The notes under the pieces are model-generated. The model had not been told where the DNA came from. It did no database searches and saw only the letters and a list, made by a program, of their open reading frames with translations. Positions 1 to 41,315 of a stretch of 41,315 nucleotides of DNA are shown piece by piece. The DNA comes from an uncultured Verrucomicrobiota bacterium (GTDB lineage Bacteria > Verrucomicrobiota > Verrucomicrobiia > Opitutales > Opitutaceae). The stretch spans positions 1 through 41,315 of the forward strand of contig CAIVDS010000095.1 in NCBI GenBank assembly GCA_903904685.1, read 5' to 3'. Made by a program: the position numbers and the translations under genes. Within the stretch, counting starts at the first letter, position 1. The number at the start of each line of letters is the position of its first letter.

Positions 1-2
1 CG

Positions 3-335
3 CAGACCTGCCTCGGCATGTCCCGTGACGACTCCGGCAGCTTCCTCGGCGCCTACACCGAAAACGAGATCGTGAAGAAGAACCCCTTCGCCTCGATCGA
101 CCAGACCGGTGTCGGCCAGCTCGTAAAGATTGCCGCCGAGAAGGGCAACAAGACCCGCCCCGGAATCAAGCTTGGCATCTGTGGCGAACATGGTGGCGAC
201 CCGGATTCCGTCAAGTTCTGCCATAAGGTGGGTCTGACCTACGTCTCCTGCTCGCCCTACCGCGTGCCCGTCGCCCGCCTCGCCGCCGCCCAGGCCGCCA
301 TCGAGGAAAAGCGTGCCGCCGCCAAGAAGAAGTAA
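3..335 (+). CDS. ppdK: Pyruvate, phosphate dikinase, C-terminal end (partial)
   Basis: The reading frame is open from the window edge and its start lies outside. The 110 visible residues match the C-terminal PEP/pyruvate-binding barrel of pyruvate phosphate dikinase, which interconverts PEP, AMP and PPi with pyruvate, ATP and Pi in the cytoplasm. The diagnostic pieces are SRDDSGSFL near the start, [10 protein letters not shown] with the family's catalytic cysteine, and the tail motif [14 protein letters not shown]. The protein ends in a lysine-rich tail, and a strong terminator follows 31 bases after the stop. An internal ATG at 18 is not a real start because homology continues upstream of it. 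The next gene is phosphofructokinase, so two glycolytic enzymes are neighbours, but the terminator separates their transcripts. Confidence 0.93.
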
Positions 336-366
336 TTCTTCCGGCTCACGCCTCCGAACCCCTCAC

Positions 367-398
367 AGCCCCGCGCCTTTATCGGCGCGGGGCTTTTT
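367..398 (+). terminator. Intrinsic terminator after ppdK
   Basis: Stem AGCCCCGCGCC pairs perfectly with GGCGCGGGGCT across a TTTATC loop and runs into a T tract. It is a textbook rho-independent terminator for the dikinase gene. Its left side shares a stretch of about 20 bases (AACCCCTCACAGCCCCGCGC) with the terminator after pfkA. Confidence 0.92.
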
Positions 399-508
399 CA
401 TGACAAAATTTATCGCCGTGTCGGCGCCGCAGGTTCGCCCCCGAGGACGGCAAGAAATGCGGAGCCCTGCGTATCGACAAATCCTGCCGCCGACACCAAC
501 TTCGCCAC

Positions 509-1591
509 ATGACTACCCGCATTGGCATCCTCACGGGCGGCGGCGACTGCCCCGGTTTGAACGCGGTGATTCGCGCGGTCGTGAAGTCCGCCGCCAAGCG
601 TGGCTGGGAGACGCTCGGCGTCCTCGGCGGCTTCGAGGGCCTGTTGCAGCCGACGAACACGAGCGTCCTCGACTACCATACGATGGACGGCCTGCTCTAC
701 CTCGGCGGCACGGTGTTGGGCACGTCCAACAAGGGCCGGTTCTCCGGCAAGGCCGGACATGGCGAGACGCGGCAGATCGATCCGGTGGTGCTCGCCGAGG
801 CGCGGGCCGGTTTCGAGTCGCTCGGTCTCCGTGCGCTGGTAGTCGTGGGCGGGGACGGTTCGCTGACCATCGCCCAGCAGTGTTTCGAGGCCGGCATTCC
901 CGTGATCGGCGTGCCCAAGACGATCGACAACGATATTGAAGGCACGGTGGTCACGTTCGGTTTCGACAGCGCGGTGTCGTTCGCCACCGATGCGCTCGAC
1001 CGCCTCCGGACGACCGCACAGAGCCACGAGCGGGTCATGGTAGGCGAAGTTATGGGCCGCTACGCGGGCTGGATCGCCGCGCACGCGGGCATCGCCGGCG
1101 GCGCCGATGTGATTTTGATTCCGGAGATTCCGTTCAGCTTCGATTCCGTCTGCCGCGTCGTCACGGAACGAGAGGCGCAGGGCAAGCACTTCACGCTGGT
1201 CGTCGTGGCGGAGGGCGCGCGCGAGGCCGGGCGCGACTTTGTCACCTTGGGCGAGACTGGTGCCATCCGCGAGGCGCGGCTCGGCGGCATTGGCGCCGTG
1301 GTGGCTGCCGAGATTGGCCGGCGCACGGGCAAGGAGACGCGCGTGTGCGTCCTCGGGCACCTGCAGCGCGGCGGCGCCCCGACGACCTTCGACCGGCTGC
1401 TGTGCACGCGGTTTGGCGCGAGCGCGGTGCGACTCATTGCCGAGGAGCGTTATGGCTACATGGTCGCACTTCGCCCGCCCGACACGGATGCGATTCCGAT
1501 CAAGGAGGCGATCGGCCGCCTGCGCACCGTGCCGCCGGAAGGTGACATCATTCGCACCGGACGCGCGCTCGGCATCGGCTTCGGGGACTGA
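509..1591 (+). CDS. pfkA: 6-phosphofructokinase, probably ATP-dependent group III
   Basis: This 360-residue protein phosphorylates fructose 6-phosphate in glycolysis. Family motifs in order are GGGDCPGLN (10-18), GGDGS (114-118), PKTIDND (136-142), MGRYAGW (182-188) and LGHLQRGG (282-289). In this superfamily glycine in the GGDGS position goes with ATP use, while aspartate (GGDD) goes with pyrophosphate. The lysine of PKTIDND is typical of the PPi-related group III branch. The Gly-plus-Lys combination is the one found in ATP-dependent members of that branch, so ATP is my predicted donor. No Shine-Dalgarno precedes the ATG at 509. The start is chosen because the nucleotide-binding motif begins within ten residues. 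The gene is bracketed by two nearly identical terminators and looks monocistronic. Confidence 0.95.
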   Translation: MTTRIGILTGGGDCPGLNAVIRAVVKSAAKRGWETLGVLGGFEGLLQPTNTSVLDYHTMDGLLYLGGTVLGTSNKGRFSGKAGHGETRQIDPVVLAEARAGFESLGLRALVVVGGDGSLTIAQQCFEAGIPVIGVPKTIDNDIEGTVVTFGFDSAVSFATDALDRLRTTAQSHERVMVGEVMGRYAGWIAAHAGIAGGADVILIPEIPFSFDSVCRVVTEREAQGKHFTLVVVAEGAREAGRDFVTLGETGAIREARLGGIGAVVAAEIGRRTGKETRVCVLGHLQRGGAPTTFDRLLCTRFGASAVRLIAEERYGYMVALRPPDTDAIPIKEAIGRLRTVPPEGDIIRTGRALGIGFGD

Positions 1592-1598
1592 AAACCCC

Positions 1599-2501
1599 TC
1601 ACAGCCCCGCGCTGGTGAGGGCGCGGGGCTTTTTTTCGGACGTTACACCAGATGCTCCTTTCTGTAACACACGGAACGCCGCCGGCGTGATCTCGCGCAG
1701 CCGCCGGAAGGTTTTCGTAAAGTGATAACGGTCGCAAAAACCGACCTCCGTCGCGATGTCGTCGATCTTATGATCGCTGTGATGCAGCAATTCGCAGGCG
1801 AGCGCGATCCGGCGGGCGCGCAGGCTGGCCATCGGCGTGTTGCCCGTTTCTTGCCGGAAAAGTCGGATCAACGCACGCGCATGCATGCCCGCGATCGTCG
1901 CAAGGCTCTCCAGCGTATGCGCCGTCCCGGGATCACGCTCAAGATGAGCGAGCACCCGTTGCACCCGTGGATCCATCCGACGCTCGCTCAGCGTGCCGAC
2001 AGGCAGGGTGTCGAGCGCGTTCAATACGACAATTTGCCAAGCGATACCCCCTGATTCTGGTGTCTCGGCCGCCAACGCGCGTTTGTGCAAGCGCCGCATT
2101 TCCTTCGTCAGAGGCACCGCATGCACCCCCGGCGCCGCCATCATTCCCGGTGCGAGCGTGAAATGCACATAGCATTGCGTCGCCGGACGTCGCAACGCCG
2201 TGCCAAATGCTGTATCCGGCGCGATCAACCATGCGTACTCCGGATGCAGCGCCAAAGTCTTTCCGCCCCATCGGATCTCAGCTCCCGGCCTGTCCATCAG
2301 GTAAAGCCTCCAGTATGGCGCGGCCAGATTCGGGAAGGCCCACCGATCCATCCTGGCCGTCACGCACAGCAGCAAACGCAACTGCAGATCGGCGCACAGG
2401 CCATGCTTGCGTTCGCTGACAACGATTTCCCCGGTCACCACACTGTGTGACTTTTGCACACAAGATTGTGCTTCCTGTGCATTGGCGAATGGAAGGGGCA
2501 T
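1599..2501 (-). CDS. AraC-family transcriptional regulator
   Basis: The protein has an N-terminal cupin-like effector region (about 40-150) and a C-terminal double helix-turn-helix DNA-binding domain (about 190-285). The second helix-turn-helix reads DDIATEVGFCDRYHFTKTFRR, typical of AraC/XylS proteins. It probably controls the divergent hydrolase gene, whose start is 87 bases away, in response to a sugar; that role is inferred from position. The listed start gives 300 residues, but the first 30-50 are not clearly conserved. Internal starts, for example the ATG near 2351, would give about 250 residues. The C-terminal tail SEKKPRALTSAGL is encoded by the pfkA terminator hairpin, so the gene's end has grown into, or decayed onto, that structure. 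Confidence 0.85.
   Translation of the reverse strand: MPLPFANAQEAQSCVQKSHSVVTGEIVVSERKHGLCADLQLRLLLCVTARMDRWAFPNLAAPYWRLYLMDRPGAEIRWGGKTLALHPEYAWLIAPDTAFGTALRRPATQCYVHFTLAPGMMAAPGVHAVPLTKEMRRLHKRALAAETPESGGIAWQIVVLNALDTLPVGTLSERRMDPRVQRVLAHLERDPGTAHTLESLATIAGMHARALIRLFRQETGNTPMASLRARRIALACELLHHSDHKIDDIATEVGFCDRYHFTKTFRRLREITPAAFRVLQKGASGVTSEKKPRALTSAGL
1603..1636 (+). terminator. Intrinsic terminator after pfkA, overlapping the araC-type gene's 3' end
   Basis: Stem AGCCCCGCGC pairs with GCGCGGGGCT around an 8-base loop and is followed by seven T. The hairpin lies inside the last codons of the convergent AraC-family gene, so it is also translated as that protein's lysine-rich tail. It may terminate transcription from both sides only weakly on the minus strand, where no matching T tract follows. 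Confidence 0.9.
2444..2462. promoter_or_regulatory. Inverted repeat near the araC-type/hydrolase divergent region
   Basis: TGTGTG and CACACA form perfect 6-base arms around a 7-base spacer. If the regulator starts downstream of its longest possible start, this dyad falls in the intergenic region and could be an operator. Its function is inferred from symmetry and position only. Confidence 0.3.
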
Positions 2502-2588
2502 CAGGTATTATCCACATAGCCGCAGCATTTCGCCATCGGCGCAAGTTTTACCCGACTCCGCATCTTTCACATTCAAACCATCCCATCC

Positions 2589-4595
2589 ATGTATCGTCTT
2601 CGTTTCCGCCAGATTCATCTCGATTTTCACACTCACGGCGACATCCCCGGCATCGGGGAAAAGTTCTCCAAGCGCCAGTTTCAGGAGGCGCTCAAAGCCG
2701 GCCATGTCGATTCAATCACGGTCTTTTCAAAGTGCCATCACGGTTACAGCTACCACCCGACAAAGGTGGGCAAGCAGCACCCGCACCTGAAGTTCGACCT
2801 TCTCGCCGCCCAGATTGGGGCCTGCCGTGAGATCGGCGTGCGCTGCCCCATCTATATCTCCGCCGGCGTGGACGAACTCATGGCAATGGAGCATCCGGAA
2901 TGGGTCGTCAAAAACCGCGACGGACGCACCTATGATCCACTGCAGGTCGGCTGGTTCAAGCTCCTGCGCTTCAACTCGCCCTACCTCGATTATCTCTGCG
3001 CCCAGATCGAGGAGGTCGTGCGCCGCTGGCCTGACAACGACGGAATCTTCCTCGATATCATCGGACTCCGGGAAGACTACTCCGAGGGATCCCTGCGCGT
3101 CATGAGGTCTCTCGGCCTCCACCCCGAGAACATCGCCGACGAGCGAACCTACGCCCAGCATGTTCTGCTGGACTATTACGAACGCACCACCGCAGCGGTG
3201 CGTTCGGTCCGGGCCGACACGCCCGTCTTCCACAACGGCGGCCACATCCCCGTAGGTGCGACGAAGTTCAATTTCTTCAACTCTCATTTCGAACTCGAGT
3301 CGCTGCCCACCGGCGGCTGGGGCTACGACCACTTCGCCTTTTCCGCCCGCTACGCCGCCACGCAACCACGCGACTTCCTGGGCATGAGTGGCAAGTTTCA
3401 CACCACGTGGGGCGAGTTTGGAGGCTTCAAGCGTCCCGCCGCGCTCCGTTACGAATGCGCCGGCATGCTTGCCTACGGATCCAAGTGTTCCATCGGCGAC
3501 CAACTCCATCCCAACGGCGAGATGAACCTCGATACCTACCGCCTTATCGGCGCCGCCTACGCCGAGGTCGAGGCCCGCGAGCCTTGGTCCGACAACGTCC
3601 GCCCCGTCGCCCGCATCGGCCTCGTGAGCGCCGAGAAAAACCAGCGAGTCCCGCGCGGCCACACCGACGTAAGCCCCGCCGATGAAGGCGCCTCCCGCAT
3701 GCTGCTCGAAACCCATCTGCCGTTTCTCGTGCTCGACGAAAACGCCAAATGGGACAACTTCGATCTCGTCGTGCTGCCAGACACGCTGGAGCTCACGCCC
3801 GCCACTCGGTCCAAGGCGAAAAAATTCCTCGCCGCCGGCGGGAAAATTCTCGCCGCCGGAAGCGCGCTCCTCAATGCGGACAAGACGGCCTTCGCCATCG
3901 ATCCCGGCGCGAAGTTCATTGGCCGTTCCGCCAGCGACCCCGATTATCTCGTCGCGACTGACCTCGCGCCATCCGTGCCCGTGCGCTCCGCCATCGTCAT
4001 CCACGGCGGCGCCTATGAGGTGAAACCCGCCGCGAAGACCCGGATTCTCGCCGGGCGCCGCGTGCCGTACTTCAACCGCACATGGGAGCATTTTTGCTCC
4101 CACCAACACGCGCCCGATTCGCCGTCCAAGGTTTCGCCCGCGGCCACGTTGACCAAAAATATTGCCTGGTTTGCGCACGACATCTTCACGCGCTATCGCC
4201 AATACGGCCAGCCGCTCTACCGCGACTTCGTGGTTGCCGCCATCGATCACCTGCTCGACGGCAGACGTCCCGTCGTCACCAGCCTGCCGACCGACGGACG
4301 CGTCAACCTGCTGGAGCAGCCCAAGGAGAAGCGCTACATCGCCCATCTCCTCTATGCGCCGAAATCCGTGCGCGGCGCCTCGCATCCCACCGACACCAAC
4401 AAATCGATGGAGATAATCGAGGATCTGATCCCGCTGCGCAACATATCCGTATCGCTGCGGTTGCCACGCAAGATCAAGACCGCCCGCCTCGTGCCCGAGG
4501 GTGTAACCTTGCCGTTCGCGCAAAAAGACGGAGTGGTGTCGTTCACCGTGCCCGAGTTCACCGCCCACGCGATGGTCGAGTTAAGCTGCGCGTGA
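2589..4595 (+). CDS. GHL6/GH151-like glycoside hydrolase with beta-galactosidase-trimerisation-type domain
   Basis: This 668-residue protein starts directly in a (beta/alpha)8-type barrel (about 8-330) with the segment HLDFHTHGDIPGIGEKF, then HVDSITVFSKCHHGYSYHP and GIFLDIIGLREDY. Such sequences are annotated as hypothetical glycosyl hydrolase family 6 (PF14871) and overlap the GH151 alpha-L-fucosidase-like group. A middle Rossmann-like part (about 340-470) with FDLVVLPDTLELTP resembles the trimerisation domain of GH42-type enzymes, and a beta-rich C-terminal domain follows. No signal peptide is visible, so it should act inside the cell on imported oligosaccharide. The divergent AraC regulator fits a substrate-induced catabolic unit. 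The substrate cannot be told from sequence; fucosides are one candidate. Confidence 0.75.
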   Translation: MYRLRFRQIHLDFHTHGDIPGIGEKFSKRQFQEALKAGHVDSITVFSKCHHGYSYHPTKVGKQHPHLKFDLLAAQIGACREIGVRCPIYISAGVDELMAMEHPEWVVKNRDGRTYDPLQVGWFKLLRFNSPYLDYLCAQIEEVVRRWPDNDGIFLDIIGLREDYSEGSLRVMRSLGLHPENIADERTYAQHVLLDYYERTTAAVRSVRADTPVFHNGGHIPVGATKFNFFNSHFELESLPTGGWGYDHFAFSARYAATQPRDFLGMSGKFHTTWGEFGGFKRPAALRYECAGMLAYGSKCSIGDQLHPNGEMNLDTYRLIGAAYAEVEAREPWSDNVRPVARIGLVSAEKNQRVPRGHTDVSPADEGASRMLLETHLPFLVLDENAKWDNFDLVVLPDTLELTPATRSKAKKFLAAGGKILAAGSALLNADKTAFAIDPGAKFIGRSASDPDYLVATDLAPSVPVRSAIVIHGGAYEVKPAAKTRILAGRRVPYFNRTWEHFCSHQHAPDSPSKVSPAATLTKNIAWFAHDIFTRYRQYGQPLYRDFVVAAIDHLLDGRRPVVTSLPTDGRVNLLEQPKEKRYIAHLLYAPKSVRGASHPTDTNKSMEIIEDLIPLRNISVSLRLPRKIKTARLVPEGVTLPFAQKDGVVSFTVPEFTAHAMVELSCA

Positions 4596-4664
4596 CAAGA
4601 TTCTCTCGCGCCTCCGTCCTCGGCGGCCAATCCAAGCTGGCGGTTCAGATCCGGGCCTGAGCCG

Positions 4665-5564
4665 TCAGATACCGAGCAATCGCGGCCGGTGCGCACGAAG
4701 GAACGACGGCATGTTCATGGGAGGCCGCCCGGTAAGCTCGGCCACCACACGGGACGACTTGGCAAACTCTCCCTTTGCAACGCCCGCATCAAACGACGCT
4801 TGAGTCTCCGCCTCCTGAGGCGACAGCCCCGCCTCAATCAAATTGGCCACGACCGCAGCCAGCTCGACCGCCACATACGTCACCGGCTTGCCGGTGGTTT
4901 CTGACAACCAACGGGCGATCATGGCATGGCTGACGCCCATCGGACCCGTGACATCAAGCGTGTGCCGTCCGTCAAAAGAATAGGCAACCGATGCGGCGGC
5001 CGCTTGGGCGTAATCCTCACGCGTCACGTAAGCGGCGTAACCGTCTCCTCCCGCAGTCTCCCACCGGCCCGTGGCGACGGCTTGAGTCAATGCAGGCAGA
5101 AGATTTTCGGCGTAGATATTTTTTCTCAGCACAGTCCAGCCAAGACTTGAGGCCGCCAGCATCTGCTCCGTTTCGTAATGATCGGGCGTGCCCGCCACCA
5201 CGGAGTCCGGGGCCGCGCTGCTCACGGAGGTGTAAACGACATGCTGGACACCGGCACGCGCCGCAGCCTCGATCACATTACGGTTTCGTTGCAAACGCCG
5301 GCCGGACGAGTCGATCGCATCGGTGCTGATGATAAGCATGCGATGCACGCCTACGAAAGCGGCATCCAGCGACTCTGTGGATTCGGGATCGGCCCCACGC
5401 ACTTCCGCCCCTCTCAAGGTCACGTTTGAAATTTTGTCGGGGCTGCGCGACGCTGCGATGACCCGGCCTGCGCGCGCCTCCATTAAGAGATCAACAACAC
5501 GACGGCCGAGGGAGCCTGCCGCCCCCATCACAAGGAGGGTGCGAGATGGTATCAAGGTGGACAT
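4665..5564 (-). CDS. NmrA-like NAD(P)-binding oxidoreductase (atypical SDR)
   Basis: The 299-residue protein opens with a dinucleotide-binding motif, VMGAAGSLGRRVVDLL, and keeps the atypical-SDR pattern of NmrA/quinone-reductase-2-like proteins. It has a DPESTESLDAAFVGVHRMLIIST-type strand, then QHVVYTSV and a C-terminal substrate lobe with ETTGKPVTYVAV. There is no classical YxxxK active site, so it is either an NAD(P)H:quinone reductase of the QOR2/YtfG type or a redox-sensing protein. It stands alone, facing away from the PII remnant, with no neighbour hinting at a pathway. The ATG at 5564 is the natural start because the Rossmann strand begins about ten residues later. Confidence 0.8.
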   Translation of the reverse strand: MSTLIPSRTLLVMGAAGSLGRRVVDLLMEARAGRVIAASRSPDKISNVTLRGAEVRGADPESTESLDAAFVGVHRMLIISTDAIDSSGRRLQRNRNVIEAAARAGVQHVVYTSVSSAAPDSVVAGTPDHYETEQMLAASSLGWTVLRKNIYAENLLPALTQAVATGRWETAGGDGYAAYVTREDYAQAAAASVAYSFDGRHTLDVTGPMGVSHAMIARWLSETTGKPVTYVAVELAAVVANLIEAGLSPQEAETQASFDAGVAKGEFAKSSRVVAELTGRPPMNMPSFLRAHRPRLLGI

Positions 5565-5634
5565 TGGGGTAGGATTTCGAGGTTGTCATGGATATCTCGC
5601 AAAGACGCGTTGCCCATGCGACACGTCCACGAGT

Positions 5635-5648
5635 CGATGCTAGCATCG
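5635..5648. promoter_or_regulatory. Perfect 14-bp palindrome upstream of the NmrA-like gene
   Basis: CGATGCTAGCATCG is a perfect palindrome about 70 bases upstream of the minus-strand NmrA-like start and upstream of the PII remnant. It could be an operator; no regulator gene adjoins it. The rest of 5565-5756 shows only AT-richer sequence without a recognisable gene. Confidence 0.3.
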
Positions 5649-5756
5649 TTTCTTGCCTAACGGGTTCTCCTTGGTTTGAAAACCCCTAAAACGACGAAGT
5701 TTAAACTTTTACACGATACTGCCACGAAGGCTCCGTTTCGCCATGAGGAAGGAAAC

Positions 5757-5897
5757 ATGAAAATCTACCATGGATTCGAATACACGGTGGACTTCCTACC
5801 GCCGGTGCAGATCCAAATGGGGGTCAAGGACGACCAAGTGAGCGCAGCCATCGTCGCGAAAGCGAGGACCGGCAAGATCGGCGACAGCGCGCTGTAG
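5757..5897 (+). pseudogene. Truncated PII signal-transduction protein remnant (GlnB/GlnK)
   Basis: The 46 codons after a good ribosome-binding site (GAGGAAGG, then ATG) align with the middle of PII proteins. KIYHGFEYTVDFLPP matches the T-loop, including the tyrosine that is uridylylated in proteobacteria. VKDDQV and ARTGKIGD match the strand and ATP-binding B-loop that follow. The first 40 or so residues (the start IEAIIKPFKLDEV) and the last 20 (GKIFV through RIRTGE) are missing, and about three residues are deleted between DD and TGKIGD. The frame stays open upstream to 5676 but shows no convincing PII N-terminus. A terminator follows. I read it as a decayed gene; a small expressed protein cannot be excluded. 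Confidence 0.65.
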
Positions 5898-5928
5898 GCG
5901 CCGGCCAGTTCCATTGAAAATCTCAGCG

Positions 5929-5955
5929 GCCCGGGCTCACTCCCGAGCTTTTTTT
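5929..5955 (+). terminator. Probable intrinsic terminator after the PII remnant
   Basis: GCCCGGG pairs with CCCGAGC (one C-A mismatch) around a CTCACT loop and is followed by seven T on the plus strand. It faces the PII remnant, which supports a former or present plus-strand transcript there. It could also act weakly on the convergent trpE message. Confidence 0.6.
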
Positions 5956-6018
5956 GCGGACGGAGTCAGGCGAGCAGAGGCGACGTGGATGTTTCTCAAC
6001 GAACCGTCCGAGCCAGAT

Positions 6019-7506
6019 TCAGTAAAACTGTTCGGCCATCGCGACGGCCTTGAACAAGGCGGAGGCTTTGTTCACCGTTTCCTGATATTCCGAGGCTGGC
6101 ACCGAGTCGGCCACCACGCCGGCACCGGCCTGGATATGGATTTGGCCGTCTTTGATGAGCGAGGTGCGCAGCATGATGCAGGAATCCAGATTTCCGTCGT
6201 AGCCGAAGTAACCGAGAGCGCCGGCGTAGAAGCCCCGTTGGGAAGGTTCATTGGCGGCGATGATCTGCATGGCGCGGATCTTGGGCGCCCCGCTGACGGT
6301 GCCGGCGGGGAAGGTGGCGCGCATGAGGTCGTAGGCGGTCTTGTCGGGAGCGATCTGGCCCTCGACCTGAGAGACAATGTGCATGACGTGCGAATAGCGC
6401 TCGATCACGAAGCTTTCGGGCACGGTTACGCTTCCGAATTTGCAGACGCGACCGATGTCGTTGCGGGCGAGATCGACAAGCATGAGGTGCTCGGCACGTT
6501 CCTTTTCGTCGGCGAGAAGATCCTTTTCCAAGGCGAGGTCGTCGGCGTGGGTCGCGCCGCGTTTGCGCGTGCCGGCGATGGGGCGGATTTCAACGAGGCC
6601 GTCCGTCAACCGCACATGCACCTCGGGCGAGGCGCCGACGATCGAGAAGTCGCCCGTCTCCAAAATGAACATGTAGGGCGACGGGTTGACCGTGCGCAGG
6701 GCGCGGTAAAGATCGAGCGGGGTTTTGGCAAACGGCTTGGTGAAGCGCTGCGACGGCACGAATTGGATGATGTCGCCAGAACGGATGAACTCCTTGGAGT
6801 CCTCGACGACCTTTTCAAAAGCCGCCTGAGTGAAATTGCCCTGGGGCACCGTAATCTTGGGCGGCTCGACGAGCGGGGCGGGTGCGAGGGCGCGTGGTTC
6901 GCGCAACAGGGCGTAAAGCGAGTTGAGTTCGGCGACGGCAAGGGCGTATGCGGCAGCAGGAGTGGTATCGCGGACGTGGGCGTTGACGCAGAGGCGGAGC
7001 GTCTGCTTCGCGCGGTCGAAAATCAGCAGCGAGTCCGACAGCATGAAGTAGAGCAGGGGCGTTCCCAACTCATCCACCTTGGCCGCCGGTACGGTGGATT
7101 CGATTCGCGTGATGTATTCGTAGCCGATGAAGCCGACGGCGCCACCGGTGAATCGTGGCAGGCCGGGCAGGCCCACCGGATGATAGCCGCCCATTTCCTC
7201 TTCGATGAGGACGAGCGGATCCTGCGGAGTAGGGATGGTTCGCACGGGTTGGCCGGGAACGCGAATCTCGGTCGTCTGCTGTCCGCAAACGAAAATCTTG
7301 CGCGGACGGCAGCCGATGAAGCTGTAACGCGAAAGGGTTTCGCCGCCTTCGACGGATTCGAGCAGATAGGATGGACCGGCGGCCTTGAGCTTGGCATAGG
7401 CGGAGACCGGTGTCTCGAAATCCGCCATGAGGTCGGCGTAAACCGGGATGACATTGCCTTGGGCGGCGAGTTTGAGGAAGTCCTCGCGACGCGGGAAAAT
7501 ATTCAT
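6019..7506 (-). CDS. trpE: Anthranilate synthase component I
   Basis: This 495-residue chorismate-binding enzyme makes anthranilate, the first committed step to tryptophan, together with a glutamine amidotransferase subunit (TrpG) that is not in the window. The N-terminal LLES (48-51) is the tryptophan feedback site of the family, so end-product inhibition is expected. The C-terminal catalytic domain carries IQFVPSQRF, PSPYMF, PIAGTRKRG, the DLARNDIGRV stretch, and GTVSGAPK with the AGAGVVADS end. The alanine in PIAGT separates it from PabB-type enzymes, which carry lysine there. It lies only 36 bases downstream of glmS on the same strand, so the two are probably cotranscribed although they serve different pathways. 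Confidence 0.95.
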   Translation of the reverse strand: MNIFPRREDFLKLAAQGNVIPVYADLMADFETPVSAYAKLKAAGPSYLLESVEGGETLSRYSFIGCRPRKIFVCGQQTTEIRVPGQPVRTIPTPQDPLVLIEEEMGGYHPVGLPGLPRFTGGAVGFIGYEYITRIESTVPAAKVDELGTPLLYFMLSDSLLIFDRAKQTLRLCVNAHVRDTTPAAAYALAVAELNSLYALLREPRALAPAPLVEPPKITVPQGNFTQAAFEKVVEDSKEFIRSGDIIQFVPSQRFTKPFAKTPLDLYRALRTVNPSPYMFILETGDFSIVGASPEVHVRLTDGLVEIRPIAGTRKRGATHADDLALEKDLLADEKERAEHLMLVDLARNDIGRVCKFGSVTVPESFVIERYSHVMHIVSQVEGQIAPDKTAYDLMRATFPAGTVSGAPKIRAMQIIAANEPSQRGFYAGALGYFGYDGNLDSCIMLRTSLIKDGQIHIQAGAGVVADSVPASEYQETVNKASALFKAVAMAEQFY

Positions 7507-7542
7507 GGCTGGCGGCTGATTTTTAGCGGCTGGGCGACGATG

Positions 7543-9393
<1,851 letters not shown>

Positions 9394-9491
9394 AATTTTT
9401 TGCCTCTTTTGGCTCGCGAATTTACAGGCTGCTCCAAACGTGGCGCAAGGTAATAGGTTCACCCTCAATCATCATTCCCCCCTCCAGTCAT

Positions 9492-10778
9492 ATGAGCATG
9501 CAGAAAAAAGTTTTGGCGGTCATCATGGGCGGCGGACGTGGTTCGCGCCTCTATCCGCTCACGGCGGAGCGGTGTAAGCCGGCCGTCCCCCTTGCGGGTA
9601 AATACCGTCTGGTCGATATTCCGATCAGCAATTGCATCAACTCGGAGATCAACCGGATTTTCCTGCTGACGCAGTTCCACACCGCCTCGCTGCACCGGCA
9701 TATTCAGGGAACCTACCACTTCGATCCGTTTGGCGGCGGTTTCGTGGACATTCTTTCGGCCGAGCAGACCGAGAAGAATGCCGACTGGTATCAAGGCACG
9801 GCGGACGCCGTGCGCCGCAATCTCCAGCATTTCCGCAGCTTCCCGCACGATCTCGTGCTGATCCTCTCGGGCGACCAGCTTTACCGGATGGATTTTCGCA
9901 AAATCGTCTCCGAGCACATCGCCAGCAAGGCCGATGTCACCATTGCGGCGATTCCGTTCCCGGTTTCAAGGGTCGAGGGCCTGGGGCTGATGAAGGTGGC
10001 GGACGATCTTTCCATCGAGCGTTTTGTCGAAAAGCCCAAGGATCCCGCGGTGATTCAAAGTCTTACCCTGAGCGACAAGGTTGAGGCTCAACTCCACTCG
10101 ACTGACGGCGAAAAGCACTGTCTTGCCTCGATGGGCATCTATGTTTTCAACCGCCAGGTGCTCGCCGACGCGCTCGACAACAAGATGACGGATTTCGGCA
10201 AGGAGATCATCCCCGGGTTGCTCGGTCAGAAGCGACTCCATGCCCATGTCTTCGAGGGCTATTGGGAGGATATCGGCACGGTGCAGGCGTTTTTCGAGAC
10301 CAATCTGGCGCTCGCCGATCCGCTGCCGCCGTTTAACTTCTTCGATCAGGGCGCGCCCATTTACACGCAGGATCGTTATCTGCCGGCTTCGAAGCTCAAC
10401 AAATGCGACATCGACCACGTCGTCATTGGCGACGGTTCGATCATCACCGATTGCAAGCTCAAGCGCTGCGTGCTCGGCATCCGTTCGTTTGTCGGCGAAA
10501 ACTCCCTCATGGACAATGTCGTGATGATGGGCGCCGATTACTACGAGCCTACGGAGAAGCAGCTTGAAAACTCAAAGAAGGGGGTTCCCAGCATGGGAGT
10601 GGGCCGCGACTGCCATATTTTCCACACGATCATCGACAAAAACGCGCGCATTGGAGACGGTGTTAAGCTCTCTCCGGTTGGCAAGGCGGACGGAAATTAT
10701 CCGCATGGCGTCATCATTCGTGATGGTGTGCTGGTGGTGCCGAAGGGCGTGGTCGTGCCGAGCGGCACGGTGATCTGA
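9492..10778 (+). CDS. glgC: Glucose-1-phosphate adenylyltransferase
   Basis: This 428-residue enzyme makes ADP-glucose from ATP and glucose 1-phosphate for glycogen synthesis. The nucleotidyltransferase domain shows GGGRGSRLYPLT near the start, then RLVDIPISNCINS, the metal-binding SGDQLYRMDF, and the sugar-phosphate lysine in FVEKPKD. A left-handed beta-helix domain begins around 300 (IDHVVIGDGSIITDCKLKR) and would carry the allosteric sites. The length matches bacterial and plant-type enzymes. The gene is alone on the plus strand and is closed by a strong terminator. No Shine-Dalgarno is visible before the ATG; the alternative ATG two codons later (MQKK) is equally possible. Confidence 0.96.
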   Translation: MSMQKKVLAVIMGGGRGSRLYPLTAERCKPAVPLAGKYRLVDIPISNCINSEINRIFLLTQFHTASLHRHIQGTYHFDPFGGGFVDILSAEQTEKNADWYQGTADAVRRNLQHFRSFPHDLVLILSGDQLYRMDFRKIVSEHIASKADVTIAAIPFPVSRVEGLGLMKVADDLSIERFVEKPKDPAVIQSLTLSDKVEAQLHSTDGEKHCLASMGIYVFNRQVLADALDNKMTDFGKEIIPGLLGQKRLHAHVFEGYWEDIGTVQAFFETNLALADPLPPFNFFDQGAPIYTQDRYLPASKLNKCDIDHVVIGDGSIITDCKLKRCVLGIRSFVGENSLMDNVVMMGADYYEPTEKQLENSKKGVPSMGVGRDCHIFHTIIDKNARIGDGVKLSPVGKADGNYPHGVIIRDGVLVVPKGVVVPSGTVI

Positions 10779-10806
10779 CGGAGCGGCCGCCCGCTAAAAA
10801 TTGAAA

Positions 10807-10836
10807 GGCGCGGCTTGTGAAAGCCGCGCCTTTTTT
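10807..10836 (+). terminator. Intrinsic terminator after glgC
   Basis: GGCGCGGCTT pairs perfectly with AAGCCGCGCC around a GTGA loop and is followed by six T. On the other strand the hairpin is preceded by A residues, so it may also terminate the convergent ychF transcript. Confidence 0.93.
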
Positions 10837-10873
10837 GTGCGCATACCAGAACAGGACTGGTGACGTCGGTTGA

Positions 10874-11976
<1,103 letters not shown>

Positions 11977-12048
11977 AAGGGGCGCACGTTCACGCGGGGC
12001 GGGGGACTGGTCAAGGTCCGTCTTCCAGTTGCCCGAAGAAATGGCTGC

Positions 12049-12077
12049 TTGACAACGCTGGCGCCGTTCGGTGGATT
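12049..12077 (+). promoter_or_regulatory. Possible sigma-70-type promoter of rpsP-trmD-rplS
   Basis: A perfect TTGACA at 12049-12054 is followed, after 17 bases, by TGGATT (three of six matches to TATAAT) about 45 bases before rpsP. The position between divergent ychF and rpsP fits; the weak -10 keeps confidence low. Confidence 0.35.
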
Positions 12078-12120
12078 CCACGGCTTTTCAACTCAAGAAC
12101 CTGCTCGTAACACCACTCTC

Positions 12121-12387
12121 ATGGCACTCAAAATCCGTCTCTCCCGCATCGGTTCCACGCACAACCCGATTTATCACGTAGTTGTCGCCGAAGCCCGCTC
12201 GCGTCGTGACGGCGCGGCGACCGAAGTCCTCGGGACCTATAACCCACGCGCCAAGAACGACTCCCTGACGCTCGATACCGTTCGCGCCGACTACTGGGTG
12301 AGCAAGGGTGCCATCCCGACCGACACCGCCCTCTCTCTTATCAAGAAGGCCAAGAAGGTCGCCGTTGCCGCCGCTCCGGCCGCCTGA
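12121..12387 (+). CDS. rpsP: 30S ribosomal protein S16
   Basis: The 88-residue protein begins MALKIRLSRIGSTHNPIYHV and carries the S16 segments VAEARSRRDGAATEVLGTYNP and GAIPTDTALSLIKKA. S16 binds 16S rRNA and helps assemble the small subunit. The ATG at 12121 is fixed by homology, although the frame is open far upstream as a shadow of ychF. It heads a ribosome/tRNA-modification group with trmD and rplS, as in most bacteria. The usual second gene rimM is absent from its place. A weak terminator-like hairpin lies between it and trmD. Confidence 0.96.
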   Translation: MALKIRLSRIGSTHNPIYHVVVAEARSRRDGAATEVLGTYNPRAKNDSLTLDTVRADYWVSKGAIPTDTALSLIKKAKKVAVAAAPAA

Positions 12388-12430
12388 TTTTAAAACGCCT
12401 AGGCACCCCTCCCGGTCGCCAAGCCTTTCA

Positions 12431-12457
12431 AGCCTCGGGGATTTCCTCGGGGCTTTT
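12431..12457 (+). terminator. Weak intrinsic terminator or attenuator between rpsP and trmD
   Basis: AGCCTCGGGG can pair with CCTCGGGGCT (ten pairs, two of them G-U) around an ATTT loop and is followed by four T. It could lower trmD expression relative to S16, a bias known for this operon in other bacteria. Confidence 0.6.
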
Positions 12458-12521
12458 CCATTTATAGACCTCTCGTTTCGCGCCCTTTGCCATCTGGCGT
12501 CTTTGCGTTAAAACTCCACCC

Positions 12522-13196
12522 ATGCCTCTCCATATCGACATCCTCACGCTTTTCCCGCGGATGCTCGACGGCTTTTTGACAGAAAGCATGCTGGGCAAGG
12601 CGTTAGAAAACAAGCTGCTGTCGGTCAAGGTGCACGACACTCGCGACTGGTCCACCGACAAGCACAAGGCCGCCGATGATCGCCCGTTTGGCGGGGGCGC
12701 CGGCATGATCATGACTCCCGAACCGGTGTTCGCGGCGATCGAGCAATTGCAGACTCCCGGTTGCCGGCGCATTTATCTCACGCCCGACGGCATTCCTTTT
12801 TCGCATAAAATCGCCGAGGAACTTTCCCGCGAGAAACACCTTGTTCTCCTGAGCGGCCACTACGAAGGGATCGACCAGCGGATTCGCGACAACGTCATCG
12901 ATCAGGAGATCAGCATCGGTGATTATGTGCTGACCAACGGCACGTTGCCGGCGGCGGTTTTGATCGATGCGCTAGCCCGTTTTATTCCCGGTGTTCTTGG
13001 AGAAGAAAAGTCATTGACGCACGAATCCTTCACCGGCAAGTTGCTCGACTTTCCTCAATACACGCGTCCCGCCGAATATCGAGGCATGTCCGTGCCGAAA
13101 GTGCTCCTTTCTGGCAACCATGCCGAAATCGAAAAGTGGCGGAATGCGCAGCGATTGGAGAAAACACGCCAAGTCCGACCCGATTTACTCAAATAA
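12522..13196 (+). CDS. trmD: tRNA (guanine(37)-N1)-methyltransferase
   Basis: The 224-residue protein methylates G37 next to the anticodon and prevents +1 frameshifting. It shows the trefoil-knot SPOUT-fold signatures [11 protein letters not shown] at the start, [22 protein letters not shown] and [11 protein letters not shown], and a C-terminal domain with LDFPQYTRP. The length is slightly under the common 230-250 residues, with a short C-terminus. Only ten bases separate its stop from rplS, so the two are cotranscribed. No clear Shine-Dalgarno precedes it. Confidence 0.96.
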
Positions 13197-13206
13197 CCAC
13201 ACTGCA

Positions 13207-13584
13207 ATGAGCACCCATCCGATCCTCAAAGAAATCACCGACTGTCAGGTGAAAAAAGACACTCCCGCCTTCAAAGTCGGCGACGGCGTCCGCGTCCACA
13301 CCAAGGTTCGCGAAGGTGACAAGGAACGCACCCAGATTTTTGCCGGCATCGTGATCGCCCTCAAGGGCAGCGGCATTCATGAGACGTTCACCGTTCGCCG
13401 TATCAGCTACGGCGAGGGTGTCGAGCGCGTGTTCCCCGTCAACTCTCCCAACATCGAGAGGATCGAGATCGAGCGCACATCCGAGCCCGTCCGCGCCCGT
13501 CTTTATTATCTGCGCACCCGCCTCGGCAAGGCCGCCATGGCCATCAAGGAAAAGCGCACCGATACCGTCGCCGCCACCAAGTAG
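13207..13584 (+). CDS. rplS: 50S ribosomal protein L19
   Basis: The 125-residue protein contains the L19 core [49 protein letters not shown] and [16 protein letters not shown]19 sits at the subunit interface of the ribosome. The ATG at 13207 is preferred; an open frame begins at 13120 inside trmD but is not conserved. A very strong terminator closes the operon. Confidence 0.96.
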
Positions 13585-13606
13585 GCCGCGCCGCAGTCCA
13601 TTCATG

Positions 13607-13636
13607 AAAAAGCGAGTCCTCACGACTCGCTTTTTT
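13607..13636. terminator. Strong, probably bidirectional terminator after rplS
   Basis: AAAAAGCGAGTC pairs perfectly with GACTCGCTTTTT around a CTCAC loop, with T on one side and A on the other. Outer bases CATG on both sides could extend the stem. It ends the rpsP-trmD-rplS unit before tkt. Confidence 0.93.
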
Positions 13637-13715
13637 CATGCCCGTTTGGGCTTCCCCGCTGCCCGATCAACGTTTAACTCGTCATCTTTTCTTTCCCATC
13701 ACGTCCCTTTCGCGC

Positions 13716-15704
13716 ATGAAACTCCAAACCGACATCCTCGCTCTTGCCGCCAACCAGGCCCGTGGCCTCGCCATGGACGCCGTCCATAAGTGCAACTCCG
13801 GCCATCTCGGACTCCCGCTCGGCTGCGCCGAGATCGGCGCCGTCCTTTTCGGCAACGTATTGTCTTATAATCCCGCCGCCCCCCGCTGGCTGAATCGCGA
13901 CCGCTTCGTCCTCTCTGCCGGCCATGGCAGCATGTTCCTTTACGGCTGGCTCCATTTGAGCGGCTACGATCTGTCGCTTGAGGACGTTAAGAGTTTCCGC
14001 GCCCTCCATAGCAAAACCCCCGGCCATCCCGAGTTCCACGAGACGCCTGGCGTCGAGGCCACCACCGGCCCGCTCGGCCAAGGCATCGCCAATGCCGTTG
14101 GTTTCGCCGTCTCCGGACAGATGGCCGCCGCCCGTTTCAACACCGCCGAGCATGTTATTTTCGACAGCCATGTGATCGCCCTCGCCGGCGACGGCTGCAT
14201 GCAGGAAGGCGTTGCTCTTGAAGCCGTCGCCTTTGCCGGCCACCAGAAACTCGACAACCTCATCCTTATCTACGACTCCAACGACGTCACCCTCGATGCG
14301 ATGGCCAGCAAGTCGCAGAGCGAAGACACCGCCAAGCGTTTCAAGGCCTTGGAGTGGGATGTGCAGACGATCGACGGTCACGACCTCACCGCCATCCTCA
14401 AGGCCGTCAACAAGGCCAAGAAGGCCAAGAGCGGCAAGCCCCAGCTCATCATCGCCAAGACCACCATCGCCAAGGGCATCCCCGAGGTGGCCGGCACCGC
14501 CAAGGGCCATGGCGAAGGCGGCGCCAAGTTCATCGACGCCGCCCGCGCCGGTCTCGGCCTTCCCGCCGACCAGCACTTCTTCGTGAGCGAAGACGTCCGC
14601 GCCTACTTTGCGAAGCACAAAAAGTCTCTCGTCCGCGCCCATAAGAAATGGAGCAAGACCTTCGAGGCGTGGAAAGCCGCCAATCCCGACAAGGCCGCTC
14701 TCCTCGAAAGCCGCAACGCCAGGCCCTCCGCCGCGCACCTCCTCGAAAAGATCCCTCTTTTCCCCGACGACGCCAAGCTCGCCACCCGCGCCGCCGGCCA
14801 GCAGATACTCCAGCCCGTCGCCGCCGAGCTTCCGCTCGTCATCGGCGGCAGCGCCGATCTCTATGGCTCGACGCTCAACTACATCGCCGCCGACAAGGAC
14901 TTCGATCCCTCCAACCGCGCCGGTCGCAATTTCCGCTTCGGCATCCGCGAGCACGCCATGGCGGCCATCGCCAACGGCGTCGCCTACGACGGCATTTTCC
15001 ACCCATCGATCGCCACGTTCCTCGTGTTCGCCGATTACTCGCGCCCCGCGATGCGCCTCGCAGCCCTCGCCAAGCTTCCCGTCGTTTACATCTACACGCA
15101 CGATTCCGTCGGCGTCGGCGAGGACGGCCCCACCCACCAACCCGTTGAAACGGTGTCGGCTCTCCGTCTCATTCCCAACTTCGACGTCATCCGCCCCGGC
15201 GATCCCGAGGAAACCGCCGGCGCCTTTGCCGCCGCCTTCGAGCGCGCCGATGGTCCCACGCTGCTCGCCCTCTCCCGCCAGGCCATGCCGTTGCTCAACG
15301 ACATCCCTCCGCACATCCGTCGCGCGGGAGTGCTCAAGGGCGGTTACGTCGCCGTACAGGAAACCGCCCCGCTCACCCACATCCTGCTGGCGAGCGGCAG
15401 CGAGCTTCAATACGCCGCCGCCGCCGCCAAGATCCTCGGTGCCGGTGCCCGCGTCGTGTCCGTGCCGTGCTTCGAACGTTTCAACCGCCAGACCGCCGAG
15501 TATCGCGAGGCCATCCTCCCGTCGTCCGTGCGCAAGCGCGTCGCGATCGAGGCGGGTGTGACCGGTCTCTGGCATCAATATGTGGGGCTCGACGGCAAGG
15601 TCATCGGCATCGACCGCTTTGGCATGAGCGCCCCCGGTGCGACGGTATTCAAGGAACTCGGCATCACGACCGAAGCCGTGGTGGCCGCGGCACGCTCCCT
15701 CTGA
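13716..15704 (+). CDS. tkt: Transketolase
   Basis: The 662-residue enzyme transfers two-carbon units between sugar phosphates in the pentose phosphate pathway, using thiamine diphosphate. Visible signatures are [20 protein letters not shown] and [11 protein letters not shown] in the N-terminal domain, the cofactor motif [27 protein letters not shown] in the middle domain, and [17 protein letters not shown] with the catalytic histidines. The ATG at 13716 ([14 protein letters not shown]) fits the family; an upstream open frame to 13638 overlaps the terminator region and is not used. It stands alone. Its glycolytic relatives ppdK and pfkA lie 12 kb away. Confidence 0.97.
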
Positions 15705-15739
15705 GACATGCGGCGTTGTTGAACGCCGTTGAGAGTCAT

Positions 15740-15769
15740 TTACGGGGCGGGCCTCGGCCCGCCCTGTAA
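15740..15769 (+). terminator. Hairpin without T tract after tkt
   Basis: TTAC, a G-T pair and GGGCGGGC pair with GCCCGCCC and GTAA around a CTCG loop, 13 pairs in all. No T run follows, so it may be a processing or stability hairpin, or a Rho-assisted end. The following stretch to 15973 holds no gene; it contains a G-rich run (GGGGGCA repeated) near 15883-15906. Confidence 0.6.
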
Positions 15770-15973
15770 AGAGTATGAAGCGAAGGCGCGCCGATTTGGA
15801 GGCATTCGTCGGTCTGTCAGCCAATAAAATACGACCGAGATCCTCGCGGATTTTGGACGGGGGAACGAGTCGGCCTTGGCGCGGGGGCAGGGGGCAGGGG
15901 TGGAGGATTGCGCGGGAGGAAGGGCTTTCCGGCTTTCCTTCGTTGGGTTTACGAACTTGGTGGAGGGTGTGTT

Positions 15974-16978
15974 ATGAGACTTCGTTTGAACTACCGCCGC
16001 TACGCCTTACCGTTTCGCGCCCCGGTGCGCACGGCGCACGGAGTGTGGGCGGAGCGCACGGGGTTGATCGTGCGGTTGGATAACGAGGCCGGACGCGCTG
16101 GCTATGGTGAGGTGTCACCGATTCCGTGGTTCGGCACCGAGACGGTCGAGGAGACCGAGGCCGCGCTCGGCCTGCTGGGTGAATGGGTGACGCCGGAGCA
16201 GCTTGCTGCTGTGCCGGCGAAGCTCGGCTGCCTCCGGTTCGCGCTGGCTTCGGCCTGTGCGGAAAAGCAACCGGTCCCGTCATCCGCCTATCTTGCGGTG
16301 GCCGCGCTACTCCCGGCCGGACGTGCGGCGGTTACACAGATCGCGCCGAATGCCGAGCTCGGGTTTCGCACCTTTAAATGGAAGGTCGGCGTGGGCGACA
16401 TCGCCGACGAACTTTCGCTGCTGGACGATGTGATCGGCGAATTGCCGTCGGGCGCGAAGCTTCGCCTGGATGCGAATGGAGCATGGGATCGTCGCCAAGC
16501 CGCGCGCTGGCTGGATCGCGCCGCGGAGCGCCCCGTCGAGTTTATCGAGCAGCCTGTCGCGGCGGATTCTCGTGGCGCCGAGGATGTGTTGCGCGGATTG
16601 GCGGGTGATTTCCCAACGCCGCTGGCACTCGACGAGTCGCTGGTCGGCGCGAGCGATGTGGACCGCTGGCTCGCGGCGGACTGGCGCGGGATTTTTGTGA
16701 TCAAGGCCGCGCTGCTGGGCGATCCTGCCCCGGTGGTTGCACGGCTGGCCGCGGCCAAGGCCGATGTGGTTTTCTCGTCGGCCTTGGAAACCGCCGTGGG
16801 GGCGCGGGCCGCGTTGCAGATCGCATTTGCGTGGACGGGCAAGCCCCGTGCGCTCGGGTTCGGCGTGTGGCCGCTGTTCGCTCAAGGTGTTTTCGACGGG
16901 CCCTTTTCGTCGCCTTTTATCCGCACGGAAGATGTGGAGCGCTTAAATCCGGAGGCCGTATGGACCGCGCTGAACTAG
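15974..16978 (+). CDS. menC: o-Succinylbenzoate synthase
   Basis: This 334-residue enolase-superfamily enzyme dehydrates SHCHC to o-succinylbenzoate in menaquinone synthesis. The active-site set is present: the KxK-type lysine pair in TFKWKVGVG, then the metal ligands in RLDANGAWD, FIEQPV and ALDESLVG, and a lysine in FVIKAALLG. The start at 15974 is chosen because GGAGG lies seven bases upstream and the capping domain begins at once (PFRAPVRTAHG). A longer open frame exists but adds an atypical tail. Its last 19 bases overlap menE, so the two are translationally coupled. The enzyme could in principle be an N-acylamino acid racemase relative, but menE next door argues for MenC. Confidence 0.92.
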   Translation: MRLRLNYRRYALPFRAPVRTAHGVWAERTGLIVRLDNEAGRAGYGEVSPIPWFGTETVEETEAALGLLGEWVTPEQLAAVPAKLGCLRFALASACAEKQPVPSSAYLAVAALLPAGRAAVTQIAPNAELGFRTFKWKVGVGDIADELSLLDDVIGELPSGAKLRLDANGAWDRRQAARWLDRAAERPVEFIEQPVAADSRGAEDVLRGLAGDFPTPLALDESLVGASDVDRWLAADWRGIFVIKAALLGDPAPVVARLAAAKADVVFSSALETAVGARAALQIAFAWTGKPRALGFGVWPLFAQGVFDGPFSSPFIRTEDVERLNPEAVWTALN

Positions 16979-18162
16979 CTCGATTGCTAGGGATAACGTC
17001 GGTCGACGCCAAGCCGCGCGCCGTCGTCGTGGATGAATGTGAGCCGGAGCGGTTCATCGCTGCTTTTGCCAAGGCGGTGGTGGCGGGGGGAACCGTATTT
17101 CTCGCCGATCCGGAGTGGGGAAAAACCGAGCGTGAGCAATTTAATGCGTTGGTCACGCAGTCTCCCGTTTCGTGTGACGTGTCTTCGAAATCCGGCTGGC
17201 TTTGCATACCCACCGGTGGTTCGTCCGGCGCGATCAAACTTGCGCGGCACGACGAGGCGACGTTGTCCGCCGCTGTGCATGGTTTTTGCGGGCATTTCGG
17301 CGTGCGACGGGTCAACGCCGTCGGTCTGCTGCCGCTTCAGCATGTCAGTGGATTCATGGCGTGGATGCGCACGGTTTTCACGGGTGGGCGGTATCTTCCG
17401 TGGAGCTGGAAGGCGCTGGAGGCGGGCGAGCGTCCGGCTTTGCCGACGGGCGAGGGAGATTGGTTTCTTTCGCTCGTGCCCACGCAGCTCCAGCGGTTGC
17501 TCGCCGATCCGGAGGCGGCGGACTGGTTGCGCGGGTTTCGCGCGGTGTTCGTCGGCGGCGGACCGGCCTGGCCGGAACTCATGGAGGCCGGCGCACGGGC
17601 GCGGCTGCCTCTGGCGTTTTCCTATGGCATGACGGAGACAGCGGCGATGGTTGTGGCGTTGAAACCTGAAGAATTTTCGTCCGGCGAGCTCGGCTGCGGC
17701 TCGCCTTTGCCCCATGCACGAATCGCGCTCGATGCCGACGGACGCATCAGTGTCGCAGGCGCATCGTTGTTCCATGGTTACTGGCCGGAGTGGCGAGCCG
17801 ACGAACCGTGGGCGACGGAAGACTTGGGGAATTTTGACGAACGCGGCAGCCTGCATGTGCTCGGACGTTTCGATGCCTTGATCATTACCGGCGGGAAAAA
17901 GGTCGATCCGGCGGAGGTCGAGGCGGCTTTGCGCGCTACGGGTGCGTTTGACGATATTGCGGTGATCGGCGTGCCCGATCCCGAATGGGGCGAAGTGGTG
18001 GCGGCGTTTTATCCGGCGAGTGCCGGTCAGGAATTCAACCGTCCGATGCTCGATCATCTGGCCGCCCACAAACGGCCCAAGCGCTACATCGCCGTGCCGG
18101 TATGGCCGCGCAATGCGCAGGGCAAGGTCAACCGCGCCGAGCTGCGTCGGCTGGCGCTTTAG
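16960..18162 (+). CDS. menE: o-Succinylbenzoate--CoA ligase
   Basis: The protein belongs to the ANL adenylating family and activates o-succinylbenzoate with ATP and CoA in menaquinone synthesis. It has 400 residues, short for the family. Motifs are PTGGSSGAIK (84-93, phosphate loop), SYGMTE (221-226), ATEDLGNF with GRFD (302-305), and the C-terminal catalytic lysine in GKVNRAEL (389). The ATG at 16960 has GGAGG four bases upstream inside the end of menC, so translation is coupled. The frame is open further upstream only as a shadow of menC. The stop overlaps by four bases the stop of the convergent thioesterase gene. Confidence 0.92.
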   Translation: MDRAELARLLGITSVDAKPRAVVVDECEPERFIAAFAKAVVAGGTVFLADPEWGKTEREQFNALVTQSPVSCDVSSKSGWLCIPTGGSSGAIKLARHDEATLSAAVHGFCGHFGVRRVNAVGLLPLQHVSGFMAWMRTVFTGGRYLPWSWKALEAGERPALPTGEGDWFLSLVPTQLQRLLADPEAADWLRGFRAVFVGGGPAWPELMEAGARARLPLAFSYGMTETAAMVVALKPEEFSSGELGCGSPLPHARIALDADGRISVAGASLFHGYWPEWRADEPWATEDLGNFDERGSLHVLGRFDALIITGGKKVDPAEVEAALRATGAFDDIAVIGVPDPEWGEVVAAFYPASAGQEFNRPMLDHLAAHKRPKRYIAVPVWPRNAQGKVNRAELRRLAL

Positions 18163-18569
18163 CTTGCGGCTTGAATCCACGTCGCGAGACTGGCCGGCAG
18201 GGGCAGGCGTTCGCGGGTTTGGGTAGAGATACAGACGTGTTCGGTGCGCACGACAGCCGCGCGTTTTTCTACCGCACCCTGCTTCCAGATCACATAGTCG
18301 ATGGCGTAACTTTTTTCGGAAAGTATCTTCGGGGTGACTTCCACGCGGATCTTGTCGCCGCAGGCGAGCGGACGCAGGTAACTGGCCTCGCTCTTGGCCA
18401 CCGGCACGACTACGCCGTGGTCGGCGAAAAACCCACCGAGGGGAATGCCAGCTGCGGCGAGAGCCTCCTCGTAAGCCTCGTGGCAGATCGCCAGGTAGTT
18501 GGCGAAGAATACGACTCCAGCGGCATCCGTGTCGGCAAAATGGATCGTGCGCGTGTAGGAAAAGGTCAT
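18159..18569 (-). CDS. Hotdog-fold acyl-CoA thioesterase, probably DHNA-CoA hydrolase
   Basis: The 136-residue protein is of the 4-hydroxybenzoyl-CoA thioesterase type, with the signature FADTDAAGVVFFANYL, where the aspartate is catalytic. The wording DTDAAGVV is the one seen in 1,4-dihydroxy-2-naphthoyl-CoA hydrolases of cyanobacteria and plants. It lies tail to tail with menE (four-base overlap), and menC-menE-thioesterase covers three steps of menaquinone synthesis, which supports that role. A general acyl-CoA thioesterase of the YbgC type is the alternative. It is divergent from polX across 50 bases. Confidence 0.8.
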   Translation of the reverse strand: MTFSYTRTIHFADTDAAGVVFFANYLAICHEAYEEALAAAGIPLGGFFADHGVVVPVAKSEASYLRPLACGDKIRVEVTPKILSEKSYAIDYVIWKQGAVEKRAAVVRTEHVCISTQTRERLPLPASLATWIQAAS

Positions 18570-18619
18570 GGTCGTGATTTTCAGTTTTGGATTTATGATG
18601 TAAGATTTTAATTTCCGCC

Positions 18620-20383
18620 ATGACCAAAAACGAGATCGCCGATGTTTTGGCCGAGATCGGCACCCTCCTTGAATTGAAGGGCGAGAACCCGTTCAAGATT
18701 CGCGCCTACCAGTCCGGAGCCCGTGCGCTTGAGGCGATCGAGGAGGATGAACTGGCCACGCTCATTTGCGAGAAACGGCTGGAATCGGTCAAAGGTATCG
18801 GCGACGCACTGGCCCAAAAGATCAGCGAGCTTCACAACACGGGAAGGCTGGAGTTTTTCGACAAGCTCAAGGCGTCCATTGAGCCAGGCTTGATCAAAAT
18901 GCTGGAGGTGCCAGGCCTAGGTCCGAAGAAAATCCGCGCACTGCACGATAAGCTGGGGCTCGTTACGCTCGTGGATTTGGCGACCGCTTGCGCTGACGGA
19001 CGCGTGGCAGCGCTCGCCGGATTCGGCGAGAAATCGCAGCGGAAGATTCTCGAAGGCATCCGCAATCGCGAGGCTTACGGTCGGCGTCACTTGTGGTGGG
19101 ATGCGCATGAAATCGCCGCGCCGATTGTGGTCGGGTTGCGTGCATTGCCGCAGGTGACGCGGGCCGAGGCGGCGGGCAGCTTGCGGAGGGGATTGGAGAC
19201 GGTGGGCGACTTGGATTTTATTGTGGGCGCGACGGATGTTGTGCCTGTGGTCGAGTGGTTTGTCGCTCAGAACGGCGTCAAGGAAGTCACCGCCAGAGGC
19301 GACACCAAGGCTAGTGTGCGTTTTGAAGGCGGGCTTCAGGCGGATCTGCGCCTTGTGCCGGAGGATCAGTTCGCCTTTGCGCTGCATCACTTCACCGGTT
19401 CGAAGGATCACAATGTCCAAATGCGCCAGCGGGCGCTGGGCTTGGGACTGTCACTGTCCGAATGGGGATTGGTCGCGGCAGGCAGCGACGAGACGGTAAA
19501 AGAGACGACGGCGCAGTGCGGGCAGGCGTCCGGCATTCGTGACGAAGCCGCGCTTTTCGCCGCGTTGGGGCTCGCCTTCATTCCGCCCGAGTTGCGCGAA
19601 GGGCTGGGTGAAATCGAGGCAGCAGAGAAAGGCGAACTGCCGTGCCTCATCGAACCGGGTGATCTGCGCGGTGCGTTTCATAATCACACGACCGCGTCCG
19701 ACGGGAGTAACACGTTGATCGAGATGACCGCCGCCGCCGAGGCGCTTGGCTGGGAGTATCTGGGGATTGCCGATCATTCGAGATCCAGCGTTCAGGCCAA
19801 AGGTCTGAGCGAAGAGCGCCTCGCGAGACAAGTGGCCGAGATACGTGCGCTTAATGCATCCGGGCGTTTCAAAACCCATGTCTTCGCTGGCATCGAGTGT
19901 GACATCTTGCCCGATGGCCGGCTCGATTACGATGACGGGATTCTGGCGTCGCTCGATTACGTGGTGGTTTCCGTCCACAGTGCGTTTACCCAGTCATCCG
20001 ATGACATGACGGCACGTATCATTCGCGCCATTGAGCATCCATGCGCCACGATGCTGGGGCACGTCACCGGTCGACTTCTGCTCAGGCGCGAGGGGTATCG
20101 GATCAATGTTGCCAAGATCACTGATGCGGCAGTCGCCAAGAACTTGGTCATCGAACTCAACGCGAGTCCTTGGCGTCTTGACCTCGACTGGAGACACTGG
20201 CGGAAGGCGGCGGAACGCGGAGGAGTGCTCTGCGCCATCAATCCCGATGCTCACGAGACCGCCGGGCTCGCGCATGTTCAAGCGGGGATCAATGTCGCCC
20301 GCAAGGGTTGGCTGACGAGTGCGGATGTGCTCAACACCCGTCCGCTTAACGAGGTGCAGGCTTGGTTGAAAGCGAGGAGCTGA
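18620..20383 (+). CDS. polX: DNA polymerase/3'-5' exonuclease PolX
   Basis: The 587 residues make up a family X DNA polymerase fused to a PHP phosphoesterase, used in DNA repair. Helix-hairpin-helix motifs lie at [12 protein letters not shown] (57-68) and [12 protein letters not shown] (97-108). The nucleotidyltransferase site has GSLRR (186-190), DLD (197-199) and a third aspartate in QADLRLV (242). The PHP domain starts at [10 protein letters not shown] (353-362) and continues with [19 protein letters not shown] and INPDAHE, giving the histidine/aspartate metal set expected for an active exonuclease. All catalytic residues I can place are intact. It is alone on the plus strand, just before the polysaccharide cluster. 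Confidence 0.95.
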
Positions 20384-20420
20384 GCAGGCGGAAGGTCTTC
20401 GGGTTACAATTTGGTGATTT

Positions 20421-20440
20421 AGTTCATTTTGAATTGAACT
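20421..20440. promoter_or_regulatory. 20-bp dyad, candidate operator of the GbsR-type gene
   Basis: AGTTCATTTTGAATTGAACT has eight of ten symmetric pairs and lies 30 bases upstream of the GTG start of the MarR/GbsR-like regulator. Autoregulation is common in this family, so an operator is plausible; nothing else supports it. Confidence 0.4.
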
Positions 20441-20470
20441 CGACGAAGGACAGGTCATCTTCTGGAGGTT

Positions 20471-21031
20471 GTGTCGCACACTGTCTTGAACCCCAATCGT
20501 TCTATTTCTCCCGCCGGTTCAATTTCCGAACCTGAGGAGGAGTCTGCGTGCGCTCTTTTGTCGGTGGGCGAACGTGAGATCATCGCTATTTTTGTCCAGA
20601 TGGCGCAGGCGTTGGGAGCGCCGCGTTCCTTGGGGGAAATTTACGGGTTGCTTTACGCTACTCCGCAACCGCTGGCGTTTCAGGATATCGTTGACCGGTT
20701 GGATATGAGCAAGGGTTCGGTCAGTCAGGGGTTGCGTTTCCTGCGTTCCGTAGGGGCGATCAAACCAGTGTCGAGGGCGGGGGATCGGCGTGAATTTTTT
20801 GAACCGGTGCTGGAACTCCGCCAGTTGGTGGCCGGTTTCTTGCGCGAGCGTCTCAATCCACAAATCAAGGAGTGGGGCGTGCGTGCCCGTGCGCTGAGGC
20901 CTGATGATTTCTCTTTCGGCGCACTGGCTGCGGATGATCGTGAGACCGTTTCGAAACGCCTCACCAAGCTCAAGACATGGCAAAAACGCGCTGGCACGGT
21001 TTTGCCCGTGGTTAGCAAGTTGCTGGGTTAG
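20471..21031 (+). CDS. GbsR/MarR-family winged-helix regulator
   Basis: The 186-residue protein has a GbsR-type winged helix: REIIAIFVQMAQALGAPRS, GEIYGLLYATPQPLAFQDIV and the recognition-helix part LDMSKGSVSQGLRFLRSVGAI (about 40-110). A helical C-terminal dimerisation region follows. The start is taken as GTG at 20471, which has GGAGG only two bases upstream; that spacing is short and an internal TTG at 20486 is possible. It reads in the same direction as the polysaccharide cluster, 155 bases before the first biosynthetic gene, and could control it. Glycine-betaine genes, the classical GbsR targets, are absent here. The function of the ligand site is unknown. Confidence 0.82.
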   Translation: MSHTVLNPNRSISPAGSISEPEEESACALLSVGEREIIAIFVQMAQALGAPRSLGEIYGLLYATPQPLAFQDIVDRLDMSKGSVSQGLRFLRSVGAIKPVSRAGDRREFFEPVLELRQLVAGFLRERLNPQIKEWGVRARALRPDDFSFGALAADDRETVSKRLTKLKTWQKRAGTVLPVVSKLLG

Positions 21032-21064
21032 TTTTCTCGGTCTATCGTCAGATTCGCTCACTCT

Positions 21065-21094
21065 TTGATTAGGGTTAGTTTTTGGAAATTTATT
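21065..21094 (+). promoter_or_regulatory. Possible promoter of the polysaccharide cluster
   Basis: In the AT-rich gap before the first biosynthetic gene, TTGATT and TTTATT are spaced by 18 bases. The match is weak, but this is the only AT-rich intergenic stretch before a long same-strand run of genes. Confidence 0.22.
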
Positions 21095-21186
21095 CATTAC
21101 CTCGTCATTTCTGCAAAGGAAGTGACGGGGCGAAGCTTTGATAATATGCTTGTTTTCAGTCACTCGAACTTAGCTGTTACCACCCT

Positions 21187-22302
21187 ATGATTCGCGTCTT
21201 TGTTTCCGGTTGTTATGACATCATTCATGCGGGGCACGTGCAGTTTTTCCGGGAGGCCCGGGCTTTGGGCGACCATCTTACGGTGTCGTTTGCTTCCAGC
21301 GAGGTGCTCTGGTTTCACAAGCAGCGGCGGAGTTCACTGCCGGATGAACACAAGCGGGCTTTGATGGCTTCCCTGCGCATGGTCGACGACGTGGTGATCG
21401 GGCGTGGGTTGGACGAGGGCATTGATTTCCGCGAGGAGTTTTTGCGCATCCGTCCGCACATTCTGGCCGTTACGGAGGACGATAAATACGAGGTCTTAAA
21501 ACGCGCGCTTTGCGCGGAGGTGGGGGCCCGGTATGTCGTGCTCGGCAAGACGCCGCCGGATTTCAAGCCGATCTCCACGTCGGAGATCGTGCGCACCATC
21601 CGGGCCCCGCAGGAAGCGCCTCTCCGGGTGGACTTTGCGGGTGGCTGGCTCGACGTGCCGGCATATGCGCGGGCAGGGGCGTATGTGGTGAATTGCGCGA
21701 TTTCCCCCACCGTGTCGTTGCGGTCATGGCCTTATGAGCGGAATGCCGGACTGGGCGGGAGCGGAGCCTGGGCGCTTCTCAACGGGCACGACGGCATCAA
21801 GGCCGAGCTTGACCTCGGGGTGGGCTGGCAGGACCCGGCGGTGATCCGAGAAACCGGGTTGTGCGTGTGGCGCAGCGGTTTGCGCCCCGAGTTGGAAATC
21901 AAGATTGCCGGCCGGTTTCTGCGCGGTTGCATGGCGCTTTACTGGACGGGCGCGCCGCACGACACGCCTTCGATGGTGGCGGACTCGCGCGATTACGGGG
22001 CGATCGCCACCGCCGGCATGTCGGCGCGCGACGCGGTGTGGCGGGAGAGTCTCGACGGCTTGGCTGAGGCGGTGCGGCAGTCCTATGCGGTTCAACTGGC
22101 TGAGGGCATGGCACCTCTGTCGGGTAATGCTTCGTCAACCTCCCCACAGGCCGGAGTGCTTCCACTGGCGTGGAAATACTGCGGCGGGGGCTTTGGCGGC
22201 TATGCCCTTTATCTCTGCAAGGATCAGGCGGATCGCGACCGCTTGTGCGGCTTGCCGGGATTCCGGCCGATCGAGCCGTTTGTGGGCAGCGGATCGGCCT
22301 AA
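21187..22302 (+). CDS. Fused cytidylyltransferase-like domain and GHMP sugar-kinase domain
   Basis: Residues 1-140 form a nucleotidyltransferase of the TagD/RfaE-II type: [12 protein letters not shown] contains the HxGH signature (14-17), and ISTSE (129-133) matches the second nucleotide-binding motif. Residues 143-371 are a short GHMP kinase. [17 protein letters not shown] is the substrate end, GLGGSGAWA (188-196) the phosphate loop, and [11 protein letters not shown] (333-343) the C-terminal motif. The nearest relatives I recall for the kinase part are heptose/fucose kinases such as HddA. A sugar could thus be phosphorylated and nucleotide-activated by one chain, like HldE but with a GHMP kinase instead of a PfkB kinase. 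The sugar is unknown. The GHMP part is about 100 residues shorter than usual. Confidence 0.8.
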
Positions 22303-22373
22303 GGGTTGATACCTTCCTTACTTCGCTTTCTGCACGCACGTTTTATCCTGCACGTTTTCCAACCGCCCATCGT

Positions 22374-23432
22374 ATGAAAACTCTCCTTGTCACCGGCTCC
22401 TCCGGCTTGATCGGCTCCGAGGTCTGCGTTTATTTCGCCCGCGAGCTGGGCTACGCTGTACATGGCATGGACAACAATCAGCGCGCGGTCTTTTTCGGGC
22501 CCCAAGGCGACACCCGCTGGAACCAGCAGCGTCTTGCCGCCGAGCTGCCGGGTTTTGTGCATCACGAACTCGATATCCGCGACCGCGCCGGTGTTCTCGC
22601 CCTCGTGAAGGTCGTCCGCCCCTCCGTCATCGTCCATACCGCCGCGCAGCCCTCGCACGACCGCGCCGCCGCCATTCCATTTGACGACTTCGACACCAAC
22701 GCCGTCGGCACGCTCAACCTTCTCGAAGCCGCCAGGCAAGCCGCGCCCGAGTCGCCGTTTGTGCACATGTCCACCAACAAGGTCTATGGCGACGCACCCA
22801 ATCGCATCGCCCTGCGCGAACTGGAAACCCGCTGGGACTACGCCGATCCCGCCTACGAGCACGGCATCCCGGAGATGTTTACGATCGACCAGTCCAAGCA
22901 TTCGTTGTTCGGCGCCTCCAAAGTCGCGGCCGATGTCATGGTTCAGGAATACGGCCGCTATTTCAACCTGCCGACCTGCGCCCTTCGCGGCGGCTGCCTG
23001 ACCGGTCCCAACCATACCGGCGTCGAACTGCACGGCTTCCTTTCCTACCTAGTGAAGTGTAATCTGGAGGGTCGAGAGTACAAGGTTTTTGGCTACAAGG
23101 GGAAACAGGTGCGCGACAACATCCACTCGCTCGACGTCGCCCGTTTTATGGCGGCGTTTGTGGCCGCCCCGCGCTCGGGCGAGGTCTACAACCTTGGCGG
23201 CGGCAAAGCCAACAGCACCTCGATCCTCGAGGCGTTCAAAATCACCGAAAAGTTCACCGGCAAGGCGCAGGTCCACGCCTACGTCGATCAAAATCGCGCC
23301 GGCGACCATATCTGCTATTATAGCGACCTGCGCAAAATGCGCGCGCACTACCCGTCGTGGGACATCACGCAGTCCCTCGAAGAAACCATCCGCCAGATCG
23401 TCGAGGCTTGGCGCCGCAGGGAGGCGGTGTGA
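22374..23432 (+). CDS. CDP-paratose 2-epimerase-like SDR with Phe in place of the catalytic Tyr
   Basis: This 352-residue extended SDR starts [19 protein letters not shown], the NAD-binding glycine motif. [11 protein letters not shown] and [21 protein letters not shown] resemble CDP-tyvelose (RfbE) epimerases. The usual YxxxK active site reads LFGASK, so tyrosine is replaced by phenylalanine; as far as I recall, close relatives share this. Either the fold has a different acid/base or the protein has another reaction. The start at 22374 is set by the Rossmann motif; the frame is open upstream over the previous gene only as a shadow. A four-helix-bundle element begins at its stop codon. Confidence 0.85.
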
Positions 23433-23909
23433 CGAGCGTCGAGCGACGAGGGCTTGCATACCATGAACCGCGTTCAGTTTCGTTTTGAAAAGCTGGAGGT
23501 CTGGCAGCTTGCCCGGCGCTTCAACCGGCGGATTTACGCGGTGGTCAAAAATTTCCCCGAATGCGAGCACCATGCGCTTTCGTCTCAACTGCGGCGCGCT
23601 TCGGTTTCGGTCGTTTCGAATATTGCCGAGGGGGCGGGGCGCAACTCCGACGCCGATTTCGCCCGTTTTCTGGAAATTGCCTATGGCTCGCTGATGGAAG
23701 TTGTTTCCCAGCTCTTCATTGCCTCGGATGAGGCTTACCTTGAGGGGGCGTCATTTGATTCGTTGCTTGTGGAAGCGGACCTGCTTGCCGCCAAACTTGT
23801 GTCGCTGTCCAAAACGCTGGGCCGCCGTCCCCGTATCGCCAGCCGACCTCCGGCCCTCGATCCTGCCCCTCGGCCCTAGCCCTCGACTTCTGGCCCTCGA
23901 CCCTCGTTT
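23431..23909 (+). mobile_element. IVS-like element 1: four-helix-bundle ORF between word-repeat arms (7-nt words)
   Basis: The left arm (23431-23452) is three 7-base words, GACGAGC, GTCGAGC and GACGAGG. The right arm (23880-23909), read in reverse complement, is AACGAGG, GTCGAGG, GCCAGAA and GTCGAGG. The arms can pair with one word looped out and enclose the four-helix-bundle ORF. The left arm starts at the stop codon of the preceding epimerase gene, and the right arm starts at the base after the ORF's stop. Related GGCCCTCGA words continue inside the last codons of the ORF. The layout is the same as that of element 2 at 28209, although the word sequence is unrelated. Mobility is inferred. 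Confidence 0.5.
23463..23879 (+). CDS. Four-helix-bundle protein, 23S rRNA IVP/S23 family
   Basis: The 138-residue protein shows the family pattern FEKLEVWQLARRFNRRIY, QLRRASVSVVSNIAEGAGR and FARFLEIAYGSLMEVVSQL, four amphipathic helices. Members were first found in intervening sequences of bacterial 23S rRNA, and the Avd protein of diversity-generating retroelements has the same fold. They bind nucleic acid; no enzymatic role is known. The ATG at 23463 is preferred over a TTG at 23454. The last ten residues are proline-rich and are encoded by the right-arm word repeat, so the normal helix bundle ends near residue 122. It interrupts a run of nucleotide-sugar genes. Confidence 0.88.
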   Translation: MNRVQFRFEKLEVWQLARRFNRRIYAVVKNFPECEHHALSSQLRRASVSVVSNIAEGAGRNSDADFARFLEIAYGSLMEVVSQLFIASDEAYLEGASFDSLLVEADLLAAKLVSLSKTLGRRPRIASRPPALDPAPRP

Positions 23910-23932
23910 CCAGCCCCGACCCACTACTCCCC

Positions 23933-24997
23933 ATGAAAATTCTCATCTCCGGCATCTGCGGTTTTGTGGGCAGCACGCTCGCCACCGAGTTGGCGCGCGC
24001 GAGCCATGAAGTTTCGGGTTTCGACAACTTCATCCGCCCCGGCAGCGAGTCCAACCGCGCGGCGTTGAAAGCCCTCGGCGTGCGGATCGTCCACGCCGAT
24101 TTGCGCGCCGCGAGCGACATCGACGCGCTGCCCGCCGCCGACTGGGTGATCGATGCCGCCGCCAACCCCAGCGTGCTCGCCGGTGTGGACGGGCAGACCA
24201 GCTCCCGCCAGCTCGTCGAGCACAACCTCGGCGGCACGGTCAACCTGCTCGAATACTGCAAGCGCCACCGCGCCGGCTTCACCCTGCTCAGCACCAGCCG
24301 CGTTTATACCATCGCCCCGCTGGCCGGCCTCGCAGTCGAGGTTTCCAACGATGCCTTTCTCCCCATATCGTCCGGCCTGCCCGCCGGGCTCACCGCCGCC
24401 GGCGTGGACGAGACATTCGCGACCGCCGCGCCCGTGTCGCTCTACGGCGCGACCAAGCTCGCCAGCGAGGCCCTCGCGCTCGAATATGGCGAGACGTTCG
24501 GCTTCCCTGTTTTCATCAACCGCTGCGGCGTGCTCGCCGGCGCAGGCCAGTTTGGCCGGCCCGACCAGGGCATCTTTGCCTACTGGCTTAACAGCTATCT
24601 GCGCCGCCGCCCGCTCCGCTACATCGGCTTTGGCGGACACGGCCATCAGGTGCGCGACTGCCTGCACCCGCGCGACCTCGCGCCTTTACTGGAGAAACAA
24701 TTCGCCCGGCCCGCCGCGCCCGCCGACCACCGGCTTGTCAACGCCTCCGGCGGGGCCGCCTCCGCCCGGTCGCTGCTCCAGCTCAGCGGCTGGTGCGCCG
24801 CGCGTTTTGGCGCGCACGCCGTAGCGGCCGATCCCGCGCAGCGCCGCTTCGACATTCCCTGGATGGTGCTCGATTCCTCCAAGGCCGCCCGCACGTGGGC
24901 TTGGAGGCCGCAGACACCCGTCGAGGCCATCCTCGATGAAATCGCCCTCCATGCCGAGGCCCACCCGGGATGGCTGGATCTCTCGGCGCCACTCTGA
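23933..24997 (+). CDS. NAD-dependent nucleotide-sugar epimerase/dehydratase, CDP-paratose 2-epimerase-like
   Basis: The 354-residue extended SDR begins MKILISGICGFVGSTLATEL and retains the active-site YGATK in VSLYGATKLASEAL. Downstream features typical of RfbE-like epimerases are INRCGVLAGAGQFG and HQVRDCLHPRDLAPLL. It is the second RfbE-like enzyme in the cluster and, unlike the first, has the catalytic tyrosine. It would act on a CDP-3,6-dideoxyhexose or a related sugar. The start follows the element-1 right arm by 23 bases. Its end may overlap the next glycosyltransferase gene. Confidence 0.85.
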   Translation: MKILISGICGFVGSTLATELARASHEVSGFDNFIRPGSESNRAALKALGVRIVHADLRAASDIDALPAADWVIDAAANPSVLAGVDGQTSSRQLVEHNLGGTVNLLEYCKRHRAGFTLLSTSRVYTIAPLAGLAVEVSNDAFLPISSGLPAGLTAAGVDETFATAAPVSLYGATKLASEALALEYGETFGFPVFINRCGVLAGAGQFGRPDQGIFAYWLNSYLRRRPLRYIGFGGHGHQVRDCLHPRDLAPLLEKQFARPAAPADHRLVNASGGAASARSLLQLSGWCAARFGAHAVAADPAQRRFDIPWMVLDSSKAARTWAWRPQTPVEAILDEIALHAEAHPGWLDLSAPL

Positions 24998-25791
24998 AGT
25001 CAGTCGTAATTTCCGTTCGCGTGACTCCCCCGACCATTCATCCCCCCGGCACCCTTCAGCTTTACTCCGTCATCATGCCCGCACGCGACGAAGAGGGCTC
25101 CCTGCCCGAAACGTTGCGCGACCTCTATGCCACTTTCGCCGCCGCCGGCATCCCGCACGAAATCGTGGTGGTGGACGACGGTTCGAAAGACTCCACCTGG
25201 GCCGTTTTGCAGGAATTGCGCGCCGGGGAGATTCCCACGCTGGCCCCACTGCAGAATCCCGGTCCGCACGGGTTTGGTCGCGCGATTATTTACGGGCTCA
25301 ACCACAGCCGGGGCGACGCCGTGGTGATCATGATGGCAGACGCCTCCGATTCGCCCAAGGATGCGGTCAAATACTGGCGCCTGCTCAACGACGAAGGCTA
25401 CGAGTGCGCCTTTGGCAGCCGCTTCATCAAAGGCGGGCAGGTCATCGATTATCCGCGCATGAAGCTTTTCGTCAATCGGTGCGCGAATCTCTTTATCAAG
25501 ATGCTCTTCGTGATCCCGCTCAACGACACGACCAACGCCTTCAAGGCCTATCGGCGCACGGTGATCGACGGGTGCCGCCCGCTGCTGTCGCCCCATTTCA
25601 ATCTCACAGTGGAGATTCCGCTCAAGGCGATCGTGCGCGGCTATTCATGGAAGGTGACGCCGATCTCCTGGCAAAATCGCAAGCACGGCGAGGCCAAGTT
25701 GAAGCTCAAGGAAATGGGCAGCCGCTACTTTTTCATCTGCGCCTACCTATGGCTGGAAAAATACTTCAGCCGCGGCGATTATCGGCGATAG
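24970..25791 (+). CDS. Family 2 glycosyltransferase (polyprenyl-phosphate sugar synthase type)
   Basis: The protein has the GT-A fold pattern of dolichyl-phosphate-mannose-synthase-like enzymes: YSVIMPARDEEGSLPETL, EIVVVDDGSKDSTW with the nucleotide-binding aspartates, and MMADASDSPKD in the metal position. It lacks the membrane anchors of some relatives and ends at a basic tail. It probably moves a sugar to a lipid carrier or onto the growing polysaccharide. The ATG at 24970 overlaps the previous gene by 28 bases and adds an unconserved N-terminus; a GTG at 25021 would give 256 residues and may be the true start. The next gene, a polytopic membrane protein, may use the lipid-linked sugar. 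Confidence 0.85.
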   Translation: MAGSLGATLKSVVISVRVTPPTIHPPGTLQLYSVIMPARDEEGSLPETLRDLYATFAAAGIPHEIVVVDDGSKDSTWAVLQELRAGEIPTLAPLQNPGPHGFGRAIIYGLNHSRGDAVVIMMADASDSPKDAVKYWRLLNDEGYECAFGSRFIKGGQVIDYPRMKLFVNRCANLFIKMLFVIPLNDTTNAFKAYRRTVIDGCRPLLSPHFNLTVEIPLKAIVRGYSWKVTPISWQNRKHGEAKLKLKEMGSRYFFICAYLWLEKYFSRGDYRR

Positions 25792-25829
25792 TTTGGTGGC
25801 GACAGGCCTCTCTCATCCTCCCGACCGGC

Positions 25830-27317
25830 ATGAATAAAATCACAACATTGGCCCTGCTTGGGGTGGTCGTTGCAACCAGCCTTTTCTTCACGGTTGATTT
25901 TAGGACTCCGCCGGACGGTGATGCGATGTTCTTTCTTCCGCAAATCGTAAGCTTTGCGCGTGGCGAGGGATTGCGGAACACCGTCTATAAAATCCCTTTG
26001 GCCTATCACCCCTCCCACGATGGACGACACATTTGGCATGGGTTCGCGTATCAAACGGTGGCAGGCTTGCTGCCGTGGGCGAAAAACTATGAGGGGCTTT
26101 CGCGTATCATCGCCGGTTGCAATTTGCTGACATTGGCTTTTACCGCCGCCGCCGCCTGGAGGTTGCTGACGCAATCGGCCGACCTTTCCCGTGGTGCAGG
26201 ATGTCTTTTGGTCCTGCTCGTTTGCTGCGAGGTCGGCTATCTTTGGGGTTTGTCCAATCAAGGCCGTCCCGAGACGTTTTCCTCACTGCTGCTGGCCGTC
26301 GGGATTTTTCTGATGCCGGTGGTTTCCAAGCGGAGACAGGCGTTTGTGGCCGGTCCGATTTTGGCGCTGATGGCGCTCACAAGTCCGGCCCAGGCGATTA
26401 TCATCGCGCCGCTTGCGGTCGGCCTGCTGGCCATCAACGCGGATTTCTGGCGTGACGGGTTGCGCACGGTCGTGCTGGCGGGCGTCGCCGGCCTGGCGGC
26501 CGCAGCCATCCTGTTTGTCCTTTATCCCTATTCCCCGTCCGAATGGGTGCAGGGTCTCCAGATTCATGCAAAAACGCTGGTCAACCGTAATTTGACCGGT
26601 TCCTACCGTACTTGGCTGGTGATGCGCGGCTGTCTTTTTATGGGAGGCCTAGTGACCGTGGCGGCCGCGGGCGCGTTCTTTTTGATTTATGACATGACGT
26701 TGGATCCGTGGCGGAAACGGGTTTTGATCATTGCCGTCATCCTGACACTGGTTCCGGCACTTTATTTTTCCGTGTCCATCGTGGCTTTCTACAATATGAG
26801 CGCCCTCATCCCTTTGTTGGTTGTCGTGGTCGCCATGGCTTGGAGACGATGGGGTGAGCAGGCCTCCCTTAGGCCAAGGATCGCGCGGTATGCACGCACC
26901 TGTATTGTCCTCACGCTGAGCGTGGTCGCCCTTGATCCTGTTTTCACGGTGGCAGCACGTATAATGGAACCGAGAGGAATGACGCTGGCAGAAGCGCGGG
27001 CAGAGTTCTCACGCCTACAGGCCGAACATCAGTCCATCGCCGTTACCAAGGGGTTGTTTCCACTCACCGAGGACTATGACAATATAGAGGTTCTTATTCA
27101 TGAGGAATATGCCATGGGCCGTGTGGCAAGCACACAGGCGGACATTTTGGTCGTTCAGCAGGTCAACCAACCGGATTGGAGCACCCCTCCTCGGTTTAGC
27201 AATTACAAGCTAGTTGAAAATCTTTACGTTCCCGTTGATCAACGGACTATCACGAACTGTCTCAAGCGATGGTGGCAGCCCTCGGGGTATGGTTTTGCCG
27301 TCTATATCAGGATTTGA
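25830..27317 (+). CDS. Polytopic membrane protein, possible GT-C type glycosyltransferase
   Basis: The 495-residue protein has an N-terminal membrane segment (about 5-22), then a loop with FRTPPDGDAMFFLPQIVSFA, and about nine further hydrophobic segments up to residue 370. A soluble C-terminal part follows. An acidic first loop after TM1 is typical of GT-C enzymes that use polyprenyl-phosphate sugars (ArnT/PMT type), and the preceding gene would make such donors. I do not recognise a specific family, so the assignment rests on topology and context. The ATG at 25830 is the only sensible start; the frame is open far upstream as a shadow of the previous gene. Confidence 0.65.
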   Translation: MNKITTLALLGVVVATSLFFTVDFRTPPDGDAMFFLPQIVSFARGEGLRNTVYKIPLAYHPSHDGRHIWHGFAYQTVAGLLPWAKNYEGLSRIIAGCNLLTLAFTAAAAWRLLTQSADLSRGAGCLLVLLVCCEVGYLWGLSNQGRPETFSSLLLAVGIFLMPVVSKRRQAFVAGPILALMALTSPAQAIIIAPLAVGLLAINADFWRDGLRTVVLAGVAGLAAAAILFVLYPYSPSEWVQGLQIHAKTLVNRNLTGSYRTWLVMRGCLFMGGLVTVAAAGAFFLIYDMTLDPWRKRVLIIAVILTLVPALYFSVSIVAFYNMSALIPLLVVVVAMAWRRWGEQASLRPRIARYARTCIVLTLSVVALDPVFTVAARIMEPRGMTLAEARAEFSRLQAEHQSIAVTKGLFPLTEDYDNIEVLIHEEYAMGRVASTQADILVVQQVNQPDWSTPPRFSNYKLVENLYVPVDQRTITNCLKRWWQPSGYGFAVYIRI

Positions 27318-27420
27318 AGCTCACCTGTCTTGACCGAAATCGGGTAACCGCACCCAATCAACCTGCGCAGAATACAAGGAGAGCCTCACCGTCATTCGCA
27401 TACAACATAAAACAATATCA

Positions 27421-28188
27421 ATGAAAGCAGTCATCCTTGCAGGCGGTCTTGGCACGCGCATCAGCGAAGAAACCCACCTCAAACCCAAGCCCATGGTCGA
27501 GATCGGCGGACGGCCGATTCTCTGGCATGTACTCAAAGGCTATTCCGCGCATGGCATCAACGACTTCGTCATCTGCGCCGGCTACAAGGGCTACGTCATC
27601 AAGGAGTATTTCGCCAATTACTTCCTGCATATGTCCGATGTGACCTTTGATATGAAGGAAAACCGCATGGAGGTGCATCAGCGGCGTTCCGAGCCCTGGC
27701 GGGTGACGATCGTGGATACGGGAGACGCCACCTTGACGGGCGGACGGCTCAAGCGCGTACGCGACTATCTTGGCAACGACACCTTTTGCTTCACCTATGG
27801 CGACGGTTTGGGCGATGTGAATATTACAGAATCGGTGGCGTTTCATAAACGCGAAGGACGCAAGGCCACCCTGACCGGCGTGCAACCTCCCGGTCGTTTT
27901 GGTGCGTTGGAGATCGAGGGGAACCTGGTGAAAAGTTTTCAAGAAAAGCCCGACGGCGACGGCAGCTGGATCAACGGCGGGTTTTTTGTGCTGGAACCCT
28001 CGGTGATCGATCTGGTGGATGACGATGATACGATCTGGGAGCGCAAGCCTCTCGAAGCCTTGGCGAAGAGCGGCCAACTGAGCATTTACAAGCACAACGG
28101 CTTCTGGCAGCCGATGGACACGTTGCGCGACAAGGTGCTGCTTGAGGACCTGTGGGCGGCCGGCAAGGCGCCGTGGAAGGTGTGGTGA
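27421..28188 (+). CDS. rfbF: Glucose-1-phosphate cytidylyltransferase
   Basis: The 255-residue enzyme makes CDP-glucose, the first step to CDP-3,6-dideoxyhexoses. It shows [20 protein letters not shown] near the start, then [22 protein letters not shown] with the metal aspartate, [19 protein letters not shown], and the family end [13 protein letters not shown]. Length and motifs match RfbF/DdhA. It is followed by rfbG, but a four-helix-bundle element is wedged between them. The stop codon lies inside a perfect 13-bp hairpin that directly precedes that element. Confidence 0.96.
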
Positions 28189-28208
28189 AACCGGTGGTTT
28201 CACCACAC
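28180..28208 (+). repeat. Perfect 13-bp hairpin spanning the rfbF stop, abutting element 2
   Basis: GTGTGGTGAAACC pairs perfectly with GGTTTCACCACAC across a three-base GGT loop. Its left half is the end of rfbF coding sequence, so the right half looks like an inverted copy of it. No T tract follows. The very next base begins the left arm of the four-helix-bundle element. Confidence 0.85.
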
Positions 28209-28621
28209 AGTTTAAGTGGGAAGTTTAGGTTTAAGCATGGGAAAGAATTACGAAGATCTTCAGGTTTGGCAGCGTAGCAAAGTCCTTGCTGTCTCGGTGT
28301 ATCGAGCTACGGCCGGACTAAAGGATTTCGGGTTTCGCGATCAAATTACAAGAGCGGCTCTTTCGATTCCTTCCAATATTGCCGAAGGTGCAGAACGGCC
28401 GGGTCGCCGTGAATTTTCCCAGTTCGCAGGTTATGCCAAGGGCTCGGCCGGCGAGCTTCGAACACAACTTCTGATTGGTGCCGAATTGCTCTACATAGAA
28501 CCTAAGCTGGCCGCTCAACTGGCGGAAGAAACATCTCAACTTTCCCGTATGCTACACGCCCTTATCCAATCTTTGAAGGAGACCTCCGAGTGAGCTTAAA
28601 CTTGAACTCCAAACTTAAACC
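28209..28621 (+). mobile_element. IVS-like element 2: four-helix-bundle ORF exactly enclosed by inverted arms
   Basis: The left arm (28209-28236) and the reverse complement of the right arm (28594-28621) align over 28 positions without gaps and with 22 matches. Both begin with GTTTAAGT after one base and end GTTTAAGC. Two of the six mismatches become G-U pairs in RNA. The ATG of the four-helix-bundle ORF is the first base after the left arm, and its stop codon ends where the right arm starts. The transcript could therefore fold into a stem whose loop is the ORF, as in 23S rRNA intervening sequences. The right arm supplies codons for the new N-terminus of rfbG. Mobility and RNA processing are inferred. 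Confidence 0.65.
28237..28593 (+). CDS. Four-helix-bundle protein, 23S rRNA IVP/S23 family
   Basis: The 118 residues carry YEDLQVWQRSKVLAVSVYRA, DQITRAALSIPSNIAEGAER and FAGYAKGSAGELRTQLLIG, the standard family pattern, with four helices filling the chain. It is a paralogue, not a copy, of the protein at 23463. The ATG at 28237 directly follows the element's left arm; a GTG at 28216 lies inside the arm and is less likely. Near its end the ORF contains AGGAG at a good distance from the GTG start of rfbG, and its stop overlaps that start (GTGA), so the element restores translation of the downstream gene. Biochemical role unknown. Confidence 0.9.
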   Translation: MGKNYEDLQVWQRSKVLAVSVYRATAGLKDFGFRDQITRAALSIPSNIAEGAERPGRREFSQFAGYAKGSAGELRTQLLIGAELLYIEPKLAAQLAEETSQLSRMLHALIQSLKETSE

Positions 28622-29897
28622 GGATTCCGCCTTCGGCGGAATCTACGCCGGAAAACGCGTGCTGGTCACCGGCCACACCGGTTTCAAAGGCTCTTGGCTG
28701 TGCGAATGGTTGCTGAGTCTTGGAGCCGATGTGACCGGCTTTGCCCTGCCTCCGGCAACGCAACCGTCATTGTTCGACCAACTCGGCCTTGCTTCGCGTC
28801 TGCGCCATGTCGTGGGAGATGTGCGCGACCTGTCCGCCGTCCGCCGCGTGCTGGAGGAAACCAAGCCCGATTTCGTCTTCCATCTCGCGGCCCAACCGCT
28901 GGTGCGTCTCTCCTACGACCAGCCGGTCGAAACCTATGCGACCAACATCATGGGCACGGTCAACATTCTTGAAGCGCTGCGACTTTATCAAGCCGAGTTG
29001 AAGTCCCAAGTTGAAGTTGAAAGTAAGGGCACCAATCCGGGCTCTGAACTTAAATCTGCCACTTCAAGCTGCGGTCGCGTCATCGCGGCCGTGATGATCA
29101 CCACGGACAAATGCTACGAAAACAAGGAATGGGTGCACAGCTATCGCGAGGAGGATCCGATGGGTGGCTACGATCCCTACAGTTCGTCCAAGGGCGCAGC
29201 CGAACTGGTCATCGCCGCCTACCGTCGGTCGTATTTTACCCCTCCAGCCGATCACCCCCCTCTCAACGATTCAACCCCGCAGGTCCGCGTGGCCTCGGCG
29301 CGTGCGGGCAACGTGCTCGGCGGCGGGGATTGGGCGATGGACCGCATCGTGCCCGACGCCATCCGCGCATTGCAAAGAGGCCGACCCATTCCCGTGCGCA
29401 ACAAAGTCGCCACACGCCCCTGGCAGCATGTGCTGGAGCCGCTTTCAGGTTATCTGCTTTTGGCCAGCGAGCTGGCCAAAACAGTTCAAGTTTCGAATTC
29501 AGGTTCAAGCCCGGCCAACGCCGGCGACTTGAACGGGGAGCTTGAACGGTTGAAAGCACTCCGCGGCGCCTTCAACTTCGGCCCGGCGCTTACCTCCAAC
29601 CGCACCGTGGTCGACCTGGTGCAGGAGATACTCAAGCACTGGCCCGGCAGGTGGGAGGACAAGAGCGACCCCAAGGGGGTGCATGAAGCGCAACTGCTCA
29701 ATCTGGCCACCGACAAGGCCTATCACTTCCTTGGTTGGCGGCCGTCATGGAACTTTGAGCAAACGCTGGAGAAAACCGTCACCTGGTATCGTCAGGTCGA
29801 GGCGCATCCGGCCTCCGTCGACACCGTCACTTTGCAGCATATCGCAGACTACCAAAAAGCCGCCCGTGAACTTGGGTTGCCGTGGGCCGCAAGCTGA
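28590..29897 (+). CDS. rfbG: CDP-glucose 4,6-dehydratase with two in-frame repeat insertions
   Basis: The enzyme converts CDP-glucose to CDP-4-keto-6-deoxyglucose. NAD binding is seen in VTGHTGFKGSW (26-36), the active site in PYSSSK (196-201), and TTDKCYENKEW, SARAGNVLGGGDW and TRPWQHVLEPLSGYLLLA are family hallmarks. The protein has 435 residues against about 360 usually. The surplus lies in an N-terminal stretch from the element-2 arm (LNLNSKLKP), an insertion at about 134-162 just before VIAAVMITTDK, and another at about 298-327 before FNFGPA. Both insertions are encoded by word-repeat palindromes and keep the frame. The GTG start at 28590 has AGGAG upstream. Whether the longer protein is fully active is unknown. 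Confidence 0.92.
   Translation: MSLNLNSKLKPDSAFGGIYAGKRVLVTGHTGFKGSWLCEWLLSLGADVTGFALPPATQPSLFDQLGLASRLRHVVGDVRDLSAVRRVLEETKPDFVFHLAAQPLVRLSYDQPVETYATNIMGTVNILEALRLYQAELKSQVEVESKGTNPGSELKSATSSCGRVIAAVMITTDKCYENKEWVHSYREEDPMGGYDPYSSSKGAAELVIAAYRRSYFTPPADHPPLNDSTPQVRVASARAGNVLGGGDWAMDRIVPDAIRALQRGRPIPVRNKVATRPWQHVLEPLSGYLLLASELAKTVQVSNSGSSPANAGDLNGELERLKALRGAFNFGPALTSNRTVVDLVQEILKHWPGRWEDKSDPKGVHEAQLLNLATDKAYHFLGWRPSWNFEQTLEKTVTWYRQVEAHPASVDTVTLQHIADYQKAARELGLPWAAS
28623..28643 (+). repeat. Perfect 9-bp hairpin next to the right end of element 2
   Basis: GATTCCGCC pairs with GGCGGAATC across a TTC loop, two bases after the right arm. It encodes residues 12-18 of RfbG, before the conserved part of that protein begins, so it may be part of the insertion. 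Confidence 0.7.
28996..29070 (+). repeat. In-frame ORF-less word-repeat palindrome in rfbG, copy 1
   Basis: The left part contains AGTTGAAGT, then AGTTGAAGTTGAAAGT. The right part contains GAACTTAAAT and ACTTCAAGCT, so GTTGAAGT/ACTTCAAG words face each other around a 21-base centre. It matches an insertion of about 27 residues relative to the dehydratase family. The word is the same as in element 2 (GTTnAAGT). Confidence 0.75.
29458..29556 (+). repeat. Perfect hairpin followed by in-frame word-repeat palindrome in rfbG, copy 2
   Basis: A perfect 10-bp hairpin (TTTTGGCCAG/CTGGCCAAAA, loop CGAG; 29458-29481) encodes the conserved LLLASELAK. One base later the left arm begins at 29483 (AGTTCAAGTTTC, then GGTTCAAG), and the right arm at 29527-29556 carries ACTTGAAC and GCTTGAACGG. 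The centre is a small CCGGC/GCCGG hairpin. The insert adds about 25-30 residues to the protein without breaking the frame. Confidence 0.75.
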
Positions 29898-29902
29898 GCA
29901 TT

Positions 29903-29972
29903 TACCATGAAGGTCGGAAAAACCTGAGATACTGCCTGAGCAACCCTCCATGAGCTTCATGTCCTTCATGGT
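29903..29972 (+). repeat. CATGAAG-word hairpin, unit A
   Basis: TACCATGAAGGTC at the left faces CTCCATGAGCTTC and ATGTCCTTCATGGTTA at the right. The unit follows the rfbG stop by five bases. A linker with GATATAGGAATTG leads directly into unit B, and a similar linker joins units D and E. Confidence 0.75.
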
Positions 29973-29998
29973 TAAAACTCCGGCGATATAGGAATTGA

Positions 29999-30064
29999 TA
30001 TACCATGTAGAACATGAGGATCATGAAGGTCGGAAAGGCTGTGAGATTGCAGCCTGATTGAGTT
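29999..30064 (+). repeat. CATGAAG-word left arm, unit B, upstream of the GxxExxY gene
   Basis: TACCATGTAG, AACATGAGG and ATCATGAAGGTCGG are three 9-base words in the left-arm orientation. No right arm follows before the GxxExxY ORF, so the ORF may occupy the space between this arm and the right arm of unit C. Confidence 0.7.
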
Positions 30065-30103
30065 TATTTCTGTCCTCCCAGAGATTCATCGTTGGACTTT
30101 TTT

Positions 30104-30475
30104 ATGGAAAACAACCCATTGGTTTCCGAGGTCATCAATTGCGCGATTGAAGTTCACAAGGCGCTTGAGCCGGGACTGCTGGAGTCAGCTTATGAAGCCT
30201 GCCTGTGCCGGGAATTGGAGCTCCGAAAAATTTCCTACCAAAGGCAGGTTCCGCTCACTTTTTTATACAAGGGAATCCAAATCGATTTCGCCTATCGCAT
30301 GGATATTGTCGTCGCCGACGCTCTCCTTTTGGAGCTGAAGAGCGTCGATCACTTGCATCCTCTCCACGAAGCCCAGCTTATCAGCTATCTCAAGTTGTCA
30401 AAGCTCAAGCAGGGTCTCCTCATCAACTTTAACACCAAACTGCTCAAGGATGGGCTTAAAAGTTTCCTGAATTGA
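30104..30475 (+). CDS. GxxExxY protein (PDDEXK_3-like nuclease fold)
   Basis: The 123-residue protein has the defining motif GLLESAYEACL (G-x-x-E-x-x-Y), a later D-x-V/E-x-K-like core in MDIVVADALLLELKSV, and LHEAQLISYLKLSKLKQGLL. Proteins of this family (PF13366) are predicted members of the PD-(D/E)XK nuclease superfamily, but no activity is established that I know of. The ATG at 30104 is preferred; a TTG at 30092 would add four residues. It lies between rfbG and rfbH with CATGAAG-word repeats on both sides, the downstream one starting at its stop codon. This suggests it is cargo or a driver of that repeat family and not part of sugar synthesis. Confidence 0.88.
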   Translation: MENNPLVSEVINCAIEVHKALEPGLLESAYEACLCRELELRKISYQRQVPLTFLYKGIQIDFAYRMDIVVADALLLELKSVDHLHPLHEAQLISYLKLSKLKQGLLINFNTKLLKDGLKSFLN

Positions 30476-30615
30476 TTTACCATGAAGAGCATGAGGACCA
30501 TGAAGATTGGAAAAGCTTGAGGCATCGCCTGATCGAGAAGCCCTCAATTATATTTATATTCTTTGTGGTCAGTGATTTGAGTCTCTCCATGCCCTCCATG
30601 TTCTTCATGGTTCAT
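30476..30615 (+). repeat. CATGAAG-word hairpin, unit C
   Basis: The left arm (ACCATGAAG, AGCATGAGG, ACCATGAAG) starts at the GxxExxY stop codon. The right arm (30582-30615) is its imperfect inverted partner with about 21 of 27 matches. Thirty bases inside the unit (30507-30536) recur exactly in unit E at 35361-35390. It ends 11 bases before rfbH. Confidence 0.8.
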
Positions 30616-30626
30616 CTTTCCCAAAA

Positions 30627-32378
30627 ATGACTCCCGCCCAACTTAAAGCCGAGATCCTTCGTCTGACCCGCGAATACTCCGCGCTCGTCCACACCGGGCA
30701 ACGCCCCGGTGACGAGGCCGCCCACTCGTCGTGGGCTCCCGGCCAGATCATCTCTTACGCCGGCCGCGTTTTTACCGAGGACGAAGTCGAGGCCGCCGTC
30801 GGTTCCACGCTGGATTTCTGGCTGACGCTCGGCCCCGAGGGCGAAGCCTTCGAGCGGGAGCTCGCCGCCCTCATGGGAGTCAGGCACTCGCTTCTGGTCA
30901 ATTCCGGCTCCTCGGCCAACCTTGTCGCCCTGGCGGCGCTCACCACCCACAAGCTCCCGGCGCACAAGCGCATTCAGCCGGGCGACGAAGTCATCACGGT
31001 GGCCGCGGGGTTTCCCACCACCGCCACGCCGATCATTCAAAACGGCGCCGTGGCCGTCTTCATCGACAACGACCCCGCCACCGGCAACATCCGTCCCGGA
31101 CAGCTTGAAGCCGCCTACGTCGCCGGCAAGACCAAGGCCGTGATGATCGCCCACGCCCTGGGCAATCCATTCGACCTCGGCGCCGTGCTGGCTTTCTGCC
31201 GCAAATACGACCTCTGGCTCATCGAGGACAACTGCGACGCCCTCGGATGCACCTATAGCCTTCCCGTAGCGCGCGCCAAGGTGCTCGGACTTGATCACCT
31301 GCTAAAATTGGCGGAGGCGAACGCGGCAGCCGCGTCAGTTGAAGTTCAAAGTTTAAGTTCAAGTGGCTCGGAAGCTTCAACTTCAACTCAACACTTCAAC
31401 CCGAAGGTTCCCTTCATCCGTGATGGTGTGCTAACGGCATATACCGGATCGTTCGGGGACTTGAGCACGCAGTCGTTTTATCCTCCTCATCATCTTACGA
31501 TGGGCGAGGGCGGGGCGGTCAACATCGTCTCCCGTCCGCCGCTCAAGACCTATGTCGAGAGCTTCCGCGACTGGGGTCGCGACTGCTGGTGCGCCTCCGG
31601 CAAGGACGACACCTGCGGCAAGCGCTTTGGCTGGCAGCTTGGAGAACTCCCCAAGGGCTACGATCACAAATACATTTACAGCCACCTCGGCTACAACCTG
31701 AAGCCACTCGATCCCCAGGCCGCGATCGGCCGCCAGCAACTCAAGAAGCTCCCCGCCTTCATCGAGGCGCGTAAGAAAAACTGGGAGACTCTCCGCGCCG
31801 GCCTCGCCGACTTGGAGCACGTCTTCGATTTCACCCTGCCGACACATGCCACCGCCTGGCGCGGCGCGGCGGCCCGCGTTGAAGGGGCAAGTTTAAGTGG
31901 CAAGCAAACCCATGCGAATGCCGACCCTTCAACTTATCACTTGAACTTCAACTGGGATCAGTCCGGTTGCCGGACCGACCCAAGCTGGTTCGGCTTCATG
32001 CTGCGCGTGAAGGCCTCCGCACCGTTCAGCCACACCGACCTTGCCTGTCATCTTAACGAAAAGAAGATCGGCAACCGGATGTTCTTCGGGGGAAATCTCC
32101 TGCGCCAGCCCGCCTTTGTGCAGCTCCGCAAGGACCGCCCCGACGCCCTGCGGGTTGTCTCCGCCGATGGCCGCGCGCTGACGACCGCCCAGCTTGAAGT
32201 TGAACTTAAAGCTTCAACGGGAGGCGAAGCCTCTTCGCCGCTTCCCGGTGCCGACGTGATCATGCACCGCGCCCTCTTCCTCGGCACCTATCCCGGGCTG
32301 ACCGCCGCGATGCTCGCCTACGAAATCAAAGTGATCCGCGAATTTGTTGAAAACCGGCGGTCGGCCGCTTCCACTTGA
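30627..32378 (+). CDS. rfbH: CDP-4-keto-6-deoxyglucose 3-dehydrase (E1) with three in-frame repeat insertions
   Basis: This PMP- and iron-sulfur-dependent dehydrase removes the 3-hydroxyl in 3,6-dideoxyhexose synthesis. The histidine that replaces the usual PLP lysine is in PPHHLTMGEGG (288-289). The iron-sulfur motif C-x-C-x7-C is C320, C322 and C330. The fourth ligand, in NCDALGCTY (C203), is normally 58 residues upstream but is 117 away here, because about 59 residues are inserted at 211-269. Two more insertions lie at about 413-450 and 510-545, so the protein has 583 residues against about 440. All three contain word-repeat palindromes and keep the frame. E1 needs a reductase partner (RfbI type) that is not in the window. 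Confidence 0.93.
   Translation: MTPAQLKAEILRLTREYSALVHTGQRPGDEAAHSSWAPGQIISYAGRVFTEDEVEAAVGSTLDFWLTLGPEGEAFERELAALMGVRHSLLVNSGSSANLVALAALTTHKLPAHKRIQPGDEVITVAAGFPTTATPIIQNGAVAVFIDNDPATGNIRPGQLEAAYVAGKTKAVMIAHALGNPFDLGAVLAFCRKYDLWLIEDNCDALGCTYSLPVARAKVLGLDHLLKLAEANAAAASVEVQSLSSSGSEASTSTQHFNPKVPFIRDGVLTAYTGSFGDLSTQSFYPPHHLTMGEGGAVNIVSRPPLKTYVESFRDWGRDCWCASGKDDTCGKRFGWQLGELPKGYDHKYIYSHLGYNLKPLDPQAAIGRQQLKKLPAFIEARKKNWETLRAGLADLEHVFDFTLPTHATAWRGAAARVEGASLSGKQTHANADPSTYHLNFNWDQSGCRTDPSWFGFMLRVKASAPFSHTDLACHLNEKKIGNRMFFGGNLLRQPAFVQLRKDRPDALRVVSADGRALTTAQLEVELKASTGGEASSPLPGADVIMHRALFLGTYPGLTAAMLAYEIKVIREFVENRRSAAST
31321..31400 (+). repeat. In-frame word-repeat palindrome in rfbH, copy 1, preceded by a perfect mini-hairpin
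   Basis: ACGCGG/CCGCGT with a CAG loop (31321-31335) is followed, one base later, by a left arm (31337-31364) with GTTGAAGT, AGTTTAAGTT and CAAGT words. The right arm (31373-31400), with CTTCAACTTCAACT and ACTTCAAC, is complementary at 20 of 27 positions. The loop is eight bases. It lies in the extra stretch between the two iron-sulfur cysteine clusters. Confidence 0.8.
31865..31952 (+). repeat. In-frame word-repeat palindrome in rfbH, copy 2
   Basis: The left arm starts at 31878 with GTTGAAGG and CAAGTTTAAGTGG. The right arm (31925-31952) has CCTTCAACTT, CACTTGAAC and TTCAAC. A 5-bp hairpin (CGCGG/CCGCG) ends exactly where the left arm begins, but in GC-rich DNA this one may be chance. It falls in the surplus before the conserved TDPSWFGF. 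Confidence 0.7.
32191..32246 (+). repeat. In-frame word-repeat palindrome in rfbH, copy 3, with adjacent perfect hairpin
   Basis: AGCTTGAAGTTGAAC and TTAAAGCTTCAAC face each other at 32191-32218. GGCGAAG/CTTCGCC with a CCT loop follows at 32223-32239, and outer GGGA/TCCC bases extend it. It encodes the surplus AQLEVELKASTGGEASSPLP just before the conserved C-terminal part. Confidence 0.7.
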
Positions 32379-32944
32379 ACCGCACAGCGCCATGGCCGCA
32401 TCCCAAGGCCTTCATTTTGGATCGGGACGGCACCTTGATCTCCCATGTGCCGTATCTCCATGATCCCGATAAGATTGTGCTTTTGCCGGGCGTTCGAGAT
32501 GGATTGCTGCAAGCGGTGTCGGCGGGGGTGAAACTGTTTCTTCACACCAACCAATCCGGGGTGGGGCGCGGTTATTTCACGCTGGAGGCGGTTCACGCCT
32601 GCAACCGGCGCCTGGTCGAATTGCTGGACATCGGCCCCGCTCCCTTCGCCCGCATCTGCATAGCGTCCGAGGCACCCGACCAGTCCAGCCGCCATCGCAA
32701 GCCTTCCCCCGTATTTGCGGAGGAAGTGACGAGGGAGTTCGGCTTTCGTCGCGAAGAGCTGTGGTATCTCGGCGACCGGGGCTCGGATTTGAAAACCGCC
32801 CACGCCGCCGGCACCAACGGAGCCGGAATAGCGACGGGGCTGGATGACCTGACGGCGGAATTGGCCGAAGCCGGTCTCGCCGGCGCCTACCCGATTTTTT
32901 CAAGGTTTGATCTGGCGGTGAAACACATCCTCGGCACCTCATGA
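32375..32944 (+). CDS. GmhB-like HAD phosphatase without the zinc-binding loop
   Basis: The 189-residue protein belongs to the histidinol-phosphate/heptose-bisphosphate phosphatase branch of the HAD superfamily. Its catalytic DRDGT is at 16-20, TNQSGVGRG at 58-66, RKPSP at 108-112 and GDRGSD at 133-138. In heptose synthesis GmhB removes the 7-phosphate from heptose 1,7-bisphosphate. The CPHxP and CxC cysteines that bind zinc in typical GmhB are missing (the segment reads CIASEAPDQSSRHRKP). No ATG is available; the frame begins with TTG at 32375, overlapping the rfbH stop and lying inside a CCACTTGAAC word of the repeat family. It overlaps the kinase gene by four bases. Confidence 0.82.
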   Translation: MNRTAPWPHPKAFILDRDGTLISHVPYLHDPDKIVLLPGVRDGLLQAVSAGVKLFLHTNQSGVGRGYFTLEAVHACNRRLVELLDIGPAPFARICIASEAPDQSSRHRKPSPVFAEEVTREFGFRREELWYLGDRGSDLKTAHAAGTNGAGIATGLDDLTAELAEAGLAGAYPIFSRFDLAVKHILGTS

Positions 32945-33933
32945 CTCCCTCCGACATCCTCTCCCGTTTTTCCGGCCTGCGTATCCTGGTGATCGGCGAC
33001 CTCATGCTCGACCACTATGTGTGGGGCGAGGTCTCACGGATTTCGCCCGAGGCCCCCGTGCCGATCGTGCATGTCGTGCGCGAGTCCGACACCGCCGGCG
33101 GCGCGGCCAACGTCGCGCTCAACCTCGCCGCGCTCGGTGTTCGCGCCGAGGTCATCGGCTGCCTGGGGGACGACGCGGCGGGCGCCCGTCTGCGCGGCCT
33201 GCTTGACGCCCGCGGCATCGCCACCGCCCGCTGCGCGGTGTGTCCTGGCGCGCCGACCATCGTCAAAACCCGCGTGGTCGCCCGCACGCAGCAACTATGC
33301 CGCATCGATCACGAGGCGACGCGATCCGCTTATGATTTTGCGGGCAGTGCCGGCGGAGAGGCGGCTCTTTCCGCCGCCGTGGCCGAGGCCGACGCCATCA
33401 TCGTTTCCGACTACGCCAAGGGTGTGGTTACGCAGGCCCTTCTCGACCGGGTGATCGCCCTTGGCAAGACCCATGGCCATCTCGTGGCCGTCGATCCCAA
33501 GCCCGCCCGCCGACTTAATCTTACCGGCGCGGGGGTGATGACGCCCAACCGCGCCGAGGCGCTGGAGCTGGCCGGCCTGGCCGGTGACGGCGGCGGCGAG
33601 CCTCCCGCTTTGGAGGAGATTGCCCGCCGCATCCACGCGGCCTACGCCCCCGCGCTCCTCGTCATCACGCTGGGGGCCGACGGCATGGCCCTCTGCCGCG
33701 AAGGTCGCGTCGAGCATCGCATGCCCACCCACGCCCGCGAGGTGTTCGATGTCTCCGGCGCGGGGGATACCGTCATTGCCATGCTGACCGCCGCGCTGGC
33801 GGCGAAGGCCTCGCCGGTCGATGCCGCGCACCTCGCCAATCTTGCGGCCGGCATCGTCGTGTCCAAGTTCGGCACCGCCACCGTCACGCCCGCCGAGGTG
33901 TTGGAGTTTGCGAAGGAATGTTCCGGCCCATGA
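32941..33933 (+). CDS. D-glycero-beta-D-manno-heptose-7-phosphate kinase (HldE N-domain type)
   Basis: The 330-residue PfkB/ribokinase-family protein matches the kinase half of HldE (RfaE domain I). It has LVIGDLMLDHYVWGEVSRIS and PEAPVPIVH at the start, GGAANVALNLA (53-63), KTRVVARTQQLCRID (109-123) and the anion-hole motif GAGDT (273-277). The cytidylyltransferase half of HldE is absent, so the activating step must be done by another protein, possibly the N-terminal domain of the fused gene at 21187. The start ATG overlaps the phosphatase stop (ATGA), and its end overlaps the heptosyltransferase start, so the three heptose genes form a tightly coupled set. Confidence 0.92.
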   Translation: MTPSDILSRFSGLRILVIGDLMLDHYVWGEVSRISPEAPVPIVHVVRESDTAGGAANVALNLAALGVRAEVIGCLGDDAAGARLRGLLDARGIATARCAVCPGAPTIVKTRVVARTQQLCRIDHEATRSAYDFAGSAGGEAALSAAVAEADAIIVSDYAKGVVTQALLDRVIALGKTHGHLVAVDPKPARRLNLTGAGVMTPNRAEALELAGLAGDGGGEPPALEEIARRIHAAYAPALLVITLGADGMALCREGRVEHRMPTHAREVFDVSGAGDTVIAMLTAALAAKASPVDAAHLANLAAGIVVSKFGTATVTPAEVLEFAKECSGP

Positions 33934-35027
33934 TCCGCCCGCGTCGCATCCTTCTCTATCGCCTTGGCAGCATGGGAGACACCTTGGTGGCCCTTCCTTG
34001 CATCCACTCCCTCCGCCGGTGGTTTCCCGAGGCGCACATCACCTGGCTCACCAACCTGCCGGTCAACATCAAGGCCCGCGCCGGCACCGACCTGCTTGCT
34101 GGCACCGGTTTGGTCGACGAGTATCTGAGCTATCCGACGGGGCTTCGCGGCCCGCGCGAGCTCTGGGCGCTGGGTTGCCAGCTGGCGGCGGGCCGCTATG
34201 ATCTGGTGATCGATCTGGCGGCCGCCCGCGGGCTGGCCAAGACCGTCCGCGACGCCGCCTTCTTCAAAGCCTGCGGTTTCATGCGCGTTGTCGGCCTGCC
34301 TTGGTCAAAACGCGACCTGCATTGCCTGCCCGATCCGTCTCGCCCCGGGTTATACGAGGCGGAGTCCGCCCGTCTTGCCCGCCGTCTCGCCCCGCTGGGA
34401 GCCATCGACCTTGCCGACCGTTCGCTTTGGAGTCTGGACCTGCGACCGGATGAACTCGCCGCTGCCCGTCGTCGCCTTGCCGAGGCCGGGGTGGGAGGGC
34501 GCACCATCGTGGCCAGTGTGGGCACCAAGGCCGATGCGAAGGACTGGACTCAGGCCAACTGGATCGCACTTCTCGAAAAGCTGGGGGCAACCCATCCCGA
34601 TCTGGGCCTCGTGATGTTGGGTGCTCCCGATGAACACGAACGCTCGCGCATTTGCCTGGATGTTTGGCCGGGACCCAAGGCCAACCTCGCAGGTAGCCTT
34701 ACGGTGCGGGAGTCGGCCGCGATTTTGCAGGGAGCGGAGCTGTTTCTTGGCCACGACAGCGGCCCCATGCACCTTGCCGCCGCCGTCAATACACGTTGCC
34801 TGGCTATCTTTTCCGCTCAAAACCGGCCAGGGCATTGGTATCCGGCCGGCCCGGGACACCATGTCTTCTATCACCAGACCGAGTGCTTCGGATGCGGCCT
34901 GGCGAATTGTGTCGAGCACAACAAAAAATGCATCCTTGCGATCAAGCCCGCCGAAGTGTGGTCGGTCGCCTGTTCGTTTTTGCAGTCACCTTCCGGCCCC
35001 AAGGTGCCAATGGCGACCAACGGCTGA
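33930..35027 (+). CDS. Family 9 glycosyltransferase, ADP-heptose:LPS heptosyltransferase type
   Basis: The 365-residue protein has the GT9 pattern. It begins ILLYRLGSMGDTLVALPCIH, the loop that binds the donor diphosphate, and continues with SVGTKADAKDWTQANWIAL and the conserved GHDSGPMHLAAAV near residue 275. It would add heptose to the LPS core at the inner face of the membrane. The ATG at 33930 forms an ATGA overlap with the kinase gene and has AAGGA upstream; an ATG at 33918 has no room for a ribosome-binding site. A cysteine pair near the end (FGCGLANC) resembles the NxHxxC-like ends of other heptosyltransferases. Confidence 0.92.
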   Translation: MIRPRRILLYRLGSMGDTLVALPCIHSLRRWFPEAHITWLTNLPVNIKARAGTDLLAGTGLVDEYLSYPTGLRGPRELWALGCQLAAGRYDLVIDLAAARGLAKTVRDAAFFKACGFMRVVGLPWSKRDLHCLPDPSRPGLYEAESARLARRLAPLGAIDLADRSLWSLDLRPDELAAARRRLAEAGVGGRTIVASVGTKADAKDWTQANWIALLEKLGATHPDLGLVMLGAPDEHERSRICLDVWPGPKANLAGSLTVRESAAILQGAELFLGHDSGPMHLAAAVNTRCLAIFSAQNRPGHWYPAGPGHHVFYHQTECFGCGLANCVEHNKKCILAIKPAEVWSVACSFLQSPSGPKVPMATNG

Positions 35028-35214
35028 GATTCTACGTCCAATACCTTTCCGTCGTCTTTTTTTAAGCATGCCCGCCCTTGCGCAGATGGGCAGTCCTGAA
35101 GGAAGCGGTTGGGCACGCCCGTGGGCAGGCACCTATCCGATGCACCGATGGAGTGTCAGGCCGGTTTTTATGTCAAAGAATCAGGCCCCGGCATGAGATT
35201 GATATGAGAATCGG

Positions 35215-35308
35215 TTTACCATGTAGAGCATGAAGACCATGAAGGTCGGGCTCTAAATTGCGGTTTGATTGAGAAGCTCCATGCCCTTCATGTCCTCCAT
35301 GGTAGAAA
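35215..35308 (+). repeat. CATGAAG-word hairpin, unit D
   Basis: The left arm (TACCATGTAG, AGCATGAAG, ACCATGAAGG) and the inverted right arm (CTCCATGCCC, TTCATGTCC, TCCATGGTA) match at about 22 of 28 positions around a 27-base centre. It lies in the 446-base gap between the heptosyltransferase and methyltransferase genes. That gap (35028-35473) holds no gene. It contains only units D and E and some plain sequence. Confidence 0.82.
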
Positions 35309-35328
35309 CTCAGTCGATATGAGAATTG

Positions 35329-35427
35329 TTTTACCATGAAGCACATGAAGACCATGAAGCTTGGAAAAGCTTGAGGCATCGCCTGATCGATAAGTTTGAA
35401 CTTGAACGCATAACTTGAACTGAAGCG
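35329..35427 (+). repeat. CATGAAG-word left arm, unit E, truncated by an ACTTGAAC-word stretch
   Basis: TACCATGAAG, CACATGAAG and ACCATGAAGC are followed by the 30 bases shared with unit C. Instead of a right arm, the sequence changes at 35392 to GTTTGAACTTGAAC and AACTTGAACTGAAGCG words. Units D and E are joined by CGATATGAGAATTG, like the linker between A and B. The 15-mer ACTTGAACTGAAGCG recurs exactly at 36563, also just before a gene. Confidence 0.78.
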
Positions 35428-35473
35428 ACCGTGCTGTCCGCAGATTTTCTCCAATCCGTCCACTCTCTTCTTT

Positions 35474-36241
35474 ATGATGACCCTCCACGAAAAAGTCCTT
35501 GAATGGTTTTACCCCGGCATTGTTCGTCTCGGACTCTCGCCCTACGACGGCACCCATGCGTTTTATATGCACATGAACGCGCTTTTGCCCGAGGGTGCGG
35601 TTCTCCTCGATTACGGGGCCGGTCGCGGCACCACCATCACGATCAAAGACCCCTGGCAGCAGGCCATGCGGTGTTCCAGGCCCAAAGTCATCCGGCGCAT
35701 CGGCTGCGACGTCGATCCGGTCGTGCTGGGAAACCCGCACCTTGACGAGGCGCATGTGCTGACCGCCGCCAACGGTTACCGCCTGCCCCTGGCCGACGCC
35801 TCGGTGGATGCCGTGATCATGGACTGGGTGGTGGAGCACCTGCCCGATCCTGAGGCCTCGTTCGCCGACGTCCATCGCGTTCTCCGTCCCGGCGGCCTCC
35901 TCTGTCTTCGCACCGGAAACCGCTTTCATTATTCCTACCTGATCGCGGCCCTGGTAAACGGCACGGCCTTGGAGAAAAAACTGCTCCGCCGCGCCCAAGC
36001 CGATCGGGCCGCGCATGACGTGTTTCCAAAACTGTATCGCGCCAACAGCCGCTGGAGCCTGCGCCGCCATCTCCGCTCGGCCGGGTTTGCGGCGCCGGTG
36101 CTGATCGGTTGGGAACCGGAGGCGGGTTATCTCAACATCAACGCCTTTACCACCCTCTGCGGCGGCGTTTACCACCGCCTGGCCCTGATCGGGCTTTTGC
36201 CCCGCGCCACCTGGATGGTGTTTGCGATCAAGGCGAAGTAG
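35474..36241 (+). CDS. Class I SAM-dependent methyltransferase
   Basis: The 255-residue protein has the Rossmann-type methyltransferase core: VLLDYGAGRGTTITI (motif I), RRIGCDVDP (motif II), LADASVDAVIMDWVVEHLPDP (motif IV) and HRVLRPGGLLCLRTGN. A C-terminal hydrophobic stretch near 225-245 may contact the membrane. The context suggests methylation of a polysaccharide sugar or chain end, but the substrate cannot be told. Two adjacent ATG codons (35474, 35477) are possible starts. It is isolated on both sides by repeat-filled gaps. Confidence 0.85.
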   Translation: MMTLHEKVLEWFYPGIVRLGLSPYDGTHAFYMHMNALLPEGAVLLDYGAGRGTTITIKDPWQQAMRCSRPKVIRRIGCDVDPVVLGNPHLDEAHVLTAANGYRLPLADASVDAVIMDWVVEHLPDPEASFADVHRVLRPGGLLCLRTGNRFHYSYLIAALVNGTALEKKLLRRAQADRAAHDVFPKLYRANSRWSLRRHLRSAGFAAPVLIGWEPEAGYLNINAFTTLCGGVYHRLALIGLLPRATWMVFAIKAK

Positions 36242-36265
36242 CCACTAGCCGTGCGGAAGGAATCA

Positions 36266-36290
36266 GTGGACGGTCAGACGGTGGACGGTT
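36266..36290 (+). repeat. Three-word arm with GTGGACGGT words
   Basis: GTGGACGG, TCAGACGG and TGGACGGTT follow each other at 8-base spacing. No inverted partner is visible, so this is a solitary arm or remnant. It opens the 360-base gene-free gap 36242-36601. Between it and 36414 the gap also holds decayed CACGAAT/CACGGAT words (about 36339-36395). Confidence 0.5.
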
Positions 36291-36413
36291 GGCGTTACGG
36301 GAAACCTGAAGCCAGAACCATATAGAATACAATCCTCACCACGAATTGGCAGATTGTCACTTCGCTCGAAACACGAATCTGCACGGATCCCGATAACTTG
36401 AATCGATCCTTGC

Positions 36414-36480
36414 ACAGGAGGGAAAAGAGGTAACGGAGGATGGCACTATTACGTTCTCCGTTCTCTCTGTTAACTCCTGT
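36414..36480 (+). repeat. Word-repeat hairpin of the GAGG type
   Basis: The left arm is three 9-base words, ACAGGAGGG, AAAAGAGGT and AACGGAGGA. The right arm at 36454-36480 is complementary at 21 of 27 positions, with a 13-base loop. The arm length and degree of match equal those of the other families although the sequence is unrelated. Confidence 0.72.
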
Positions 36481-36518
36481 AAAAATGATTGTTCTCAGTG
36501 GTTCGTTTCCGGATTTTT

Positions 36519-36589
36519 CACACGAAGCCACGAAGACAAGAAGTTTTCCACTTGAACTAGCCACTTGAACTGAAGCGTGCTTCGCACGC
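36519..36589 (+). repeat. CACGAAG-word arm followed by CACTTGAAC words and a mini-hairpin
   Basis: CACACGAAGC, CACGAAGA and CAAGAAG form a three-word arm. CCACTTGAACT occurs next, then GCCACTTGAACTGAAGCG. A perfect 6-bp hairpin (GCGTGC/GCACGC, loop TTC; 36575-36589) ends the stretch 12 bases before the next start codon. Confidence 0.6.
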
Positions 36590-36601
36590 AGCGTGCCCTC
36601 C

Positions 36602-37138
36602 ATGGAAAAGATTCCTACTCCTTTTGCCGGTGCCTTTCTCGTGCGCCCTCCGCTTTTCACCGATGCGCGCGGCGGCTTCGTGAAGACTTTTCATCGAGAC
36701 CGGTTTCGCGAGTTTGGCGTCGAGCCGGTTTTTACCGAAGAGTTCTACTCCACGTCAGCCAAGGACGTAATCAGGGGCATGCATTTTCAAATGCCTCCCG
36801 CCGACCATGACAAATACGTGTGCTGCCTTGTCGGAGAGGTGCGCGATGTGATCCTTGACCTGCGCGGGGCGAGCCCGACCTATGGGCAACATTTCGCGGT
36901 CGAGTTGAGTTCGGAGAACAGGCTCGGGTTGTATATTCCTTCAGGCTTCGCGCATGGATTCCTGTCGCTCAACGACGGCTCGTTGATGCTCTACAAGACC
37001 ACCACGGTTCATGCCCCCGCCTGCGATGCCGGCATCCGGTGGAATAGTTTCGGCTGCGATTGGGGTGTAGCCGCTCCCATCGTTTCGGCGCGGGATGCCG
37101 CCTTTCCTACGCTGGCCGAGTTCGCTTCTCCTTTTTAG
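36602..37138 (+). CDS. RmlC-like NDP-4-keto-sugar 3,5- or 5-epimerase
   Basis: The 178-residue cupin-fold protein matches dTDP-4-dehydrorhamnose 3,5-epimerases: DARGGFVKTFH, IRGMHFQMP with the catalytic histidine, GEVRDVILDLRGASPTYG, YIPSGFAHGFLSL and LYKTTTVHAP. The tyrosine in LYKTT is kept. The usual tyrosine pair after TT/TN (NYY) reads TVH, which may mean a different nucleotide partner. Given rfbF-G-H, a CDP-sugar 5-epimerase as in ascarylose synthesis (AscE-like) is a reasonable alternative to rhamnose synthesis; rmlA, rmlB and rmlD are not present. The ATG at 36602 is chosen; a GTG at 36593 lies beside the mini-hairpin. Confidence 0.85.
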   Translation: MEKIPTPFAGAFLVRPPLFTDARGGFVKTFHRDRFREFGVEPVFTEEFYSTSAKDVIRGMHFQMPPADHDKYVCCLVGEVRDVILDLRGASPTYGQHFAVELSSENRLGLYIPSGFAHGFLSLNDGSLMLYKTTTVHAPACDAGIRWNSFGCDWGVAAPIVSARDAAFPTLAEFASPF

Positions 37139-37151
37139 ACGACCCGATCCT

Positions 37152-38012
37152 ATGAAGATTTTCCTTACCGGAGGGACCGGCTTTATTGGTTCTCATTTTG
37201 TGAATGAGGCTTTGGCCGCTGGCGCAGAGGTTGTGGCGTTGCGGCGTTCGCCCGCTTCACAACCCAGGATTGTTCTCAATGCCGAACCGCAGTGGCTGGA
37301 CTGCGCGCTCGACGAAGTGAATGAAAAATCCCTGTGCGGATGTGATGTCATTGTTCATCTTGCGGCCCACACCCCCAATGTTCCCTACGACACCTTGGAA
37401 AATTGTCTGCGCTGGAACGTGCTGGCTCCGTTGGCTCTTTTCCGAACCGCGATACGGGCGGGCCTTGATCGCTTCGTCGTGGCGGGAAGCTGTTTTGAAT
37501 ACGGCGCGTCAGGTGAGCGTTACGATTTTATCCCGCCAGATGCACCCCTTGAACCGACCCAGACTTATCCTGCGTCAAAAGCTGCGGCTTCGGTGGTATT
37601 CGGCCAATTTGCACGCGAGCAGAATCTCCGCCTTTCCATCCATCGGATTTTTCAAGTTTTTGGCGAGGGCGAGCAGGCCGGCCGTCTTTGGCCATCGTTG
37701 CGGAGAGCCGCATTGGCCGGCGACGATCTTGACATGACGGCGGCAGAACAAATTCGAGACTTTATACCGGTTGAGACCGTGGCCAAAACCTTGCTTGCGG
37801 CCTGTGCACGTGAGGATGTGAAGTCAGGGGTGCCGCTAGTCGAGAACCTAGGCACGGGTGTGCCGCAAACACTCAAGAATTTTGCAGAGTATTGGTGGCG
37901 ACATTGGAATGCCTGCGGCCAACTAAGATTTGGAGTAAAACCATACCGAAAAGGAGAGGTTATGCGCTTCGTGCCTGCTCTCACCCATGCAGAAGGCACC
38001 GTTAGACAATAA
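37152..38012 (+). CDS. NAD(P)-dependent nucleotide-sugar reductase/epimerase (SDR)
   Basis: The 286-residue extended SDR begins MKIFLTGGTGFIGSHFVNEA and has the active site TYPASKAAA (YxxxK). Its modest length and position after an RmlC-like gene fit the 4-keto reductases that end 3,6-dideoxyhexose pathways (RfbJ abequose synthase or AscF type), but an epimerase is possible. The start at 37152 is fixed by the glycine motif; the frame is open into the previous gene only as a shadow. It follows the RmlC-like gene by 13 bases, so the two work together in all likelihood. Confidence 0.85.
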   Translation: MKIFLTGGTGFIGSHFVNEALAAGAEVVALRRSPASQPRIVLNAEPQWLDCALDEVNEKSLCGCDVIVHLAAHTPNVPYDTLENCLRWNVLAPLALFRTAIRAGLDRFVVAGSCFEYGASGERYDFIPPDAPLEPTQTYPASKAAASVVFGQFAREQNLRLSIHRIFQVFGEGEQAGRLWPSLRRAALAGDDLDMTAAEQIRDFIPVETVAKTLLAACAREDVKSGVPLVENLGTGVPQTLKNFAEYWWRHWNACGQLRFGVKPYRKGEVMRFVPALTHAEGTVRQ

Positions 38013-38029
38013 TAACCTCAAGGATCAAC

Positions 38030-39076
38030 ATGACCGACTTAATTACCATTGGCATTCCGGTTTATGAAAGAAAAGAGTATTTTGAAGAAGCGCTGACTTC
38101 GGCGCTCGATCAAACGGTCAAATGCCCGATTATCGTGGTTGATAACGCATCAAGCCACACTCACTTCCAGGACATGGTGGCCTCGAAAGCCGCCGGCGCG
38201 TCTGCGCCGCTATCCTATGTGAGAAACGAAACCAATATAGGGCTTTTGGGTAACTGGAACCGTTGTGCGGAGCTTGCCCAGACCCCCTTCGTGGTCGTGC
38301 TTTCGGACGATGACACGTTGGACTCGCATTATGTGGAGGAGTTTCTGGCCGCCTTGCGGGAGCACCCCGATCTCGATTTTTACTACACCGCCCTGGAGCG
38401 TTTCGGCCCGGCGTTTCATTACCATGCGCCCCAGGCGATCCGTTTCGGCCTGTTCGACGGCATCGAGGCCGTGCGGGACGCCGCCTTGCACGGCCTGTGC
38501 TGGCCGACCAACTCGACCGCCTACCGCACGGATTTTCTCAGGGCCAACCCATGGCGCAATCCGAGTCCCAAGAGGCATTCCAACGCCGACTGGCTATTAG
38601 CCTACACCTTTGCGGCCGGCCGCAGCTGTTATGGCAACCCCAAGCCCTTGTATAAGCTTAGATCCCATTCGCACAATGCCGGAGGCGTGAGTGTCGCCTA
38701 TACCGTTTTGTCCCGTTCCGAAGTCTATTATCGGATCGGTCTCCAACTGCGGGGCCGGCGGGACAGGCAGGCGGCGCAAGCGGCGTTCGCACAGTCCGCG
38801 CTGGAGGTCGTGAATACGTTCATCCAAGCGCCGGAGGTCTTTCAAAAGGTCGTCCACGCCTCACTTGAGGATGCCGATGAGTTTATCCTTTTCATCGAAC
38901 GCACCTGGGCGCCGCAATCGCCGGCGATCGCCTGCATGATGCACTGGGAAAATCCCGCAGCCAGACGCCTCCTTTGGGTATGCGCACGGATATTCCGTTT
39001 TTTAAGTCGTGTGTGGCCTTCGCCCTTCCGCCGTTTTGCCTTGGGGCGTTTCAAGCCGGAGACGGCCCGCCAATAA
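38030..39076 (+). CDS. Family 2 glycosyltransferase
   Basis: The 348-residue protein has the GT-A signatures LITIGIPVYERKEYFEEALT, IIVVDNASS, the GLLGNWNRC stretch that follows the nucleotide site, and VVLSDDDTLD in the metal-binding place. A basic C-terminal region with aromatic residues (LWVCARIFRFLSRVWPSPFRR) could sit on the membrane. It would transfer a sugar, possibly the dideoxyhexose, during repeat-unit assembly. AAGGA lies six bases before the ATG. It belongs to the run 37152-41315. Confidence 0.9.
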   Translation: MTDLITIGIPVYERKEYFEEALTSALDQTVKCPIIVVDNASSHTHFQDMVASKAAGASAPLSYVRNETNIGLLGNWNRCAELAQTPFVVVLSDDDTLDSHYVEEFLAALREHPDLDFYYTALERFGPAFHYHAPQAIRFGLFDGIEAVRDAALHGLCWPTNSTAYRTDFLRANPWRNPSPKRHSNADWLLAYTFAAGRSCYGNPKPLYKLRSHSHNAGGVSVAYTVLSRSEVYYRIGLQLRGRRDRQAAQAAFAQSALEVVNTFIQAPEVFQKVVHASLEDADEFILFIERTWAPQSPAIACMMHWENPAARRLLWVCARIFRFLSRVWPSPFRRFALGRFKPETARQ

Positions 39077-39107
39077 GCGAGGCCGGACCGGCGGCCATTC
39101 ATTAGCA

Positions 39108-40433
39108 ATGATCAACCCTGTGACAAGCTGGACACGCCAGACTCTGCCCCGCTTATCGCGTTCCGCCTTTCTCCGCCAGCTCACGGGAGTCGCCGCGCTG
39201 CAGGCCGTCCAAATGGTGATTTCGGCGGCCATTGGTTTCATCATTGTCCGGCATCTCACCAAGGAGCAGTATGCCGTGTTCAATCTGTTCAATGTAGGCA
39301 TCGCCACGCTCGCCGGGTTCGCGACCATCGGGGTGGTTTCCGTTTATATCCCCTTTGCCCACCGGGTGGGACCTTCCACGAACCAAATACGGACCACCAC
39401 CCGGCTTTTCCGGACCATCGATTTCCCCTTGCTCGTCCTCGCGGTGATCGTGGGGCTCGTATTCTGGCTGGGATCGGGTTACCGCAACGGCTGGTTGAAC
39501 GCTGCTTTCATCGCCGGCACCGGGCTGGCGCTCCTGGCGGCGGTCAACCAGTATCAATACCGGCATCCGGAGTCGGCCTACAAGGTGATAGGCCAGCCGC
39601 TGCTCCCGTTTACCATTTCCATCGGTTCCGAATTGTTGAGGTTGCTCCTGGTCGTGGCTGTCGTGATCGGGTTATTGCCGTATTTCCCGAAGGCAGGCCC
39701 CACGATGCTCATGGCGGCGATCGCGATCACCTCGTTGCTAAGCCTGTATTGGATTCAGGCGCGTTTCAGACGGCTGCCCTGCGACGGGGGTGGGGAAGGA
39801 ACGGAACCGGCCCGCCGCATTTATTGGAGTCTGCTCAGGCCGCTTCTCTTCCCGGCCTATTTTTATCATTCGTCGCAGTTTCTGCGGGGCTGGTTGATCT
39901 ATCTTATCAGCGGCACGGCGGTCATCGCCGAGGCCGCCGCGCTGGGGCGGCTCATGATGCTTTTCGCGATGATGGACAAGGCGGTCGAGATGGTGATCAT
40001 TCCCAAGCTCGGAGCCATTGCGGAAAGACGGCATTTTCTCCGGACGCTTTCATTCTGCTTTGTGGCGATCGCCTTCATCGCAACCGGCCTGCTGTTGAGC
40101 GCATGGATGTTCCCCAAGCTCTGGCTCTGGCTGTTGGGCGCGCAATATGCCAATTTGAACCAGGCGCTTCTTTGGGCGGTGGCCGCGGCGGGAGTGGAGC
40201 GTCTGTCCGGGTTGCTGCTGTTTGGACAACTGGCCAGGGGCGAGACCCGGAACCAATGGTGGGTGCCGGTGCTGGCCACGGCTGTTTACATCATCTATGC
40301 CATGGTGATCGGGCTTGATACCGCCGAGAAAGCCACGGCAGGACTTTTCATCGGGGCGGTCGTCAATCTCACCGCGCAATTATTCATTCTGATCCGGCGC
40401 ATTCGCATGATGAGGAACGACCATGCAGCCTAA
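39108..40433 (+). CDS. Polysaccharide flippase (Wzx/MOP superfamily)
   Basis: The 441-residue protein is highly hydrophobic, with about 12 membrane segments. It begins with the typical flippase N-terminus FLRQLTGVAALQAVQMVISA followed by VRHLTKEQYAVFNLF, a pattern seen in oligosaccharide-unit translocases. It would flip lipid-linked repeat units to the periplasm. A Wzy polymerase is not evident in the window. The ATG at 39108 is selected because the conserved region starts 20 residues later; an upstream open frame overlaps the preceding gene. It overlaps the next gene by 11 bases. Confidence 0.85.
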   Translation: MINPVTSWTRQTLPRLSRSAFLRQLTGVAALQAVQMVISAAIGFIIVRHLTKEQYAVFNLFNVGIATLAGFATIGVVSVYIPFAHRVGPSTNQIRTTTRLFRTIDFPLLVLAVIVGLVFWLGSGYRNGWLNAAFIAGTGLALLAAVNQYQYRHPESAYKVIGQPLLPFTISIGSELLRLLLVVAVVIGLLPYFPKAGPTMLMAAIAITSLLSLYWIQARFRRLPCDGGGEGTEPARRIYWSLLRPLLFPAYFYHSSQFLRGWLIYLISGTAVIAEAAALGRLMMLFAMMDKAVEMVIIPKLGAIAERRHFLRTLSFCFVAIAFIATGLLLSAWMFPKLWLWLLGAQYANLNQALLWAVAAAGVERLSGLLLFGQLARGETRNQWWVPVLATAVYIIYAMVIGLDTAEKATAGLFIGAVVNLTAQLFILIRRIRMMRNDHAA

Positions 40434-41315
40434 AATCACCTGTTCCATTCTCTGTTATAACTACGGGCGGTTTCTGCCACAGGCGATCGAGAGCTGTCTG
40501 GCGCAGACGGTGGAGCCGTCGCTTTACGAAATCTTGGTGATCGACGACGGCTCCACCGACAATACGCCCGAAGTCTGCGCCCGCTATGGCGACCGCATCC
40601 GGGTGTCGCGCACGTCGAACCAAGGCTTTGCCCGCAGTCTCGCGCGCGGCCTGGAGGAGGCCAGAGGCGAGTATGTCGCCTACCTGGATGCCGACGACTG
40701 GTGGACGCCCGACAAGCTCGCCAAGATCCTGCCCGCGCTGGAACGCGGGGCGCTGGTGGTCATGCACCCGCTGAACGAGGTGGACGAAGCCGGCGCCCCC
40801 TTGGGTAATGTCGGGGCCTGCGGCAATACGAGTTCGATCTGCGTGCATCGCGAGGCGGGGCTTACGCTGCTCCCGGCCACCACGGAGATTTTCTGCCGTC
40901 CGCTGCTCGACGGCGGGCGCGGCGAAGTCGTGGAGGAATGCCTCGGCCATTATCGCATCCACGGCAGGGCGATGACCGACCGCTCGCCGACCAGCCGGCA
41001 CACCGCCTTTTTCGCCAAGACCACGCACCTCACCGCCGACCGTCTGGCTCAACTAGCCAAGGCGCCGCCTTTCTGGCTCGGGTCGTCGCGCCGTCTGGCC
41101 CGCCTGGCGCGCGCCTATCATGCGGAAGGCTGGACGATGGATTTTGAGCGGCATACCGAGCTGGGAGAATTCAAGGCCTACCCTTGGGCCGGAGCGCGCA
41201 TGCACCTCGGCTGGCTGCGGGCCGGCCAATTTCCAACGCGGCGGGCCTGGCGTCTGACGGGCAGGGCGTTCGCGCAGCTTGTCGGGCTTAAGACGCCGCA
41301 GGCCAAACGGGCGGC
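40423..41315 (+). CDS. Family 2 glycosyltransferase (partial, cut by window end)
   Basis: The frame from the ATG at 40423 stays open to the window edge, 297 residues. It starts MQPKITCSILCYNYGRFLPQ and shows EILVIDDGSTDNTPEV and the metal motif YLDADDWWTPDKL, which define a GT2 enzyme. The visible C-terminal part has SSRRLARLARAYH and may be the usual helical end. The start overlaps the flippase gene by 11 bases, so the two are translationally coupled. The acceptor and sugar are unknown. Confidence 0.9.
   Translation, partial: MQPKITCSILCYNYGRFLPQAIESCLAQTVEPSLYEILVIDDGSTDNTPEVCARYGDRIRVSRTSNQGFARSLARGLEEARGEYVAYLDADDWWTPDKLAKILPALERGALVVMHPLNEVDEAGAPLGNVGACGNTSSICVHREAGLTLLPATTEIFCRPLLDGGRGEVVEECLGHYRIHGRAMTDRSPTSRHTAFFAKTTHLTADRLAQLAKAPPFWLGSSRRLARLARAYHAEGWTMDFERHTELGEFKAYPWAGARMHLGWLRAGQFPTRRAWRLTGRAFAQLVGLKTPQAKRA

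Follow-up and report, generated by a model that had tools for sequence, protein, structure and literature searches.

MITEs are non-autonomous inverted-repeat copies partnered by a DDE transposase. In the REPIN/RAYT system, as outlined in PMC3116915, the repeats are inverted doublets with variable spacers that are extragenic, dispersed and situated near a gene for the enzyme, and each enzyme lineage has its own repeat class. A further arrangement is the intervening sequence (IVS) in the 23S rRNA of Coxiella, in which, according to the outline in PMC4990558, three tandem GACAGAT heptamers precede the ORF of S23p and which is excised by RNase III. Here we describe hairpins made of short words around a small gene of the GxxExxY family in a stretch of 41,315 nt (contig CAIVDS010000095.1 of assembly GCA_903904685.1; hereafter the window) from an uncultured member of the Opitutaceae (Verrucomicrobiota). 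The initial annotation of this DNA had described a GxxExxY gene embedded in hairpins of CATGAAG words, and this description is borne out by the mapping of the words (at most one mismatch) and by protein scores above the cut-offs. The features, in order of position, are:

29904-29972, no strand: unit A, a hairpin with one CATGAAG word on the left (29906) and three on the right (29946/55/64); word mapping, folding
29973-30001, no strand: linker TAAAACTCCGGCGATATAGGAATTGATAT joining A and B; sequence comparison
30002-30028, no strand: unit B, a left arm of three 9-nt words (30004/13/22) upstream of the gene; word mapping
30104-30475, + strand: GxxExxY gene, 123 aa, predicted minimal PD-(D/E)XK nuclease (TIGR04256/PF13366); profile scores, catalytic residues, predicted model
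30479-30505, no strand: unit C, left arm (words 30481/90/99); word mapping
30585-30611, no strand: unit C, right arm (words 30585/94/603); word mapping
35218-35303, no strand: unit D, a solo hairpin with three left (35220/29/38) and three right words (35277/86/95); word mapping, folding
35333-35359, no strand: unit E, a left arm only (35335/44/53), adjoining D; word mapping, which found no right arm

The gene is intact (ATG at 30104, stop codon at 30473-30475, + strand, as read from the ORFs of the window) and sits between two long ORFs, one ending at 29897 and one starting at 30627, which we take from their motifs to encode a CDP-glucose 4,6-dehydratase and an rfbH-like enzyme. Unit A begins 6 nt past the stop codon (29895-29897) of the upstream ORF. 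The placement of units A, B and C around the gene was annotated correctly, but B and E each amount to half a unit, and A has a single word in its left arm; for B, the opposite strand has no CATGAAG word (at most one mismatch) ahead of the gene, which is enclosed by the left arm of B and the right arm of C, as in relatives. The downstream arm, thought to start at the stop codon, in fact begins 3 nt past it. Arms of three 9-base words are present in C (21 of 27 positions matching, by eye) and D, not on the left of A, and the 30 bases reported as identical to unit C are found in E, not in D (by eye). Units C and E are 91% similar over 70 nt and C and D 93% over 30 nt, and the bases after the arm of E match the loop of C. 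The tandem stretches A-linker-B and D-linker-E agree at 81% over 95 nt; a linker similar to TAAAACTCCGGCGATATAGGAATTGATAT connects D and E and is also present in copies on contig C8. Folded as single-stranded DNA, units C, D and A are more stable than shuffled sequences (z -2.80, -2.81 and -3.68, respectively). No Rfam family was found in the window at gathering score. The units resemble the rRNA IVS, as far as this is portrayed in PMC4990558, in having a small ORF inside a hairpin and short tandem words before the start, but differ in the protein, in their position between protein genes and in the steps between words (8-10 nt vs 7 nt). The unit in the window lies between two long protein ORFs and not in 23S rRNA, and the window has no rRNA family match.

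The protein, read from the second codon for both profile runs, scored 140 bits against TIGR04256 (cut-off 35) and 134.9 bits against PF13366 (cut-off 22), and thus passed both curated cut-offs. Residues D66, E76 and K78 (counted without the Met, as is E26) are invariant, and E26 is conserved at 90% or more, in an alignment of 36 rows that omits L194 and L235 (in-frame stops) as well as L199, L207, L210, L213, L220, L227, L236 and L238; all four are present in the window protein, and we presume this E...D...ExK set to be catalytic, going by the motifs of PD-(D/E)XK enzymes. The predicted model (pLDDT 94.8, pTM 0.87) gave no Foldseek match at E <=0.001. With VIA-align the top solved fold was 4ic1 (SSO0001), presumably Cas4 (Z 9.6, 100 residues, rmsd 4.4), and below it follow further PD-(D/E)XK enzymes among mixed rows, including Hjc (1gef; Z 6.7, 86 residues, rmsd 3.3). 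Cas4 and Hjc thus rank high among the solved folds compared with the model, a likeness that probably reflects a generic nuclease fold and shows no function, but they are only 16% (4ic1) and 15% (1gef) identical to the window protein. A sequence search of solved structures found nothing significant (best E = 1, T7 endonuclease I). Judged by its model, the window protein consists of the nuclease fold alone, with its catalytic residues intact. It has no phage match; eight records of a plasmid collection match it, all at <60% identity and all predicted to be non-mobilizable. Its closest matches among the 182 loci considered below are, after itself, L193 and L199 (59.6% identity). The genes at L199 (a planctomycete) and L211 (Desulfobulbaceae) also have CATGAAG words in their flanks. 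A second, divergent GxxExxY gene of the same genome (L002, C21:103869-104210) has DPK where relatives have ExK, and its arms consist of CACGGAT words with steps of 9 and 10 in both arms.

The 3.23-Mb genome (114 contigs) contains ACCATGAAGNNCATGANGNNCATGAAG with at most three mismatches at 19 places (7 on C95, 8 on C8, 2 on C114 and 2 on C21, the latter pair reading CACGAAG), and the reversed pattern, searched in the same way, at none. The CATGAAG hairpin family of this genome amounts to 15-17 arms, and its units on C95, C8 and C114 have the arms and parts of the loop and linker in common (e.g., C114 vs C8_5, 91% over 111 nt; B vs C8_5, 82% over 89 nt). Among 150 genomes of the family, a set that includes this one, the CATGAAG arm (at most two mismatches) was found 15 times here, eight times in G024, twice in G138 and once in each of six others; none was found in the four further genomes sampled from this genus. 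We had guessed that the arms of G024 surround a GxxExxY gene, but the five stretches around all eight are devoid of it. For the window's own word, G024 is, therefore, a counter-case to a partnership of hairpin and gene, with eight CATGAAG arms and no GxxExxY gene near them.

Genes of TIGR04256 are present in 129 of the 150 family genomes and in 163 of 288 genomes of the phylum (162 over the cut-off). Arms were scored as three copies of one 7-nt word at steps of 8-12 nt upstream of the gene and, reverse-complemented, downstream (maximum 63, threshold 54). This spaced-triple score replaced a first word score, which was too lenient and was dropped because controls often reached its top value. Inverted three-word arms occur on both sides of the gene at 144 of 182 distinct GxxExxY loci (202 taken minus 4 too short and 16 duplicates), mostly high-scoring family members and not a random sample, and 38 loci stay below the threshold. 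The armed loci comprise 91 of 112 from the family, mostly the top of the bit-score lists (30 + 60 from the top among the matches listed), and 53 of 70 from a scan of named genomes, taken as the best 80 of 351. By comparison, the threshold was reached by 0/220 (family) and 1/127 (named) region pairs of the same loci, 1/347 in total, and, with one other ORF taken per locus, by 0/142 of their flanks. When 91 of the loci were run earlier, 73 had arms, as compared to 0/180 region pairs and 0/91 dinucleotide shuffles; mixing upstream and downstream flanks of different loci gave 26/91, because words are common to several loci. The named matches include Acidobacteriota, Planctomycetota, Cyanobacteriota, Bacteroidota, Pseudomonadota, Chloroflexota and SAR324. 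At two SAR324 loci with word arms (L194 and L235) the matched frame has an in-frame stop codon.

The word varies between loci and largely agrees within one locus. CACGGAG, CACAGAG, CACGAAG, CGCAGAG, CGCAAAG, CATGAAG, CACTGAT and CACTAAT were seen, as were CACGAAA, CACGAAT, CGCAGAT, CACGACG and ACAGGAT. The inner downstream word lies at a median of 9 nt from the stop codon (138 arm pairs), and at a few loci (e.g., L043, L215) the arms are inside out, as though there were a complete hairpin on either side. The pattern of steps is equal in both arms at 113 of the 144 loci, as compared to 19.5 after shuffling of loci and 56.5 (maximum 69) after shuffling within word classes, which suggests that one arm is a copy of the other or that the two are read jointly. 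Words 2 and 3 also match across the arms slightly better at the paired position (6.39 vs 6.25 of 7, p 0.003). Complementarity of the spacers was considered and rejected, since at the 28 loci with 2-nt spacers it is 0.44 at the paired position and 0.46 at the other.

The word follows the lineage of the protein. On a tree of 142 proteins, obtained by a quick method from few columns and with many open forks, and omitting L110 and L158 of the 144 armed loci (no assignable word), the class of the word end changes 11 times, compared to a mean of 37.3 for shuffled classes, and none of 200 shuffles was as low. One clade of 33 rows holds 18 of the 20 T-class and 11 of the 12 A-class words. Several word classes can be present in one genome, such as CACTAAT and CACnGAG in G050, CACTGAT and CACnAAA in G037, and CACTAAT, CACAGAG and CACnACG in G071. 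This clustering of words by lineage could be due to co-inheritance of gene and arms, and effects in trans were, therefore, tested, a protein being assigned to a lineage at 155 bits or more to L112 (CACTGAT lineage) or L109 (CACGAAA lineage), a value chosen after the lists had been seen. For these two classes, hairpin abundance is tied to the matching lineage. Among the 150 family genomes, at least five CACTGAT arms were found in 12 of 18 with the L112 lineage vs 8 of 132 without it, and at least five CACGAAA arms in 28 of 35 with the L109 lineage vs 27 of 115 without it. The crossed comparisons were not significant (at least five CACTGAT arms by L109 lineage, 6/35 vs 14/115; at least five CACGAAA arms by L112 lineage, 9/18 vs 46/132). 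In a permutation within genera, for which the gene's own two arms were subtracted, the association was found for CACTGAT and L112 (p 0.04; higher mean in 6 of 9 informative genera) and for CACGAAA and L109 (p 0.0002; higher mean in 13 of 15), with p values of 0.61 and 0.11 for the crossed pairs. Eight genomes without the L112 lineage (G074, G097, G115, G118, G123, G125, G134 and G135) nevertheless contain at least five CACTGAT arms, and G115 as many as 64. Our guess that a GxxExxY gene of G115, on C38, would be flanked by CACTGAT arms proved wrong, CGCAAAG-like words being found there instead (one of three loci fetched).

Presence of the gene itself is likewise associated with presence of arms. 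Arms of either type (CACTGAT or CACGAAA) occur in 98 of the 129 family genomes with any TIGR04256 gene and in 7 of the 21 without. According to the initial annotation, its proposal would be refuted by a lack of enrichment of the repeats in genomes with the gene over relatives lacking it; such enrichment is, however, evident: in the 288 genomes of the phylum, the exact pattern CCACRRAGN{1,2}CACRRAGN{1,2}CACRRAG was found in 87 of 163 with the gene vs 4 of 125 without it (G021, G216, G278 and G359), in raw counts uncorrected for relatedness and genome size and with 21 of the 125 gene-less genomes from one genus (g61). The arms total 860 in genomes with the gene vs 7 in those without, and three or more were found in 59 vs 0 genomes. 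A reversed control pattern was found nowhere in the phylum set. The remaining 76 gene-bearing genomes lack the exact pattern, which would be expected if they used different words.

Solo hairpins occupy short intergenic gaps. Three genomes (G064, G065 and G020) provided 20 fetched loci, of which 18 have two arms with loops of 14-84 nt and two (L315, L327) a single arm; several of these hairpins start directly after a stop codon (by eye). They have their arms in common but not, by eye, their loops, and no recent copying of whole units is, therefore, visible. In this they differ from MITEs, which they resemble as inverted-repeat copies. A closer likeness to MITEs is found in G116 (L239-L256), with units of ~175 bp that contain CACTGAT words and have outer ends of the CCTAAATTCCGCAG type outside the words. 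Of 13 copies printed and judged by eye, six have 5-bp duplications (L243, L244, L248, L251, L253 and L256), three have near-matches (L246, L252 and L254), L239 and L242 have none and L240 and L241 were left unjudged. Units with CGCGGAG-like words in the same genome have similar CCTAAATTCCGCAG-type ends. A larger repeat of G050 contains arms with a 12-nt loop, and one arm in this genome (L265) consists of seven CACTGAT words in tandem. Large numbers of copies coincide with larger, MITE-like units in both G116 and G050, so that another transposase may do the moving there, and part of the amplification may rest on an ordinary transposase.

The junction of gatA and gatB, read by eye in those 29 of 31 genomes that gave a gatB match, illustrates how variably such gaps are filled. 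It contains a GxxExxY gene with words in 15 genomes, a solo word hairpin in four (G080, G130, G040 and G074) and a palindrome of other words in five (G097, G113, G037, G116 and G075), and is empty in five (17 bp in G000, 7 bp in G079, 57 in G138, 90 in G044 and 103 in G147). Within a single genus, it is empty in G000, carries the gene in G041, G117 and G134 and other words in G097. On the tree of proteins from the family loci, placement at gatAB changes five times as compared to a shuffled mean of 23, and it is, therefore, to some extent inherited and to some extent newly gained or lost. Starts of alaS-like genes, recognised by motif, follow five GxxExxY genes.

We consider it somewhat more probable than otherwise (roughly 0.55) that the GxxExxY gene encodes the protein of a repeat system with a cognate word for each lineage, whose nuclease nicks or cuts the folded hairpins, which are then spread by repair. 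An arm is an array of three 7-nt words at mostly 8-10-nt steps, and two inverted arms flank either the gene or, in a solo hairpin, a short non-coding loop. The nuclease would bind the word array when it is folded back, as single-stranded or cruciform DNA, and would nick or cut it. Host repair would then place copies of the hairpins, either together with the gene or alone, at further intergenic sites, and in this way the hairpins would live as non-autonomous partners of the nuclease. The REP/RAYT-like partnership proposed initially has been strengthened, since arms are enriched in genomes with the gene and flank most of the genes tested, the word follows the lineage and two word classes match in trans. 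The equal steps of both arms, the loop and linker parts common to units on different contigs, the varied occupants of the gatA-gatB junction, the intact catalytic residues and the nuclease fold also speak for the explanation as a repeat system, whereas G024, the eight genomes with CACTGAT arms but no L112 lineage, the larger units of G116 and G050, the unrelated loops of the solo hairpins in G064, G065 and G020 and the 38 loci below the threshold speak against it. As in the REPIN/RAYT system portrayed in PMC3116915, the hairpins are inverted doublets with a spacer, dispersed and, by eye, extragenic, and their word class is matched to the lineage of the enzyme (by tree, trans counts and within-genus test). 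However, the RAYT enzyme is a tyrosine (Y1/HUH) transposase, whereas GxxExxY is a PD-(D/E)XK protein by profile and predicted fold, and the arms differ in being arrays of 7-nt words, mostly at 8-10-nt steps, with the gene usually between two of them. By analogy, the best reading would be a REPIN/RAYT-like system with an unrelated nuclease, the likeness being one of working principle and not of enzyme or arm structure.

Alternatively, the units could be RNA elements similar to the rRNA IVS, in which the arms within a polycistronic transcript base-pair and are cut by RNase III or by the GxxExxY protein itself, separating the genes of an operon, and which persist through processing or protection of host mRNA. 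The position of arms in gaps between co-directional genes, such as gatA and gatB, agrees with this, and so does the parallel arrangement of S23p, the protein of 23S-rRNA IVSs, with the RNase III excision and the three heptamers that PMC4990558 outlines for Coxiella. However, at the 113 loci with equal steps the mismatches between arms on the gene strand comprise 78 G-U vs 136 A-C, the opposite of what selection for RNA pairing would give, so that pairing of RNA on this strand is unsupported. Moreover, spacers are complementary at 49% of positions as compared to 93% for the words, the latter figure being inflated by the detection of arms, and the predicted fold is most like that of DNA nucleases. 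We consider this explanation unlikely. Together with the equal steps of both arms, the mismatch excess and the low complementarity of the spacers favour a mechanism in which the cognate nuclease would recognise word arrays in folded DNA, followed by repair-based copying or maintenance.

Slightly less likely still seems passive co-inheritance, in which gene and arms form one cassette that is passed on vertically or moved by unrelated transposases or recombination, so that word and protein match merely because they travel together. The clustered gatAB placement on the protein tree, the MITE-like carriers with 5-bp duplications in G116 and the words inside larger repeats in G050 all fit such a history. 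On its own, however, it leaves unexplained why, within genera, hairpins distant from the gene go with the matching lineage and why hairpins are nearly absent from genomes without the gene. Host regulation, with an incidental nuclease gene and with arms that serve operon control as terminators or, through CGGAGG-like ends of words close to start codons, as translation signals, would suit the short distance of arms to gene ends and the Shine-Dalgarno-like core of words such as CACGGAGG (by eye), but it is most improbable given junctions that are filled in one species and empty in a congener (G000, G079) and arm numbers that depend on the matching nuclease lineage.

A sister case is that of S23p, a four-helix-bundle protein (PF05635), for which a profile search found two genes in the window (28216-28593 and 23454-23879). 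Inverted words of the AGTTTAAG type flank the former (by eye). Ungapped inverted repeats with a score of at least 12 were found in the flanks of 20 of 30 PF05635 loci of the family vs 1 of 59 control pairs, and many of them consist by eye of head-to-tail 7-nt words (e.g., AGGAGTC, AGTTGAG, AGTAGCG); the word score with 8-12-nt steps was reached by 1 of the 30. Repeats of CTTGAAC-type words, possibly words of the S23p type, lie beside the CATGAAG units (28595-28627, 35395-35427 and 36545-36577) and also beside the copies on C8. It is conceivable, if rather doubtful, that GxxExxY and S23p both belong, as separate branches, to a single pan-bacterial class of word hairpins so far unrecognised, which colonises operon junctions and, as the rRNA IVS, even rRNA genes; the words of an element would change in concert, new arms being written from a word template under control of the protein and not inherited base by base.

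Searches of the open PMC literature listed no paper that links GxxExxY with repeats; the family is mentioned in a passage of PMC8934634 at a place where another tool saw cas4. Our results point to a nuclease-linked repeat family that has so far not been recognised. As far as literature searches show, both GxxExxY and S23p are widespread and annotated proteins without a known function, and for the GxxExxY nuclease a likely substrate can now be put forward, i.e., the hairpin of its cognate word. Many word repeats between genes in several phyla are thereby offered a common account, and the old puzzle of the rRNA intervening sequences is placed beside a much wider phenomenon. This suggests that REPIN/RAYT-like partnerships of repeats and enzymes arose more than once, with unrelated enzymes.
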